From positions 1-41,905 of the forward strand of contig JAEOTJ010000080.1 in assembly GCA_016839905.1 (NCBI GenBank): a stretch of DNA of 41,905 nt. The letters run 5' to 3'. Both the position numbers and the translations under genes were made by a program. Below the pieces are notes generated by a model that saw only the letters and a list, made by a program, of their open reading frames with translations, had not been told where the DNA came from and made no database searches. The DNA is from Promethearchaeota archaeon. Lineage in GTDB: Archaea; Asgardarchaeota; Lokiarchaeia; Sigynarchaeales; SOKP01. Shown here piece after piece: positions 1 to 41,905 of this stretch (positions within the stretch are counted from its first letter, which is position 1; every line of letters starts with the position of its first letter).

Positions 1-804
1 GAGGAAAAAAAAGCCACAGCTATTCGAGAAAAAGCACTCCTAAAAAAAGTTAGTGCTGAAATTAAGCAGAGTGAGCAAAAAATAAAAGATGATTTTGAAA
101 TCATCAAGGAAGATTTTTCCATATATCGAAGATTATCAACCCTAGGTTTGATGGTGGATAAAATTCTTCATGAAGGGAATCCAATCTTAGGTAATATAAA
201 TTATTGTACTTTAGAAATTCAAAACATCTTAAAAAATGAGAATTTTGCTAAATCCTCTGTTATTTCTAAGGTTAATGAGATCAATGATAATCTTTATGTT
301 TTGCAAAGTTATTTCGATAGACTTAAACCCCTAGGAGGCAAAAAAAGTCGCAGATTATCTGATTTGGATATTCGAGACTTTTTAGAAAAAATTTTGAGAT
401 TCTGGCAAAAAGAACTTCAAGATTCGAATATTACCTTTAAATTACCTGAAAATACATATTCAATTAAAATCATACCTAGTGATTTTTTAGTAATTATCAC
501 TAATCTAATGCTAAATTCGATTTATTGGTTAAAACAACAAAAGGATAACTTAGAAAAAATGATACAGGTAAGTCTTTCAAAAGAAAATAAAGAAATAGTT
601 ATAATTTTTAGTGATAATGGTCCTGGGATTGATCCCGAAGAGGTTGAACATATCTTTCTTCCTTATGTTTCAAATAAAGAAGATGGGATTGGATTAGGAC
701 TAACAATCATTAAAGAAACAATTGAAGCTTACAAGGGATTAATAAAAGTAGTTGATTATCCTTTATCGGGAGCAAATTTTAAAATAAAAATAAGAGGTAT
801 TTGA
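1..804 (+). CDS. Sensor histidine kinase, C-terminal part (5' end outside window)
   Basis: The reading frame is open from the first base, so the start lies upstream; 267 codons are visible. The first 45 or so residues are Lys/Glu-rich and probably a coiled-coil linker. A dimerisation/phosphoacceptor helix follows, with a likely phospho-His at nt 169-171 (context KILHEGNPI). A GHKL ATPase domain comes next: N-box (NLMLNS, about nt 502-519), G1 box DNGPG (nt 613-627) and G2 box GIGLGL (nt 685-702). The sensor part is not seen, so the signal is unknown. The gene ends in TGA just before the response regulator, so the two are probably translated together as one phosphorelay. No membrane segment is visible in this part. 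The kinase assignment is firm; the ligand is not inferable. Confidence 0.88.
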   Translation, partial: EEKKATAIREKALLKKVSAEIKQSEQKIKDDFEIIKEDFSIYRRLSTLGLMVDKILHEGNPILGNINYCTLEIQNILKNENFAKSSVISKVNEINDNLYVLQSYFDRLKPLGGKKSRRLSDLDIRDFLEKILRFWQKELQDSNITFKLPENTYSIKIIPSDFLVIITNLMLNSIYWLKQQKDNLEKMIQVSLSKENKEIVIIFSDNGPGIDPEEVEHIFLPYVSNKEDGIGLGLTIIKETIEAYKGLIKVVDYPLSGANFKIKIRGI

Positions 805-806
805 GA

Positions 807-1940
807 ATGCAATTTATAAAAATTTTAATAATTGATGATGAAGAAAAAAAATCTAAAAATCTTATGAATTTGATTAAAAATGAATCAAATGAGAAATATA
901 AATATATTTTATCACTAGAAACTGATTTTAATAATGCGAAAAAACTTGTGGAGAAAGATCTTTATGACATACTTATATTGGATTGGAAAGATAAAGATGA
1001 TAATTTTGCAGGAAAGAAGGTATTAGATTTTGTTTATAAATATGCATATACGCCCCTAATTATCTATTCTGCTTATCCTGAATTGATTAAGATGGAAGAA
1101 ACTATGTTTGGTAAAATAGTACAAAAAGGAGCTAATGGATTTAAGGATCTTATGAACGGATTATTAGAAATCGTTGAGTCTGACCTATATTTATTTAAAC
1201 TGAGTCTTGAGGGTGATATTATCTTTTCTTTAAGGAATTTTTGGAAGTTCTTTTTTTTAAATTGGGAAATACTAAGTAAAAAACACCAAGAGGAAATAAT
1301 TAAATTAATGATATTAAATCGTTTAGGTTATACTTTATCTCGAGAAAAGTTTATTAATTTTAAATCTGAACACAAATTGAATATAAAGGGTCATCCTCAG
1401 AATTATTATGTTTATCCACCTTATTCTCGAGATGAGATAAATACCTTAGAAGTTACAGACATATTATTACTAAAGAATAAAGAAAATGAAGAATTAAAAA
1501 AACAATTGTATGGATATGAAAATACAGATTTCTACATAATCTTAACTCCAACTTGTGATTTAGAAATAAGGGGGGATGGAAAGCCAAAAGCTGAGAAAGT
1601 TTTAATAGCCTCATGTATTTCTATTAAATCACTCCATTTCGAAGCACCAACCATCAGTGGAAATAAAAAACAGATTAAAAACTTTTTTATAGATGAAAAA
1701 AAAAGAGAGAGATACTTTTTACTTCCAGGAACTACATTTATTCCAGACTCATTTATAGATTTTCAAAGTTTATATCATGTCGATTTTGACTTAGTAAATA
1801 ATAACGATCTTTTCGAGAAAATTACGAGTTTGAGTTATCCTTTCGCACAAGTGTTAAGTCGAGAATTTTCTGCTTATTATAATAGAATAGGATTTGAAGA
1901 TATAAATGACAATATAGTTATAAAACGATTAGATAAATAA
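807..1940 (+). CDS. Response regulator with receiver domain and unclassified effector domain
   Basis: Residues 1-120 form a receiver (REC) domain: acidic pair D10/D11, phosphoacceptor D59 (ILILDW), a Ser in the conserved Ser/Thr position (IIYSAYPE) and K107. I prefer the ATG at 807 because AGAGGT lies 8 nt upstream; a TTG at 801 would add two residues and sits too close to that site. The remaining 250 or so residues are not a standard helix-turn-helix or enzyme output domain I can name. They contain a helical region, then a beta-rich stretch opening with TPTCDL and followed by a second Cys (LIASC). The pair of cysteines could bind a metal, but this is a guess. It follows the histidine kinase with almost no gap and is its likely partner. 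Translation of the REC part is certain; the effector function is unknown. Confidence 0.8.
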   Translation: MQFIKILIIDDEEKKSKNLMNLIKNESNEKYKYILSLETDFNNAKKLVEKDLYDILILDWKDKDDNFAGKKVLDFVYKYAYTPLIIYSAYPELIKMEETMFGKIVQKGANGFKDLMNGLLEIVESDLYLFKLSLEGDIIFSLRNFWKFFFLNWEILSKKHQEEIIKLMILNRLGYTLSREKFINFKSEHKLNIKGHPQNYYVYPPYSRDEINTLEVTDILLLKNKENEELKKQLYGYENTDFYIILTPTCDLEIRGDGKPKAEKVLIASCISIKSLHFEAPTISGNKKQIKNFFIDEKKRERYFLLPGTTFIPDSFIDFQSLYHVDFDLVNNNDLFEKITSLSYPFAQVLSREFSAYYNRIGFEDINDNIVIKRLDK

Positions 1941-2030
1941 GAAGAAAAACGATAAAAGAATTTAATAAAACCAGAGTAAAAAAATTTTGGACTAATTAAA
2001 TCTCAATAGGTTTTTTGATTATTATATTTT

Positions 2031-2601
2031 CATTGTCAGACATTTTTAAATTATTCAATTCTAATTGGATTTGAAGATTAATAAAAGTATAATTAATTAA
2101 TTAACACTTAATTATAAATAGAGAGCTTTAAGTTTAAGATATTCCCATATAAACAAGAACTGATTCTATAAGATAAATTTTATATGATTATTACCTATCT
2201 TTCTTTTGTATTTTTGATGAAAAAATATCAGATTTTAAATTAAAATCTTCATTAATTTCAAGAACTTCTAAATAACCCCCTGCCATTAATTCATCACCAT
2301 CCAAATATTCTTCTAAAATATCTTTTAAATTACTTGAATCAGTTGATTTAAGATGTTTATAGATATGAATATCTCCATAAGGATATCCATAGTCAATAAT
2401 AATTACACCTGCTTTCCTAATCCAATAATATAGTTTCTTTTCTTCAACATTTTTTCTATTAACATCGATGTTAGGAAATCGCATTAGATACCCACTATTT
2501 TTCCATTAAATATAAAATTTTTTTCATTGTCAAACATTTCTAATTTTTTTTCTATTCTCAATAATTTCTGAAGCTATTGTCAAACATTTTTAAATTATTC
2601 A
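2031..2601. repeat. Three short imperfect direct repeats around a small gene
   Basis: A unit of about 25 bp with the core ATTGTCAAACATTT followed by an AT-rich tail occurs at 2031-2057, 2525-2548 and 2575-2601. The first copy has one change in the core (GTCAGACA). The first and third copies also share the tail TAAATTATTCA. All three lie outside the small minus-strand gene at 2191-2484, one on its downstream side and two upstream. They are too few and unevenly spaced for a CRISPR array. They could be binding sites or remnants of a small mobile element. Confidence 0.5.
2191..2484 (-). CDS. Hypothetical protein, 97 aa
   Basis: An ATG-started frame of 97 codons. The product is mixed charged and hydrophobic, with a short beta-rich core (KAGVIIIDYGYPYGDIHIY) and an acidic middle (EEYLDGDELMAGG). 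No signal peptide or membrane segment is seen, and I do not recognise a family. It stands alone between the response regulator and nrdD, flanked by short direct repeats. Composition resembles the neighbouring coding regions rather than random AT-rich DNA, which favours a real gene. It could also be an orphan small protein of recent origin. Confidence 0.5.
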   Translation of the reverse strand: MRFPNIDVNRKNVEEKKLYYWIRKAGVIIIDYGYPYGDIHIYKHLKSTDSSNLKDILEEYLDGDELMAGGYLEVLEINEDFNLKSDIFSSKIQKKDR

Positions 2602-2679
2602 CTTCTTTTTCATTTTTGCAATATTTTTTCTTTGGCTTTTTGCATTATTTCTTCTTTGATTTGCATAAATTAATCTTAT

Positions 2680-4815
2680 CTACATAAATATTGTTTCTCG
2701 TTTTCTCGCTTTCCATTCTGCCCTTTTTCCCGCATTATATCTATTTACTTCACTATAATAACCGGTAATTCGGGAATATACTTTCACATCCTTTGAATAA
2801 CATTTTGGACATTTAAATCGACCACCACGAAACATTTTAACACAATGTGGGCAATAAGTAAAGTCAATAGTATATGTAAAATAAGCTGTATTAGTATTTA
2901 AGCAAATATTCTTAGTGAGCTCCCATAAGCCATAAATATCAGGGCTCTGCTCCCCAAGAAAAATGTGTGTAATGACTCCGCCATTCACAATTGGATGATA
3001 ATCTGCTTGTAATTGTATTCTTCTTGATAATGGAATATCCACATCATATCGAATGTGATCTGAATTTGTATAGTAAGCGGAATTACCAGATGATTGTGGA
3101 ATTGCTTTTTTAGGAAAATGCTTCAAATCAAGCCTTGCAAGGCGGTTACTACTCGACTCTGCTGGTTGTTGCCATAGAGAATATGAATATCCGTCCCTTT
3201 CACTCATTGAATTACATTTTGCCACCATATAAATTAATATTTTTTTACCTAAATTATAAGCATTATCACTTTCATGAAGTTCCTCTCCAGTCAAACTCTT
3301 AACTGCTTCATTTAATCCTGTAAATCCTATTGAGAGGTTTTGCTCCTTTAATTTAAAAATTGGTTCTCCATTAATTTTTCCACTACATAAGGGTAAATGG
3401 CCTGTTTTTAACCTTTTATCTATTATTTTCCATTTTTTTATTAAAATTCTCGCACTTAATTCCATTTTTTCATCTAATATTCTAATATAATCATCATTAT
3501 CTTTAGAAATATAGGCATATCTAGGAAGATTTAAACTCACACTCTGAAGAGAACCAATGGTTACATAGTTCTCCCATACATTCACATTTTTTCTTTTTTC
3601 AGGATCTGAAATGCATTTACTTATAATTTCATTTCCATTAAGAAACTTTCTACAACATTGACTATGTATTTCATCAGGCATCCAATCAGGACACATATTT
3701 AAAAAATAAGGTGTTCCCATAGTTGCGACTTCTTCCATTAATTTTAAATAAGAAGGTTCGAATTCTTTTAACCAGTCTTTCCTAATTTTCACCTCGTGTT
3801 TTGGAAAGGCAAAGAGTTTTCCATTATGATCTCCATGAATATACACATCAGTTAAAGCATCAAATAGCCTTAAACACTCTTCCTTATAGTCTCCATATTT
3901 ACCTACGATTTTACCATAAGAGCCCACTGCGGGAATATCTAAAAGTCCTTCTGGTATTGTTGGTGTACATGATATTGAAGTAAAAGGAACTTGTCCTCCT
4001 CTTGCGGCAAAAATTTGATTTGTTTCAAAAATTAAACATTGCATTGATTGTTCTATCTCTCTATCAGTTAATCCTCGAGCATAAGGTGCCAAAAAACTAG
4101 TTATGTAATCATACCCTAATCCTCCTGAAAACTCACCTTGTGCTATGCCTAACCATTTAGCAAGGTGAGTAACTGCTACTCTTAGACTACCTGCAGGTCC
4201 AGATTTGCTACAATGAGACCAGCTATTAACTGGTGGTAATCCATGTTCAAGAATCATTCGTGCATCCCATTCTTCACAAAATGGGCGCAGGTCAAAATAT
4301 CGTAACATATGGATATGAATATCACCGTATAAATGTGCTTGGCTCTCTTCTGAATCTAATAATCGTAAAAGAACATATTCTTCAGAAATTCGATTAGCAG
4401 CCCAGTGATGGATGCTTTCTGGATTCATATCTTGATTTGCATTTTCATTTATTCCTCTTTGCAAAATAGCTTCATAATCCATTAGAGGCATTCCAATTCT
4501 TGTATATAATTTTCTCTCGTCTTCAAAGTGCTGCTCAGATAAAACTGAACAAACAATCTCTCTAATATGGGGTCCTGAAAGAAAATTAATACCTGAGCTG
4601 ATGATACGCCTAACAACAAGTTCTGTAATTCGATATGCTTCATCTTCATTCATACCTGTTTCTTTAATAATACTTTGTTCGATCTTTTTTGGATTAAATT
4701 TGACCACATCACCCTCAGTTCTATTAACTCGAGGGAGTAATTTTTTTAAAAAATTACTTTGTGTCTTTTTTTTTAATTTTTCCCTATTTTCTTCAATATC
4801 TGATAATAAAGCCAA
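2680..4815 (-). CDS. nrdD: Anaerobic (class III) ribonucleoside-triphosphate reductase
   Basis: This 711-aa enzyme makes deoxyribonucleotides from ribonucleoside triphosphates using a glycyl radical, so it works only without oxygen. An ATP-cone allosteric domain lies at about residues 28-120 (VKFNPKKIEQSI). The catalytic barrel follows. The C-terminal zinc site is C655-x2-C658 and C669-x2-C672. The glycyl-radical loop is RITGYYSEVNRYNAGK with the radical on G685. Length fits the archaeal family and no intein interrupts it. The radical SAM activase NrdG is not adjacent and must be encoded elsewhere. The gene stands alone, with long AT-rich spacers on both sides. The call is firm. Confidence 0.96.
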   Translation of the reverse strand: MALLSDIEENREKLKKKTQSNFLKKLLPRVNRTEGDVVKFNPKKIEQSIIKETGMNEDEAYRITELVVRRIISSGINFLSGPHIREIVCSVLSEQHFEDERKLYTRIGMPLMDYEAILQRGINENANQDMNPESIHHWAANRISEEYVLLRLLDSEESQAHLYGDIHIHMLRYFDLRPFCEEWDARMILEHGLPPVNSWSHCSKSGPAGSLRVAVTHLAKWLGIAQGEFSGGLGYDYITSFLAPYARGLTDREIEQSMQCLIFETNQIFAARGGQVPFTSISCTPTIPEGLLDIPAVGSYGKIVGKYGDYKEECLRLFDALTDVYIHGDHNGKLFAFPKHEVKIRKDWLKEFEPSYLKLMEEVATMGTPYFLNMCPDWMPDEIHSQCCRKFLNGNEIISKCISDPEKRKNVNVWENYVTIGSLQSVSLNLPRYAYISKDNDDYIRILDEKMELSARILIKKWKIIDKRLKTGHLPLCSGKINGEPIFKLKEQNLSIGFTGLNEAVKSLTGEELHESDNAYNLGKKILIYMVAKCNSMSERDGYSYSLWQQPAESSSNRLARLDLKHFPKKAIPQSSGNSAYYTNSDHIRYDVDIPLSRRIQLQADYHPIVNGGVITHIFLGEQSPDIYGLWELTKNICLNTNTAYFTYTIDFTYCPHCVKMFRGGRFKCPKCYSKDVKVYSRITGYYSEVNRYNAGKRAEWKARKRETIFM

Positions 4816-5244
4816 TAATGAACACCTTTATTGTTTAATATAAAAAACTTTTTTTTACTGAATCCTAGTCCGTTAATTATTCTAAAGATTTTGTCGGCAC
4901 TCTCAACCTCTTATTTGAACGAAAGGAATTATTTATAGGTTATTATGGTTAATTAAAATATATTTTTCTTCTTTAGATATAAAAATCTATTTGTTTTTTT
5001 AATTTAAAGTTAATATATTAATGTTTTATTTTTTCTTATATTATCTTCCTATTTAAAATCCTAAAATTTTTAATTACTTTTCAATGAATACAGGACACAT
5101 ATTTTCTAATTTCTTAATAATTTAAATTAAGTCGATATTCATCTTTTTCTTTTTCAAAGTTTCTTCTTAAATTTTAAACTTATTTTATTATATTTATATT
5201 TAAACAAAAAATGATTAAAATTTTTTAAAAAAAGTTGATTAGGA
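4816..5244. other. Non-coding AT-rich spacer
   Basis: This 429-bp stretch lies between the start of nrdD and the cupin pseudogene. Both strands are full of stops in every frame, and I see no tRNA, convincing hairpin or conserved protein fragment. It probably holds the nrdD promoter at its left end; beyond that I see nothing. Confidence 0.6.
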
Positions 5245-5577
5245 ATGCCAAAAGTTCCATTTAATAAAAATGATGTAAAAGCTATCAATCTTTTAGATGG
5301 AATTTATAGGAAAACTTTAGCATATAACAAAAATGATATACTTTGTCAATTTATATTAAAGAAGGATGCAGAAAATTCCCTCCATAGTTATGAAATCCAT
5401 CAAATAGGATATATTGTATTATGTAAAATATAATTTAAACCTGAAACAAGAGGAGATTTCATAATTCAATAAGGAGAGGGCTATGTTTTTAACTTATAGG
5501 AGAAATATAGTGCAAAAATCTTAGAACCTGCCGAGGTTATTGATATTTTTAGCCCAATGAGAGAGGATTATAGATAA
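5245..5577 (+). pseudogene. Decayed cupin-domain protein
   Basis: Read in one unbroken frame, this region still spells a small cupin: HSYEIHQIGYIVLCKI near the middle, then GEGYVFNL, and finally KILEPAEVIDIFSPMREDYR. Compare the family pattern HxHxxEQIGYVLxG ... GDxYxIP ... HSA ... VIDIFSPxREDY. Three in-frame stops interrupt it, at 5431-5433 (TAA), 5473-5475 (TAA) and 5500-5502 (TAG), with no frameshift. The metal-binding residues are also degraded: the second His of HxH is Tyr, the Glu is His, and EHSA has become KYSA. Loss of ligands as well as stops argues for true gene decay rather than recoding. The first 62 codons alone would lack half of the barrel. Confidence 0.8.
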
Positions 5578-5605
5578 AGACAGAAGACGTATGAATATTA
5601 TTTGT

Positions 5606-5956
5606 TTACCATTGATATGCTGCTAAAGAAAAAATTGCGAAGATACAAAAAAGAAATTCTCCCTTTAACCAATCAAAAAAGAATTCTTTTTTTCTTTCAT
5701 AATTATTACTTATTTTTGTAGATAATGCAAAACAAAATGCAGATGATGGGCCTGTAAAGAGTAAATACGCGAATGTTACCTCATCTTTCTCTATATTAAT
5801 AAGATGTAATACCATATCAAGAATGAACCATATACCAAAATATCCTATAAATGCAAGTAAAAAAAACCATCCAGCGAATTGTATCATCTTGATTAATTTA
5901 ATATCCTCTGATATTGTCGATGGTTTTTCGATGGTCTTTTTCCTTATTTTCGACAT
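5606..5956 (-). CDS. Small membrane protein, three predicted transmembrane helices
   Basis: A 116-aa protein with a basic, probably cytoplasmic N-terminus (MSKIRKKTIEK). Three hydrophobic segments lie at about residues 28-52, 63-80 and 97-115. The loop between the second and third (STKISNNYERKKE) is strongly basic and probably cytoplasmic. I do not recognise a family. It lies upstream of the NAC gene on the same strand as nac, with 73 bp between, but nothing ties it functionally. The membrane nature is clear from composition; the role is unknown. Confidence 0.65.
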   Translation of the reverse strand: MSKIRKKTIEKPSTISEDIKLIKMIQFAGWFFLLAFIGYFGIWFILDMVLHLINIEKDEVTFAYLLFTGPSSAFCFALSTKISNNYERKKEFFFDWLKGEFLFCIFAIFSLAAYQW

Positions 5957-6029
5957 TTTAAATCAAATAATTAAATAATAGATAATATTAATGTTTTCTT
6001 TTTAATAATTAGAGTTTTCATAAAAATAT

Positions 6030-6509
6030 TTATGGTCTATTTTTAATAAAAAGAATTGCCTTAGCAATATCTCCATTACAATCTCTTAATACTGCCTCTG
6101 CTTCTTTTTTTTCTATGTTTGTTTGTGCTGCAACTAATATAATGTCTTCTTCAGTAATAGTTGGCTTTAACTCTGTATCTTCCAATTGTTCAATATCAAC
6201 TACATCTGTGCTTTCATTAATTGAAAATTCCCCTGGAGAATATTCATCTGCGGAACCAATAATTTGATATATCTCTTGACCTGCTTGTTTCATTAATATA
6301 ACTTCTGGTTGTTCTATAACTAATGTTTTTTCTGTTCCTTTAATAATGACTTGAGTAGCATCAATTTGTCCCATATCTATCCCCTGGGCCTGCATTTTTC
6401 TGCGCATCTGTCTAGATCCAAATTGATGTCCTCCTTCTCTTTTTTTAACCATTTGAGGCCGTTTAGGTTTACTTTTTGCTTTATTTTGCATTTCCTTAGG
6501 AAGTTTCAT
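6030..6509 (-). CDS. nac: Nascent polypeptide-associated complex protein (archaeal alpha-NAC)
   Basis: Archaeal NAC forms a homodimer that binds the ribosome near the exit tunnel and contacts emerging chains. The 159-aa product has a basic N-terminal tail (residues 1-33, ribosome-binding in the family). The NAC beta-barrel covers about 34-90 (SRQMRRKMQAQGID ... VIIKGTEKTLVIEQPEV). After an acidic linker, a C-terminal UBA domain covers about 119-157 (EEDIILVAAQTNIEKKEAEA ... NGDIAKAI). This two-domain layout is diagnostic. It lies just downstream of a PUA-domain gene on the same strand (55 bp apart), a pairing common in archaea and consistent with a translation-linked operon. Confidence 0.95.
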   Translation of the reverse strand: MKLPKEMQNKAKSKPKRPQMVKKREGGHQFGSRQMRRKMQAQGIDMGQIDATQVIIKGTEKTLVIEQPEVILMKQAGQEIYQIIGSADEYSPGEFSINESTDVVDIEQLEDTELKPTITEEDIILVAAQTNIEKKEAEAVLRDCNGDIAKAILFIKNRP

Positions 6510-6564
6510 ACTTTAAACACTATTTAATAATCCTTTTCTTATTATAATATAGGTAGATAGGTAT

Positions 6565-7047
6565 TTATTTATACATTCCTTTTCTTATATTTATTGCTAT
6601 ACCCCTTTTAAATGTTTTTACATAAAGTACTGGAATTTTTAATCTTCCTATTCCTAATAATTCATTATTTTGATTAACCACAATTATTTCATCATTAGGT
6701 CTTAAATTATCATCAATATCTATTACATGCTTACAAAAAACATTTCTTCCTTTTTTAATAAATTCTGAAATTTCATTCAATACTTTGGCTCTTAATTTTA
6801 ATTCTGGAATTTTTTTTATTATTTTCTGAGCTGAAAATAAACTAAGTGTGAAAAAACCATTACTAGGTCTTAAAGTAAGCATTAAATTATTTTGATAATA
6901 AATATACCTAATTTTTCTTGTATTTTTTGACCGTTCAATACGAATCTTACTTTCATCATTAAAAAGAATATCTGTAATATAGGGGCCAAATTGATAATCT
7001 GAAATTGATTTAACCTTTCTTAATGCTAATAACTTACTATCATTCAT
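6565..7047 (-). CDS. PUA-domain RNA-binding protein
   Basis: A 160-aa archaeal protein with an alpha/beta pre-PUA region (residues 1-80) and a C-terminal PUA domain (about 84-158). The PUA core reads FIKKGRNVFCKHVIDIDDNLRPNDEIIVVN, then LLGIGRLKI and a terminal RGIAINIRKGMYK. Length and domain order match the stand-alone archaeal PUA proteins often found beside NAC; these are related in fold to tRNA/rRNA-modification enzymes and translation factors but lack a catalytic domain. It probably binds RNA, perhaps on the ribosome. It is followed by nac and preceded by PAN on the same strand. The family call is good; the target is unknown. Confidence 0.82.
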   Translation of the reverse strand: MNDSKLLALRKVKSISDYQFGPYITDILFNDESKIRIERSKNTRKIRYIYYQNNLMLTLRPSNGFFTLSLFSAQKIIKKIPELKLRAKVLNEISEFIKKGRNVFCKHVIDIDDNLRPNDEIIVVNQNNELLGIGRLKIPVLYVKTFKRGIAINIRKGMYK

Positions 7048-7141
7048 ATCTTAATAAAGCTAATATATCTCTTACTTTAAAAAAAGCACGTATCTAATAT
7101 ATAACTTAACATATTATTAATGTTAAAAGGAAAAAATAATG

Positions 7142-8353
7142 TTAAGAATAAAATCCTGACTCAACTTTTTTATTTTTTATTTTATTCAAAACTTTATTTG
7201 TAGCTTCAATGAAATCTTCTTCTAAAATAATTCCAGCATCTTTCCTAATGGCAAACATTCCTGCCTCTGTACAAATTGCTTTTAAGTCTGCCCCAGTTGC
7301 ACCCTCGGTCATTGCTACTAATTTCTTTACATTTACACGTTCAATAACGTTTAATTTTCTCATATGAATTTTAAAAATTGCATCTCTCGCCTCCTCACCT
7401 GGAATTGGAAATTCAATAAGTCTATCAAATCTACCTGGCCTTAATAATGCTGGATCCAAAATATCTATCCTATTTGTCGCACCAATTATCTTTACATCTC
7501 CTCGTTGTTCAAATCCATCTAATTCACTCAATAATTGCATTAGGGTTCTTTGAACTTCTCTATCTCCTGAAGTAGCGATCTTAAGTCTCTGAGAACCAAT
7601 CGCGTCTAACTCATCGATAAATAAAATAGTAGGGGCTTTTTGCTTAGCCAAATTAAATATTTCTCGAACTAATCTAGCACCTTCACCTATAAATTTCTGA
7701 ACTAATTCAGAACCTATTATTCTAATAAAAGTAGCTTCAGTTTCATGAGCAACTGCTTTAGCCAATAATGTTTTACCCGTACCTGGAGCCCCATAAAGTA
7801 ATACTCCTTTTGGAGGGTCAATACCAACTTCTTTAAACAACTCTGGTTTTTTTAATGCTAATTCTACAGTTTCTCTTACTTCTAATAATTGATCTTCTAG
7901 ACCTCCTACGTCAGAATAAGAAATATCAGGAATAGCATCAATAACTTCCATACCTTTAACGAATGGATCTAATTTTGTAGGTAAAATTTCCATTATCACA
8001 AAAGTCCGTTGATTTAAAGCGACTCGCATTCCAGGTGTAAGATTCTCATTTTTTACTTTCCTACTTACATTTACTACAAAACTTGGACCTGTAGAACTTT
8101 TAACAATTGCTCTTCCTTTTTCTCCTCCTAATATATCAATAACCGTTGCAGAAACAAGTGGTGGTTCTCTTAATCTATCTATTTCATTTCTTAAACTATG
8201 AAGATCTTGTTCTAATCTTAATCTTTCTGCATCAAGAAGTTGTTTTTCTGTTTCTAAATTTCTTAGTCTTTTTTCAAGATGCCTTGTATAAGTTATTAAA
8301 TACTCTCCATCTTTTATGTCCTTATCTTTTTTCTTTTCTGTTTTTGCAGGCAT
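7142..8353 (-). CDS. pan: Proteasome-activating nucleotidase PAN (AAA+ unfoldase)
   Basis: PAN unfolds substrates and feeds them into the 20S proteasome. The 403-aa product has an N-terminal coiled coil (about 18-62), an OB domain (about 66-125) and an AAA+ ATPase domain (about 145-390). Walker A is GAPGTGKT (188-195), Walker B is ILFIDELD with D247 and E248, and the arginine-finger region is LLRPGRFDR (304-311). The C-terminus ends FYS, a hydrophobic-Tyr-X tail of the type that opens the 20S gate. A TATA-like TTTATAAAT lies about 40 nt upstream of the ATG. The 20S subunits are not in the window. All key residues are intact. Confidence 0.97.
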   Translation of the reverse strand: MPAKTEKKKDKDIKDGEYLITYTRHLEKRLRNLETEKQLLDAERLRLEQDLHSLRNEIDRLREPPLVSATVIDILGGEKGRAIVKSSTGPSFVVNVSRKVKNENLTPGMRVALNQRTFVIMEILPTKLDPFVKGMEVIDAIPDISYSDVGGLEDQLLEVRETVELALKKPELFKEVGIDPPKGVLLYGAPGTGKTLLAKAVAHETEATFIRIIGSELVQKFIGEGARLVREIFNLAKQKAPTILFIDELDAIGSQRLKIATSGDREVQRTLMQLLSELDGFEQRGDVKIIGATNRIDILDPALLRPGRFDRLIEFPIPGEEARDAIFKIHMRKLNVIERVNVKKLVAMTEGATGADLKAICTEAGMFAIRKDAGIILEEDFIEATNKVLNKIKNKKVESGFYS

Positions 8354-8390
8354 GAGGATATCTTACTTAATCAATAAATTTTATCTCTAA

Positions 8391-8399
8391 TTTATAAAT
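8391..8399 (-). promoter_or_regulatory. Candidate TATA box for pan
   Basis: ATTTATAAA on the minus strand, centred about 42 nt upstream of the PAN start codon. Archaeal TATA boxes lie about 26 nt before the transcription start, so this would give a leader of roughly 15 nt. Background is AT-rich, so chance matches are common. Confidence 0.4.
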
Positions 8400-8522
8400 A
8401 AATTTTGATTCATATAAATTTAAGTATACGATAAAATGCTCCTTAAAAATTCTTTATTTAATTTAAAAAAATATTCTTTATTATTCTTATTGTCTATTTT
8501 TTAAAAATAAGTAAACCCAAAA

Positions 8523-8534
8523 ATTATAAATATT
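8523..8534 (+). promoter_or_regulatory. Candidate TATA box for the MBF1 gene
   Basis: ATTATAAATATT lies about 65-75 nt upstream of the MBF1 ATG, in the divergent spacer shared with pan. It would give a leader of about 40 nt. This is the best TATA-like match in the spacer on this strand, in an AT-rich background. Confidence 0.3.
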
Positions 8535-8596
8535 TTTCAAATCTGTTATAGTATGTAAATTAACTTATATTAAAGCAGTATCTTTAGTTATTTTTT

Positions 8597-9148
8597 ATGT
8601 CAAAAAAAGAATACAATAAGAATATGGAAATTGATACGTGCCCTATATGTGAAGGAAAAATATGGGGAAAAGGTCAGAGAATTATATTAGAAGGTGCTAG
8701 AATTACTGTTTGCCAAAACTGTGGTCAATTGGGGACTAAAATAACAGAAAAACATAAATTTACGGGGATTTCCTCTAAACCCTCATATTCGAGAGGACAT
8801 AGTAAAAACTCAATAACATCTCAAAAAAAACCTGCATTTAAGGCAAATTCTATAGATGATATGGAACTCGTGTCTGATTACGCAAAAAGACTCAGATCTG
8901 TACGAATGGCTAAAAAACTTAATCAAGATCAGTTTGCTCAAAAATTGAATGAAAAACCCTCATTAATTAGGAGAATTGAAGCTGGTAAAGTGAAACCTAC
9001 TATTAAATTAGCAAAAAAAATTGAGAGTGTTTATAATATAAGATTATTACAAAAATCAGACCAGATTGAAGTAAATACTGAAAGATTTATGAAAAAAAGC
9101 ACCGGCTCCTCTCTCGGTGATATTGCTTTTATAAAAAAGAAGAAATAA
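8597..9148 (+). CDS. Multiprotein bridging factor 1 (MBF1) homologue, zinc ribbon plus HTH
   Basis: A 183-aa transcription/translation-associated factor with the archaeal MBF1 layout. An N-terminal zinc ribbon has C15-x2-C18 and C39-x2-C42 (CPICEGKIWGKG ... CQNCG). A basic linker follows, then a cro-type helix-turn-helix at about 94-150 (YAKRLRSVRMAKKLNQDQFA ... SLIRRIEAGKVKPT). Archaeal MBF1 associates with the small ribosomal subunit and can bridge transcription factors. It is divergent from pan, with a 243-bp spacer. It converges on the TFE gene, whose stop codon begins at the next base. Confidence 0.93.
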   Translation: MSKKEYNKNMEIDTCPICEGKIWGKGQRIILEGARITVCQNCGQLGTKITEKHKFTGISSKPSYSRGHSKNSITSQKKPAFKANSIDDMELVSDYAKRLRSVRMAKKLNQDQFAQKLNEKPSLIRRIEAGKVKPTIKLAKKIESVYNIRLLQKSDQIEVNTERFMKKSTGSSLGDIAFIKKKK

Positions 9149-9733
9149 TTAATCTTCTGGATTAATGGTTATTTTTGACTTATCATTGAGAACTATTTTT
9201 TTTTTAAGAAATTGGATAATACTTTGATTATCTTGAGCTTCTAAGGGACCACCACACTCAGGACATTTAAAATTCAAATCAAAAGCCTCATCAAACTTAT
9301 ATTTTATTTTCTTTTGCTTACAATTCTTACACGTGAAAAAATAATTGCTTTCCTCAAATTGTAATCGATCTCTTAATTTTTCTTGAACAAGCTTTTTTTT
9401 TTCAAAGAGAAGATCTTCAAGAAGATCAAATTCATGCCACCAAAAGTATATAAACCATCCAGTAGCTTTATCCCTGATCCGCCTGAACTGAGCGAGCTTT
9501 GCACTATATAATTTATATAAAGTCTTCCTTATAGTATTTAATTTTAAAATTTCCTCATCATTTGGTTCATAATCAATTCCAGTACCTTCAATCCTTTCCT
9601 TTATATTTTCAGTGATCTCCTCGTCAGTAATATCTTGATTCTCAGAATTTAAAAGCTCGATTCCAATTTCAATAGCTACTTCTCCACCAATAAGATATAA
9701 AAACGAACGTAATAAGGGGGTTAAATTTTTAAT
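9149..9733 (-). CDS. tfe: Transcription factor E (TFE/TFIIE-alpha homologue) with non-canonical start
   Basis: TFE stabilises the open promoter complex of archaeal RNA polymerase. The frame encodes an N-terminal winged helix (LTPLLRSFLYLIGGEVAIEI), the motif LAQFRRIRDKATGWFIYFW, a coiled-coil linker and a C-terminal zinc ribbon with C135-x2-C138 and C157-x2-C160 followed by GGPLEAQDN. These are the full family domains, and length (194 aa) is normal. No ATG, GTG or TTG exists in frame near the 5' end, and no ATG in any frame of this strand lies in the upstream spacer. The best start is ATT at 9731-9733: GAGGG lies 9 nt upstream, and the protein would begin (M)KNLTPLLRSF. The frame stays open further upstream, to a stop at about 9764. 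The function is certain; the start is inferred. Confidence 0.88.
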   Translation of the reverse strand: MKNLTPLLRSFLYLIGGEVAIEIGIELLNSENQDITDEEITENIKERIEGTGIDYEPNDEEILKLNTIRKTLYKLYSAKLAQFRRIRDKATGWFIYFWWHEFDLLEDLLFEKKKLVQEKLRDRLQFEESNYFFTCKNCKQKKIKYKFDEAFDLNFKCPECGGPLEAQDNQSIIQFLKKKIVLNDKSKITINPED

Positions 9734-9833
9734 GAAAGTAATCCCTCGTCTAAATTTATCAGTTTATTGTAATTAGAATCTTTTATGAAAATTAAATTTT
9801 TTTAAATTTTATATTTTTACTTTGCTTAAATAA

Positions 9834-10610
9834 TTAGACAATGATATTATATTGCTTTTCAATTAATTCTCCATCAATATCAATTGAACGTATCATTTTT
9901 CCTTTTCTTACTGCCATAATACGTTTTAGTCCCCAGTTACCAATATCTTTGGGTAATACAAGATCATTAATTAAGTAATTATTTTTAATTGTTATATTTT
10001 TCCATTTACTTGGTAGCTCCGCTTTAAAATCTATTATTGCTAAATCTAATATTAATTGAAGATTTTTATTTATATTATTAATTATCCCAGTACAGAATTG
10101 TATTCTTTTACTAAGATCATCTTCCTCTATTTTTTTCTTGGATGGTTGAGGTAATCTTTTTTTAGTAGTAATTTTACATGTTGGACTTAAATTGAAAGAT
10201 AGTAAGTAATAGGAATCTTTTCTAAAAGTTTCAATACTTTCTAAAAGGGTTTTCTTGTCTATCGTGTCAATAATCTCTGCTTTATAGTTTTTTATTTTTC
10301 CAGTTGATTTTTTTAATGTCCAGTTATAACCTAAATCTGTGATTACGTTCTTTATATTACTTCCCGTTATTAAAACTCCTTTTATTTCAATTAATTCTTT
10401 AGATATGGTTCTAGCAACGATTTCTAATATTAAATCCTCATATTCATGGGTACTTTTTAAAGTTATTCTTGCATTTGTTTTTGTGATCTTTAAGGCAGGT
10501 CCAAGAAAATCTCCCCTTGAATACCTATAGAAATGACGATGAATATTTTTATGATTATTAAATGGATCTTTTAATTCTGGTGTTTTGATAACTTCACTTA
10601 AAAAATGCAT
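9834..10610 (-). CDS. Conserved-looking archaeal protein of unknown function, 258 aa
   Basis: A soluble, basic alpha/beta protein. The N-terminal region has HFYRYSRGDFLGPALKI and then TNARITLKSTHEYEDLILEIV, suggesting a small alpha/beta or ferredoxin-like fold. The middle has a basic segment with KKRLPQPSKKKIEEDDL and two cysteines (SPTCK, QFCTG). The C-terminal part ends with GLKRIMAVRKGKMIRSIDIDGE. No membrane segment is present. It lies upstream of tfe on the same strand with a 100-bp gap. A conserved hypothetical gene sits beside tfe in several archaea, and this may be its counterpart, but I cannot confirm the family. A nucleic-acid role is plausible from charge and context only. Confidence 0.6.
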   Translation of the reverse strand: MHFLSEVIKTPELKDPFNNHKNIHRHFYRYSRGDFLGPALKITKTNARITLKSTHEYEDLILEIVARTISKELIEIKGVLITGSNIKNVITDLGYNWTLKKSTGKIKNYKAEIIDTIDKKTLLESIETFRKDSYYLLSFNLSPTCKITTKKRLPQPSKKKIEEDDLSKRIQFCTGIINNINKNLQLILDLAIIDFKAELPSKWKNITIKNNYLINDLVLPKDIGNWGLKRIMAVRKGKMIRSIDIDGELIEKQYNIIV

Positions 10611-10762
10611 TTTGTTTTAAAAGATATTTCTTTATTGATACTTATTGAATATTAATATTAAATTTAAACAATTATTTATATCTTTAAATTTTATCTCCTT
10701 TATAAAGCTAAAAAAATAAAAAATTTAAATCAATAAATTTTCACTAAAATAAAACTATTATA

Positions 10763-11047
10763 ATGTCTTCACCATTACAAAATATTATCAATTTTAAAAG
10801 AACTTGTGTATTATTACAAGAAGATACTCCCCCTCCCCTTGAAGAGGCATTTCAAGGACCTTCTTTAGCGTTATGGGTTTTTGCTTGGATCTTTTTAATA
10901 ATAGGTATCATAATATTATTTATTTTAATAATATATACAAAATATGGAAGAGAAACATCAATTAGATTGTCTGTAATCACAATTTCATTAGTATCATTCT
11001 TTTTAGGTTTTTCTTTTCATTTCTTTTTACTACATTTTGGAATGTGA
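10763..11047 (+). CDS. Small membrane protein, two transmembrane helices
   Basis: A 94-aa protein with a soluble N-terminus containing a proline cluster (TPPPLEE). Two hydrophobic segments lie at about residues 36-58 (LWVFAWIFLIIGIIILFILI) and 69-91 (LSVITISLVSFFLGFSFHFF), with a short basic loop (KYGRETSIR) between. The positive loop suggests both ends face outward. No family is recognised. It precedes another small membrane protein on the same strand (120 bp), so the two may be functionally linked. Confidence 0.6.
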   Translation: MSSPLQNIINFKRTCVLLQEDTPPPLEEAFQGPSLALWVFAWIFLIIGIIILFILIIYTKYGRETSIRLSVITISLVSFFLGFSFHFFLLHFGM

Positions 11048-11167
11048 GAGAATAGAAATAAGAGGTTCTTAGAAATATTTAGAAATTATATAATAATTTT
11101 TTATTTAATATTCAATTTTTTATATATAAAATTTTAATAAAATTTATATCAATTTAAAGGTTTTTTT

Positions 11168-11611
11168 ATGTTATTTCAAGGAGGAGCTGAGTCATCTCTT
11201 ATATTCATTATTGGATTAGTTATCGCAACAATTATTGTAACATTAATAATGTACCTCACAGTAAAAGTTATTATTTCTGATCATAAAGCCTCTGATAAAA
11301 AAGTAATGATTTTAATAGTTGCTTTTCTTGCGGTATTAATTTTACCTATAGTTGCAGGAGCCTTTGGACTAGTATTAGGTGCTATAGGCAACCTCTTAGC
11401 TGAAGCTAGAAACGCCTTAGATGGAGGAGGACAAAACTTCTTAACCCAATTGGTGCCCATTATTTACTTTTTAATGCTATTAGTACTAGTAAAAATGTTA
11501 ATAGATATTGCCTGGGAGCAAGCACTATGGATATCATTATTCACATTATTTATAATGTATATTATTTATTCTTTAATACCTGAATTATATATAGTTATTA
11601 ATTTTGGATAA
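11168..11611 (+). CDS. Small membrane protein, about four transmembrane helices
   Basis: A 147-aa protein rich in Ile, Leu and Val. Hydrophobic segments fall at about residues 10-34, 46-68, 94-110 and 118-145. The loop between helices 1 and 2 (SDHKASDKK) is basic; the loop after helix 2 (LAEARNALDGGGQNF) is polar and Gly-rich. There is no cleavable signal peptide. I do not recognise a family. It is the second of two tandem small membrane-protein genes and converges with the 3' end of rpoB, 34 bp away. Confidence 0.62.
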   Translation: MLFQGGAESSLIFIIGLVIATIIVTLIMYLTVKVIISDHKASDKKVMILIVAFLAVLILPIVAGAFGLVLGAIGNLLAEARNALDGGGQNFLTQLVPIIYFLMLLVLVKMLIDIAWEQALWISLFTLFIMYIIYSLIPELYIVINFG

Positions 11612-11645
11612 AGAATAAAAATAATTTATTTTTTTAGTTAAAAAA

Positions 11646-14600
11646 TTAGACTTTTTCTTTTAATTTTAGCCTTGGGGCCAGTCCTAAGCTCATCATTTCT
11701 TGAAGTAGCAACTTAAATGCATAAGAGCAAACAACCTTGGAAATTACAGTACCATCTCCACAGATTGGGCAAAAACGCTTATCTCGATTTCGATCATAAA
11801 CCGCTAATAGACCACATTTTTCACATATTAAAATAACCGTTCTATCAGATTCATCTAATAATCTTTCTTTTAATAATAATGCAGAACCATGTCCAACTAA
11901 GCAATCACGTTCCATTTCTCCAAATCTTAGACCTCCTTCACGAGCACGTCCTTCAGTCGGCTGTCTCGTTAATATTTGGACGGGGCCCCTCGCTCTAGCA
12001 TGAAGTTTATCCGCAACTAGGTGATATAATTTTTGATAATAAATAGGAGCACAATAAATACCAGCTTCATATTTCTCTCCAGTTATTCCGTTATACATTA
12101 TTTCTCTTCCATTAAATTCAAATCCTGCTTCCACCAACTTCTCTTGGAGCTTAGTTATATCTTTCCATTCAAAAGCAGTAGCATCTCCAAGTTTTCCTGT
12201 ATTACACGCAATTTTTCCGCTTATACCTTCAAATAATTGTCCTAAAGTCATTCTTGAAGGCATCGCATGTGGATTAACGATAATATCGGGTATCACGCCA
12301 GATGATGTAAAAGGCATATTTTCTTGAGGTTGAATGAGTCCAAGGACTCCCTTCTGCCCGTGTCGTGAAGAAAATTTATCTCCTAATTCTGGAATTCTTA
12401 GATCCCTTACTTTAATTTTTACTAGTTTATTTCCATCAACTGTTTCAGAAATAATTACTGTATCAACAATTCCTTTTTCATTATGTCTCATGTTCTTTGA
12501 TGTTTCCCGTCTATTTGGTTGTGTTAATTCAAATTCCTCGTAGGATTTAATAAATCGTGGAGGAGATGTACGACCGATTAACACATCACCCCCAAAAACT
12601 TCGGTTTCGGGCTCAATTATCCCATCCTCTTCGGAAAGTAATCGATAAGATTCCGCAGATTTGAATCCTCTTACTCCCCTCTCCGGGATTTCAAACTTAT
12701 CAATTTCTCCACCGGGATATTTACGTTCTTCAGCATCATATGTTCTAAAAAAATGACTTCGAGCAAGACCACGCTCAATTGAAGCCTTATTTATAATAAT
12801 TGCATCTTCAATATTAAATCCTTCAAAACTCATCATTCCTATGATAAAATTTTGACCAGCAGGACGTTTATTAAATCCAACAATTTCCATAGGGCTTGTT
12901 TTAACTAAAGGTTGTTGAGGATAGTGTAATGTATGTCCTCTGGTATCAAGTCTTAAATGCATGTTTGCTGAAAATAATCCTAATGCTTGTTTAACCATTC
13001 CCGCTTCATAAGTATTTCTTGGTGATTGATTATGCTCTGGAAATGGAATTATTGAAGCACAAATTCCTAAAATAGCCGCAGGAGATATTTCTAAGTGTGT
13101 ATGCTCGGATGTAATATCTTCTTCAAACATGGCTATATATGCATTCTCTTCTTCTTCAGCATCTAAATATTCAATTACTCCTTTTTCTATTAAATTAGAC
13201 CAAACATACTTTTTTTGTATTAATTTTTCAATATCTTCTTTACTAACTAATAATTTCTTGTTTTTTAATACAAATAAAGGTCTTGTAGCTCTTCCCGCAT
13301 CACAATTTATTTGCACTTCTTTAGAGTCGTGATAATAACCTATATTTATATGTTGCCCAATCTCTCCTTTTCTTCTCTTTTCTCTTAGTTGGCGAATAAA
13401 GGGATTATGTTTTTGATGAATTCCTATTAATTTACCATTTAAAAAGATTTTTACTTTATCTCCTTTAATATACTTTACTTCATTAATAGAAATTACTCCT
13501 AAATCTACTAAAATATTTTCAAGAATCCTTTCATCTGTACCAACAGAAATAATCGAAGCAAGGCCAAGGTTTTTAACTAATCCACAATTTGGCCCCTCAG
13601 GAGTTTCTGCGGGGCAAATCTTTCCCCATTGAGTGGGATGTAAATCTCTTGCTTCAAAATGTGGTTGACTTCTACTGAGTGGTGATATAACTCTTCTTAA
13701 ATGACTTAATGTTCCAACATGATTTGTTCTATTTAATAATTGACTTACACCTGCTTTTCCACCAACCCAATTTCCTGTTGCTAAAGCATGGCGAATCCTT
13801 TCTGTAATAACATCTGCTCTTACTGCAGTTTTTATATTTGGAGCTCGTCCTCGAACAGCCGTCCTTTCTAATTGATACTTTATATCTTTTACGAGATTTA
13901 AAAAGGCAACTCTAAATAATGATGTAAATAATTCTCCTGCTAGTTTTAATCGCTTATTAGCATAATGATCTTTATCATCAGGCTCTCTAAATCCTAATGC
14001 TAATTCCATAACTTTTTGAGCCATTTGGCCTAAATAATATGCTTTTTTAATTCGATCTTCCTCGTTATTTCCTATGTGTGGTAAAAGATATCTATCTAAA
14101 ACTTGAAGAGCTCTCCTAATACGATAATCTTTAGTTTGTCCAATTGCCACTCTTTTTCCTATATAATCAAGAGCATTATGTTGAGATTTCTCAGGATCTT
14201 TTAACACTTGAATTTCAGATGCAACATCTATTACAGGAATTAATTCCTTTTGGATTTCTGGGTTTTCTGAGATTGCTTCAAAGATTTCTTTATCAGAATG
14301 TAAACCTAAAGCTCGCATAAGAATTGCTAACGGAACTTTACCAGGAACTGAAGGAAATGAAACTCTCAAATTCCCATCCTTTTTTCGTTCAATGGTAACT
14401 GGTGCACGAAATCCACTTCTAGTTGAAAAAACCTTCGCTTGATGCGTGGCACTTGAACTTCTACTCGCTTCCTCCGCTAATATCCTATTTGGGGCTAAAT
14501 CTTCTTGAGTTACTAAGACCCTCTCAGTACCATTTATTATGAAATATCCTTCCCGCTTAACGAAAAAATCTCATTAAGTTCCGGGGTCAAGAGGGTCTTC

Positions 14601-15047
14601 TCCCCGATTAATCAATTCTTGTTCTGTTAAACTTTCCAATGGACACCTGCAACTCTTAAGCATTATCGGGATTTTCCCAATATAAATGTCAAGAGTTTCC
14701 TCAAATTCTTCTCTCTGAGTTCTCTCATCAATAGTAATAGGAGTCATCTCTAAAGTTATATCTGCTGCATAACTTAATTCCCTAATTCTTGCTTCAATCG
14801 GAGTAATCTCCATTGTAGCTCCATCTGCTTCCCTTACTTTTGGTGTCCCTACTTTGATTTTACTGAATTTAATTTTAAAACCAGGAATATCAGGTATTAC
14901 TTCCCCTGACTCGTTGACGATATCCTGCATTTCATGCTCAATAAAACTATTGTAAGAATCAAGATGTTGACGGACTAAACCCTTCTCATCAAAAAGACTC
15001 TTTAAAATTAACCATTTATCCTCATTTGATAAATATTCAGAACTCAA
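11646..15047 (-). CDS. rpoB: RNA polymerase subunit B (RpoB), unsplit, with a 30-nt intron
   Basis: Second-largest catalytic subunit of archaeal RNA polymerase. Exon 1 is 15047-14580 (TTG start, 156 codons, ending DPLDPG). Exon 2 is 14549-11646 (967 codons, beginning GYFIINGTERVLVTQEDLAPN). The product is 1123 aa, the usual length for unsplit archaeal B. The genomic frame has TAA and TGA stops in the 30 nt between exons; removing them restores the conserved DPGGYFIING. No ATG, GTG or TTG lies in frame between those stops and a TTG 68 codons further on, so exon 2 cannot be a separate full-length gene. Conserved blocks seen include AETPEGPNCGLVKNL, GDKFSSRHGQKG and the C-terminal zinc site (CEKCG, CPICG). 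It follows rpoH; the usual downstream rpoA genes are absent. Confidence 0.95.
14550..14579 (-). other. 30-nt bulge-helix-bulge intron in rpoB
   Basis: Read on the minus strand, exon 1 ends GACCCCGGA. The intron runs ACTTAATG, loop AGATTTTTT, CGTTAAG, CGGGAA. Exon 2 starts GGATATTTC. The fold has an inner helix CUUAAUG/CGUUAAG (7 bp, one G-U), then a 4-bp central helix CCCG/CGGG flanked by 3-nt bulges GAA (5' side) and AAG (3' side). The outer helix is weak (one C-G pair next to the bulge). Cutting after the second base of each bulge, the standard archaeal tRNA endonuclease rule, removes exactly 30 nt and joins GGA to GGA, giving DPG-GYF. Splicing itself is inferred; the fold and the restored protein are seen. 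Confidence 0.9.
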
Positions 15048-15089
15048 TATTCTTTAACCCTATTATTTTAATTTTAAATAACATAAAAG

Positions 15090-15347
15090 TTAGACCTTTT
15101 CCTTTTTAACATATCTATAATAATTTATCGAAGTTATAGTTGTCTTCGAATCACGTATAATCTTAATTACATCTCCTTCTTTTGCCCCTATTGCTATTGC
15201 AACGGGATCCTTTTCAAATATTTGAGGTAAATCAATTACATCAATTTGATATTTCTTTAAAAGCTCTTGTGTTTCTTCTTTAGTTAAAAGAGTATGTTTC
15301 GGGACTAATTTATGAAGGAGTACATCAATTTTTCGTTTCTTTGTCAA
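15090..15347 (-). CDS. rpoH: RNA polymerase subunit H (RpoH/Rpb5 C-terminal domain)
   Basis: Small assembly-domain subunit of archaeal RNA polymerase. The protein carries the family signature LVPKHTLLTKEETQELLKKY, then DLPQIFEKDPVAIAIGAKEGDVIKIIRDS and the terminal NYYRYVKK. I start it at a TTG (15345-15347), giving about 85 aa, the usual size, with AGG about 9 nt upstream. An upstream in-frame TTG at 15378-15380 would add 11 residues that do not resemble the family. The gene lies 42 bp upstream of rpoB on the same strand, the classic archaeal rpoH-rpoB order. Confidence 0.93.
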   Translation of the reverse strand: MTKKRKIDVLLHKLVPKHTLLTKEETQELLKKYQIDVIDLPQIFEKDPVAIAIGAKEGDVIKIIRDSKTTITSINYYRYVKKEKV

Positions 15348-15432
15348 AAAAAGTTGCCTCGTATGACGTGCAAATAACAAGTTATATAAGAATAAGTAAA
15401 GACTTGTAAAAAAATTTTACGAAATTAAATTT

Positions 15433-16080
15433 TTAAAAATTCAAGTTAAAAATCCAATAACCACTCCGTTTATAAAGAATTTCAATTTGGTTTTTTGGGA
15501 AAAGATCTTTTATACTTTTAAAAATAGAATCTGCACCCATCTTTTTCTTTATTACAAATTGAAAAAAACCATTCATAGTTAAATGATTTGGTATTTTTTC
15601 AATTAGATTAAGAAACTGCTTCTTACCTTGTCTTAAGGGCGGATTCATAAAAATCCCATCAAATTTTAATTTTTTTTTAATAATCGGTTCAAAATAATCA
15701 CCTGATAAAGCAAAAATTCGCTTTTTATAATTAGTTATATTGATTTTAATATTTTCTTTAGTACACCAAATGGCTCTTTTATTAATATCAATTAGAAATA
15801 CTTTACTTGCAGGTAATATATATCCTAAGACTATTCCTATAGGTCCATAACCACATCCTAAATCAAGGAAAATGCCTGGTTCTTGAGGGATTGTCATGTG
15901 CTCAATAAAAACTTTAGTTCCTAAATCAATTTTCTTAAAAGAAAAAACACCAGAAATAGTTTTAAAAACATAAAGATGTCTGCGTAAACTTTCCGAAACT
16001 GTATGAATCTTTAACTTAACATCGGGGAATTCTGAAAAATAATGGTTATTTTTTACCATCGTATTTAAAAATTTTTTCAT
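15433..16080 (-). CDS. RsmC-like SAM-dependent methyltransferase
   Basis: A class I methyltransferase of the small archaeal RsmC-like group, which probably modifies the exocyclic amine of a base in rRNA or tRNA. SAM motif I is LDLGCGYGPIG (residues 72-82), the acidic loop is LIDINKRA, and the catalytic motif NPPLRQGK is at 146-153. NPP(L/F/Y) motifs mark N-methylation of planar amines. I start at ATG 16080, which overlaps the TGA of cbf5 as ATGA; an upstream start at 16101 would add seven residues lying inside cbf5. Translational coupling with cbf5 supports a shared role in RNA modification and ribosome production. The exact substrate is not known. Confidence 0.86.
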   Translation of the reverse strand: MKKFLNTMVKNNHYFSEFPDVKLKIHTVSESLRRHLYVFKTISGVFSFKKIDLGTKVFIEHMTIPQEPGIFLDLGCGYGPIGIVLGYILPASKVFLIDINKRAIWCTKENIKINITNYKKRIFALSGDYFEPIIKKKLKFDGIFMNPPLRQGKKQFLNLIEKIPNHLTMNGFFQFVIKKKMGADSIFKSIKDLFPKNQIEILYKRSGYWIFNLNF

Positions 16081-17087
16081 TCCAATTTTTTTTCTTTCCA
16101 AGGGGGATATATACCTCGTTCCATAAAAATCTTGCTCGTTTTTACCATTATTCCTGATTTGGCTTTATATATCTGCATTGCATCCTTGTTAGCTATTCCA
16201 AATCCAATTAGTTCTTTTTTTAGCGTCATTAATGAAACTAACTTTCCAGTTTTTATCCTAGCATCTATGAACATTATACCAGCAGCAGCTAAAGCAGCTC
16301 CATGACAAATAGCATCAACAGCAGTGTCTCTGATGAAAATCTTTGGTAAATGCTCAACCATTTTTTCCATTGGGAATATCATTTTCCTTAAATACTTTTC
16401 TTCTCCTTCCTCTTGATAAATTATATAAGCATCTTTTAAATCTTGAAGAGTAGTTAAATTATCAACTTCTTTAAAATTTCCTACTCGAGTTCTCCGTAAT
16501 TCAAGCATATGAGCACCAGAACAAAGAGCTTCTCCAATATCATAACATAATTTTCTTATATAAGTTCCAGCTTCACATCCTACTCTGAATAATATATGAT
16601 GATTATTTATTTCGAGCAACCTAATGTAGTATACTTCTCTTACTCTTAATCTCCTAGAAACTGATGATTTTATTGGGGGTCTTTGGTTTAGCTTTCCGGT
16701 AAATATTCTAAAAACGCTCTCTATTTTCTTCCGTGATTCTGGAGAATGTAAATACATTACACAAATATACTCTTTTCCTGCATTTAAAAGTGCAGATAAA
16801 ACTTTCGTTGCTTTTCCTAACGCACATGGTAAAACACCCGTAACTTTTGGGTCTAATGTACCTCCATGGCCAACATTTTGTATTCCTAAAATTTTTCTTA
16901 CCCAAGATGCTACTTCATGACTTGTCGGACCTCTAACTTTATCTAAATTTATCACGCCATATTGAAGTAATGTTTCTATATTCCTTTTACTTGGTTCACA
17001 TCCATAAGCAGGATTTGGAATTTCCTGGGATTTTACTAATAATTGCTCTGGTTCATCAGAAGGAAGCTTTAATTCTGTATTTTCCAT
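16077..17087 (-). CDS. cbf5: tRNA/rRNA pseudouridine synthase Cbf5 (H/ACA RNP catalytic subunit)
   Basis: Cbf5 (dyskerin homologue) makes pseudouridine in rRNA with guide RNAs and partners Nop10, Gar1 and L7Ae. The 336-aa product has the TruB-type catalytic domain with GGTLDPKVTGVLP, where D79 is the nucleophile. Other family blocks are KVRGPTSHEVASWVRKI, AGTYIRKLCYDIG and LELRRTRVG. The PUA domain spans about 255-330 (DTAVDAICHGAALAAAGI ... IGFGIANKD). In Crenarchaeota this gene is the classic host of a BHB mRNA intron; here it reads through uninterrupted. It overlaps the downstream RsmC-like gene. Confidence 0.95.
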   Translation of the reverse strand: MENTELKLPSDEPEQLLVKSQEIPNPAYGCEPSKRNIETLLQYGVINLDKVRGPTSHEVASWVRKILGIQNVGHGGTLDPKVTGVLPCALGKATKVLSALLNAGKEYICVMYLHSPESRKKIESVFRIFTGKLNQRPPIKSSVSRRLRVREVYYIRLLEINNHHILFRVGCEAGTYIRKLCYDIGEALCSGAHMLELRRTRVGNFKEVDNLTTLQDLKDAYIIYQEEGEEKYLRKMIFPMEKMVEHLPKIFIRDTAVDAICHGAALAAAGIMFIDARIKTGKLVSLMTLKKELIGFGIANKDAMQIYKAKSGIMVKTSKIFMERGIYPPWKEKKLE

Positions 17088-17205
17088 ATTAAAAAATTAA
17101 GATAGAATTTTTCTATAAATAAATTATTGCTAGGTTAAATTTGATTTTTATTAATTTTTAAAACTAAAAAAGAATAATTCATAATGGAAAGCGGGCCATG
17201 TGGGA

Positions 17206-17236
17206 TTTTCTTTGCCATTCGAGTCGAATAGGCAAA
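17206..17236 (-). other. 31-nt intron in the T-loop of tRNA-Lys
   Basis: On the minus strand, inner helix TTGCC/GGCAA encloses a further ATTCGA/TCGAAT hairpin. The candidate central helix is TTCG/AGAA (three of four pairs), with bulges ATT and AAT. Cuts after the second bulge base rebuild the loop TTCGATT, position 59/60 in tRNA numbering. Confidence 0.75.
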
Positions 17237-17281
17237 ATCGAACCCACGACCTTCAGGTTAAAAGCCTGCTGCGCTACCTGC

Positions 17282-17311
17282 TTACGCCGAAAGCGCGAAA
17301 TGCGCCTAAAA
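17282..17311 (-). other. 30-nt intron in the D-loop of tRNA-Lys
   Basis: The insertion lies after the D-loop AG. A possible central helix pairs the D-stem GCGC with GCGT near the intron's 3' end, with bulges AGT and AAG. An internal hairpin AGGCGC/GCGCTT is clear, but pairing next to the bulges is poor. The cuts shown give the D-loop AGGCAGGTA. Confidence 0.6.
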
Positions 17312-17484
17312 CTGCGCTAATGGCCCTATACTTACCTAATAACTAATTTTTAAAAATAATCATTTTATTATAGTATAAAAATTGATTAATAGTAAAAATG
17401 TAATATATCAAATCTATAATAATTTAAAACTTTTTCTGTGAAGTCTAAATTTGGTTAAGTAATTGGCTCTTCTAAAAATTAACT

Positions 17485-18497
17485 CTATTTAAAATGTTCG
17501 TATCCCCTACTTTTTAACTCACTTTTTTTTCCATTTCTTAAAATATAGATTTTTTCTTCAGAAATTACTTTTCCAATTTTAAAAAGATCCCCACCTTTAT
17601 CTTTAACAACTTTTTGGGCAGCGATAAAATTTTCTGGACTAATCGTAAATAAATGTATAAATTCTTCTCCAGCATTGAATACTAAATCCTCTAAGGATAT
17701 ATCATATTCTTGAGAATATTTTACTGCTTCTTGGTCAACTAAATTATCATCAAATTCAATTTCGAAACCTAATTCTGGATTAGATAACATTAATTCTGTT
17801 AATGACTTTGATAATCCATCAGAGGAATCTATACTCGCCGTTACTATTTTTTTTTCAGTTAAAAAATATGCTTCCTCCCCAATATCCTCTGGATCTAATA
17901 CACTCTTTATTGATCTTTGATAAGAAGGGAAATTATTTATAATCCCATCCTTTTCTAAAAGGATATCAAATCCTACCCCTGTAAGTCCAAATTTTCTATT
18001 TGAGACCAAATAATCTCCTGCTTTCATTCCATGCCTATAAATGATATTTGAATGACATTGAAAACCAAAAACTGTAGGATTAATAATTATTTCTTTAGTA
18101 TCATTAATATCTCCACCAATATAATCGATGTTGAATTTTATGCTATAATCAATAATCCCACTCATTAATTCTATGAATTCTTCTTGTTTGAGTTCAGCCG
18201 GCAATCCTAATGATATTATAAGTCCTCTTGGCTTAACATTTTTAACTATTAAATCGCTTAAATTCATTATAATCGATTTACGACCAATCTGATAGAAGTT
18301 CATTTGAGGAAGTATATCGGTCGTAGATACTAGCATGTCTGAATTCAGTATTATTTTATTATCTGATTGTACATCCTTAAGATCAAAAAAAAAGAATCAT
18401 CTCGTATTAATTTCTTTCTGGTTTTCTTAAATACCAATTTTTCAATGATATTTATTAATTCAAGTTCTCCAAGATCTCTAATAGTATTATTATTCAT
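17485..18497 (-). CDS. thiL: Thiamine-monophosphate kinase ThiL, interrupted by a 1-nt frameshift
   Basis: ThiL phosphorylates thiamine monophosphate to the active cofactor. The main frame (18336-17485) has SDMLVSTTDILPQMNF, IGRKSIIMNLSDL, the Gly-rich stretch YIGGDIND, IDSSDGLSKSL and FNAGEEFIHLF, all family blocks. The expected N-terminus, beginning at ATG 18497 (MNNNTIRDLGELELINIIEK ... IRDDS), lies in another frame. The two join if one base is added at a run of nine A (18385-18393, T on the coding strand). With that base the product is about 337 aa, a normal length. The usual GDDAA motif reads RDDSF. A homopolymer sequencing or real indel is most likely; slippage is possible. The 283-aa part alone would lack the N-terminal metal-binding motif. 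Confidence 0.83.
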
Positions 18498-18551
18498 CAG
18501 AAAAAATTTATAATTTTTTTTAAATTAATATTAATAACATAAAAAAAACCA

Positions 18552-18653
18552 GCCTCTGTGGCTTAGTGGTAGAGCTATTGATTCGTAATCAAATAATCGA
18601 TTAATTCAGTCGATCAGACGACTCGGTCGGGGGTTCAATTCCCCCTAGAGGCT
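18552..18653 (+). tRNA. tRNA-Thr(CGU) with a ~30-nt intron near the 3' side of the anticodon stem
   Basis: Acceptor GCCTCTG/TAGAGGC (one G-U), discriminator T, D-arm GCTT-AGTGGTA-GAGC, anticodon stem-loop TTGA-TTCGTAA-TCAA (anticodon CGU), T-arm GGGGG-TTCAATT-CCCCC. No CCA is encoded. Between the anticodon stem and the variable bases CGGTC there are about 30 extra nt (about 18591-18620) containing a hairpin ATCGA/TCGAT. Removal gives a normal 72-nt tRNA in which T43 pairs with A27. The exact cut sites are not certain because no perfect 4-bp central helix was found by eye. The gene ends 4 bp before the stop codon of the oppositely oriented roadblock-GTPase gene. Confidence 0.9.
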
Positions 18654-18657
18654 TCAT

Positions 18658-19671
18658 TTATACGCCCTGTGCAACAATAAACTTCTTAACTAATTGTAAT
18701 GCAAGCATTTTAAAGGCATCATTAATATTTTCTCCTGTTTTTGCGGAGGTTTCAATGTATGGTACTCCTAACTCACCGCCTAATTTATTACCGTCATCAG
18801 TAGATACTTGTCGATCACTTACTAAATCGACTTTATTTCCAACTAATATTAATGATATTCCCTCAGCTACCGTTGTTATTTCTTTATTCCAGTTTTTAAT
18901 ATTCTCATATGTCTCTTTCCTAGTAACATCAAAAACAAGAATTCCCGCCTCTGCATTCATTAAATATGATTGTCTAACACGTTTGAACTGAGATTGTCCC
19001 GCCAAATCCCATATAACAAATCTAACTTTAGATTCCAAACCCTCAAATGCACATTCCTTTTTCATTATTGATGTACCAATAGTCGATTTATAATCCGTTT
19101 GGAAAGCATCCTCAACAAAACGATGTACCATGCTAGTTTTTCCAACTCCTCCATCTCCACCTAAAATTAATTTAAATGCATATTCTCCAGATTTAATTTT
19201 AATTTTTTGTAATTCTCCCACTTTTCTATCAATATCTTTTCCTCCCCCTTCAGAATAGATTTTAGGGATTACAGGACTAACTGATCGTCCGTCAAATATA
19301 CGAGCAATTTTTTCTGCTGCTAAATAAGCGAAAGGAAATACAGGATCTACCAATGCGATTGCGTCAAGAATGGTTACGAAAATTGCTTCTGGGCCTGCTT
19401 CACAAAATATTAAGCGATATTTTTCTGTATCGAAGGTTCCAGTGCCGAATGCCCCCGAAGAAAACTCTTGCGTGATTCTATTAAGCACAGGCTCTACAAG
19501 GGCGCTAACACCACCTACAATCTCTTCATCCAAGGATTTATCTGGTGATGCAGAAATACTATCCATTACTAATCCATCTCGATTAACAATAAGCGCAGCG
19601 ATTAAACCCTGACTTACTTCTTGCGCATACCATTGAAGTAAAGCTTCTATCTTTTTTCTATCTATGGGCAT
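18658..19671 (-). CDS. Roadblock/LC7 domain fused to a Ras-superfamily small GTPase
   Basis: An Asgard-type fusion of 337 aa. Residues 1-130 form a roadblock/LC7 domain (LIAALIVNRDGLVMDSIS, then GTFDTEKYRLIFCEAG). After a linker, residues 163-337 form a complete GTPase. G1 is GGDGGVGKTS (171-180), switch I is STIGTS with T197, G3 is WDLAGQ (221-226), G4 is NKVD (279-282) and G5 is SAK (309-311). All nucleotide-binding and catalytic residues, including the Gln of DxxGQ, are present, so it should be an active Rab/Arf-like switch. There is no C-terminal prenylation cysteine or N-terminal myristoyl Gly. In eukaryotes and bacteria roadblock proteins act as partners of such GTPases; here both are one chain. 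Confidence 0.95.
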   Translation of the reverse strand: MPIDRKKIEALLQWYAQEVSQGLIAALIVNRDGLVMDSISASPDKSLDEEIVGGVSALVEPVLNRITQEFSSGAFGTGTFDTEKYRLIFCEAGPEAIFVTILDAIALVDPVFPFAYLAAEKIARIFDGRSVSPVIPKIYSEGGGKDIDRKVGELQKIKIKSGEYAFKLILGGDGGVGKTSMVHRFVEDAFQTDYKSTIGTSIMKKECAFEGLESKVRFVIWDLAGQSQFKRVRQSYLMNAEAGILVFDVTRKETYENIKNWNKEITTVAEGISLILVGNKVDLVSDRQVSTDDGNKLGGELGVPYIETSAKTGENINDAFKMLALQLVKKFIVAQGV

Positions 19672-19704
19672 TATGTTGATCTTTTTATTTTTAGTACATA
19701 TTAA

Positions 19705-19715
19705 TTTATATAAAT
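19705..19715 (-). promoter_or_regulatory. Candidate TATA box for the roadblock-GTPase gene
   Basis: TTTATATAAAT lies 34-44 nt upstream of the start codon of the roadblock-GTPase gene, giving a leader of about 10-15 nt if transcription starts 26 nt downstream. The sequence is palindromic, so orientation is assigned from position only. Confidence 0.4.
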
Positions 19716-19805
19716 AATTTAAAACATTAATTTATTTATAAATTTATCAATATAAAACATATTTTACTTTTAAAAAATAATATAAATAGAAAAGAATAAA
19801 TAAGT

Positions 19806-20288
19806 ATGAGTCAAGACCAAAGCTCCTATCAAAAAGGTATTGAAAACCTTTTAAAAAAGCATGAAGAAGAATTTGAAAATATAATCGCTGATTATATTCT
19901 CAAGGTAAATAATAAATACTATTCAAATACTTTTCCATCTACTCAAATTTGTAAAATTCTATTAGAAAAACTTGAAAAGAAGCATTCAAAATTTTCAATT
20001 TTCCATAAAATTGTCCGTAAAATTTTAAATAAATGGGTTGATAAAGATATATGTAAAATTGTTTCTGAAAAAAAAGAACATCAAGTTAAAACTATAGTGA
20101 AATTTGATAATGAGGGTTTTATACAATTAAAACAAAAAATTATTGATTTAAGTATAAAAACAATTGAAGAAGGATTAAATAAACAATTAATATCGGTTGA
20201 TACATTAAAAAAAAGAGAAGATATTTTACAGAATATTGAATATGAAATAAAAGATTTATTCTTCACAATAGAATCTGATGAGGAATAA
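19806..20288 (+). CDS. Hypothetical helical protein, 160 aa
   Basis: A charged, Lys/Glu-rich, mostly helical soluble protein starting at an ATG with TATA-like DNA (ATATAAATAG) about 18-28 nt upstream. It has no cysteine pair pattern, signal peptide or membrane segment and ends acidic (ESDEE). No family is recognised. It converges with the 303-aa winged-helix gene, with 3 bp between the stop codons. The strong helical periodicity suggests a protein-protein interaction role, but no function can be assigned. Confidence 0.6.
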   Translation: MSQDQSSYQKGIENLLKKHEEEFENIIADYILKVNNKYYSNTFPSTQICKILLEKLEKKHSKFSIFHKIVRKILNKWVDKDICKIVSEKKEHQVKTIVKFDNEGFIQLKQKIIDLSIKTIEEGLNKQLISVDTLKKREDILQNIEYEIKDLFFTIESDEE

Positions 20289-20291
20289 TAA

Positions 20292-21203
20292 CTAAATAGA
20301 TTTTTGCCATTTAATTATCTTTTTATTCCAAATAGTTTTATTTTCAAAATCTCCGATCTCTTTATAAAGTTCTTTTAATTCTATTGCTTCATTTATTGGG
20401 ATTTCTCCTTCTGTTTCTAATGATGTAACTAAATCTATTTTTTTTCCAATTTTATTATTTAATTCTTCAAAAATTTCTGGCTTTTCATTCATTAAAAAGC
20501 AATTTTTTAATGAATATAAAGTTCTTAAAGCTAAATCTTTCTTAATCTTTTTATTATGCAAATCTTCTGTTACTTTTTTTATTAAATATTCTGGGAAAAA
20601 GAAATCAAACTGTAAATCGGTCTTTAAAAAGACCCAACTATTTTTTTCCTCGCTTTTTTCCACATAAACATCAATAATATCAAATTTCATTAAAATCTTC
20701 TTGATATCTTTAAAAATAGAATACTTATTTAGAAGATTCTTCATTTCTGCGGGTTTTTTCTTTATAAAATCGATTATTTTCATTAAATTTGGAAACCTAA
20801 TGATTTCAATTAAATTATTCTCAAAATCAGCTATTAATTTACTCCTTGATTGTACATAACTAGAAAAATATTGTTTTATGCTAGTTAAAATCCTTTCCCT
20901 TAAAGATAATGGAATATTTCTTTTTTTTTGAACGTATTCTATTAATTGCTTCGGAGGAACTCTAATCAAATAAAAATCTTTAATTAAGTGATAATGATCC
21001 TCATTGTTTAATTCAAAATTATTAATTAATTTTATATCCTTGAACATGGTTAATATTTTCTGTAATTTTTTTTTATTCATTTTATAAGAAGGGTGTAGAA
21101 TCTTTATTATGGTCCTTTCATTTAAAGGCCCTTCTCTAAGAACTTTTATGACATTATACATTTCAATATTAGTCATTAATTCTTTTATAAATATATCGCT
21201 CAT
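20292..21203 (-). CDS. Hypothetical protein with a possible N-terminal winged helix, 303 aa
   Basis: The first 75 or so residues look like a winged helix: MYNVIKVLREGPLNERTIIKI, then KKLQKILTMFKDIKLINNFEL and a wing-like strand. The rest is all-helical and charged, with a second possible winged-helix-like stretch near 140-190 (NLMKIIDFIKKKPAEMKNLL, FDIIDVYVEKSEEKNS). No membrane segment or enzyme motif is visible. It may be a lineage-specific transcription regulator. The start has other in-frame Met codons just downstream (M10, M15), so the N-terminus could be slightly shorter. Confidence 0.58.
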   Translation of the reverse strand: MSDIFIKELMTNIEMYNVIKVLREGPLNERTIIKILHPSYKMNKKKLQKILTMFKDIKLINNFELNNEDHYHLIKDFYLIRVPPKQLIEYVQKKRNIPLSLRERILTSIKQYFSSYVQSRSKLIADFENNLIEIIRFPNLMKIIDFIKKKPAEMKNLLNKYSIFKDIKKILMKFDIIDVYVEKSEEKNSWVFLKTDLQFDFFFPEYLIKKVTEDLHNKKIKKDLALRTLYSLKNCFLMNEKPEIFEELNNKIGKKIDLVTSLETEGEIPINEAIELKELYKEIGDFENKTIWNKKIIKWQKSI

Positions 21204-21439
21204 TTTATACTATTCTCCAATATATTATTTATATATGAAATTCAGATTCATTGATTCCATTGTATTAAAATTAAATATTCTTTTATTAATAATAGATTTT
21301 GAACTAAAAAATTTTCTTACATATAGTTTTATCTATATCTTGTATAGATAACTTTTAAAAAAATTCTATAAATTCAATGAATTATATATATTAAATTAAC
21401 TTTAATGATTTTTTTTAATTTAATTTTTTCTCTTTTTTA

Positions 21440-21581
21440 GCAGAGGTTGCCAAGTATGGTCTAAGTGTTTTTAAACAAATAAACACGACTAGCGGCGCTA
21501 GACTGAGGTTCTAGTGACACAGGTCAACGATAGACACTTGTCTTCGCCCTGAGTTCGTGGGTTCAAATCCCACCCTCTGCA
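21440..21581 (+). tRNA. tRNA-Leu(GAG) with introns in the D-loop and variable arm
   Basis: Acceptor GCAGAGG/CCTCTGC, discriminator A, D-stem GCC/GGC, anticodon stem-loop CTAGA-CTGAGGT-TCTAG (anticodon GAG), T-arm GTGGG-TTCAAAT-CCCAC. This is a class II tRNA; no CCA is encoded. At 142 nt it is about 55 nt too long. The D-loop insert (21464-21492) is a good BHB intron of 29 nt. A second insert of about 26-28 nt lies in the variable region between TCTAG and GTTCGTGGG (about 21515-21556); its limits cannot be fixed by eye. Spliced length would be near 86 nt, normal for Leu. Confidence 0.88.
21464..21492 (+). other. 29-nt bulge-helix-bulge intron in the D-loop of tRNA-Leu
   Basis: Central helix GGTC/GACT (4 bp with one G-U), bulges TAA and AGC, inner helix GTGTTT/AAACAC (6 bp) with loop TTAAACAAAT. 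Cuts after the second base of each bulge give a mature D-loop ending GGTCTAC before the D-stem GGC. The geometry is the same as in the two mRNA introns of this window. Confidence 0.8.
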
Positions 21582-21642
21582 TTTCTAAATTTAACAAAAA
21601 TCGAATTGAATTAATTATTAAATTCCCCTCCATCTGCATTAA

Positions 21643-24600
21643 TTAAAAAAAGTCCGATAATTTTTGTTGTCTAATTTTAGGATTATTCGTTAAACTTATT
21701 ACATATTCTTCTATCAATTCCATTCGTTGTAAAGTATAATTATCTAAATCATATTCCTCACAAAGCTTAATTGCTCTCGATATGTATTTTTCAATACCTC
21801 CTCTATTGACAGTTAAAATCACGTTATTTCCACATTTAGGACACTTCCCACCATTAGAAATTGGAGGCCTTCTAAATTTAGCATTACATTTAACACATCT
21901 AAATCCTTGAATTGCGAACTTTCTCAAATTTCCTAATATATCTGGATTAAAATGAGACCTAAGAACCTTTTCGGCAACATTTTTAGCATCCACAGCCTTA
22001 ATTATTTTACCTAAATGTAATTGAGCTTCAATTTTATCGTTCATAGATTCATATGTTTTATATGCGGTCATGAAATTTCCAGCATTAATATCATCAGTAG
22101 GGATATTAAATCCTGAATCATATTGCTCTGGAGTTCCTAATTGACTTTTAACTAATCTCATTACTGCTTCTATCTCGGAAGGTGAAAAATACTTCTGGGT
22201 TGCTTCATAAAATTCTAGTGGATACTTACTTAGAGTATCCACATTATGGGCTTCTTCATCAATTTCATTTGGATCTAATTTAGTTGATATGACGAGGGTA
22301 GCATCCATTCTTCCTCCGATTTTGCTTGGTAGATAACTTCTTGAAAAATTTAATATTGGATCTAATAGTAGCATTAATCCATCTTCATCGCCATCACAAT
22401 TACGCCTTTTGGCCGCATGCCAAAATGGATGAGCATAAATAGAACGTGCTGGTGTAAATCCTATTATTCGTCCAATAATTCCCGCACTAGTATGAGGAGC
22501 TAACCCAACTATAAGATGTCCAATAAGCTCTTCTCTTGTTTTTACTTTATAATATCTATTCATGCCATAGAAATAATCTAATTCATCATCTAAAAAATTA
22601 GCAACTTTTATCATATATTCAGCACAATCATCTGAAAGTAAGATATCTTGAACCTTCAATTCAATGATTTGATTTTCATCATATATTGGGTTGCCTTTAT
22701 AATCATATTTATACCCTAATTCTTTAAGTTGATTAACAGAACATCCAATTTCATTAGGTTTAAAATGAGTTAAGGGTATATCCGTAGCATCATATCGAAT
22801 TTCCGCAGTTTTATATACAAGTACGTTATTTTTTGCTCTTAAAATTCCTTTTTCAATAGGTTCAGGAACTTTAAAACTATTTGTAAGTCCAAAAATACCT
22901 TTCAAATGTTTTGGGAATGATAATTGTAAATGTTTTAAGGTAGAATGGACATATTTCTTTATATTAAATGTAGCTCTACTTGAACTCTTTAAAAGTTGAC
23001 CACATTGAGGACATATTGGATCCTCCTTAGGATTTACTGCCGGAAATAGTTTTTTACAGTTTTCACAAATAGACCTTAACTCTGTATGCACTCTACATTT
23101 TGGACATAAATTAAACATAGTGTCTTTACCACATTGGGGACATTCTTTTCTGCATACATCGATAATTATTCTATATGTTTTTTTTTCAGCTTCTCCGAAA
23201 GATTCAAGCCCCTTCTTTTTGGATTCTATCGCTGTTTCATTTTCTTTTACTAACTCCATTGCTTTTTCCACTGATCGAGAATTCCCAACCTTATCGCTTA
23301 ATGGAAATAGTGCATGGATACCTTTCATACTTTTTCTTTCTGACTTCTCTGGACGCCCCATTCGTGTGCCCATAAAATATGGAGCTTTATCCTTGATTTT
23401 TATGGAGGAAAGACTATCAAAATAGGAAAATACATTTTCAAATCCTTTTAATTTGATAGATGCTTTTGTTTCTAAATTAAAAATTATCTTATAGATATAA
23501 TTCATCGCATTACTGAATATTATCTTATCTTCCTTAACTTTATGTAAAATAAACGCCTTTTCCAGGATTTCTTTAGTTCGTTTATTATTCTCTACAATGA
23601 TTTTATTTTCAGATGGTTGATATCCATTCATAAAAGCCTTTCTTAATTCATTCAATTCAAAAACAGGTAAATTACCCCAAAAATCAAGATAAACAGGATG
23701 CAAAGGAATATGATAAGTTTCAGAGATTATAACAGCCTCTTCAGCAGTAGGTATATTGCTAAATGGATCTTTAATATATTTTTTAAGAGTATTATCAACT
23801 TCGGCATCTTTTCCCACCGCTTTCTCTAATTCTAATGCCCACCATTCCTCAACATAACCAGAAGGTATCAATTTATGATAATTTTCTGCAAATTCTCCAA
23901 ATCCAAATAATATATCTCCTAAAAATAATATCTTTTTAATGTCAGGAAATTTTTTTTTAGCAAGTTCAATGCTAGAAATTTTAATAACATCTCCCGATTT
24001 TAATTTCACTATTGGAGGTTCAATATAACTAACAGGGCATATACTTGTACTCTTTCCTGGTCTCTCTATTCTAAGTTGGGTTCCTATTGCTATAAATCTA
24101 TCTAAAACAACCATCGTTGCGGGATGTATCCCTCCTGCTGCTAAACTTGTATTTCTCGATTTTCCATATCGGATTCTATGACCTCCCACTCTAGAGGGAT
24201 GACTAAATACGGGTCTCCCTGCTAATAAATCGGAGATGTATTTATAGTTTGGCAAAATTTTTTTTACATCTTTTATTTCTTCTGTTTTTTGATCTGATTC
24301 TTTTTCTGAGATTTTTTTCAAATCTGCTAGCCATTCCCAACCTTTTAAATTCATTGTTTTTGTTATTTTAAGGAGTTTAGACTTCTTTGAGAGAATTCCA
24401 TCATTTAAAACTAAACATGCTCCACCCCGGACTCTATTAGTTTCTACTCTTGGTAAGTTTCTAAATGCTGAAATCTCTTCTATTTCTGTAGGATCTCCAT
24501 TAATCTCAACTGGAAGATTCTCAACAGCAAATCTAATCTCTTCATTCGAAGAAGGATATTGGAGATGTATGATTCTATCATATAATTTTACTTCTTCTAC

Positions 24601-25152
24601 ATATCTACCGATTTCTCCCTCTGTTGCTTCATATCTCGGAATATTTGATTTTTTTCTAACAAAATCTGCGATAAGGACACATAATGCAGCTGTTGTACCT
24701 CCAGCTGCCCTAATTGGCCCTGCAAAATATAAAGATAAATATTTATTTTTTTGATGGTCTTCTCTAATTAAAATTTTCGATATACCTTCAAGTGGAGCAC
24801 TTACAACACCCATAGTCTTTATGGCTAACCCAACTCTAATGGCTCTCTCTACACGCTCTTCTAAAGATTTAATATTACCAATTTTTTTTTCTAGAATCTC
24901 AGAAACTACTTGAAATGTTATTTCATTGTCTGATTTTCCTTGTTTTTTTAAATCTCTGATAACATCAGCAACACCTTCCGGACCAACCAATTTTTCGACT
25001 CTTCCAGCTAAATCTTTTGCTTGTGGAGATTCAACAAATAATTCAGGATCTAATCCCTTTTGACGAGCTTCTTTAGCGATATCATAACATTGATCAACTT
25101 TTCGCTGAATAGATTCAAAATATTCCTCCATCTCCTTACTCATTTCAACCAT
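21643..25152 (-). CDS. polC: DNA polymerase D large subunit DP2 (catalytic)
   Basis: DP2 is the polymerising subunit of the archaeal replicative polymerase D. The 1169-aa product has the N-terminal LYFAGPIRAAGGTTAA block, the catalytic motif NCDGDEDG with D920 and D922 (residues 918-925), and a run of zinc sites: C-x2-C pairs around residues 655-705 and near the C-terminus (CVKCNAKF, CPKCG). The last eight residues are QQKLSDFF, a textbook PIP box for binding the sliding clamp PCNA. The length is normal and no intein is present, although this gene often carries one. It is divergent from the DP1 gene across a 238-bp spacer. Confidence 0.97.
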   Translation of the reverse strand: MVEMSKEMEEYFESIQRKVDQCYDIAKEARQKGLDPELFVESPQAKDLAGRVEKLVGPEGVADVIRDLKKQGKSDNEITFQVVSEILEKKIGNIKSLEERVERAIRVGLAIKTMGVVSAPLEGISKILIREDHQKNKYLSLYFAGPIRAAGGTTAALCVLIADFVRKKSNIPRYEATEGEIGRYVEEVKLYDRIIHLQYPSSNEEIRFAVENLPVEINGDPTEIEEISAFRNLPRVETNRVRGGACLVLNDGILSKKSKLLKITKTMNLKGWEWLADLKKISEKESDQKTEEIKDVKKILPNYKYISDLLAGRPVFSHPSRVGGHRIRYGKSRNTSLAAGGIHPATMVVLDRFIAIGTQLRIERPGKSTSICPVSYIEPPIVKLKSGDVIKISSIELAKKKFPDIKKILFLGDILFGFGEFAENYHKLIPSGYVEEWWALELEKAVGKDAEVDNTLKKYIKDPFSNIPTAEEAVIISETYHIPLHPVYLDFWGNLPVFELNELRKAFMNGYQPSENKIIVENNKRTKEILEKAFILHKVKEDKIIFSNAMNYIYKIIFNLETKASIKLKGFENVFSYFDSLSSIKIKDKAPYFMGTRMGRPEKSERKSMKGIHALFPLSDKVGNSRSVEKAMELVKENETAIESKKKGLESFGEAEKKTYRIIIDVCRKECPQCGKDTMFNLCPKCRVHTELRSICENCKKLFPAVNPKEDPICPQCGQLLKSSSRATFNIKKYVHSTLKHLQLSFPKHLKGIFGLTNSFKVPEPIEKGILRAKNNVLVYKTAEIRYDATDIPLTHFKPNEIGCSVNQLKELGYKYDYKGNPIYDENQIIELKVQDILLSDDCAEYMIKVANFLDDELDYFYGMNRYYKVKTREELIGHLIVGLAPHTSAGIIGRIIGFTPARSIYAHPFWHAAKRRNCDGDEDGLMLLLDPILNFSRSYLPSKIGGRMDATLVISTKLDPNEIDEEAHNVDTLSKYPLEFYEATQKYFSPSEIEAVMRLVKSQLGTPEQYDSGFNIPTDDINAGNFMTAYKTYESMNDKIEAQLHLGKIIKAVDAKNVAEKVLRSHFNPDILGNLRKFAIQGFRCVKCNAKFRRPPISNGGKCPKCGNNVILTVNRGGIEKYISRAIKLCEEYDLDNYTLQRMELIEEYVISLTNNPKIRQQKLSDFF

Positions 25153-25390
25153 AACTGATTTACCTTATCGTAGCATCTACTTTTAATATATTAATCTTAT
25201 CATTCTAGTAAAATAAATCCATTTATTAACGTGATAATTGATTTTGTATATTAATATGTAGAGATTGTAAATTTTTACAATTTAATTCAGTCTTCTCATA
25301 TATAAAGAAAAAAAATATTTTTCCTTTAATAAAAACCAATTTATCTTAATAAAATCTAATAATAATTATTTAAGAACTGATATAAAAACG

Positions 25391-27178
25391 ATGAACTTAA
25401 GAAATTCGGAAGAAAAAAGACTTATAGTGAAAAAATTAATTAATTCCGGGATAAACATTACCCCTCCTATGTTAGATCTCTTTTTAAAATTAGATAATCC
25501 TTTGGAAAAAGTAAGTATTATAATAAAAGAGATCAGTTTCATTCCAACATTTAATAGCCATATAACAATAAAAACTTTGCAGCAAATACAAAATGAAGAA
25601 ATAAAAAAAGTCTTATTAAGAAATTGGATAAAGCCAGTAAATCTTTCTACTACAGATGATAATAGTGAAAGATATGAAGAAAAGGAAAAAAAAAAGAAAA
25701 AGAAAATTAAGGAAGCTAAGATTATTTCACCACCAGATATTATTAAAGAGCCTCTTAAAAAAGAAGCCTCAATTATACCAAAAAAAAACTTTTCTTATAA
25801 TTCTCCAAAAACTACTATAACTCCTTTTAATAATGATAAGGCTAAGAAAGTTAAAATTAAAACATCGGGATCTACAAAATCGGCATTTAAATTTAAATTG
25901 ATTGCCAAGGAATACGATCCGGAATGGGAAGTATTAAAAGATCCTACTGGAAAGCTCTATACTAACGGAGAATATGACGATTTTTACGATTTAACTATAG
26001 ATAAATTTAATCAACTTTACAAATTGATGAAAAATAAATCTGAAACTCTTTCAGCAAGTAAAATCAACAACATTATTAGAAATTCTCAAAATATTGAAGT
26101 TGCAACAATAGGTATAGTAAATGAAATCCGCCAAACAAAAAGAGGGAATTATCTCATTCTCCTTGAAGATATGACTGGTACTATCAATGTTTTGTTGCGA
26201 AAAAATTCTGAAGATCTTGAAAGTGTTAGACTTGCAGAAAGAACTATCAACGATCAAATGATTTTTGTAGAAGGAGCATATAGTCCAGGTGATAAAGGTA
26301 AGAAAGGAATAATATTTGCCAATTATATTTCAAAAATTGAATTTCCCAAAGATTTTCAACCAAGTAAATCATTAGATCCATTATCAATTGCTCTTATTTC
26401 TGATACTCACATTGGAAGTAAAGAATTTGAAGAAAAATTATGGAATAGATTTATAAATTTTTTAAATGGAAAAATTGGTAATAAGAATATTAAAGAAATT
26501 TCTGGGAAAATAAAATATATTATTATTAATGGCGATTTAATTGATGGAATTGGAATATATCCTAACCAACAAGAAGATCTTATCATAAATGATCTTTATA
26601 AACAATATAATAAAGCCGCAGAATTACTTGCACAGATACCTGAACATATAAAAATCTTTTATAGTTCAGGTAATCATGAACCCGTAAGAAATGCCATACC
26701 TCGCCCAGCTGTACCGAAAAAATACATTGAAGATTTAATGAATATCGATGTAAAGTGTTTAGGAAATCCTGCAACAATTAAAACACATAATGTAAATACA
26801 CTTATTTATCATGGTGATAGCATTCTTGATATGAATATGTTGATTGCTGGCTTAGATCATGATAGACCCGTAGATACAATGAAAGAATTACTAAAATGCA
26901 GGCATTTAGCACCAGTTTATGGTAAAAAGACTCAGATTGCCCCTACAAATAAAGATTGGTTAGTAATAGAACAAATCCCTAGTATTTTCCATACAGGTCA
27001 TGTCCATATCAATGATATGGATAAATATAACAATGTTTGTCTAATTAACTCGGGTTGCTTCCAATCTCAGACGGACTATATGAAAAGTTTTGGAATAATA
27101 CCTACGCCAGGTATAGTTCCTATTGTTGAATTAGATACTCTTAAAGGTATTCCGCTAGATTTAAAAAGATTTAATTAA
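25391..27178 (+). CDS. polB: DNA polymerase D small subunit DP1 (3'-5' exonuclease)
   Basis: DP1 is the proofreading exonuclease of polymerase D, with an Mre11-like phosphoesterase fold. The N-terminal 80 residues are helical. A long Lys-rich linker (about 95-165) follows, then an OB domain (about 235-310, VATIGIVNEIRQTKRGNYLI). The phosphoesterase domain carries SDTHIGS (D338, H340), NGDLIDG (D382), SGNHE (N428, H429) and HTGHVH (H534, H537, H539). All metal ligands are present, so proofreading should be active. Length (595 aa) is within the family range. It is followed 36 bp later by a SWIM-like gene on the same strand. Confidence 0.96.
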   Translation: MNLRNSEEKRLIVKKLINSGINITPPMLDLFLKLDNPLEKVSIIIKEISFIPTFNSHITIKTLQQIQNEEIKKVLLRNWIKPVNLSTTDDNSERYEEKEKKKKKKIKEAKIISPPDIIKEPLKKEASIIPKKNFSYNSPKTTITPFNNDKAKKVKIKTSGSTKSAFKFKLIAKEYDPEWEVLKDPTGKLYTNGEYDDFYDLTIDKFNQLYKLMKNKSETLSASKINNIIRNSQNIEVATIGIVNEIRQTKRGNYLILLEDMTGTINVLLRKNSEDLESVRLAERTINDQMIFVEGAYSPGDKGKKGIIFANYISKIEFPKDFQPSKSLDPLSIALISDTHIGSKEFEEKLWNRFINFLNGKIGNKNIKEISGKIKYIIINGDLIDGIGIYPNQQEDLIINDLYKQYNKAAELLAQIPEHIKIFYSSGNHEPVRNAIPRPAVPKKYIEDLMNIDVKCLGNPATIKTHNVNTLIYHGDSILDMNMLIAGLDHDRPVDTMKELLKCRHLAPVYGKKTQIAPTNKDWLVIEQIPSIFHTGHVHINDMDKYNNVCLINSGCFQSQTDYMKSFGIIPTPGIVPIVELDTLKGIPLDLKRFN

Positions 27179-27213
27179 TCATTACAAACAAATTAAGAAA
27201 TAAAAGTGTTTAA

Positions 27214-27891
27214 ATGAACTTTCCAATTCCTAAAAATGCTTCTGATATGGTGTTATATATATGGAAAATTATTGATCTTCAAACCATCTTAATAAATGAT
27301 TTATTATATTCTATTTCATTCGAATTATTTCTTTTGTCTCCAGATAAAGCAGTCCAATTTGTAAATAAAGCTATTCAAACCAAGTTATTAATTAAAAATC
27401 AAAATAATAATATTTCATTATCTAATAATTTAGCTAAAAGATTACAAACTTGGCAAGTAAAAAGAAAAGAAGTATTTTTAAGCAATTTAAAATTAGAACA
27501 AGAAAAAACAACAGATGATAAATCAAGAGTTAAACTAGAGTCAAATTTCAATACAATATTTAAAGTATTTTCAGATAAAAGTACTATAAATCGAGCAACA
27601 GCAGTTTCAAAAGCTGCATTTGATATAATCAAATTTGATTCTAAAATTGGCATTATAAAAGCTAAAATTAAAGGAACGCAAGAGGAATCTTATTCGGTTG
27701 AAATTGATCTTAATAATAAAAACTTACAGCATAACTGCCACGATTTTCAAGTGAGAAGAGCAAAAAATAAAGAATTCTGTAAACATTTAGCTAAATTATT
27801 TCTTATATTAAAAGAACGAAATAAAACGTCAGCTACTAAATTTCTAAATGTTATTGCAGAAAATATTAATGATTGGGAGTTTTCAGGTTAA
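27214..27891 (+). CDS. DUF2240-like protein with C-terminal SWIM-like zinc motif
   Basis: A 225-aa protein. The N-terminal 60-70 residues (FELFLLSPDKAVQFVNKAIQ) resemble the helical domain of archaeal DUF2240 proteins, a tentative match. The C-terminal 70 residues have H173-x-C175 and C189-x-H191 (QHNCHDFQV ... KEFCKHLAKL). This is the SWIM pattern CxC...CxH with the first Cys replaced by His; SWIM modules bind DNA or proteins. It lies 36 bp downstream of polB on the same strand and converges on the Orc1/Cdc6 gene, 3 bp between stops. The setting suggests a role in replication or repair. Confidence 0.62.
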   Translation: MNFPIPKNASDMVLYIWKIIDLQTILINDLLYSISFELFLLSPDKAVQFVNKAIQTKLLIKNQNNNISLSNNLAKRLQTWQVKRKEVFLSNLKLEQEKTTDDKSRVKLESNFNTIFKVFSDKSTINRATAVSKAAFDIIKFDSKIGIIKAKIKGTQEESYSVEIDLNNKNLQHNCHDFQVRRAKNKEFCKHLAKLFLILKERNKTSATKFLNVIAENINDWEFSG

Positions 27892-27894
27892 TAT

Positions 27895-29205
27895 TTAAAC
27901 TAATTTTTTAAAAACATTATTTTTATAGATTAATTTATCTGATTGTAATATGACAGGTTTATAATTTAAAATATCACGGATTTTTTCTATTTCTGATAAT
28001 ACTTTCTCTAATAAATTCAGATCAATATCTAATTTAATAATTTTTGTCCTACCATAATGTCCCATTGATCTGGTATTTGCTTTAATTATGCCAGATAAAG
28101 CCAATTCATTAATATAATCACTAATTCTTCTTGTTGTAAGTTGCTTTACTCCCGGAATTTTATTAGTGAGTTCCATATACACGTCATTAATATGACCAGA
28201 AATGATAATAAATTTAGGATTAACTTTCTTAATCAAGTAGATTGCTGTTAATATAATTTGAGCTTGAAGTGGCATTCCTTTAATATAATCTATGATATGA
28301 TCTTTTTCTAACTCGTTTTGTGCTCTAATCACAAACTCTTCTGAAATTATCTTACATTGAGCTCTCTCTGCTAAGTTTCCTGCTTTTTTTAATAATTGTA
28401 ATGCTTTCCTTGCGTCACCATGTTCCTCTGCCGCTAATGCCGCACATAATGGAATGACATCTGACTTAAGCACACCTTCTTGAAAAGCAATTTTTGCTCT
28501 TTTACTTAGAATATCTCGTAGCTGACTTGCGTTATATATTGAAAAAACTACATGTTCTTTCCCTAAACTCGATATTACTCTTGGATCAAGACTTTCTTTA
28601 AATTTTAACTTGTTTGAAATTCCTATTAAGCTTGTTTTACAAAAGTCTAAATTCTCATTTAATCTAGTTAAATCATATAAGATTTCATTTCCACCTTGCT
28701 TTTCAGCAATCATATCAATCTCATCTAATACTAGAAAACAAATTGAATGATCCACTTTTTTATCCATTAGACCAAGTAATTTTTTAAATATAATATCTTT
28801 TGGAAGGCCAGTTGGGGGGATTTTTTCCCTTTCTGAAATTGTATTATAGATATGGGCTAAAATCCTATAAGGAGTAGAAACTACACTACAATTGATATAT
28901 ATCCACCATGGTTTCTCTGTATTACATTGTTGAGCTAATCTCTGGCTTACATAACGAATTGTTGCTGTTTTTCCTGTACCTGTTTGACCATAACATAAAA
29001 TATTTGGTGGTGTGTCACCTCTTAAGGCGCATGCTGTTAATTCAGCCATCTTCTGAATCTCATTATCCCGATGAGGTAATTCTTCTGGGATATATGATGG
29101 AGAAAGAGCATCTCTATTCTTAAAAATGTTCGGTCCTCTTAAATAATTTTTATAAAATTCATCTATATTAAAGCTAAAATTATCATTATTGTTGTTAGTC
29201 AACAC
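27895..29205 (-). CDS. Orc1/Cdc6-family replication initiator
   Basis: This AAA+ protein binds origin recognition boxes and loads MCM. The 436-aa product has Walker A GQTGTGKT (73-80), Walker B FLVLDEID with D161 and E162, a sensor-1 region (LIGISNKLKF) and an arginine-containing block DPRVISSLG. After the lid domain (DARKALQLLKKAGNLAE) a C-terminal winged helix (about 325-430) recognises DNA (LTTRRISDYINELALSGII). All motifs are intact. Archaeal orc1 genes commonly flank an origin, and the spacer upstream of this gene holds ORB-like elements. Together with both PolD genes it makes a replication cluster. Confidence 0.95.
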   Translation of the reverse strand: MLTNNNNDNFSFNIDEFYKNYLRGPNIFKNRDALSPSYIPEELPHRDNEIQKMAELTACALRGDTPPNILCYGQTGTGKTATIRYVSQRLAQQCNTEKPWWIYINCSVVSTPYRILAHIYNTISEREKIPPTGLPKDIIFKKLLGLMDKKVDHSICFLVLDEIDMIAEKQGGNEILYDLTRLNENLDFCKTSLIGISNKLKFKESLDPRVISSLGKEHVVFSIYNASQLRDILSKRAKIAFQEGVLKSDVIPLCAALAAEEHGDARKALQLLKKAGNLAERAQCKIISEEFVIRAQNELEKDHIIDYIKGMPLQAQIILTAIYLIKKVNPKFIIISGHINDVYMELTNKIPGVKQLTTRRISDYINELALSGIIKANTRSMGHYGRTKIIKLDIDLNLLEKVLSEIEKIRDILNYKPVILQSDKLIYKNNVFKKLV

Positions 29206-29600
29206 TTATGGCACCTTAAGAGCAATTTAAAACCTTTCCACTCGAAACTCTACATCTATTAATAAAATATAATAACCACACATTAATGTCCAAAATAAGT
29301 TCTGTATATAGTTTGCAATCGAAACTTATTTTTAAACTTAATTATTAACAGTTCAATTATTTGGAAAATGTTAAGTCTTTAATATAAAGTATTGATTTAA
29401 TATGTTTTATTAATATATAATATAATTTATGTCGGTTCTTTAAAAGATAATTATTTACCAAAAAACATTATTAATTTATTATTAAAAAAAACAATTGAAA
29501 TTGGCTGAGATAAGCTTTTAATAGAAAAAACTTTATTTTATTCAAATAATTATAATGACATACTATTTTTTATTAAAAATGAATTTAAAAGGGTACTAAA
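29206..29600. other. Intergenic region; candidate replication origin
   Basis: This 395-bp, very AT-rich spacer separates the starts of the divergently oriented orc1 and carS genes. It holds TTTCCACTCGAAACT at 29235-29249, one base from the archaeal mini-ORB core TTCCACTGGAAAC, and a partial second copy GCAATCGAAACTT at 29315-29327. A 10-bp inverted repeat AAAATAAGTT/AACTTATTTT lies at 29292-29301 and 29323-29332. Position beside orc1, ORB-like boxes and AT-rich stretches together fit an origin; promoters of both genes must also lie here. No protein-coding frame is seen. Confidence 0.45.
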
Positions 29601-30374
29601 TTGGTAAATAGAAGAGAACTCACCGAAAATGAACAAAGATCTAAAAAAATTGCGATTAGACTTGCATTGATTTTTGTTTGTTTGATTTTATTTCATTTTA
29701 TTTTAATTTCAATTTTATTCTCTTGGTCAGATTGGATTGCTCTTCTTTTATTCAGCCTTTTATTCATCATACCTGCTTACATCTCAAATGCTTCAATGGT
29801 TATAACGGGAGGTGGTAAGCCAATTGATGGAGGAAAAAACTTTTTTGATGGTAGAAGGATTTTTGGCGATCATAAAACGTGGAGAGGCCTCTTATTAGGA
29901 CCATTATTAATTGGTATTCCTTTATCAATCGCGATTTTTACTCTGTTTCTGTTTTTATGGTCTTTTCTTATAACTATTCCTATCATGGGAATCCAACAAG
30001 GAGTTTATCATATTTATAATGATATTTCTATTTTTGAATATTACTTTATTGGAGGTCCTGTCCCTATTGGATTTTTATCCTTAATTATTAGAATTGTACT
30101 CTGTGCATATGGTGCAGCAATAGGCGACCTTATTGGTAGTTTTTTGAAAAGACGTGTTAATATCAAAAGTGGTGAACCCTTTTGGTTAGCGGATCAATTG
30201 GATTTTGCAATTTTTGCAATTATTTTTACTTCTATACCTGCATTTTTATTACCAGAGTTATTTCTGGTGCCTGATGTAAATATTATAATATTTCTATTAA
30301 TTTTAACTCCCTCTGTTAGTGTAATCGCTAATACCATAGCATATTTCCTAGGATTAAAAGAAGTTCCATGGTAA
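29601..30374 (+). CDS. carS: CDP-archaeol synthase CarS
   Basis: CarS transfers CMP from CTP to unsaturated archaetidic acid, giving CDP-archaeol, the precursor of ether phospholipids. The 257-aa integral membrane protein has about five to six hydrophobic segments. Family blocks are GGGKPIDGGKNFFDGRR, IFGDHKTWRGLLLGP, GAAIGDLIGSFLKRR with EPFWLADQLDF, and the C-terminal GLKEVPW. The start is TTG; no nearby ATG is in frame. It shows the membrane is of the isoprenoid-ether type. The gene converges with the KH-domain gene, with no gap between the stops. Confidence 0.95.
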   Translation: MVNRRELTENEQRSKKIAIRLALIFVCLILFHFILISILFSWSDWIALLLFSLLFIIPAYISNASMVITGGGKPIDGGKNFFDGRRIFGDHKTWRGLLLGPLLIGIPLSIAIFTLFLFLWSFLITIPIMGIQQGVYHIYNDISIFEYYFIGGPVPIGFLSLIIRIVLCAYGAAIGDLIGSFLKRRVNIKSGEPFWLADQLDFAIFAIIFTSIPAFLLPELFLVPDVNIIIFLLILTPSVSVIANTIAYFLGLKEVPW

Positions 30375-30893
30375 TCAAAAGTCAATCATAACACATTTAA
30401 CATTAATTGGGACAATATATCTTTTAAAAGTCGCATATTTTTCAAATATTATATGATTATTAAAAATTATATTTATAGCTTTTATATAATCCCCATGACG
30501 ACCGATTGCAATTCCTCTTTCTTTAAATGTTAGTAAACCAATTCTAATTTTCCTTATATCTGTTTTATCACTAGTTTCCAATATTATATCATGAATGTAT
30601 GTATCTGGAAAAAAGTTAAGCAAGAAGGAAATTAACCGCTTTTCAAACCTTATAATTACAACCTTTTTATTATTAAGATCTTTTCTAATACTTCTTAAAA
30701 ACGTGTGTGATTGGAAATAATCCTTACTTTTCACAAAAAAAAAAATAAAATTATTAATTACAATGATATTCTTAGGAATAACTTTAGTCTTTTGGAAAAA
30801 ATATTGATGGAGAATTAGTTCTCTATTGGAAAACTTTTTCTTTAAAACTACTTTCTGAGAAAAAAATAACTCTTCTTCAGATGAATTGTACAT
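30375..30893 (-). CDS. KH-domain protein (NusA-like), 172 aa
   Basis: The C-terminal half is built like an RNA-binding KH domain with a GxxG loop, GRHG at residues 131-134 in ERGIAIGRHGDYIKAIN. The middle part (KKVVIIRFEKRLISFLLNFF, PDTYIHDIILETSD, IRKIRIGLLTF) has alternating strand and helix as in the first KH unit of NusA-type proteins. The N-terminal 60 residues are unassigned. It could bind RNA during transcription or ribosome assembly. The KH call rests on a single loop motif and pattern, so it is moderate. Its stop abuts the end of carS in the opposite orientation. Confidence 0.55.
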   Translation of the reverse strand: MYNSSEEELFFSQKVVLKKKFSNRELILHQYFFQKTKVIPKNIIVINNFIFFFVKSKDYFQSHTFLRSIRKDLNNKKVVIIRFEKRLISFLLNFFPDTYIHDIILETSDKTDIRKIRIGLLTFKERGIAIGRHGDYIKAINIIFNNHIIFEKYATFKRYIVPINVKCVMIDF

Positions 30894-30996
30894 ATACTAC
30901 TCTTTTTAATATAATGATTTTAAAGTACAAGAAAATTATATTAAAAGAATGAATATTTTATAACTAAACATACTAATTCTTTAAGAAATTCTAAAA

Positions 30997-31434
30997 ATGA
31001 ATAACTCTGGTTATAAATTCGAAGACCATACAGCAGATGTACAAGTAAAAAGTTGGGGAAATACCTTAGAAAATGCTTTTTCACAAACAGCTCTTAGCTT
31101 AATTGCAACTATAACACCAAATTTAGATAAAATTTCTCAAGAGACAGAAAAAAAAATTAAAATTATCGCTGAAGATAAAGAAGCACTTTTATTTGACTTT
31201 CTTTCTGAACTACTCTTTATATTTGATGTAGAAGAATTAGTGTTTAGTAAAGTGGATGTACTTTATATAAAAAAAGTTAATGAACAATTCCAACTGGAAG
31301 CGAATTTAAAAGGAGAAATATTTAATAAAAAAAAACATGAAATTGGAACGGAAGTAAAAGCCATTACATATTCCTTTATGGAAATATTGGAAAAAGAAGG
31401 TAAAGTAGAAATTAATATCGTTTTTGATATTTAA
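30997..31434 (+). CDS. Archease, activator of the RNA ligase RtcB
   Basis: Archease speeds guanylylation and turnover of RtcB in tRNA splicing. The 145-aa product begins YKFEDHTADVQVKSWGNTLE with the family's metal-binding Asp (D14 in DHTAD). It continues with AEDKEALLFDFLSELLFIFD, then HEIGTEVKAITYS and ends in the acidic VFDI, the other ligand region. The length is typical. It converges on rtcB with 9 bp between the stop codons, so the two partners are neighbours though on opposite strands. Both are needed to ligate BHB-cleaved exons, which ties them to the introns in this window. Confidence 0.94.
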   Translation: MNNSGYKFEDHTADVQVKSWGNTLENAFSQTALSLIATITPNLDKISQETEKKIKIIAEDKEALLFDFLSELLFIFDVEELVFSKVDVLYIKKVNEQFQLEANLKGEIFNKKKHEIGTEVKAITYSFMEILEKEGKVEINIVFDI

Positions 31435-31443
31435 TATAATAAT

Positions 31444-32916
31444 TTATCCTTTCACTACTCCAATTGGAACCAATCTAACTATTTTCTCTACAATATCTAG
31501 GTCATGGCTAACTTGAACCACTTGGTTTATGTCTTTATAGGCTCCTGGGGCTTCTTCTGCAATAACTTTCATAGAAGCAGCCATAATTAAAATACCTCGA
31601 TTTCCCAAATCTTCTTTAATTTTCTTCCCCCAATATTTTTTCGTGGCTCTTGACCTTGACATCACCCTCCCTGAACCATGTGCTGTGGAACCAAATGAAA
31701 GCTCCATCGCTTTTGGTTTTCCTACACATAAATAAGATGACGAGCCCATTGTCCCTGGAATTAACACAGGCTGTCCAATCGATTTATAAGCTTGAGGTAT
31801 GTCTGAATGCTCTGGCGGAAAGGCTCTAGTAGCACCCTTTCTATGGACATTTAATTTCATCTTTTTCCCATCTACATTATGTTCTTCTATCTTTAATATA
31901 TTATGACATACACCATAGATTAAATTCAGATCTAAATCATCAGTATCTTTTTTAAATATCTCTTGAAATGATTCTCGTATCCAATGTGTAATTAATTGAC
32001 GATTACAAAATCCAAAATTCGCTGCGCAAGCCATCTGACGTAAATAATTTTGGGCTTCGGGTGTATCCGCTGGGACACATGCCAATTCTCTATCTGGCAC
32101 CTTAACATCATATTTTTTCATCGCTTTCTCTATATTACGTAAAGAATCTGTACATACTTGGTGACCCATTGCTCTACTACCTGTATGAATCATAACCGCT
32201 ATTTGATTCTTTCCGATAATTCCAAGCTTTTTTGCTATCTTAACATTGTAAATTTCTTCTACTCTTTGAATTTCAAGAAAATGATTCCCACTACCTAAGG
32301 AACCGAGTTGATTTATTGCTCTTTGCTTTGCCTTTTGAGAAATTAATTTCGCATCTGCATCTTTTAAGAGACCATTATCTTCACATTGCTCTAGGTCTGC
32401 TTTAATTGCATATCCTTTATCTAGTGCCCAATTCAAACCCTCATTTAACACTTTATCTAAATCAGAAAATCCTATATCTAATTTACCCTTCGATCCTAAT
32501 CCACTAGGAATATTCCTAAAAATTGAATTCAATAAAGCTGGAAGATAATTCTTTACATCATTCTCATATAAATTCGTACGAAGTAGGCGTACTCCACAAT
32601 TTATATCATATCCCACTCCTCCTGGTGATATCATGCCTATATCTGCTTTTGTCCCTGCAACTCCTCCAATACAAAAACCATACCCTTGATGTGCGTCTGA
32701 GAGTGCAATAGCATGCTTCTCTATCCCTGGAAGACATGCCACATTTGAAATCTGATCCAATGTACGATCTAATTTGATCTTTTCTAAAATATAATCATTC
32801 GCATAAATATGTACTGGAACTTTCATCTGAAATTTTTCAATTTTTCCAGATATCCTTGCCATTAAAGTTGTTGGAGGGATTTCATAAATATTTTTATCGA
32901 TCTTCTTTACATTCAT
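31444..32916 (-). CDS. rtcB: tRNA-splicing ligase RtcB
   Basis: RtcB joins 2',3'-cyclic phosphate and 5'-OH RNA ends using GTP and Mn2+, sealing exons after the archaeal endonuclease cuts. The 490-aa product has SDAHQGYGF, GGVGYDINCGVR with the metal ligands D104 and C107, the SLGSGNHFLE block, HTGSRAMGH, and the HRKGATRAF region containing the guanylylated His. No intein is present, although this gene is a common intein host. Length and all motifs are normal. The endonuclease EndA is not in the window. Confidence 0.97.
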   Translation of the reverse strand: MNVKKIDKNIYEIPPTTLMARISGKIEKFQMKVPVHIYANDYILEKIKLDRTLDQISNVACLPGIEKHAIALSDAHQGYGFCIGGVAGTKADIGMISPGGVGYDINCGVRLLRTNLYENDVKNYLPALLNSIFRNIPSGLGSKGKLDIGFSDLDKVLNEGLNWALDKGYAIKADLEQCEDNGLLKDADAKLISQKAKQRAINQLGSLGSGNHFLEIQRVEEIYNVKIAKKLGIIGKNQIAVMIHTGSRAMGHQVCTDSLRNIEKAMKKYDVKVPDRELACVPADTPEAQNYLRQMACAANFGFCNRQLITHWIRESFQEIFKKDTDDLDLNLIYGVCHNILKIEEHNVDGKKMKLNVHRKGATRAFPPEHSDIPQAYKSIGQPVLIPGTMGSSSYLCVGKPKAMELSFGSTAHGSGRVMSRSRATKKYWGKKIKEDLGNRGILIMAASMKVIAEEAPGAYKDINQVVQVSHDLDIVEKIVRLVPIGVVKG

Positions 32917-33107
32917 CTTAATTTATTAAATAATTTAATTTTCAAAAATATTATCATTAATATTTGTAATTATAAATTTTATCTTTTTAAAGGTCATAGT
33001 GAAGTTTAAAATAAGTTGTTTCACATCGGTTAGTAAAATATAAAAATCAAAAAATAAAACCAGATAGCAAAATGAAGAGAATAGAATAATTAAAAAAGAT
33101 AATTACT

Positions 33108-33794
33108 TTAGAAATTGATAATATCATTAAGATCCTTATAAATGTCTGCTAATTGAGATATAATATAGGGATCATATTGTTGTAAATAATAAGTTATATA
33201 ACCTGGCAAACCTTGAGGATTATTAATCCAACTCAAAAAATCTTCTATTTCTCCTTTTAATATAGGATCTACATAAGGTTGCTGATACTGTTGTCCTACC
33301 ATAAGATTTACAGTGCCACCTCTTGACATCCCAGAATTCATGCTTGAAAAAGACTTCTTTCCCCCTGTTCTTTTCGAAAAATCTGGTGTAGGCTCTCTTA
33401 ATTCAATTCTACCACCCCTTCCCATCAAAGCGGCAGCTCTAGCTACTGCAGGATAGGCAGTATGAAACCAGTCCTTCGCCCTTGAGCGAATATGAACAAC
33501 CATACTTTTATCACCATTAGGAGTTGTCGCACCTACTAAATGACCCTTTTTATTTCGATTTGTTCCGATGAAACGCTCTGGATCCATTTGAAGGACAGAA
33601 TACCTAATTCCATTCATATCTACAGATTGTGCTGATCGACTCGCCCAGCTTCCTAAAAATCTCTTTATATCTCTTTTGATATCCCAATTATTCGTTGAAT
33701 AAAGTATTTTTCCTGAATTACTAATAATTGCAATTTGATCCGCATCTGAATAGCGTTTCAGGAGATATTTAACGACAGATTTATAATTTACCAA
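33108..33794 (-). CDS. Roadblock/longin-like small-fold protein, 228 aa
   Basis: The first 120 residues have the strand-turn-strand and helix pattern of a roadblock/profilin-like fold: VVKYLLKRYSDADQIAIISN, SGKILYSTNNW, then GIRYSVLQMD and KGHLVGATT with KSMVVHIRSRA. A helix with AYPAVARAAALMGRGG follows. The rest is a low-complexity Gly/Ser/Gln linker and a C-terminal helical tail (EIEDFLSWINNPQGLPGY). No catalytic motif is seen. Many such small-fold proteins occur in Asgard archaea as likely partners of Ras-like GTPases. It lies downstream of the longin gene on the same strand, 204 bp apart. The fold assignment is by pattern only. Confidence 0.5.
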   Translation of the reverse strand: MVNYKSVVKYLLKRYSDADQIAIISNSGKILYSTNNWDIKRDIKRFLGSWASRSAQSVDMNGIRYSVLQMDPERFIGTNRNKKGHLVGATTPNGDKSMVVHIRSRAKDWFHTAYPAVARAAALMGRGGRIELREPTPDFSKRTGGKKSFSSMNSGMSRGGTVNLMVGQQYQQPYVDPILKGEIEDFLSWINNPQGLPGYITYYLQQYDPYIISQLADIYKDLNDIINF

Positions 33795-33998
33795 ATTATT
33801 AACCTTTTTTATAAAGGTATTTCTAAAAAACTTAAAATTAATAATGTACAGATTCTTTTTTCTCTATTTAAATATTTGTATAATATAATTGAGTTTTTTT
33901 AATAAGCTAGATTCAAATGAATCCTATTCATTTAAGTACAGAATATATCTATAGAATATATAAGAATAAGAATTTATATAAAAAAATCTTTAACTCTG

Positions 33999-34763
33999 TT
34001 ATTTAATTTCTATAAATTTTAATAATCCTAATCGGTCTAAACTCTCAATTATTTTCTCAACATCAGTTTCTGGAAGCCCTGCTTCTTCGGCAATATCCGC
34101 AGCAGTGTGGAACCCATCTGCTAAATGGGCAATTTTATATTGTTGCTCATTTATAATTCCTTGGTTGATTACTTGCTTTGGAAGTCGCTTTGTCGTCCAT
34201 TCTGGTTTTTTATCTGAGACTTGTCTTAGGTCATCTTCACTAAGGATAAGCCCTTTTTTTGCAATCTTTGCTTGAGATTTAATAAAATCCTTCTTATATA
34301 TTTTTAAAATTGGTAATTTTATTGGAAATTCCGCAACTTTTCCATCTTTTAAAATTTCATCAATAATTTCATCAAAACCTTTGAAAATCCTAATATCCCC
34401 AGACCAAGATTCAATTATATCACCATGTCGTTCAATGAATTTATCAATAATATCACTTAAAGCTTTATGTGTAACTTTTGAATCATCATTTTTATCAGCT
34501 GCGGCAGTTAATAATATGCCCCCCTTAAAGACTAACATCAGATAAAATATCTGCATGTATTCACTAATAGATATGCATTATCTATTATCTATGACTTTAA
34601 GTTCTCCAGAACCTTTGGAGAACTCAACACTAAAGTCTTTAAGGGCAGTAAGAAATCCTGAAACTAAATCTTGATTAAATTCTATTGATCCATATTTCCT
34701 ATGAATTAAGCAAATACCCGTTGTTTGATGAATAAGATATACATTGTGTAAGATGCTCAACAC
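33999..34763 (-). CDS. Longin-domain protein with C-terminal winged helix, containing a 30-nt intron
   Basis: Exon 1 is 34763-34589 and exon 2 is 34558-33999; joined they give 244 aa. The N-terminal longin-like domain reads MLSILHNVYLIHQTTGICLI, FLTALKDFSVEF, then GELKVIDMQIFYLM across the junction and ILLTAAADKNDD, followed by the helix ALSDIIDKFIERHGD. The C-terminal 60 residues look like a winged helix (IAHLADGFHTAADIAEEAG, ETDVEKIIESLDRLGLL). In the unspliced genome a TAA stop interrupts the frame after GELKVIDNR, leaving fragments of 61 and 185 codons, neither a complete domain. Longin domains bind small GTPases and membranes in eukaryotic traffic. The fold call is moderate; the split and its repair are clear. 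Confidence 0.8.
34559..34588 (-). other. 30-nt bulge-helix-bulge intron in the longin gene
   Basis: Minus strand: exon 1 ends GTCATAG. The intron is A, TAATAGATA, loop ATGCA, TATCTATTA, GTGA, AT. Exon 2 starts ACATGCAG. The inner helix is 9 perfect base pairs. The central helix TCAT/GTGA is 4 bp (one G-U), with bulges AGA and ATA. Cuts after the second base of each bulge remove exactly 30 nt, delete the TAA stop, and give GTC ATA GAC ATG CAG, i.e. V-I-D-M-Q. The outer helix is weak, as in the rpoB intron (one G-C pair, then an A-A mismatch). Confidence 0.88.
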
Positions 34764-34887
34764 CTCTCTTTAATTTAACATATTGTGAAATATTTTTTTC
34801 ATTTTTATAATTAATAATCCACTTAATATTTATAATTTCTCTTTAAATAAAAATTAATATAATAAGATATGGAAAATAAAGACTTAT

Positions 34888-35205
34888 ATGAATCAAAATT
34901 ATTTATTTCTCTCAACCGTGCCAAATCTAGAGGAAGGAAAAAAAATTGCTAAAATATTAGTTGAAAACAAAATTGCTGCTTGTGTTAATATTACTCAAAA
35001 TATTTGCTCTATTTACCAATGGAAAGGAAAAATAGAGGAAGATAATGAATTACTTTTATTAATCAAAACTACAGAAAATAATAGCAATCAATTAATCCAA
35101 AAAATAAAAGAACTTCATAGCTACGACACGCCAGAGATTATAGGCCTAAAAATCGAAAAAGGATCTGAAAAATACTTGAAATGGATTAACGAAATAGTGG
35201 ATTAA
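34888..35205 (+). CDS. cutA: CutA1-family divalent-ion tolerance protein
   Basis: A 105-aa protein matching CutA1: FLSTVPNLEEGKKIAKILVE, then KIAACVNI, SIYQWKGKIEEDNELLLLIKTT, the HSYDTPEIIGLKI strand and the C-terminal YLKWINEI. CutA1 forms very stable trimers with a ferredoxin-like fold and binds divalent metal ions; its cellular job is still debated. Length is typical. Its stop codon is directly followed by the ATG of the next gene, so the two are probably cotranslated. Confidence 0.93.
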   Translation: MNQNYLFLSTVPNLEEGKKIAKILVENKIAACVNITQNICSIYQWKGKIEEDNELLLLIKTTENNSNQLIQKIKELHSYDTPEIIGLKIEKGSEKYLKWINEIVD

Positions 35206-36042
35206 ATGGATATTGATATTTTTCGATTAAATTGGGTTTTTATTGATATAGTTATTATTTTTTTGCTTATTATCCTACTTATTATCGTTAAATTATATAA
35301 AAACTCGGCAAGATGGAGAGGTTCTTTTTCAAATGAAGCAATCGTTTATAATATTTACACCAAATCAGATTTAAAACTAAATAATCTTAATATAGTACCT
35401 AAAAAATGGAATTTAGTAAGAAATACAGCTCTCAAGAAAGAGAATTCCTCAAAACCAATCGTTATTATAATTAGAACAAACCATAGAAAAAAATTATTGC
35501 ATATATTAACTGAGGGTTTCGTAAGCTATGGCTTTAACGTAATCAATATATCTCTAAAAATTAAACCTCAAACTAATTATAATCCCCTTGATAAAACCGT
35601 GCAAGATGAAACAAAAAATCTTATTTCTACGATAGTAAATGATTTAAAAAAAATGAGTTTAATTTTTAATTCAAATTATGTTATAATTAATTACTCCAAA
35701 TCCATCTTATCCTATAATTCTTTATTTTCTGATGTTAGGAATGATGGAATGATCATAATCAATCCTAAAATTAATCGTTTGAACATAAAGAATATTTCTG
35801 AAATCAATACTCTACCAAAAATTAAAACTTCTTTTTCTATTATTTTTAGCAAAAAATCAATATTATTATTTGGAAATAAAAATCTGGGGAATTTTTTTAA
35901 ACAATATTCCAAAGATATTATTAATAAGCTTAGATTTTTTGTCTTTGATAAAGCAAGAATGTCGTTTAAATATTATGAGACTATTCTTCTAAGTAAGATA
36001 ATTAATTTAATAGAAATGAATATAATTAAATCTTCTACTTAA
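35206..36042 (+). CDS. Membrane-anchored protein of unknown function, 278 aa
   Basis: A single N-terminal transmembrane anchor (about residues 10-29, FIDIVIIFLLIILLIIVKL) is followed by a soluble alpha/beta domain. The segment PIVIIIRTNHRKKLLHILTEGFVSYGFNVINISL resembles the start of an alpha/beta-hydrolase or Rossmann-type fold, and later strands (YVIINYSKS, GMIIINPKI) fit the same layout. No catalytic Ser-His-Asp set is evident, so it may be an inactive relative. It starts at the base after the cutA stop and is 9 bp ahead of the nucleotidyltransferase gene, within one apparent operon. Confidence 0.58.
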   Translation: MDIDIFRLNWVFIDIVIIFLLIILLIIVKLYKNSARWRGSFSNEAIVYNIYTKSDLKLNNLNIVPKKWNLVRNTALKKENSSKPIVIIIRTNHRKKLLHILTEGFVSYGFNVINISLKIKPQTNYNPLDKTVQDETKNLISTIVNDLKKMSLIFNSNYVIINYSKSILSYNSLFSDVRNDGMIIINPKINRLNIKNISEINTLPKIKTSFSIIFSKKSILLFGNKNLGNFFKQYSKDIINKLRFFVFDKARMSFKYYETILLSKIINLIEMNIIKSST

Positions 36043-36051
36043 CCAAATTAT

Positions 36052-36753
36052 ATGTCTAAAGAAAAGATTTTAAGAGAATATCACAATTCTATTGTTTATA
36101 CGGAAGAGAAGTGGAGGCTTTTAGAATCAAAGAGAAAAAGAGCAATAATAATTTTGGAAATGTTTAGAGAATTTAATCCGTTCGTTTATGGAAGCATCGC
36201 ACGTGGAGATATAAATAAAAATAGCGATATTGATATAATATTCTTAAATCAATTACCTACTTTTCAAATTGAATTGATATTGCATAAGAATAATTTCGAT
36301 AATTACATTAGGGAAATAATTATGGCAACTCCTCAAGATTCAATAAAGCTATATATTTATTTAAATGAATTTGAGAGCATCACAATTCCTTTAACAAAGT
36401 TGGATAAAAAAAAACAAGAATTTTATAATTTTGGAGGAAAAATAGAATTAAATCAATTAAAAGAAAACATCAGGGTGCCTGGAATAGATAAAAGATTAGT
36501 ATTTATAAAACCTAACGTAAAAGGCCATGAGGAATACTCTGTTATTAATCAAGAACATATTGCTGCTAAGGAACTCGGTATAAAAATTGATACAATTATG
36601 GAAAGAAAAAAAGTTCTTTTAAAAAGAGAAAAATATGGAAGAACGGGTGTTTTCTTGAAGCAAGAACTTGCAAAAGAGGAGTCTATTGAAAAAGTAATTA
36701 AAAATCTCGCTAATAAAAAGTCAATAGTAAGAAAAAAAATATATCAAAAATGA
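36052..36753 (+). CDS. Minimal nucleotidyltransferase-fold protein (archaeal COG2413-like)
   Basis: A 233-aa protein with the polymerase-beta-type motif GSIARGDINKNSDIDIIF: G47, S48 and the metal-binding D59 and D61. The C-terminal 90 residues form a basic helical domain (KEYGRTGV-like region EKYGRTGVFLKQELAKEE). This architecture matches a group of predicted archaeal nucleotidyltransferases that often sit beside a radical SAM gene. The third catalytic Asp is not obvious by eye. The substrate is unknown; RNA or a small molecule are both possible. Its stop overlaps the start of the radical SAM gene (ATGA). Confidence 0.75.
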   Translation: MSKEKILREYHNSIVYTEEKWRLLESKRKRAIIILEMFREFNPFVYGSIARGDINKNSDIDIIFLNQLPTFQIELILHKNNFDNYIREIIMATPQDSIKLYIYLNEFESITIPLTKLDKKKQEFYNFGGKIELNQLKENIRVPGIDKRLVFIKPNVKGHEEYSVINQEHIAAKELGIKIDTIMERKKVLLKREKYGRTGVFLKQELAKEESIEKVIKNLANKKSIVRKKIYQK

Positions 36754-37910
36754 AAAAAGTTCATATTTTAGAATCTAAAGGAAAAACCTATTACTTAAAA
36801 CGTAGGGGACTTCCTAAAGGGTGTCAATATTGTCTGAAGGGACAAAAAGCAATTCTATTTTTAAATGGTATTTGTCAAAAGCCAAATCATTGTTCTTTTT
36901 ATTGCCCACTTTCAGAGGAAAGAAAGGACAAAGAGGTTACCTTCGTAGATGAGATTGAAATCTCCTCTAAAGAGGAGTTATTAGAAGAAATACATAAAAT
37001 AAACGCAAAAGGAATGAGTATTACGGGTGGAGAACCATTATCTGTTCTCAATCTTGAGAAAACTCTCAATTATATTGAATATGTTAAATCTAATAAAGGG
37101 GAAAAATTTCATGTTCATCTTTATACTAATGGGCTCAACTTTACTGAAAAAATAGCTAAAAAATTATCAGAAGCGGGATTAGACGAAATTCGATTCCATC
37201 CTCCTAAAGATAAATGGGATAATATTCAAATAGCTCTAAATAGAGGATACTCTGTGGGTGTTGAAGTTCCTGTTATTCCAGAAGAGAGTGATTTGAAAAA
37301 CCTTGAAGAATTAATCATATTTTTGGATAAAATTGGTGCTGAATTTATAAATCTGAACGAGTTTGAAATGTGTGTTACTAATAGCAAGGCTTTAAAACAG
37401 AAAGGGTTTACATTGAAAGAAGATACTATTGCTTCAGTTGTTAGTAGTAAAGAAATGGCCCTTGATTTGATAAAAAAACTTGGAACTAAGGTTTCGATAA
37501 AAATCCATTTTTGTTCCATAATTGCTAAAGATTATTATCAATTGAAGAATAGATATTTACGTAGAGCAAAGACAATCAAATTACCTTATGAAGTAATAAA
37601 TAATGAAGGCCTACTATTATTTGCTCAAATTTATGGGAATAAAGATAAACTAGAATTGTTTTATTATTTCTTACTATCTAATATTAAAATCCCAAAAAAA
37701 AAACTAATCTTAGAAAAAGAATATCTTAAATTACCTTATTATATAGTTATAGATAATAATTTCAAGGATTTATTAAAAAGATTTGAACTAAAAGGTAACA
37801 TCATCGAAATCACACCTTTTAGAAACCCAAAATATCAACAAATTACAGAAACAACTCCAATTGAAGTTTTTAGAAAAGAAATTGGTCTATATGAAGATAA
37901 AGAGCGTTAA
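36750..37910 (+). CDS. Radical SAM protein (COG2108-like) with unusual cysteine spacing
   Basis: A 386-aa radical SAM enzyme related to pyruvate formate-lyase activases. An N-terminal C25-x2-C28 probably binds zinc. The cluster motif is FLNGICQKPNHCSFYCPLS with C42-x5-C48-x3-C52, not the usual Cx3Cx2C. The SAM-binding GGEP (SITGGEPLSVL) follows, and the TIM-barrel strands are recognisable (HVHLYTNGL, EIRFHPP, VGVEVPVIP). Archaeal relatives read GLCxxxCFYCPL, so this protein seems to have extra residues in the loop. The gene overlaps the nucleotidyltransferase start by 4 nt and the GNAT gene by 20 nt. The reaction is unknown. Confidence 0.8.
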   Translation: MKKVHILESKGKTYYLKRRGLPKGCQYCLKGQKAILFLNGICQKPNHCSFYCPLSEERKDKEVTFVDEIEISSKEELLEEIHKINAKGMSITGGEPLSVLNLEKTLNYIEYVKSNKGEKFHVHLYTNGLNFTEKIAKKLSEAGLDEIRFHPPKDKWDNIQIALNRGYSVGVEVPVIPEESDLKNLEELIIFLDKIGAEFINLNEFEMCVTNSKALKQKGFTLKEDTIASVVSSKEMALDLIKKLGTKVSIKIHFCSIIAKDYYQLKNRYLRRAKTIKLPYEVINNEGLLLFAQIYGNKDKLELFYYFLLSNIKIPKKKLILEKEYLKLPYYIVIDNNFKDLLKRFELKGNIIEITPFRNPKYQQITETTPIEVFRKEIGLYEDKER

Positions 37911-38361
37911 AAATAAGGATTTATCTAAAATTTATAATATAGAGCGAGAAGTATTCAAAGAAGATGCATTTTCTAAGGATTTAATTCAAAAATTAATTAG
38001 AGAAAATTTTTTGTTTTATAAATTAGAAAAATCTGGTTTGAAAAAGGTATTAATAGGATTTGTTATTATAATTAAAGATAGAAGTGATCGAGTTAATATC
38101 ATTAATATTGTAATTAATCCAAAATTTCAAAATATGGGATATGGTACTTTATTAATGAAAAAGACTCTCGAAAGAATAAAACAAATACAAGATATAAAAA
38201 TCGTATTATTAAATGTAAAAATTATAAATAATATTGCAATTCATTTGTATGAAAAGTTTAAATTTGAAATTGTTAAAAAAATAGATAATTATTATCAATC
38301 GGGGCAAAGCTCTTATGAAATGCAATTAAAAATTGATCCTTGTAATAAAAAAAGTTTATAA
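37891..38361 (+). CDS. GNAT-family N-acetyltransferase (RimI-like)
   Basis: About 156 aa with the GNAT fold: MKIKSVKNKDLSKIYNIERE, the strand VLIGFVIIIKD, then VNIINIVINPKFQNMGYGTLLM, which holds the acetyl-CoA loop (Q/R-x2-G-x-G/A, here QNMGYG). The C-terminal NVKIINNIAIHLYEKFKFEIV is the typical last strand-helix unit. RimI/Ard1-like members acetylate protein N-termini. I start at the ATG at 37891, which overlaps the radical SAM gene by 20 nt; an upstream TTG (37861) would add ten residues that do not fit the family. It ends the cutA-to-GNAT operon. Confidence 0.85.
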   Translation: MKIKSVKNKDLSKIYNIEREVFKEDAFSKDLIQKLIRENFLFYKLEKSGLKKVLIGFVIIIKDRSDRVNIINIVINPKFQNMGYGTLLMKKTLERIKQIQDIKIVLLNVKIINNIAIHLYEKFKFEIVKKIDNYYQSGQSSYEMQLKIDPCNKKSL

Positions 38362-38440
38362 ACAACCTCTATTATAATATTGATATAAAAATAATTACAC
38401 AACCTATTACAACATATGAATAAAAAGGTGTTAAATTAAA

Positions 38441-38593
38441 TTGCCGCAACTTGATAATGAATTGAAGGATGCAATTAAAAAAGGAGTATCCTTAGAAAAA
38501 GTATCTGATGATGAAATAAAAAAGAGAGAAGAAGAGAAAAAAAAACGAATGGAAGAGTTAGAAAAAGTAAAAGAAGCACTTGGAGAGAAATAA
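38441..38593 (+). CDS. Small charged helical protein, 50 aa
   Basis: A short frame beginning with TTG (PQLDNELKDAIKKGVSLEKV) and running through SDDEIKKREEEKKKRMEELE to a stop at 38591-38593. AAGGTG lies about 10 nt upstream of the TTG, and the following spacer is AT-rich with no competing frame. The product is a highly charged single helix, perhaps a coiled coil. Codon use looks coding (ordered Lys/Glu periodicity rather than stops). No family is recognised. It lies alone between the GNAT gene and pelota. Confidence 0.55.
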   Translation: MPQLDNELKDAIKKGVSLEKVSDDEIKKREEEKKKRMEELEKVKEALGEK

Positions 38594-38755
38594 CCTTAAA
38601 TTAAATTATTTTTTTATTTTTTAATTTGTTTTGTATCATTATTTAATTAAAATTATATCTTTTTATCTTAAATTACTATTTTAGCAATTTAATTATTCAA
38701 TTATAGATTCTTTTATTATATATACAATATATTTCTTATGGAGTTTAGTTCTTAA

Positions 38756-39829
38756 TTGAAAATTCTTGAGGAAAATAAAAAATCAGGAGAAATAACTATA
38801 AAGATAGATAATCTTAATGATTTATGGTCATTATATAATATTATTTCTAAAAATGATCAAGTTTCAGCTCGAACTCAAAGAAGGGTGATAATAAGAGAAG
38901 GAACTAAAGGAGAACGCAAAAATATGAAATTAAAATTAAATGTTGATGATGTATCCTTCCATGAATTTTCAAATAGATTAAGAGTTAAAGGGACCATTTT
39001 AGAAGGCCCCGAGGATTTTGTTAGTTTTGGTACTTATCATACATTTAATATTGAACCAGGGCAAGTAATCCATATTATTAAAACTAAATGGTTAAAGCAC
39101 GAAAAAAAGAGACTTACAGAAGCTTCAAAGTTCGAGTCAAACTACATAATGTTCTTTATTGCAATTGAAACAGGCTTAGCAACTCTTGCAATTATAACAA
39201 ATTTTAGTCATAAAAGAATCACTGTCATAAAAACTCACATACCTGGAAAGAGATATGCTCAAGCTAATAGAAATAAAGCGTTAAATGAATTCTTTGACAA
39301 TATTGTAAAAGTAATTGAAGAAAATATAAAACAGACTGAAATTAATTCTATCATTGTCTGTGGTCCTGGAAATACAAGGAACCACTTAATAAAACATATT
39401 AAAGAAAATTATAATCCTGATTACTATTCTAAAATAAAAAGTATCCACGCAAGTTCAGGAACAGAAAGTGCTATTTTAGAAACATTAAAATCTAAAGAAT
39501 TAACTTTGATAAAAAGAAATGTAAAGGTACTGGAAGAGACAGAAAAAATCGAAGAGATTTTTACACTTTTAAGTACTGATGATGATCTTATTGCCATTGG
39601 ATTTGACGAAATTACTGGTGGTGCTGAAAGAGGAGCAATCAAGGATCTATTCGTTGCGGATATTATGATTAGAGGAACTTCAAAAGAACAAAAGCTTAGA
39701 ATAGAGGATATCATAATCAATGTAGAGAAAGCTGGAGGTAAAGTACACATTTTAAGTAGTGAACACCCCACAGGTCAACAAATCATCGATTTGGGATCGC
39801 TAATTGGAATTTTAAGATATAAATTTTAA
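38756..39829 (+). CDS. pelA: Pelota (Dom34) mRNA surveillance factor
   Basis: Archaeal Pelota rescues stalled ribosomes with aEF1A and ABCE1, the archaeal no-go/non-stop decay pathway. The 357-aa product starts with the Sm-like domain (GEITIKIDNLNDLWSLYNII, VSARTQRRVIIREGTKGE, KGTILEGPEDFVSFGTYHTF). The central domain has GPGNTRNHLIKHIK, and the C-terminal domain has LIAIGFDEITGGAERGAIKDLFVAD and VHILSSEHPTGQQI. The GGQ motif of true release factors is absent, as expected. Start is TTG, with a GGAG about 12 nt upstream. The length is normal. Confidence 0.96.
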   Translation: MKILEENKKSGEITIKIDNLNDLWSLYNIISKNDQVSARTQRRVIIREGTKGERKNMKLKLNVDDVSFHEFSNRLRVKGTILEGPEDFVSFGTYHTFNIEPGQVIHIIKTKWLKHEKKRLTEASKFESNYIMFFIAIETGLATLAIITNFSHKRITVIKTHIPGKRYAQANRNKALNEFFDNIVKVIEENIKQTEINSIIVCGPGNTRNHLIKHIKENYNPDYYSKIKSIHASSGTESAILETLKSKELTLIKRNVKVLEETEKIEEIFTLLSTDDDLIAIGFDEITGGAERGAIKDLFVADIMIRGTSKEQKLRIEDIIINVEKAGGKVHILSSEHPTGQQIIDLGSLIGILRYKF

Positions 39830-39838
39830 ATTAAAAAA

Positions 39839-40873
39839 ATGACTTCTGAAGTAATATATGTGGATAAAAACTCTGGAATTCCTCTCAGAGGAGTCGATTT
39901 TCTTGGAATAATTGATCGCGGGACAAATATTATTGAACTTAAACCTTTAACTTTATGTAATATAAAATGCAAGTATTGTTTTGTTAGTGCGGGAGATTAT
40001 GAAAATAATTTCATTGTGGATTTTAAATATTTAGTGGAAAATGTAAAAGATATTATCGATATTAAGGGAAATTATGATATTGAAATCCATATAGCTCCCT
40101 ATGGTGAAATATTGCTTTATTCTGAACTTGATAACTTGTTAAAAGGGCTATGGAAAATTCCAGGAATTAAAGTCATTTCAATACAAAGCAATGGTTTATT
40201 GTTAAATGAAGAAATTATTAAAAATTTAAGCGAGTCTAAAGTTACGCGCATAAATATAAGTTTAAATACTTTAAATCAAGAAAGAGCCGAATATTTATGT
40301 AATTGTAAAAAATATAACTTAAAAAATCTTATTGAAAATATTCAAATCCTGTTAGATTCCGATATTGATTTGCTACTTGCACCTGTTTGGTTTCCTGGAG
40401 TAAATGATAAGGATATTGAAGATATTATCAATTTTATTGTTGATAAAAGAAATCAAGGGTATTCTGAAAAAAAAATCCAAATTGGCATTCAGAAGTACTT
40501 AATCTATAAAACTGGAAGAAAACTTAAGAAAATAAGACCGAAATCTTGGGATTATTTTTATGAGCAATTAACTAAACTTGAGAAAACATATGGTATCAAA
40601 CTCAAACTCGGGCCAAAAGATTTTGGAATTCATAAAAGAAAAAAAATTTTGACAACAAAGCTGAAAAAAAATGATTTAATAAATGTAAAGATAATTTCAA
40701 AAGGAAGATGGAAAAGAGAATTGATAGGTGAAATTGAAAAAAATTACGGAATTAAGTTGTTGCTTAAAAAACCTTTAAAATTTACAAATAATATGATTGG
40801 AAAAGAAATTAAAGCAAAAATTATTAAGGCAAACTATAGAAATAATATTATAACAGCTTATTTTCCTATTTAA
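39839..40873 (+). CDS. Radical SAM protein with C-terminal TRAM domain (COG2100-like)
   Basis: A 344-aa archaeal radical SAM enzyme. The cluster motif is C40-x3-C44-x2-C47 (TLCNIKCKYCFVS). Barrel strands follow (IEIHIAPYGEILL, KVISIQSNGLLL, RINISLNTLN, LLLAPVWFPGVND). The C-terminal 65 residues form a TRAM-like OB domain that binds RNA (DLINVKIISKGRWKRE ... IGKEIKAKIIKANYRNN), so the substrate is probably tRNA or rRNA. It starts 9 bp after pelota on the same strand, consistent with a translation-linked pair. The precise reaction is unknown. Confidence 0.85.
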   Translation: MTSEVIYVDKNSGIPLRGVDFLGIIDRGTNIIELKPLTLCNIKCKYCFVSAGDYENNFIVDFKYLVENVKDIIDIKGNYDIEIHIAPYGEILLYSELDNLLKGLWKIPGIKVISIQSNGLLLNEEIIKNLSESKVTRINISLNTLNQERAEYLCNCKKYNLKNLIENIQILLDSDIDLLLAPVWFPGVNDKDIEDIINFIVDKRNQGYSEKKIQIGIQKYLIYKTGRKLKKIRPKSWDYFYEQLTKLEKTYGIKLKLGPKDFGIHKRKKILTTKLKKNDLINVKIISKGRWKRELIGEIEKNYGIKLLLKKPLKFTNNMIGKEIKAKIIKANYRNNIITAYFPI

Positions 40874-40960
40874 GAAAAATGTAAATAAATTTAAAAAAAG
40901 AAAATCTGTTAAACATATAAAAGATAATATAAAAATATGAAATAAAATATAGAATGGAAT

Positions 40961-41590
40961 GTGAGAAAAGTGCCTATTATAACACACGAAGATGAACTGG
41001 AATTAGCCAAGGGTGAAAAAGAGCTCGTAAGCAATCTTAAAAAATTATCTAGTGCTCAAAAAACTGTTATTAATACTCAAAAAAAACTTGCGGAAAATAT
41101 CACAAGGATGAATAACGTGCGAGAATCTTTAAATCACATTTTAAGAGATGTATTAAGACAAATGCAAACTTTAGCAAGAGAGCAAAAATCTAATGTAAAA
41201 GATGAAGAAATAAATTTATTTCAAGATCTCGTTAATAAAAATGATGAATATATTGAAAATAATAAGAATTGGTTTAATTCTATAAAGGACTTAGTTATTC
41301 GTAAGGAATATTTTTTAGAAAAAAAAAATGATTTTGCTAATGCTTTAGCCGATGTTGCCAATAAAAGAGCTGGAGTAACAAAAAAAGCTTTAAATGTAGA
41401 AAAATCAAAAAATAAGTTAATTGAAGGAGAAAAACTAAATATACTAGATCAACAATTAAATGACGCTCAAAGGGAGTTTGATAGAGCTCGAGATATATTA
41501 CTTAAACAAATTGTTCAATTCTTGCAAGTCAGGGATGAAATTAATGCTTTATGGATAAATTTAAAAAATTCCATTTCAGAAATGAGTTAA
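40961..41590 (+). CDS. Coiled-coil protein, BAR-domain-like, 209 aa
   Basis: An almost entirely helical, charged protein starting with GTG (40961) or, three residues later, GTG (40970). Three long amphipathic helices span about residues 10-75, 85-135 and 140-207. The order resembles eukaryotic BAR/sorting-nexin domains: an antiparallel three-helix coiled coil in which the last helix carries REFDRARDILLKQIVQFLQV and then RDEINALWINLKN. BAR dimers bend membranes. Similarity is in layout only; no sequence signature proves it. Another possibility is a generic coiled-coil scaffold. No membrane segment or enzyme motif is present. Confidence 0.6.
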   Translation: MRKVPIITHEDELELAKGEKELVSNLKKLSSAQKTVINTQKKLAENITRMNNVRESLNHILRDVLRQMQTLAREQKSNVKDEEINLFQDLVNKNDEYIENNKNWFNSIKDLVIRKEYFLEKKNDFANALADVANKRAGVTKKALNVEKSKNKLIEGEKLNILDQQLNDAQREFDRARDILLKQIVQFLQVRDEINALWINLKNSISEMS

Positions 41591-41813
41591 AATATAACAC
41601 TTATTTCCCCACTTCATATTTTTTTGTAAATGAAATAAATTTTCAAATCAAAATAAATTTATTAAACACAAACACTATATATTTATTAGAAAAAATTAGT
41701 CAAATTTATTTTAAAATAACTTACAGAATAAGGTAAATTGCTTTAATTTTTATATATTTAACCTAATTATTATATTCATAAAATTTTTCAAATAAATAAA
41801 AAGAAGAAAAAAA

Positions 41814-41905
41814 ATGTGTGCGGAAGAATTTGCCTCGTTTTTAAATGATGCTCGCCGGAGTCCCATAGAGGAAAAAGTTAATGCTTTTGGCTATATCGTT
41901 GAAAA
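41814..41905 (+). CDS. Start of a gene cut by the window end
   Basis: Open frame from ATG at 41814 to the end (MCAEEFASFLNDARRSPIEE, then KVNAFGYIVE). The frame has no stop and its composition (higher G+C, mixed residues) is more coding-like than the spacer before it. AAGAAGA lies just upstream. Too short to assign a family. Confidence 0.5.
   Translation, partial: MCAEEFASFLNDARRSPIEEKVNAFGYIVE

Follow-up and report, generated by a model that had tools for sequence, protein, structure and literature searches.

The window, the whole 41,905-nt stretch of DNA analysed here, carries on its minus strand a gene for RNA polymerase subunit B (rpoB, 15047..11646) whose reading frame is broken by a 30-nt insert, as well as a small gene with an insert of the same length (Table 1). 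The rpoB frame is open as far as GAC CCC GGA, runs into ACT TAA TGA and resumes at GGA TAT TTC; the insert between these flanks, read from 14579 to 14550, is ACTTAATGAGATTTTTTCGTTAAGCGGGAA. When it is deleted, a single 1123-aa RpoB frame with zero internal stops is obtained, which bears out the claims of a preliminary description of this DNA that the stops split the frame exactly between DPG and GYF and that excision leaves no missing or extra residue. The Pfam Rpb2_1 match is divided between two ORFs in the unspliced sequence (2.9e-35 and 6.5e-14) and becomes one match of 1.2e-57 in the N-terminal 423 aa of the spliced protein. The nearest database cluster to RpoB is an uninterrupted 1123-aa protein with 802 member sequences. 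The contig is Lokiarchaeial, the identity of its RpoB exon 2 to Lokiarchaeota MAGs reaching 94%. An intein is excluded as a class, the insert being 30 nt long with stop codons and without an in-frame splicing domain.

Table 1. Features of the rpoB gene and the small gene, in positions of the window
Feature	Position	Strand	Basis or description
rpoB exon 1	14580..15047	-	156 codons, TTG start at 15047; Pfam RNA_pol_Rpb2_1 positions 1-138
Predicted 30-nt BHB intron of rpoB	14550..14579	-	between DPG and GYF; contains TAA and TGA
rpoB exon 2	11646..14549	-	967 codons and stop
Central helix H, exon strand CCCG	14582..14585	-	BHB fit
Central helix H, intron strand CGGG	14552..14555	-	BHB fit
5' bulge GA^A, predicted 5' cut site	14579..14581	-	cut rule as given in PMC2738675
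3' bulge AA^G, predicted 3' cut site	14549..14551	-	BHB fit
Inner helix (up to 10 bp) and 3-nt loop	14556..14578	-	fold
Exonic arm 1 of predicted 11-bp exon-exon outer helix	14589..14599	-	131-nt fold; pairs with 14515-14525
Exonic arm 2 of predicted outer helix	14515..14525	-	131-nt fold
Small gene exon 1	34589..34763	-	about 245 aa spliced, approximate start
Predicted second 30-nt BHB intron	34559..34588	-	between GELKVI and DMQ; H TCAT/GTGA, bulges AG^A and AT^A, 9-bp inner helix
Small gene exon 2	33999..34558	-	spliced frame

RpoB might also be made as two separate polypeptides from a split gene, and partial RpoB ORFs resembling B''/B' splits do occur in some other Asgard genomes. Those ORFs end near residues 500-650, however, and not at 156, the break in the window falls inside the conserved DPGGYF stretch, and in exon 2 the first ATG, GTG or TTG past the stop lies at 14369, 67 codons in. 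The chance that the gene is split is virtually negligible, in agreement with the preliminary description, which had called a split gene unlikely; the start-free stretch on which it relied stands, although it spans 67 codons and not the 68 that it had counted.

Predicted bulge-helix-bulge structure of the rpoB insert

The canonical form of archaeal introns, the bulge-helix-bulge (BHB), consists of 4 bp and two 3-nt bulges (PMC4090602), and the cut separates the second bulge residue from the third (PMC2738675). Among the cuts that preserve the RpoB protein, one register has the full BHB, CCCG-GA^A ... CGGG-AA^G leading into a long inner helix, and the predicted cuts after the second bulge base fall exactly on the protein boundary. 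A nucleotide-equivalent placement of the insert at 14580..14551 is also possible, but the BHB forms only with 14579..14550. The CCCG/CGGG central helix, the GAA and AAG bulges and the CUUAAUG/CGUUAAG inner helix were all found as the preliminary description had stated; its cut rule, giving DPG-GYF, holds, and its reading of the insert as a BHB intron is supported by this fit together with the inserts of related genomes. When the insert was shuffled 4000 times at the mononucleotide level, a strict BHB at an allowed boundary appeared once. The strong evidence is comparative; in free folding, the sequence by itself is no more than moderately unusual (z of -2.54, -1.83, -2.22 and -0.67 for 40, 60, 131 and 91 nt, respectively), which is weaker evidence; the 91-nt minimum free energy fold differs from the BHB, and the outer helix immediately beside the central helix (H) is weak.

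The insert is very probably a BHB intron, predicted to be removed from the mRNA by the tRNA-splicing endonuclease EndA, after which RtcB would probably seal the exons into a normal RpoB message. The transcript would fold into the BHB, EndA would cleave after the second base of each bulge, and the exons would be joined, probably by RtcB, with release of the 30-nt piece; that cleavage and ligation take place in vivo we infer from the anatomy of the insert and from the known behaviour of EndA. An unspliced rpoB message would stop at codon 158, and unspliced messages of this type would generally end early, either at a stop within the intron or via a frameshift.

The rpoB site in related genomes

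The rpoB survey covered 83 genomes of the class, 77 of them with rpoB. A comparison of RpoB and DNA from related genomes, as had been proposed in the preliminary description, revealed an insert at this site in G051 and found 76 of 80 related loci uninterrupted at the site, the remaining four having no motif match. In G051, a 31-nt, frame-shifting insert lies at the same nucleotide as in the window and forms CCTG-GA^A ... CAGG-AA^G; its sequence differs from that of the window while the pairing is kept, with a compensated pair between CCCG/CGGG in the window and CCTG/CAGG in G051. G040 and G041 carry 32-nt inserts at a second rpoB site, VPD-IPGF (hyphens in protein motifs mark the insert), which form CCTG-AT^A ... 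CAGG-AA^A with a complete 4-bp H and a bulged inner helix.

Of 39 exon-1 matches in the protein database, 26 were examined, and four of these end in DPG followed by T (P0121, P0122, P0124 and P0125), with the tails TCRTMILQAG.., TEIGLL. (twice) and TK after DPG. These endings probably arise from reading into an insert, suggesting that further rpoB carriers exist. Across the phylum, rpoB was found in 208 of 227 genomes, 30 flagged genomes were searched again and 7 of their loci were aligned; the other broken genes among the matches listed were set aside as inteins, B''/B'-like partial ORFs, contig ends and a simple frameshift (G179).

Several further features of RpoB were observed in these searches. 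In the Asgard genomes G022, G177, G178, G084, G113 and G114 (L150-L155), ORFs of about 1620-1651 aa are interrupted at around residue 470, probably by inteins, and P0051 and similar proteins carry an additional PF14890 domain. One MAG, G001, contains two differing RpoB genes (contigs C151 and C128) and is probably a mixture of species.

A second predicted intron in the window

The window was scanned for strict BHBs that, when removed, leave a restored ORF, and four matches were obtained: rpoB, 34588..34559 in the small gene, 39810-39836 on the plus strand and 16364-16331 on the minus strand, inside cbf5. No support was found for the latter two, which were rejected. The small-gene intron was discovered through the BHB scan itself. 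Once it is removed, the joined protein (GELKVIDMQ) agrees with that of six relatives in which the gene is uninterrupted. In G051, the site is likewise occupied by a 30-nt BHB insert, whose core, TAGATA...TATCTATTA, is related to that of the window intron. Inserts at this site are also present in G044, G014, G073 and G043; in G069 the gene reaches the contig end and an insert was not found. The domain matches of the small gene, longin-like and winged-helix, are weak and below cut-offs.

Inserts across genes and genomes

Searches of the same 83 genomes gave matches in 77 for rpoB, 77 for rpoA1, 82 for EF-2, 83 for EF-1alpha, 83 for the small gene and 81 for DP2, and the broken copies flagged in the survey lists were retrieved and tested. 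At least 41 inserts were found at 14 sites in five genes (rpoB, rpoA1, EF-2, EF-1alpha and the small gene), in at least 26 of the 83 genomes and in the window; 39 of the 41 are 29-33 nt long and two are longer. Coding BHB inserts are a recurrent class in related species and not a single case. Four lie in rpoB, at two sites; seven in rpoA1 (FGH-IEL five times and around DEDGL-PIPSG twice); at least 16 in EF-2 (TDSD-DEEQ nine times, the adjoining TD-SDDEEQ twice, ITAH-IDHG three times, and DHG-KTT and DTPGH-VDF once each, the last in an EF-2-type gene of G081); at least eight in EF-1alpha (DHG-K five times, then GHAD-F, LV-IIGH and GH-IDHG); and at least six in the small gene. The DHG-K site is common to EF-2 and EF-1alpha.

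A strict BHB with an inner helix is formed by 33 of the 41 inserts, and a 4-bp H by 37, including the two at the second rpoB site. Mononucleotide shuffles predict 0.035 strict BHBs among the first 29 inserts, of which 23 have one; with the 3' bulge displaced by 1-4 nt, the number falls to 0-2. All of the next 12 have a 4-bp H at the protein-restoring cut, 10 of them with a strict BHB. For the small-gene inserts, the G081 insert and the second rpoA1 insert of G044, the BHB cut was taken first and the allowed cuts were listed afterwards. The inner helices of the EF-2 and small-gene introns vary in sequence yet still pair. The four inserts lacking a full 4-bp H are those in rpoA1 of G053 (65 nt), G043 (50 nt), and G008 and G044 (three of four pairs), and G008 is counted as a carrier solely via its imperfect insert. 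The BHB fit failed for the G053 and G043 inserts (L189 and L190), which share their site with three strict BHB introns and have in common a 3' part, CATTTCGA..CC.TAGT, with a small covarying hairpin (CTTC/GAAG and CCTC/GAGG).

Removal at the RNA level by an enzyme other than EndA would accommodate these 65- and 50-nt inserts without a BHB, and the action of EndA is itself inferred; it is nevertheless very unlikely, given that the 33 strict inserts conform in every respect to the rule for EndA (4 bp, 3-nt bulges and a cut after base 2). An origin in sequencing, assembly or binning errors, or in inactivated genes, has in its favour that the related genomes are mostly metagenome-assembled according to their record titles and that a plain frameshift does exist in the set, in DP2 of G059. 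This reading is hardly tenable for inserts that recur at 14 sites in this many genomes from several submissions, with a near-constant length, a restored frame and a mostly strict BHB, in genes that are otherwise open on both sides where read.

Translational bypassing, in which the ribosome would skip the insert without RNA splicing, is known from phage T4 gene 60 and from the byps of yeast mitochondria, and requires that the take-off and landing codons match. The rpoB insert has some of this appearance, being a short hairpin that contains an early stop and is flanked, in the window, by a GGA codon on either side. However, the triplet before the resume point is mismatched in the four cases compared (GGA/GAA in the window, GAT/AAA in EF-2 of G003, and CAT/TAA both at site 2 of EF-2 in G052 and in rpoA1 of G055), and bypassing has no need of exon-intron pairing with two in-register 3-nt bulges. 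We regard bypassing as highly improbable and favour excision of the insert as a BHB intron.

The surveys flag stops and frame breaks, and so open in-frame inserts may be missed. In the protein database, 18 of the 30 EF-2 exon-1 matches examined (36 in all) cease to follow the conserved sequence at TD or TDSD; P0176, among these 18, is G003 itself. DP2, matched in 81 of the 83 genomes, showed no short BHB insert but intein-like or variable pieces and the one frameshift. No intron was found in cbf5 of 21 relatives, all 21 matching in one piece at near full length; the stops reported were at the C-terminal end in G007 and, in G003, in an alignment open to residue 334 of 336. The cbf5 of the window (16077-17087, minus strand), three genes upstream of rpoB, is uninterrupted. 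In BHB scans, matches were no more numerous than in decoy registers (12 against 5-15 in 396 kb of G003 and 10 against 6-19 in 12 syntenic loci), and the introns therefore seem to be few and concentrated in very conserved genes. A phylum-wide search of EF-2 (227 genomes) showed no stop outside the class among the matches listed. Separately, G075 (L216) and G040 (L217) have a divergent EF-2 paralogue, about 33% identical to the main EF-2; in that of G075 an internal stop codon replaces a residue, with no insert, which may reflect recoding, error or decay. For the stop reported in that of G040, no position was found.

Candidate splicing machinery

EndA (PF01974) has matches in 82 of the 83 related genomes, with two or more in 68, and RtcB was found in 17 of the 19 carriers checked, G040 and G059 having no match. 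One EndA paralogue, examined in G051 and G040, can be aligned along most of its length to PDB 3p1z_B, which we take to be the A. pernix EndA, the catalytic-His stretch included. The other paralogue lacks the catalytic His in an alignment to 1a79, presumably the EndA of M. jannaschii. The two paralogues would correspond to alpha and beta subunits of a heterotetramer. The first has the loop GFFGSPLGIHKPR where 3p1z_B has GYYGQPLDVEKPR (the G051 copy was searched), and on our reading of the alignment this may be the Crenarchaea-specific loop of EndA named in PMC12397907. EndA of the alpha/beta type has been described as accepting broader substrates (PMC7714728), and circular rRNA in metatranscriptomes is reported to support EndA and RtcB activity in Asgard archaea (PMC12918454).

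Introns in tRNA genes are described as very common in three Asgard genomes (PMC11291895). On the plus strand of the window, a 102-nt tRNA gene lies at 18552-18653 (Rfam tRNA, 54.4 bits; ARAGORN reported none), whose aligned anticodon loop reads CGU (Thr) and which has approximately 30 extra nt, put in the variable region by Rfam; a strict BHB was sought at these extra nt and was not found.

Distribution history and exon pairing

On a phylogenetic tree of RpoB, the window and G051 are not sisters, and a tree in which they are forced together is rejected (p-AU 0.005). A tree of EF-2 was built from 36 genes, comprising 14 carriers of an intron at any EF-2 site and 22 non-carriers, a selection of those available. 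Nine state changes are needed on this tree to account for the nine TDSD-DEEQ carriers, and eight on the RpoB tree. The EF-2 intron of G053 is identical at 30 of 30 positions to those of G049 and G059, while its gene is 75% identical to theirs and fourfold-degenerate sites agree at just 43% and 41%. Strong constraint on the intron may account for this identity, but other pairs of TDSD-DEEQ introns, the close relatives G049 and G059 apart, differ at 2-8 of 30 positions. The simplest reading of the distribution is that the introns were repeatedly gained and lost, and that some were transferred as introns, spreading between species by themselves.

Codons beside the EF-2 intron are shared more among carriers than among non-carriers. 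Co-conversion of these flanking exons was considered as proof of mobility and was rejected, given that the shared stretch also forms the outer helix and selection on structure explains the sharing equally well. At the first rpoB site, the exon-exon outer pairing of the window ranks 1 and that of G051 ranks 3 of 68, whereas at the second there is no outer-helix effect (ranks 8 and 20 of 68). At the first EF-2 site, the outer pairing is stronger in carriers (11 versus 19 genes, p 1.7e-4); from the 36 genes, three without the motif and three with introns at other EF-2 sites were omitted, and p is 3.3e-4 when the latter three are counted as non-carriers.

On balance, we lean towards a broader interpretation, in which Lokiarchaeia would harbour a family of self-jumping, protein-spliced mini-introns of 30 nt, with the best-conserved codons of RNA polymerase and of the translation GTPases (P-loop, switch and zinc-site motifs) as their targets. 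Gene expression would then routinely and necessarily involve the tRNA machinery splicing pre-mRNAs, and the outer stem would need tuned exon codons.

Implications and comparison with known systems

The carriers belong to the Lokiarchaeia, relatives of the ancestors of eukaryotic cells. If the predicted splicing is true, the expression of Asgard RNA polymerase and elongation factors depends on mRNA splicing by the tRNA endonuclease, and the gain, loss and mobility of introns, as well as splicing alongside coupled transcription-translation, become testable in archaea. The truncated proteins in the database suggest that automatic annotation would then cut rpoB and EF-2 short in some of the publicly available Lokiarchaeial data. 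A 2023 hypothesis on the nucleus stated that evidence of eukaryotic-like introns is lacking for protein-coding RNAs of archaea (PMC10732040). Within titles and the beginnings of abstracts, bioRxiv itself and most subscription journals being outside this scope, no BHB introns in Asgard coding genes were recognised.

In Crenarchaeota, a pre-mRNA intron of cbf5 was reportedly described by Watanabe in 2002. The cbf5 intron is of the BHB type, lies in coding mRNA and is cut by EndA between the second and third bulge residues (Yokobori 2009, PMC2738675); it is present in Sulfolobales and Desulfurococcales, with a mostly unconventional BHB, and spliced mRNA has been reported (PMC2738675). A 2020 paper names this crenarchaeal intron as the only further BHB intron reported (PMC7714728), and the statement of the preliminary description that archaeal mRNA introns are known mainly from cbf5 agrees with it. 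The inserts described here resemble the cbf5 intron in being BHBs in coding mRNA with the same cut position and in their lineage-specific presence and absence, but differ from it in occupying 14 sites in five Asgard genes, including those for RNA polymerase and translation GTPases, and in having a mostly canonical BHB and a length of 29-33 nt. The 5' UTR of the HVO_1309 mRNA of Haloferax volcanii also contains a BHB (PMC7714728); like the rpoB insert, for which this is predicted, it is an mRNA substrate of EndA, whereas the Asgard inserts lie inside the coding frame.

The BHB introns of archaeal tRNA and rRNA have the same motif and the same predicted enzymes, but in the inserts described here the host is a coding message, and excision must restore the reading frame. 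Bypass elements such as those of T4 gene 60 and the mitochondrial byps are likewise short, hairpin-forming coding inserts that contain stops, yet here the exon pairs with the insert and the four cases compared have no matching take-off and landing codons. This kind of intron is already known; the novelty lies in the lineage and the genes that host it, in how many sites it occupies and in a patchy distribution that looks mobile.
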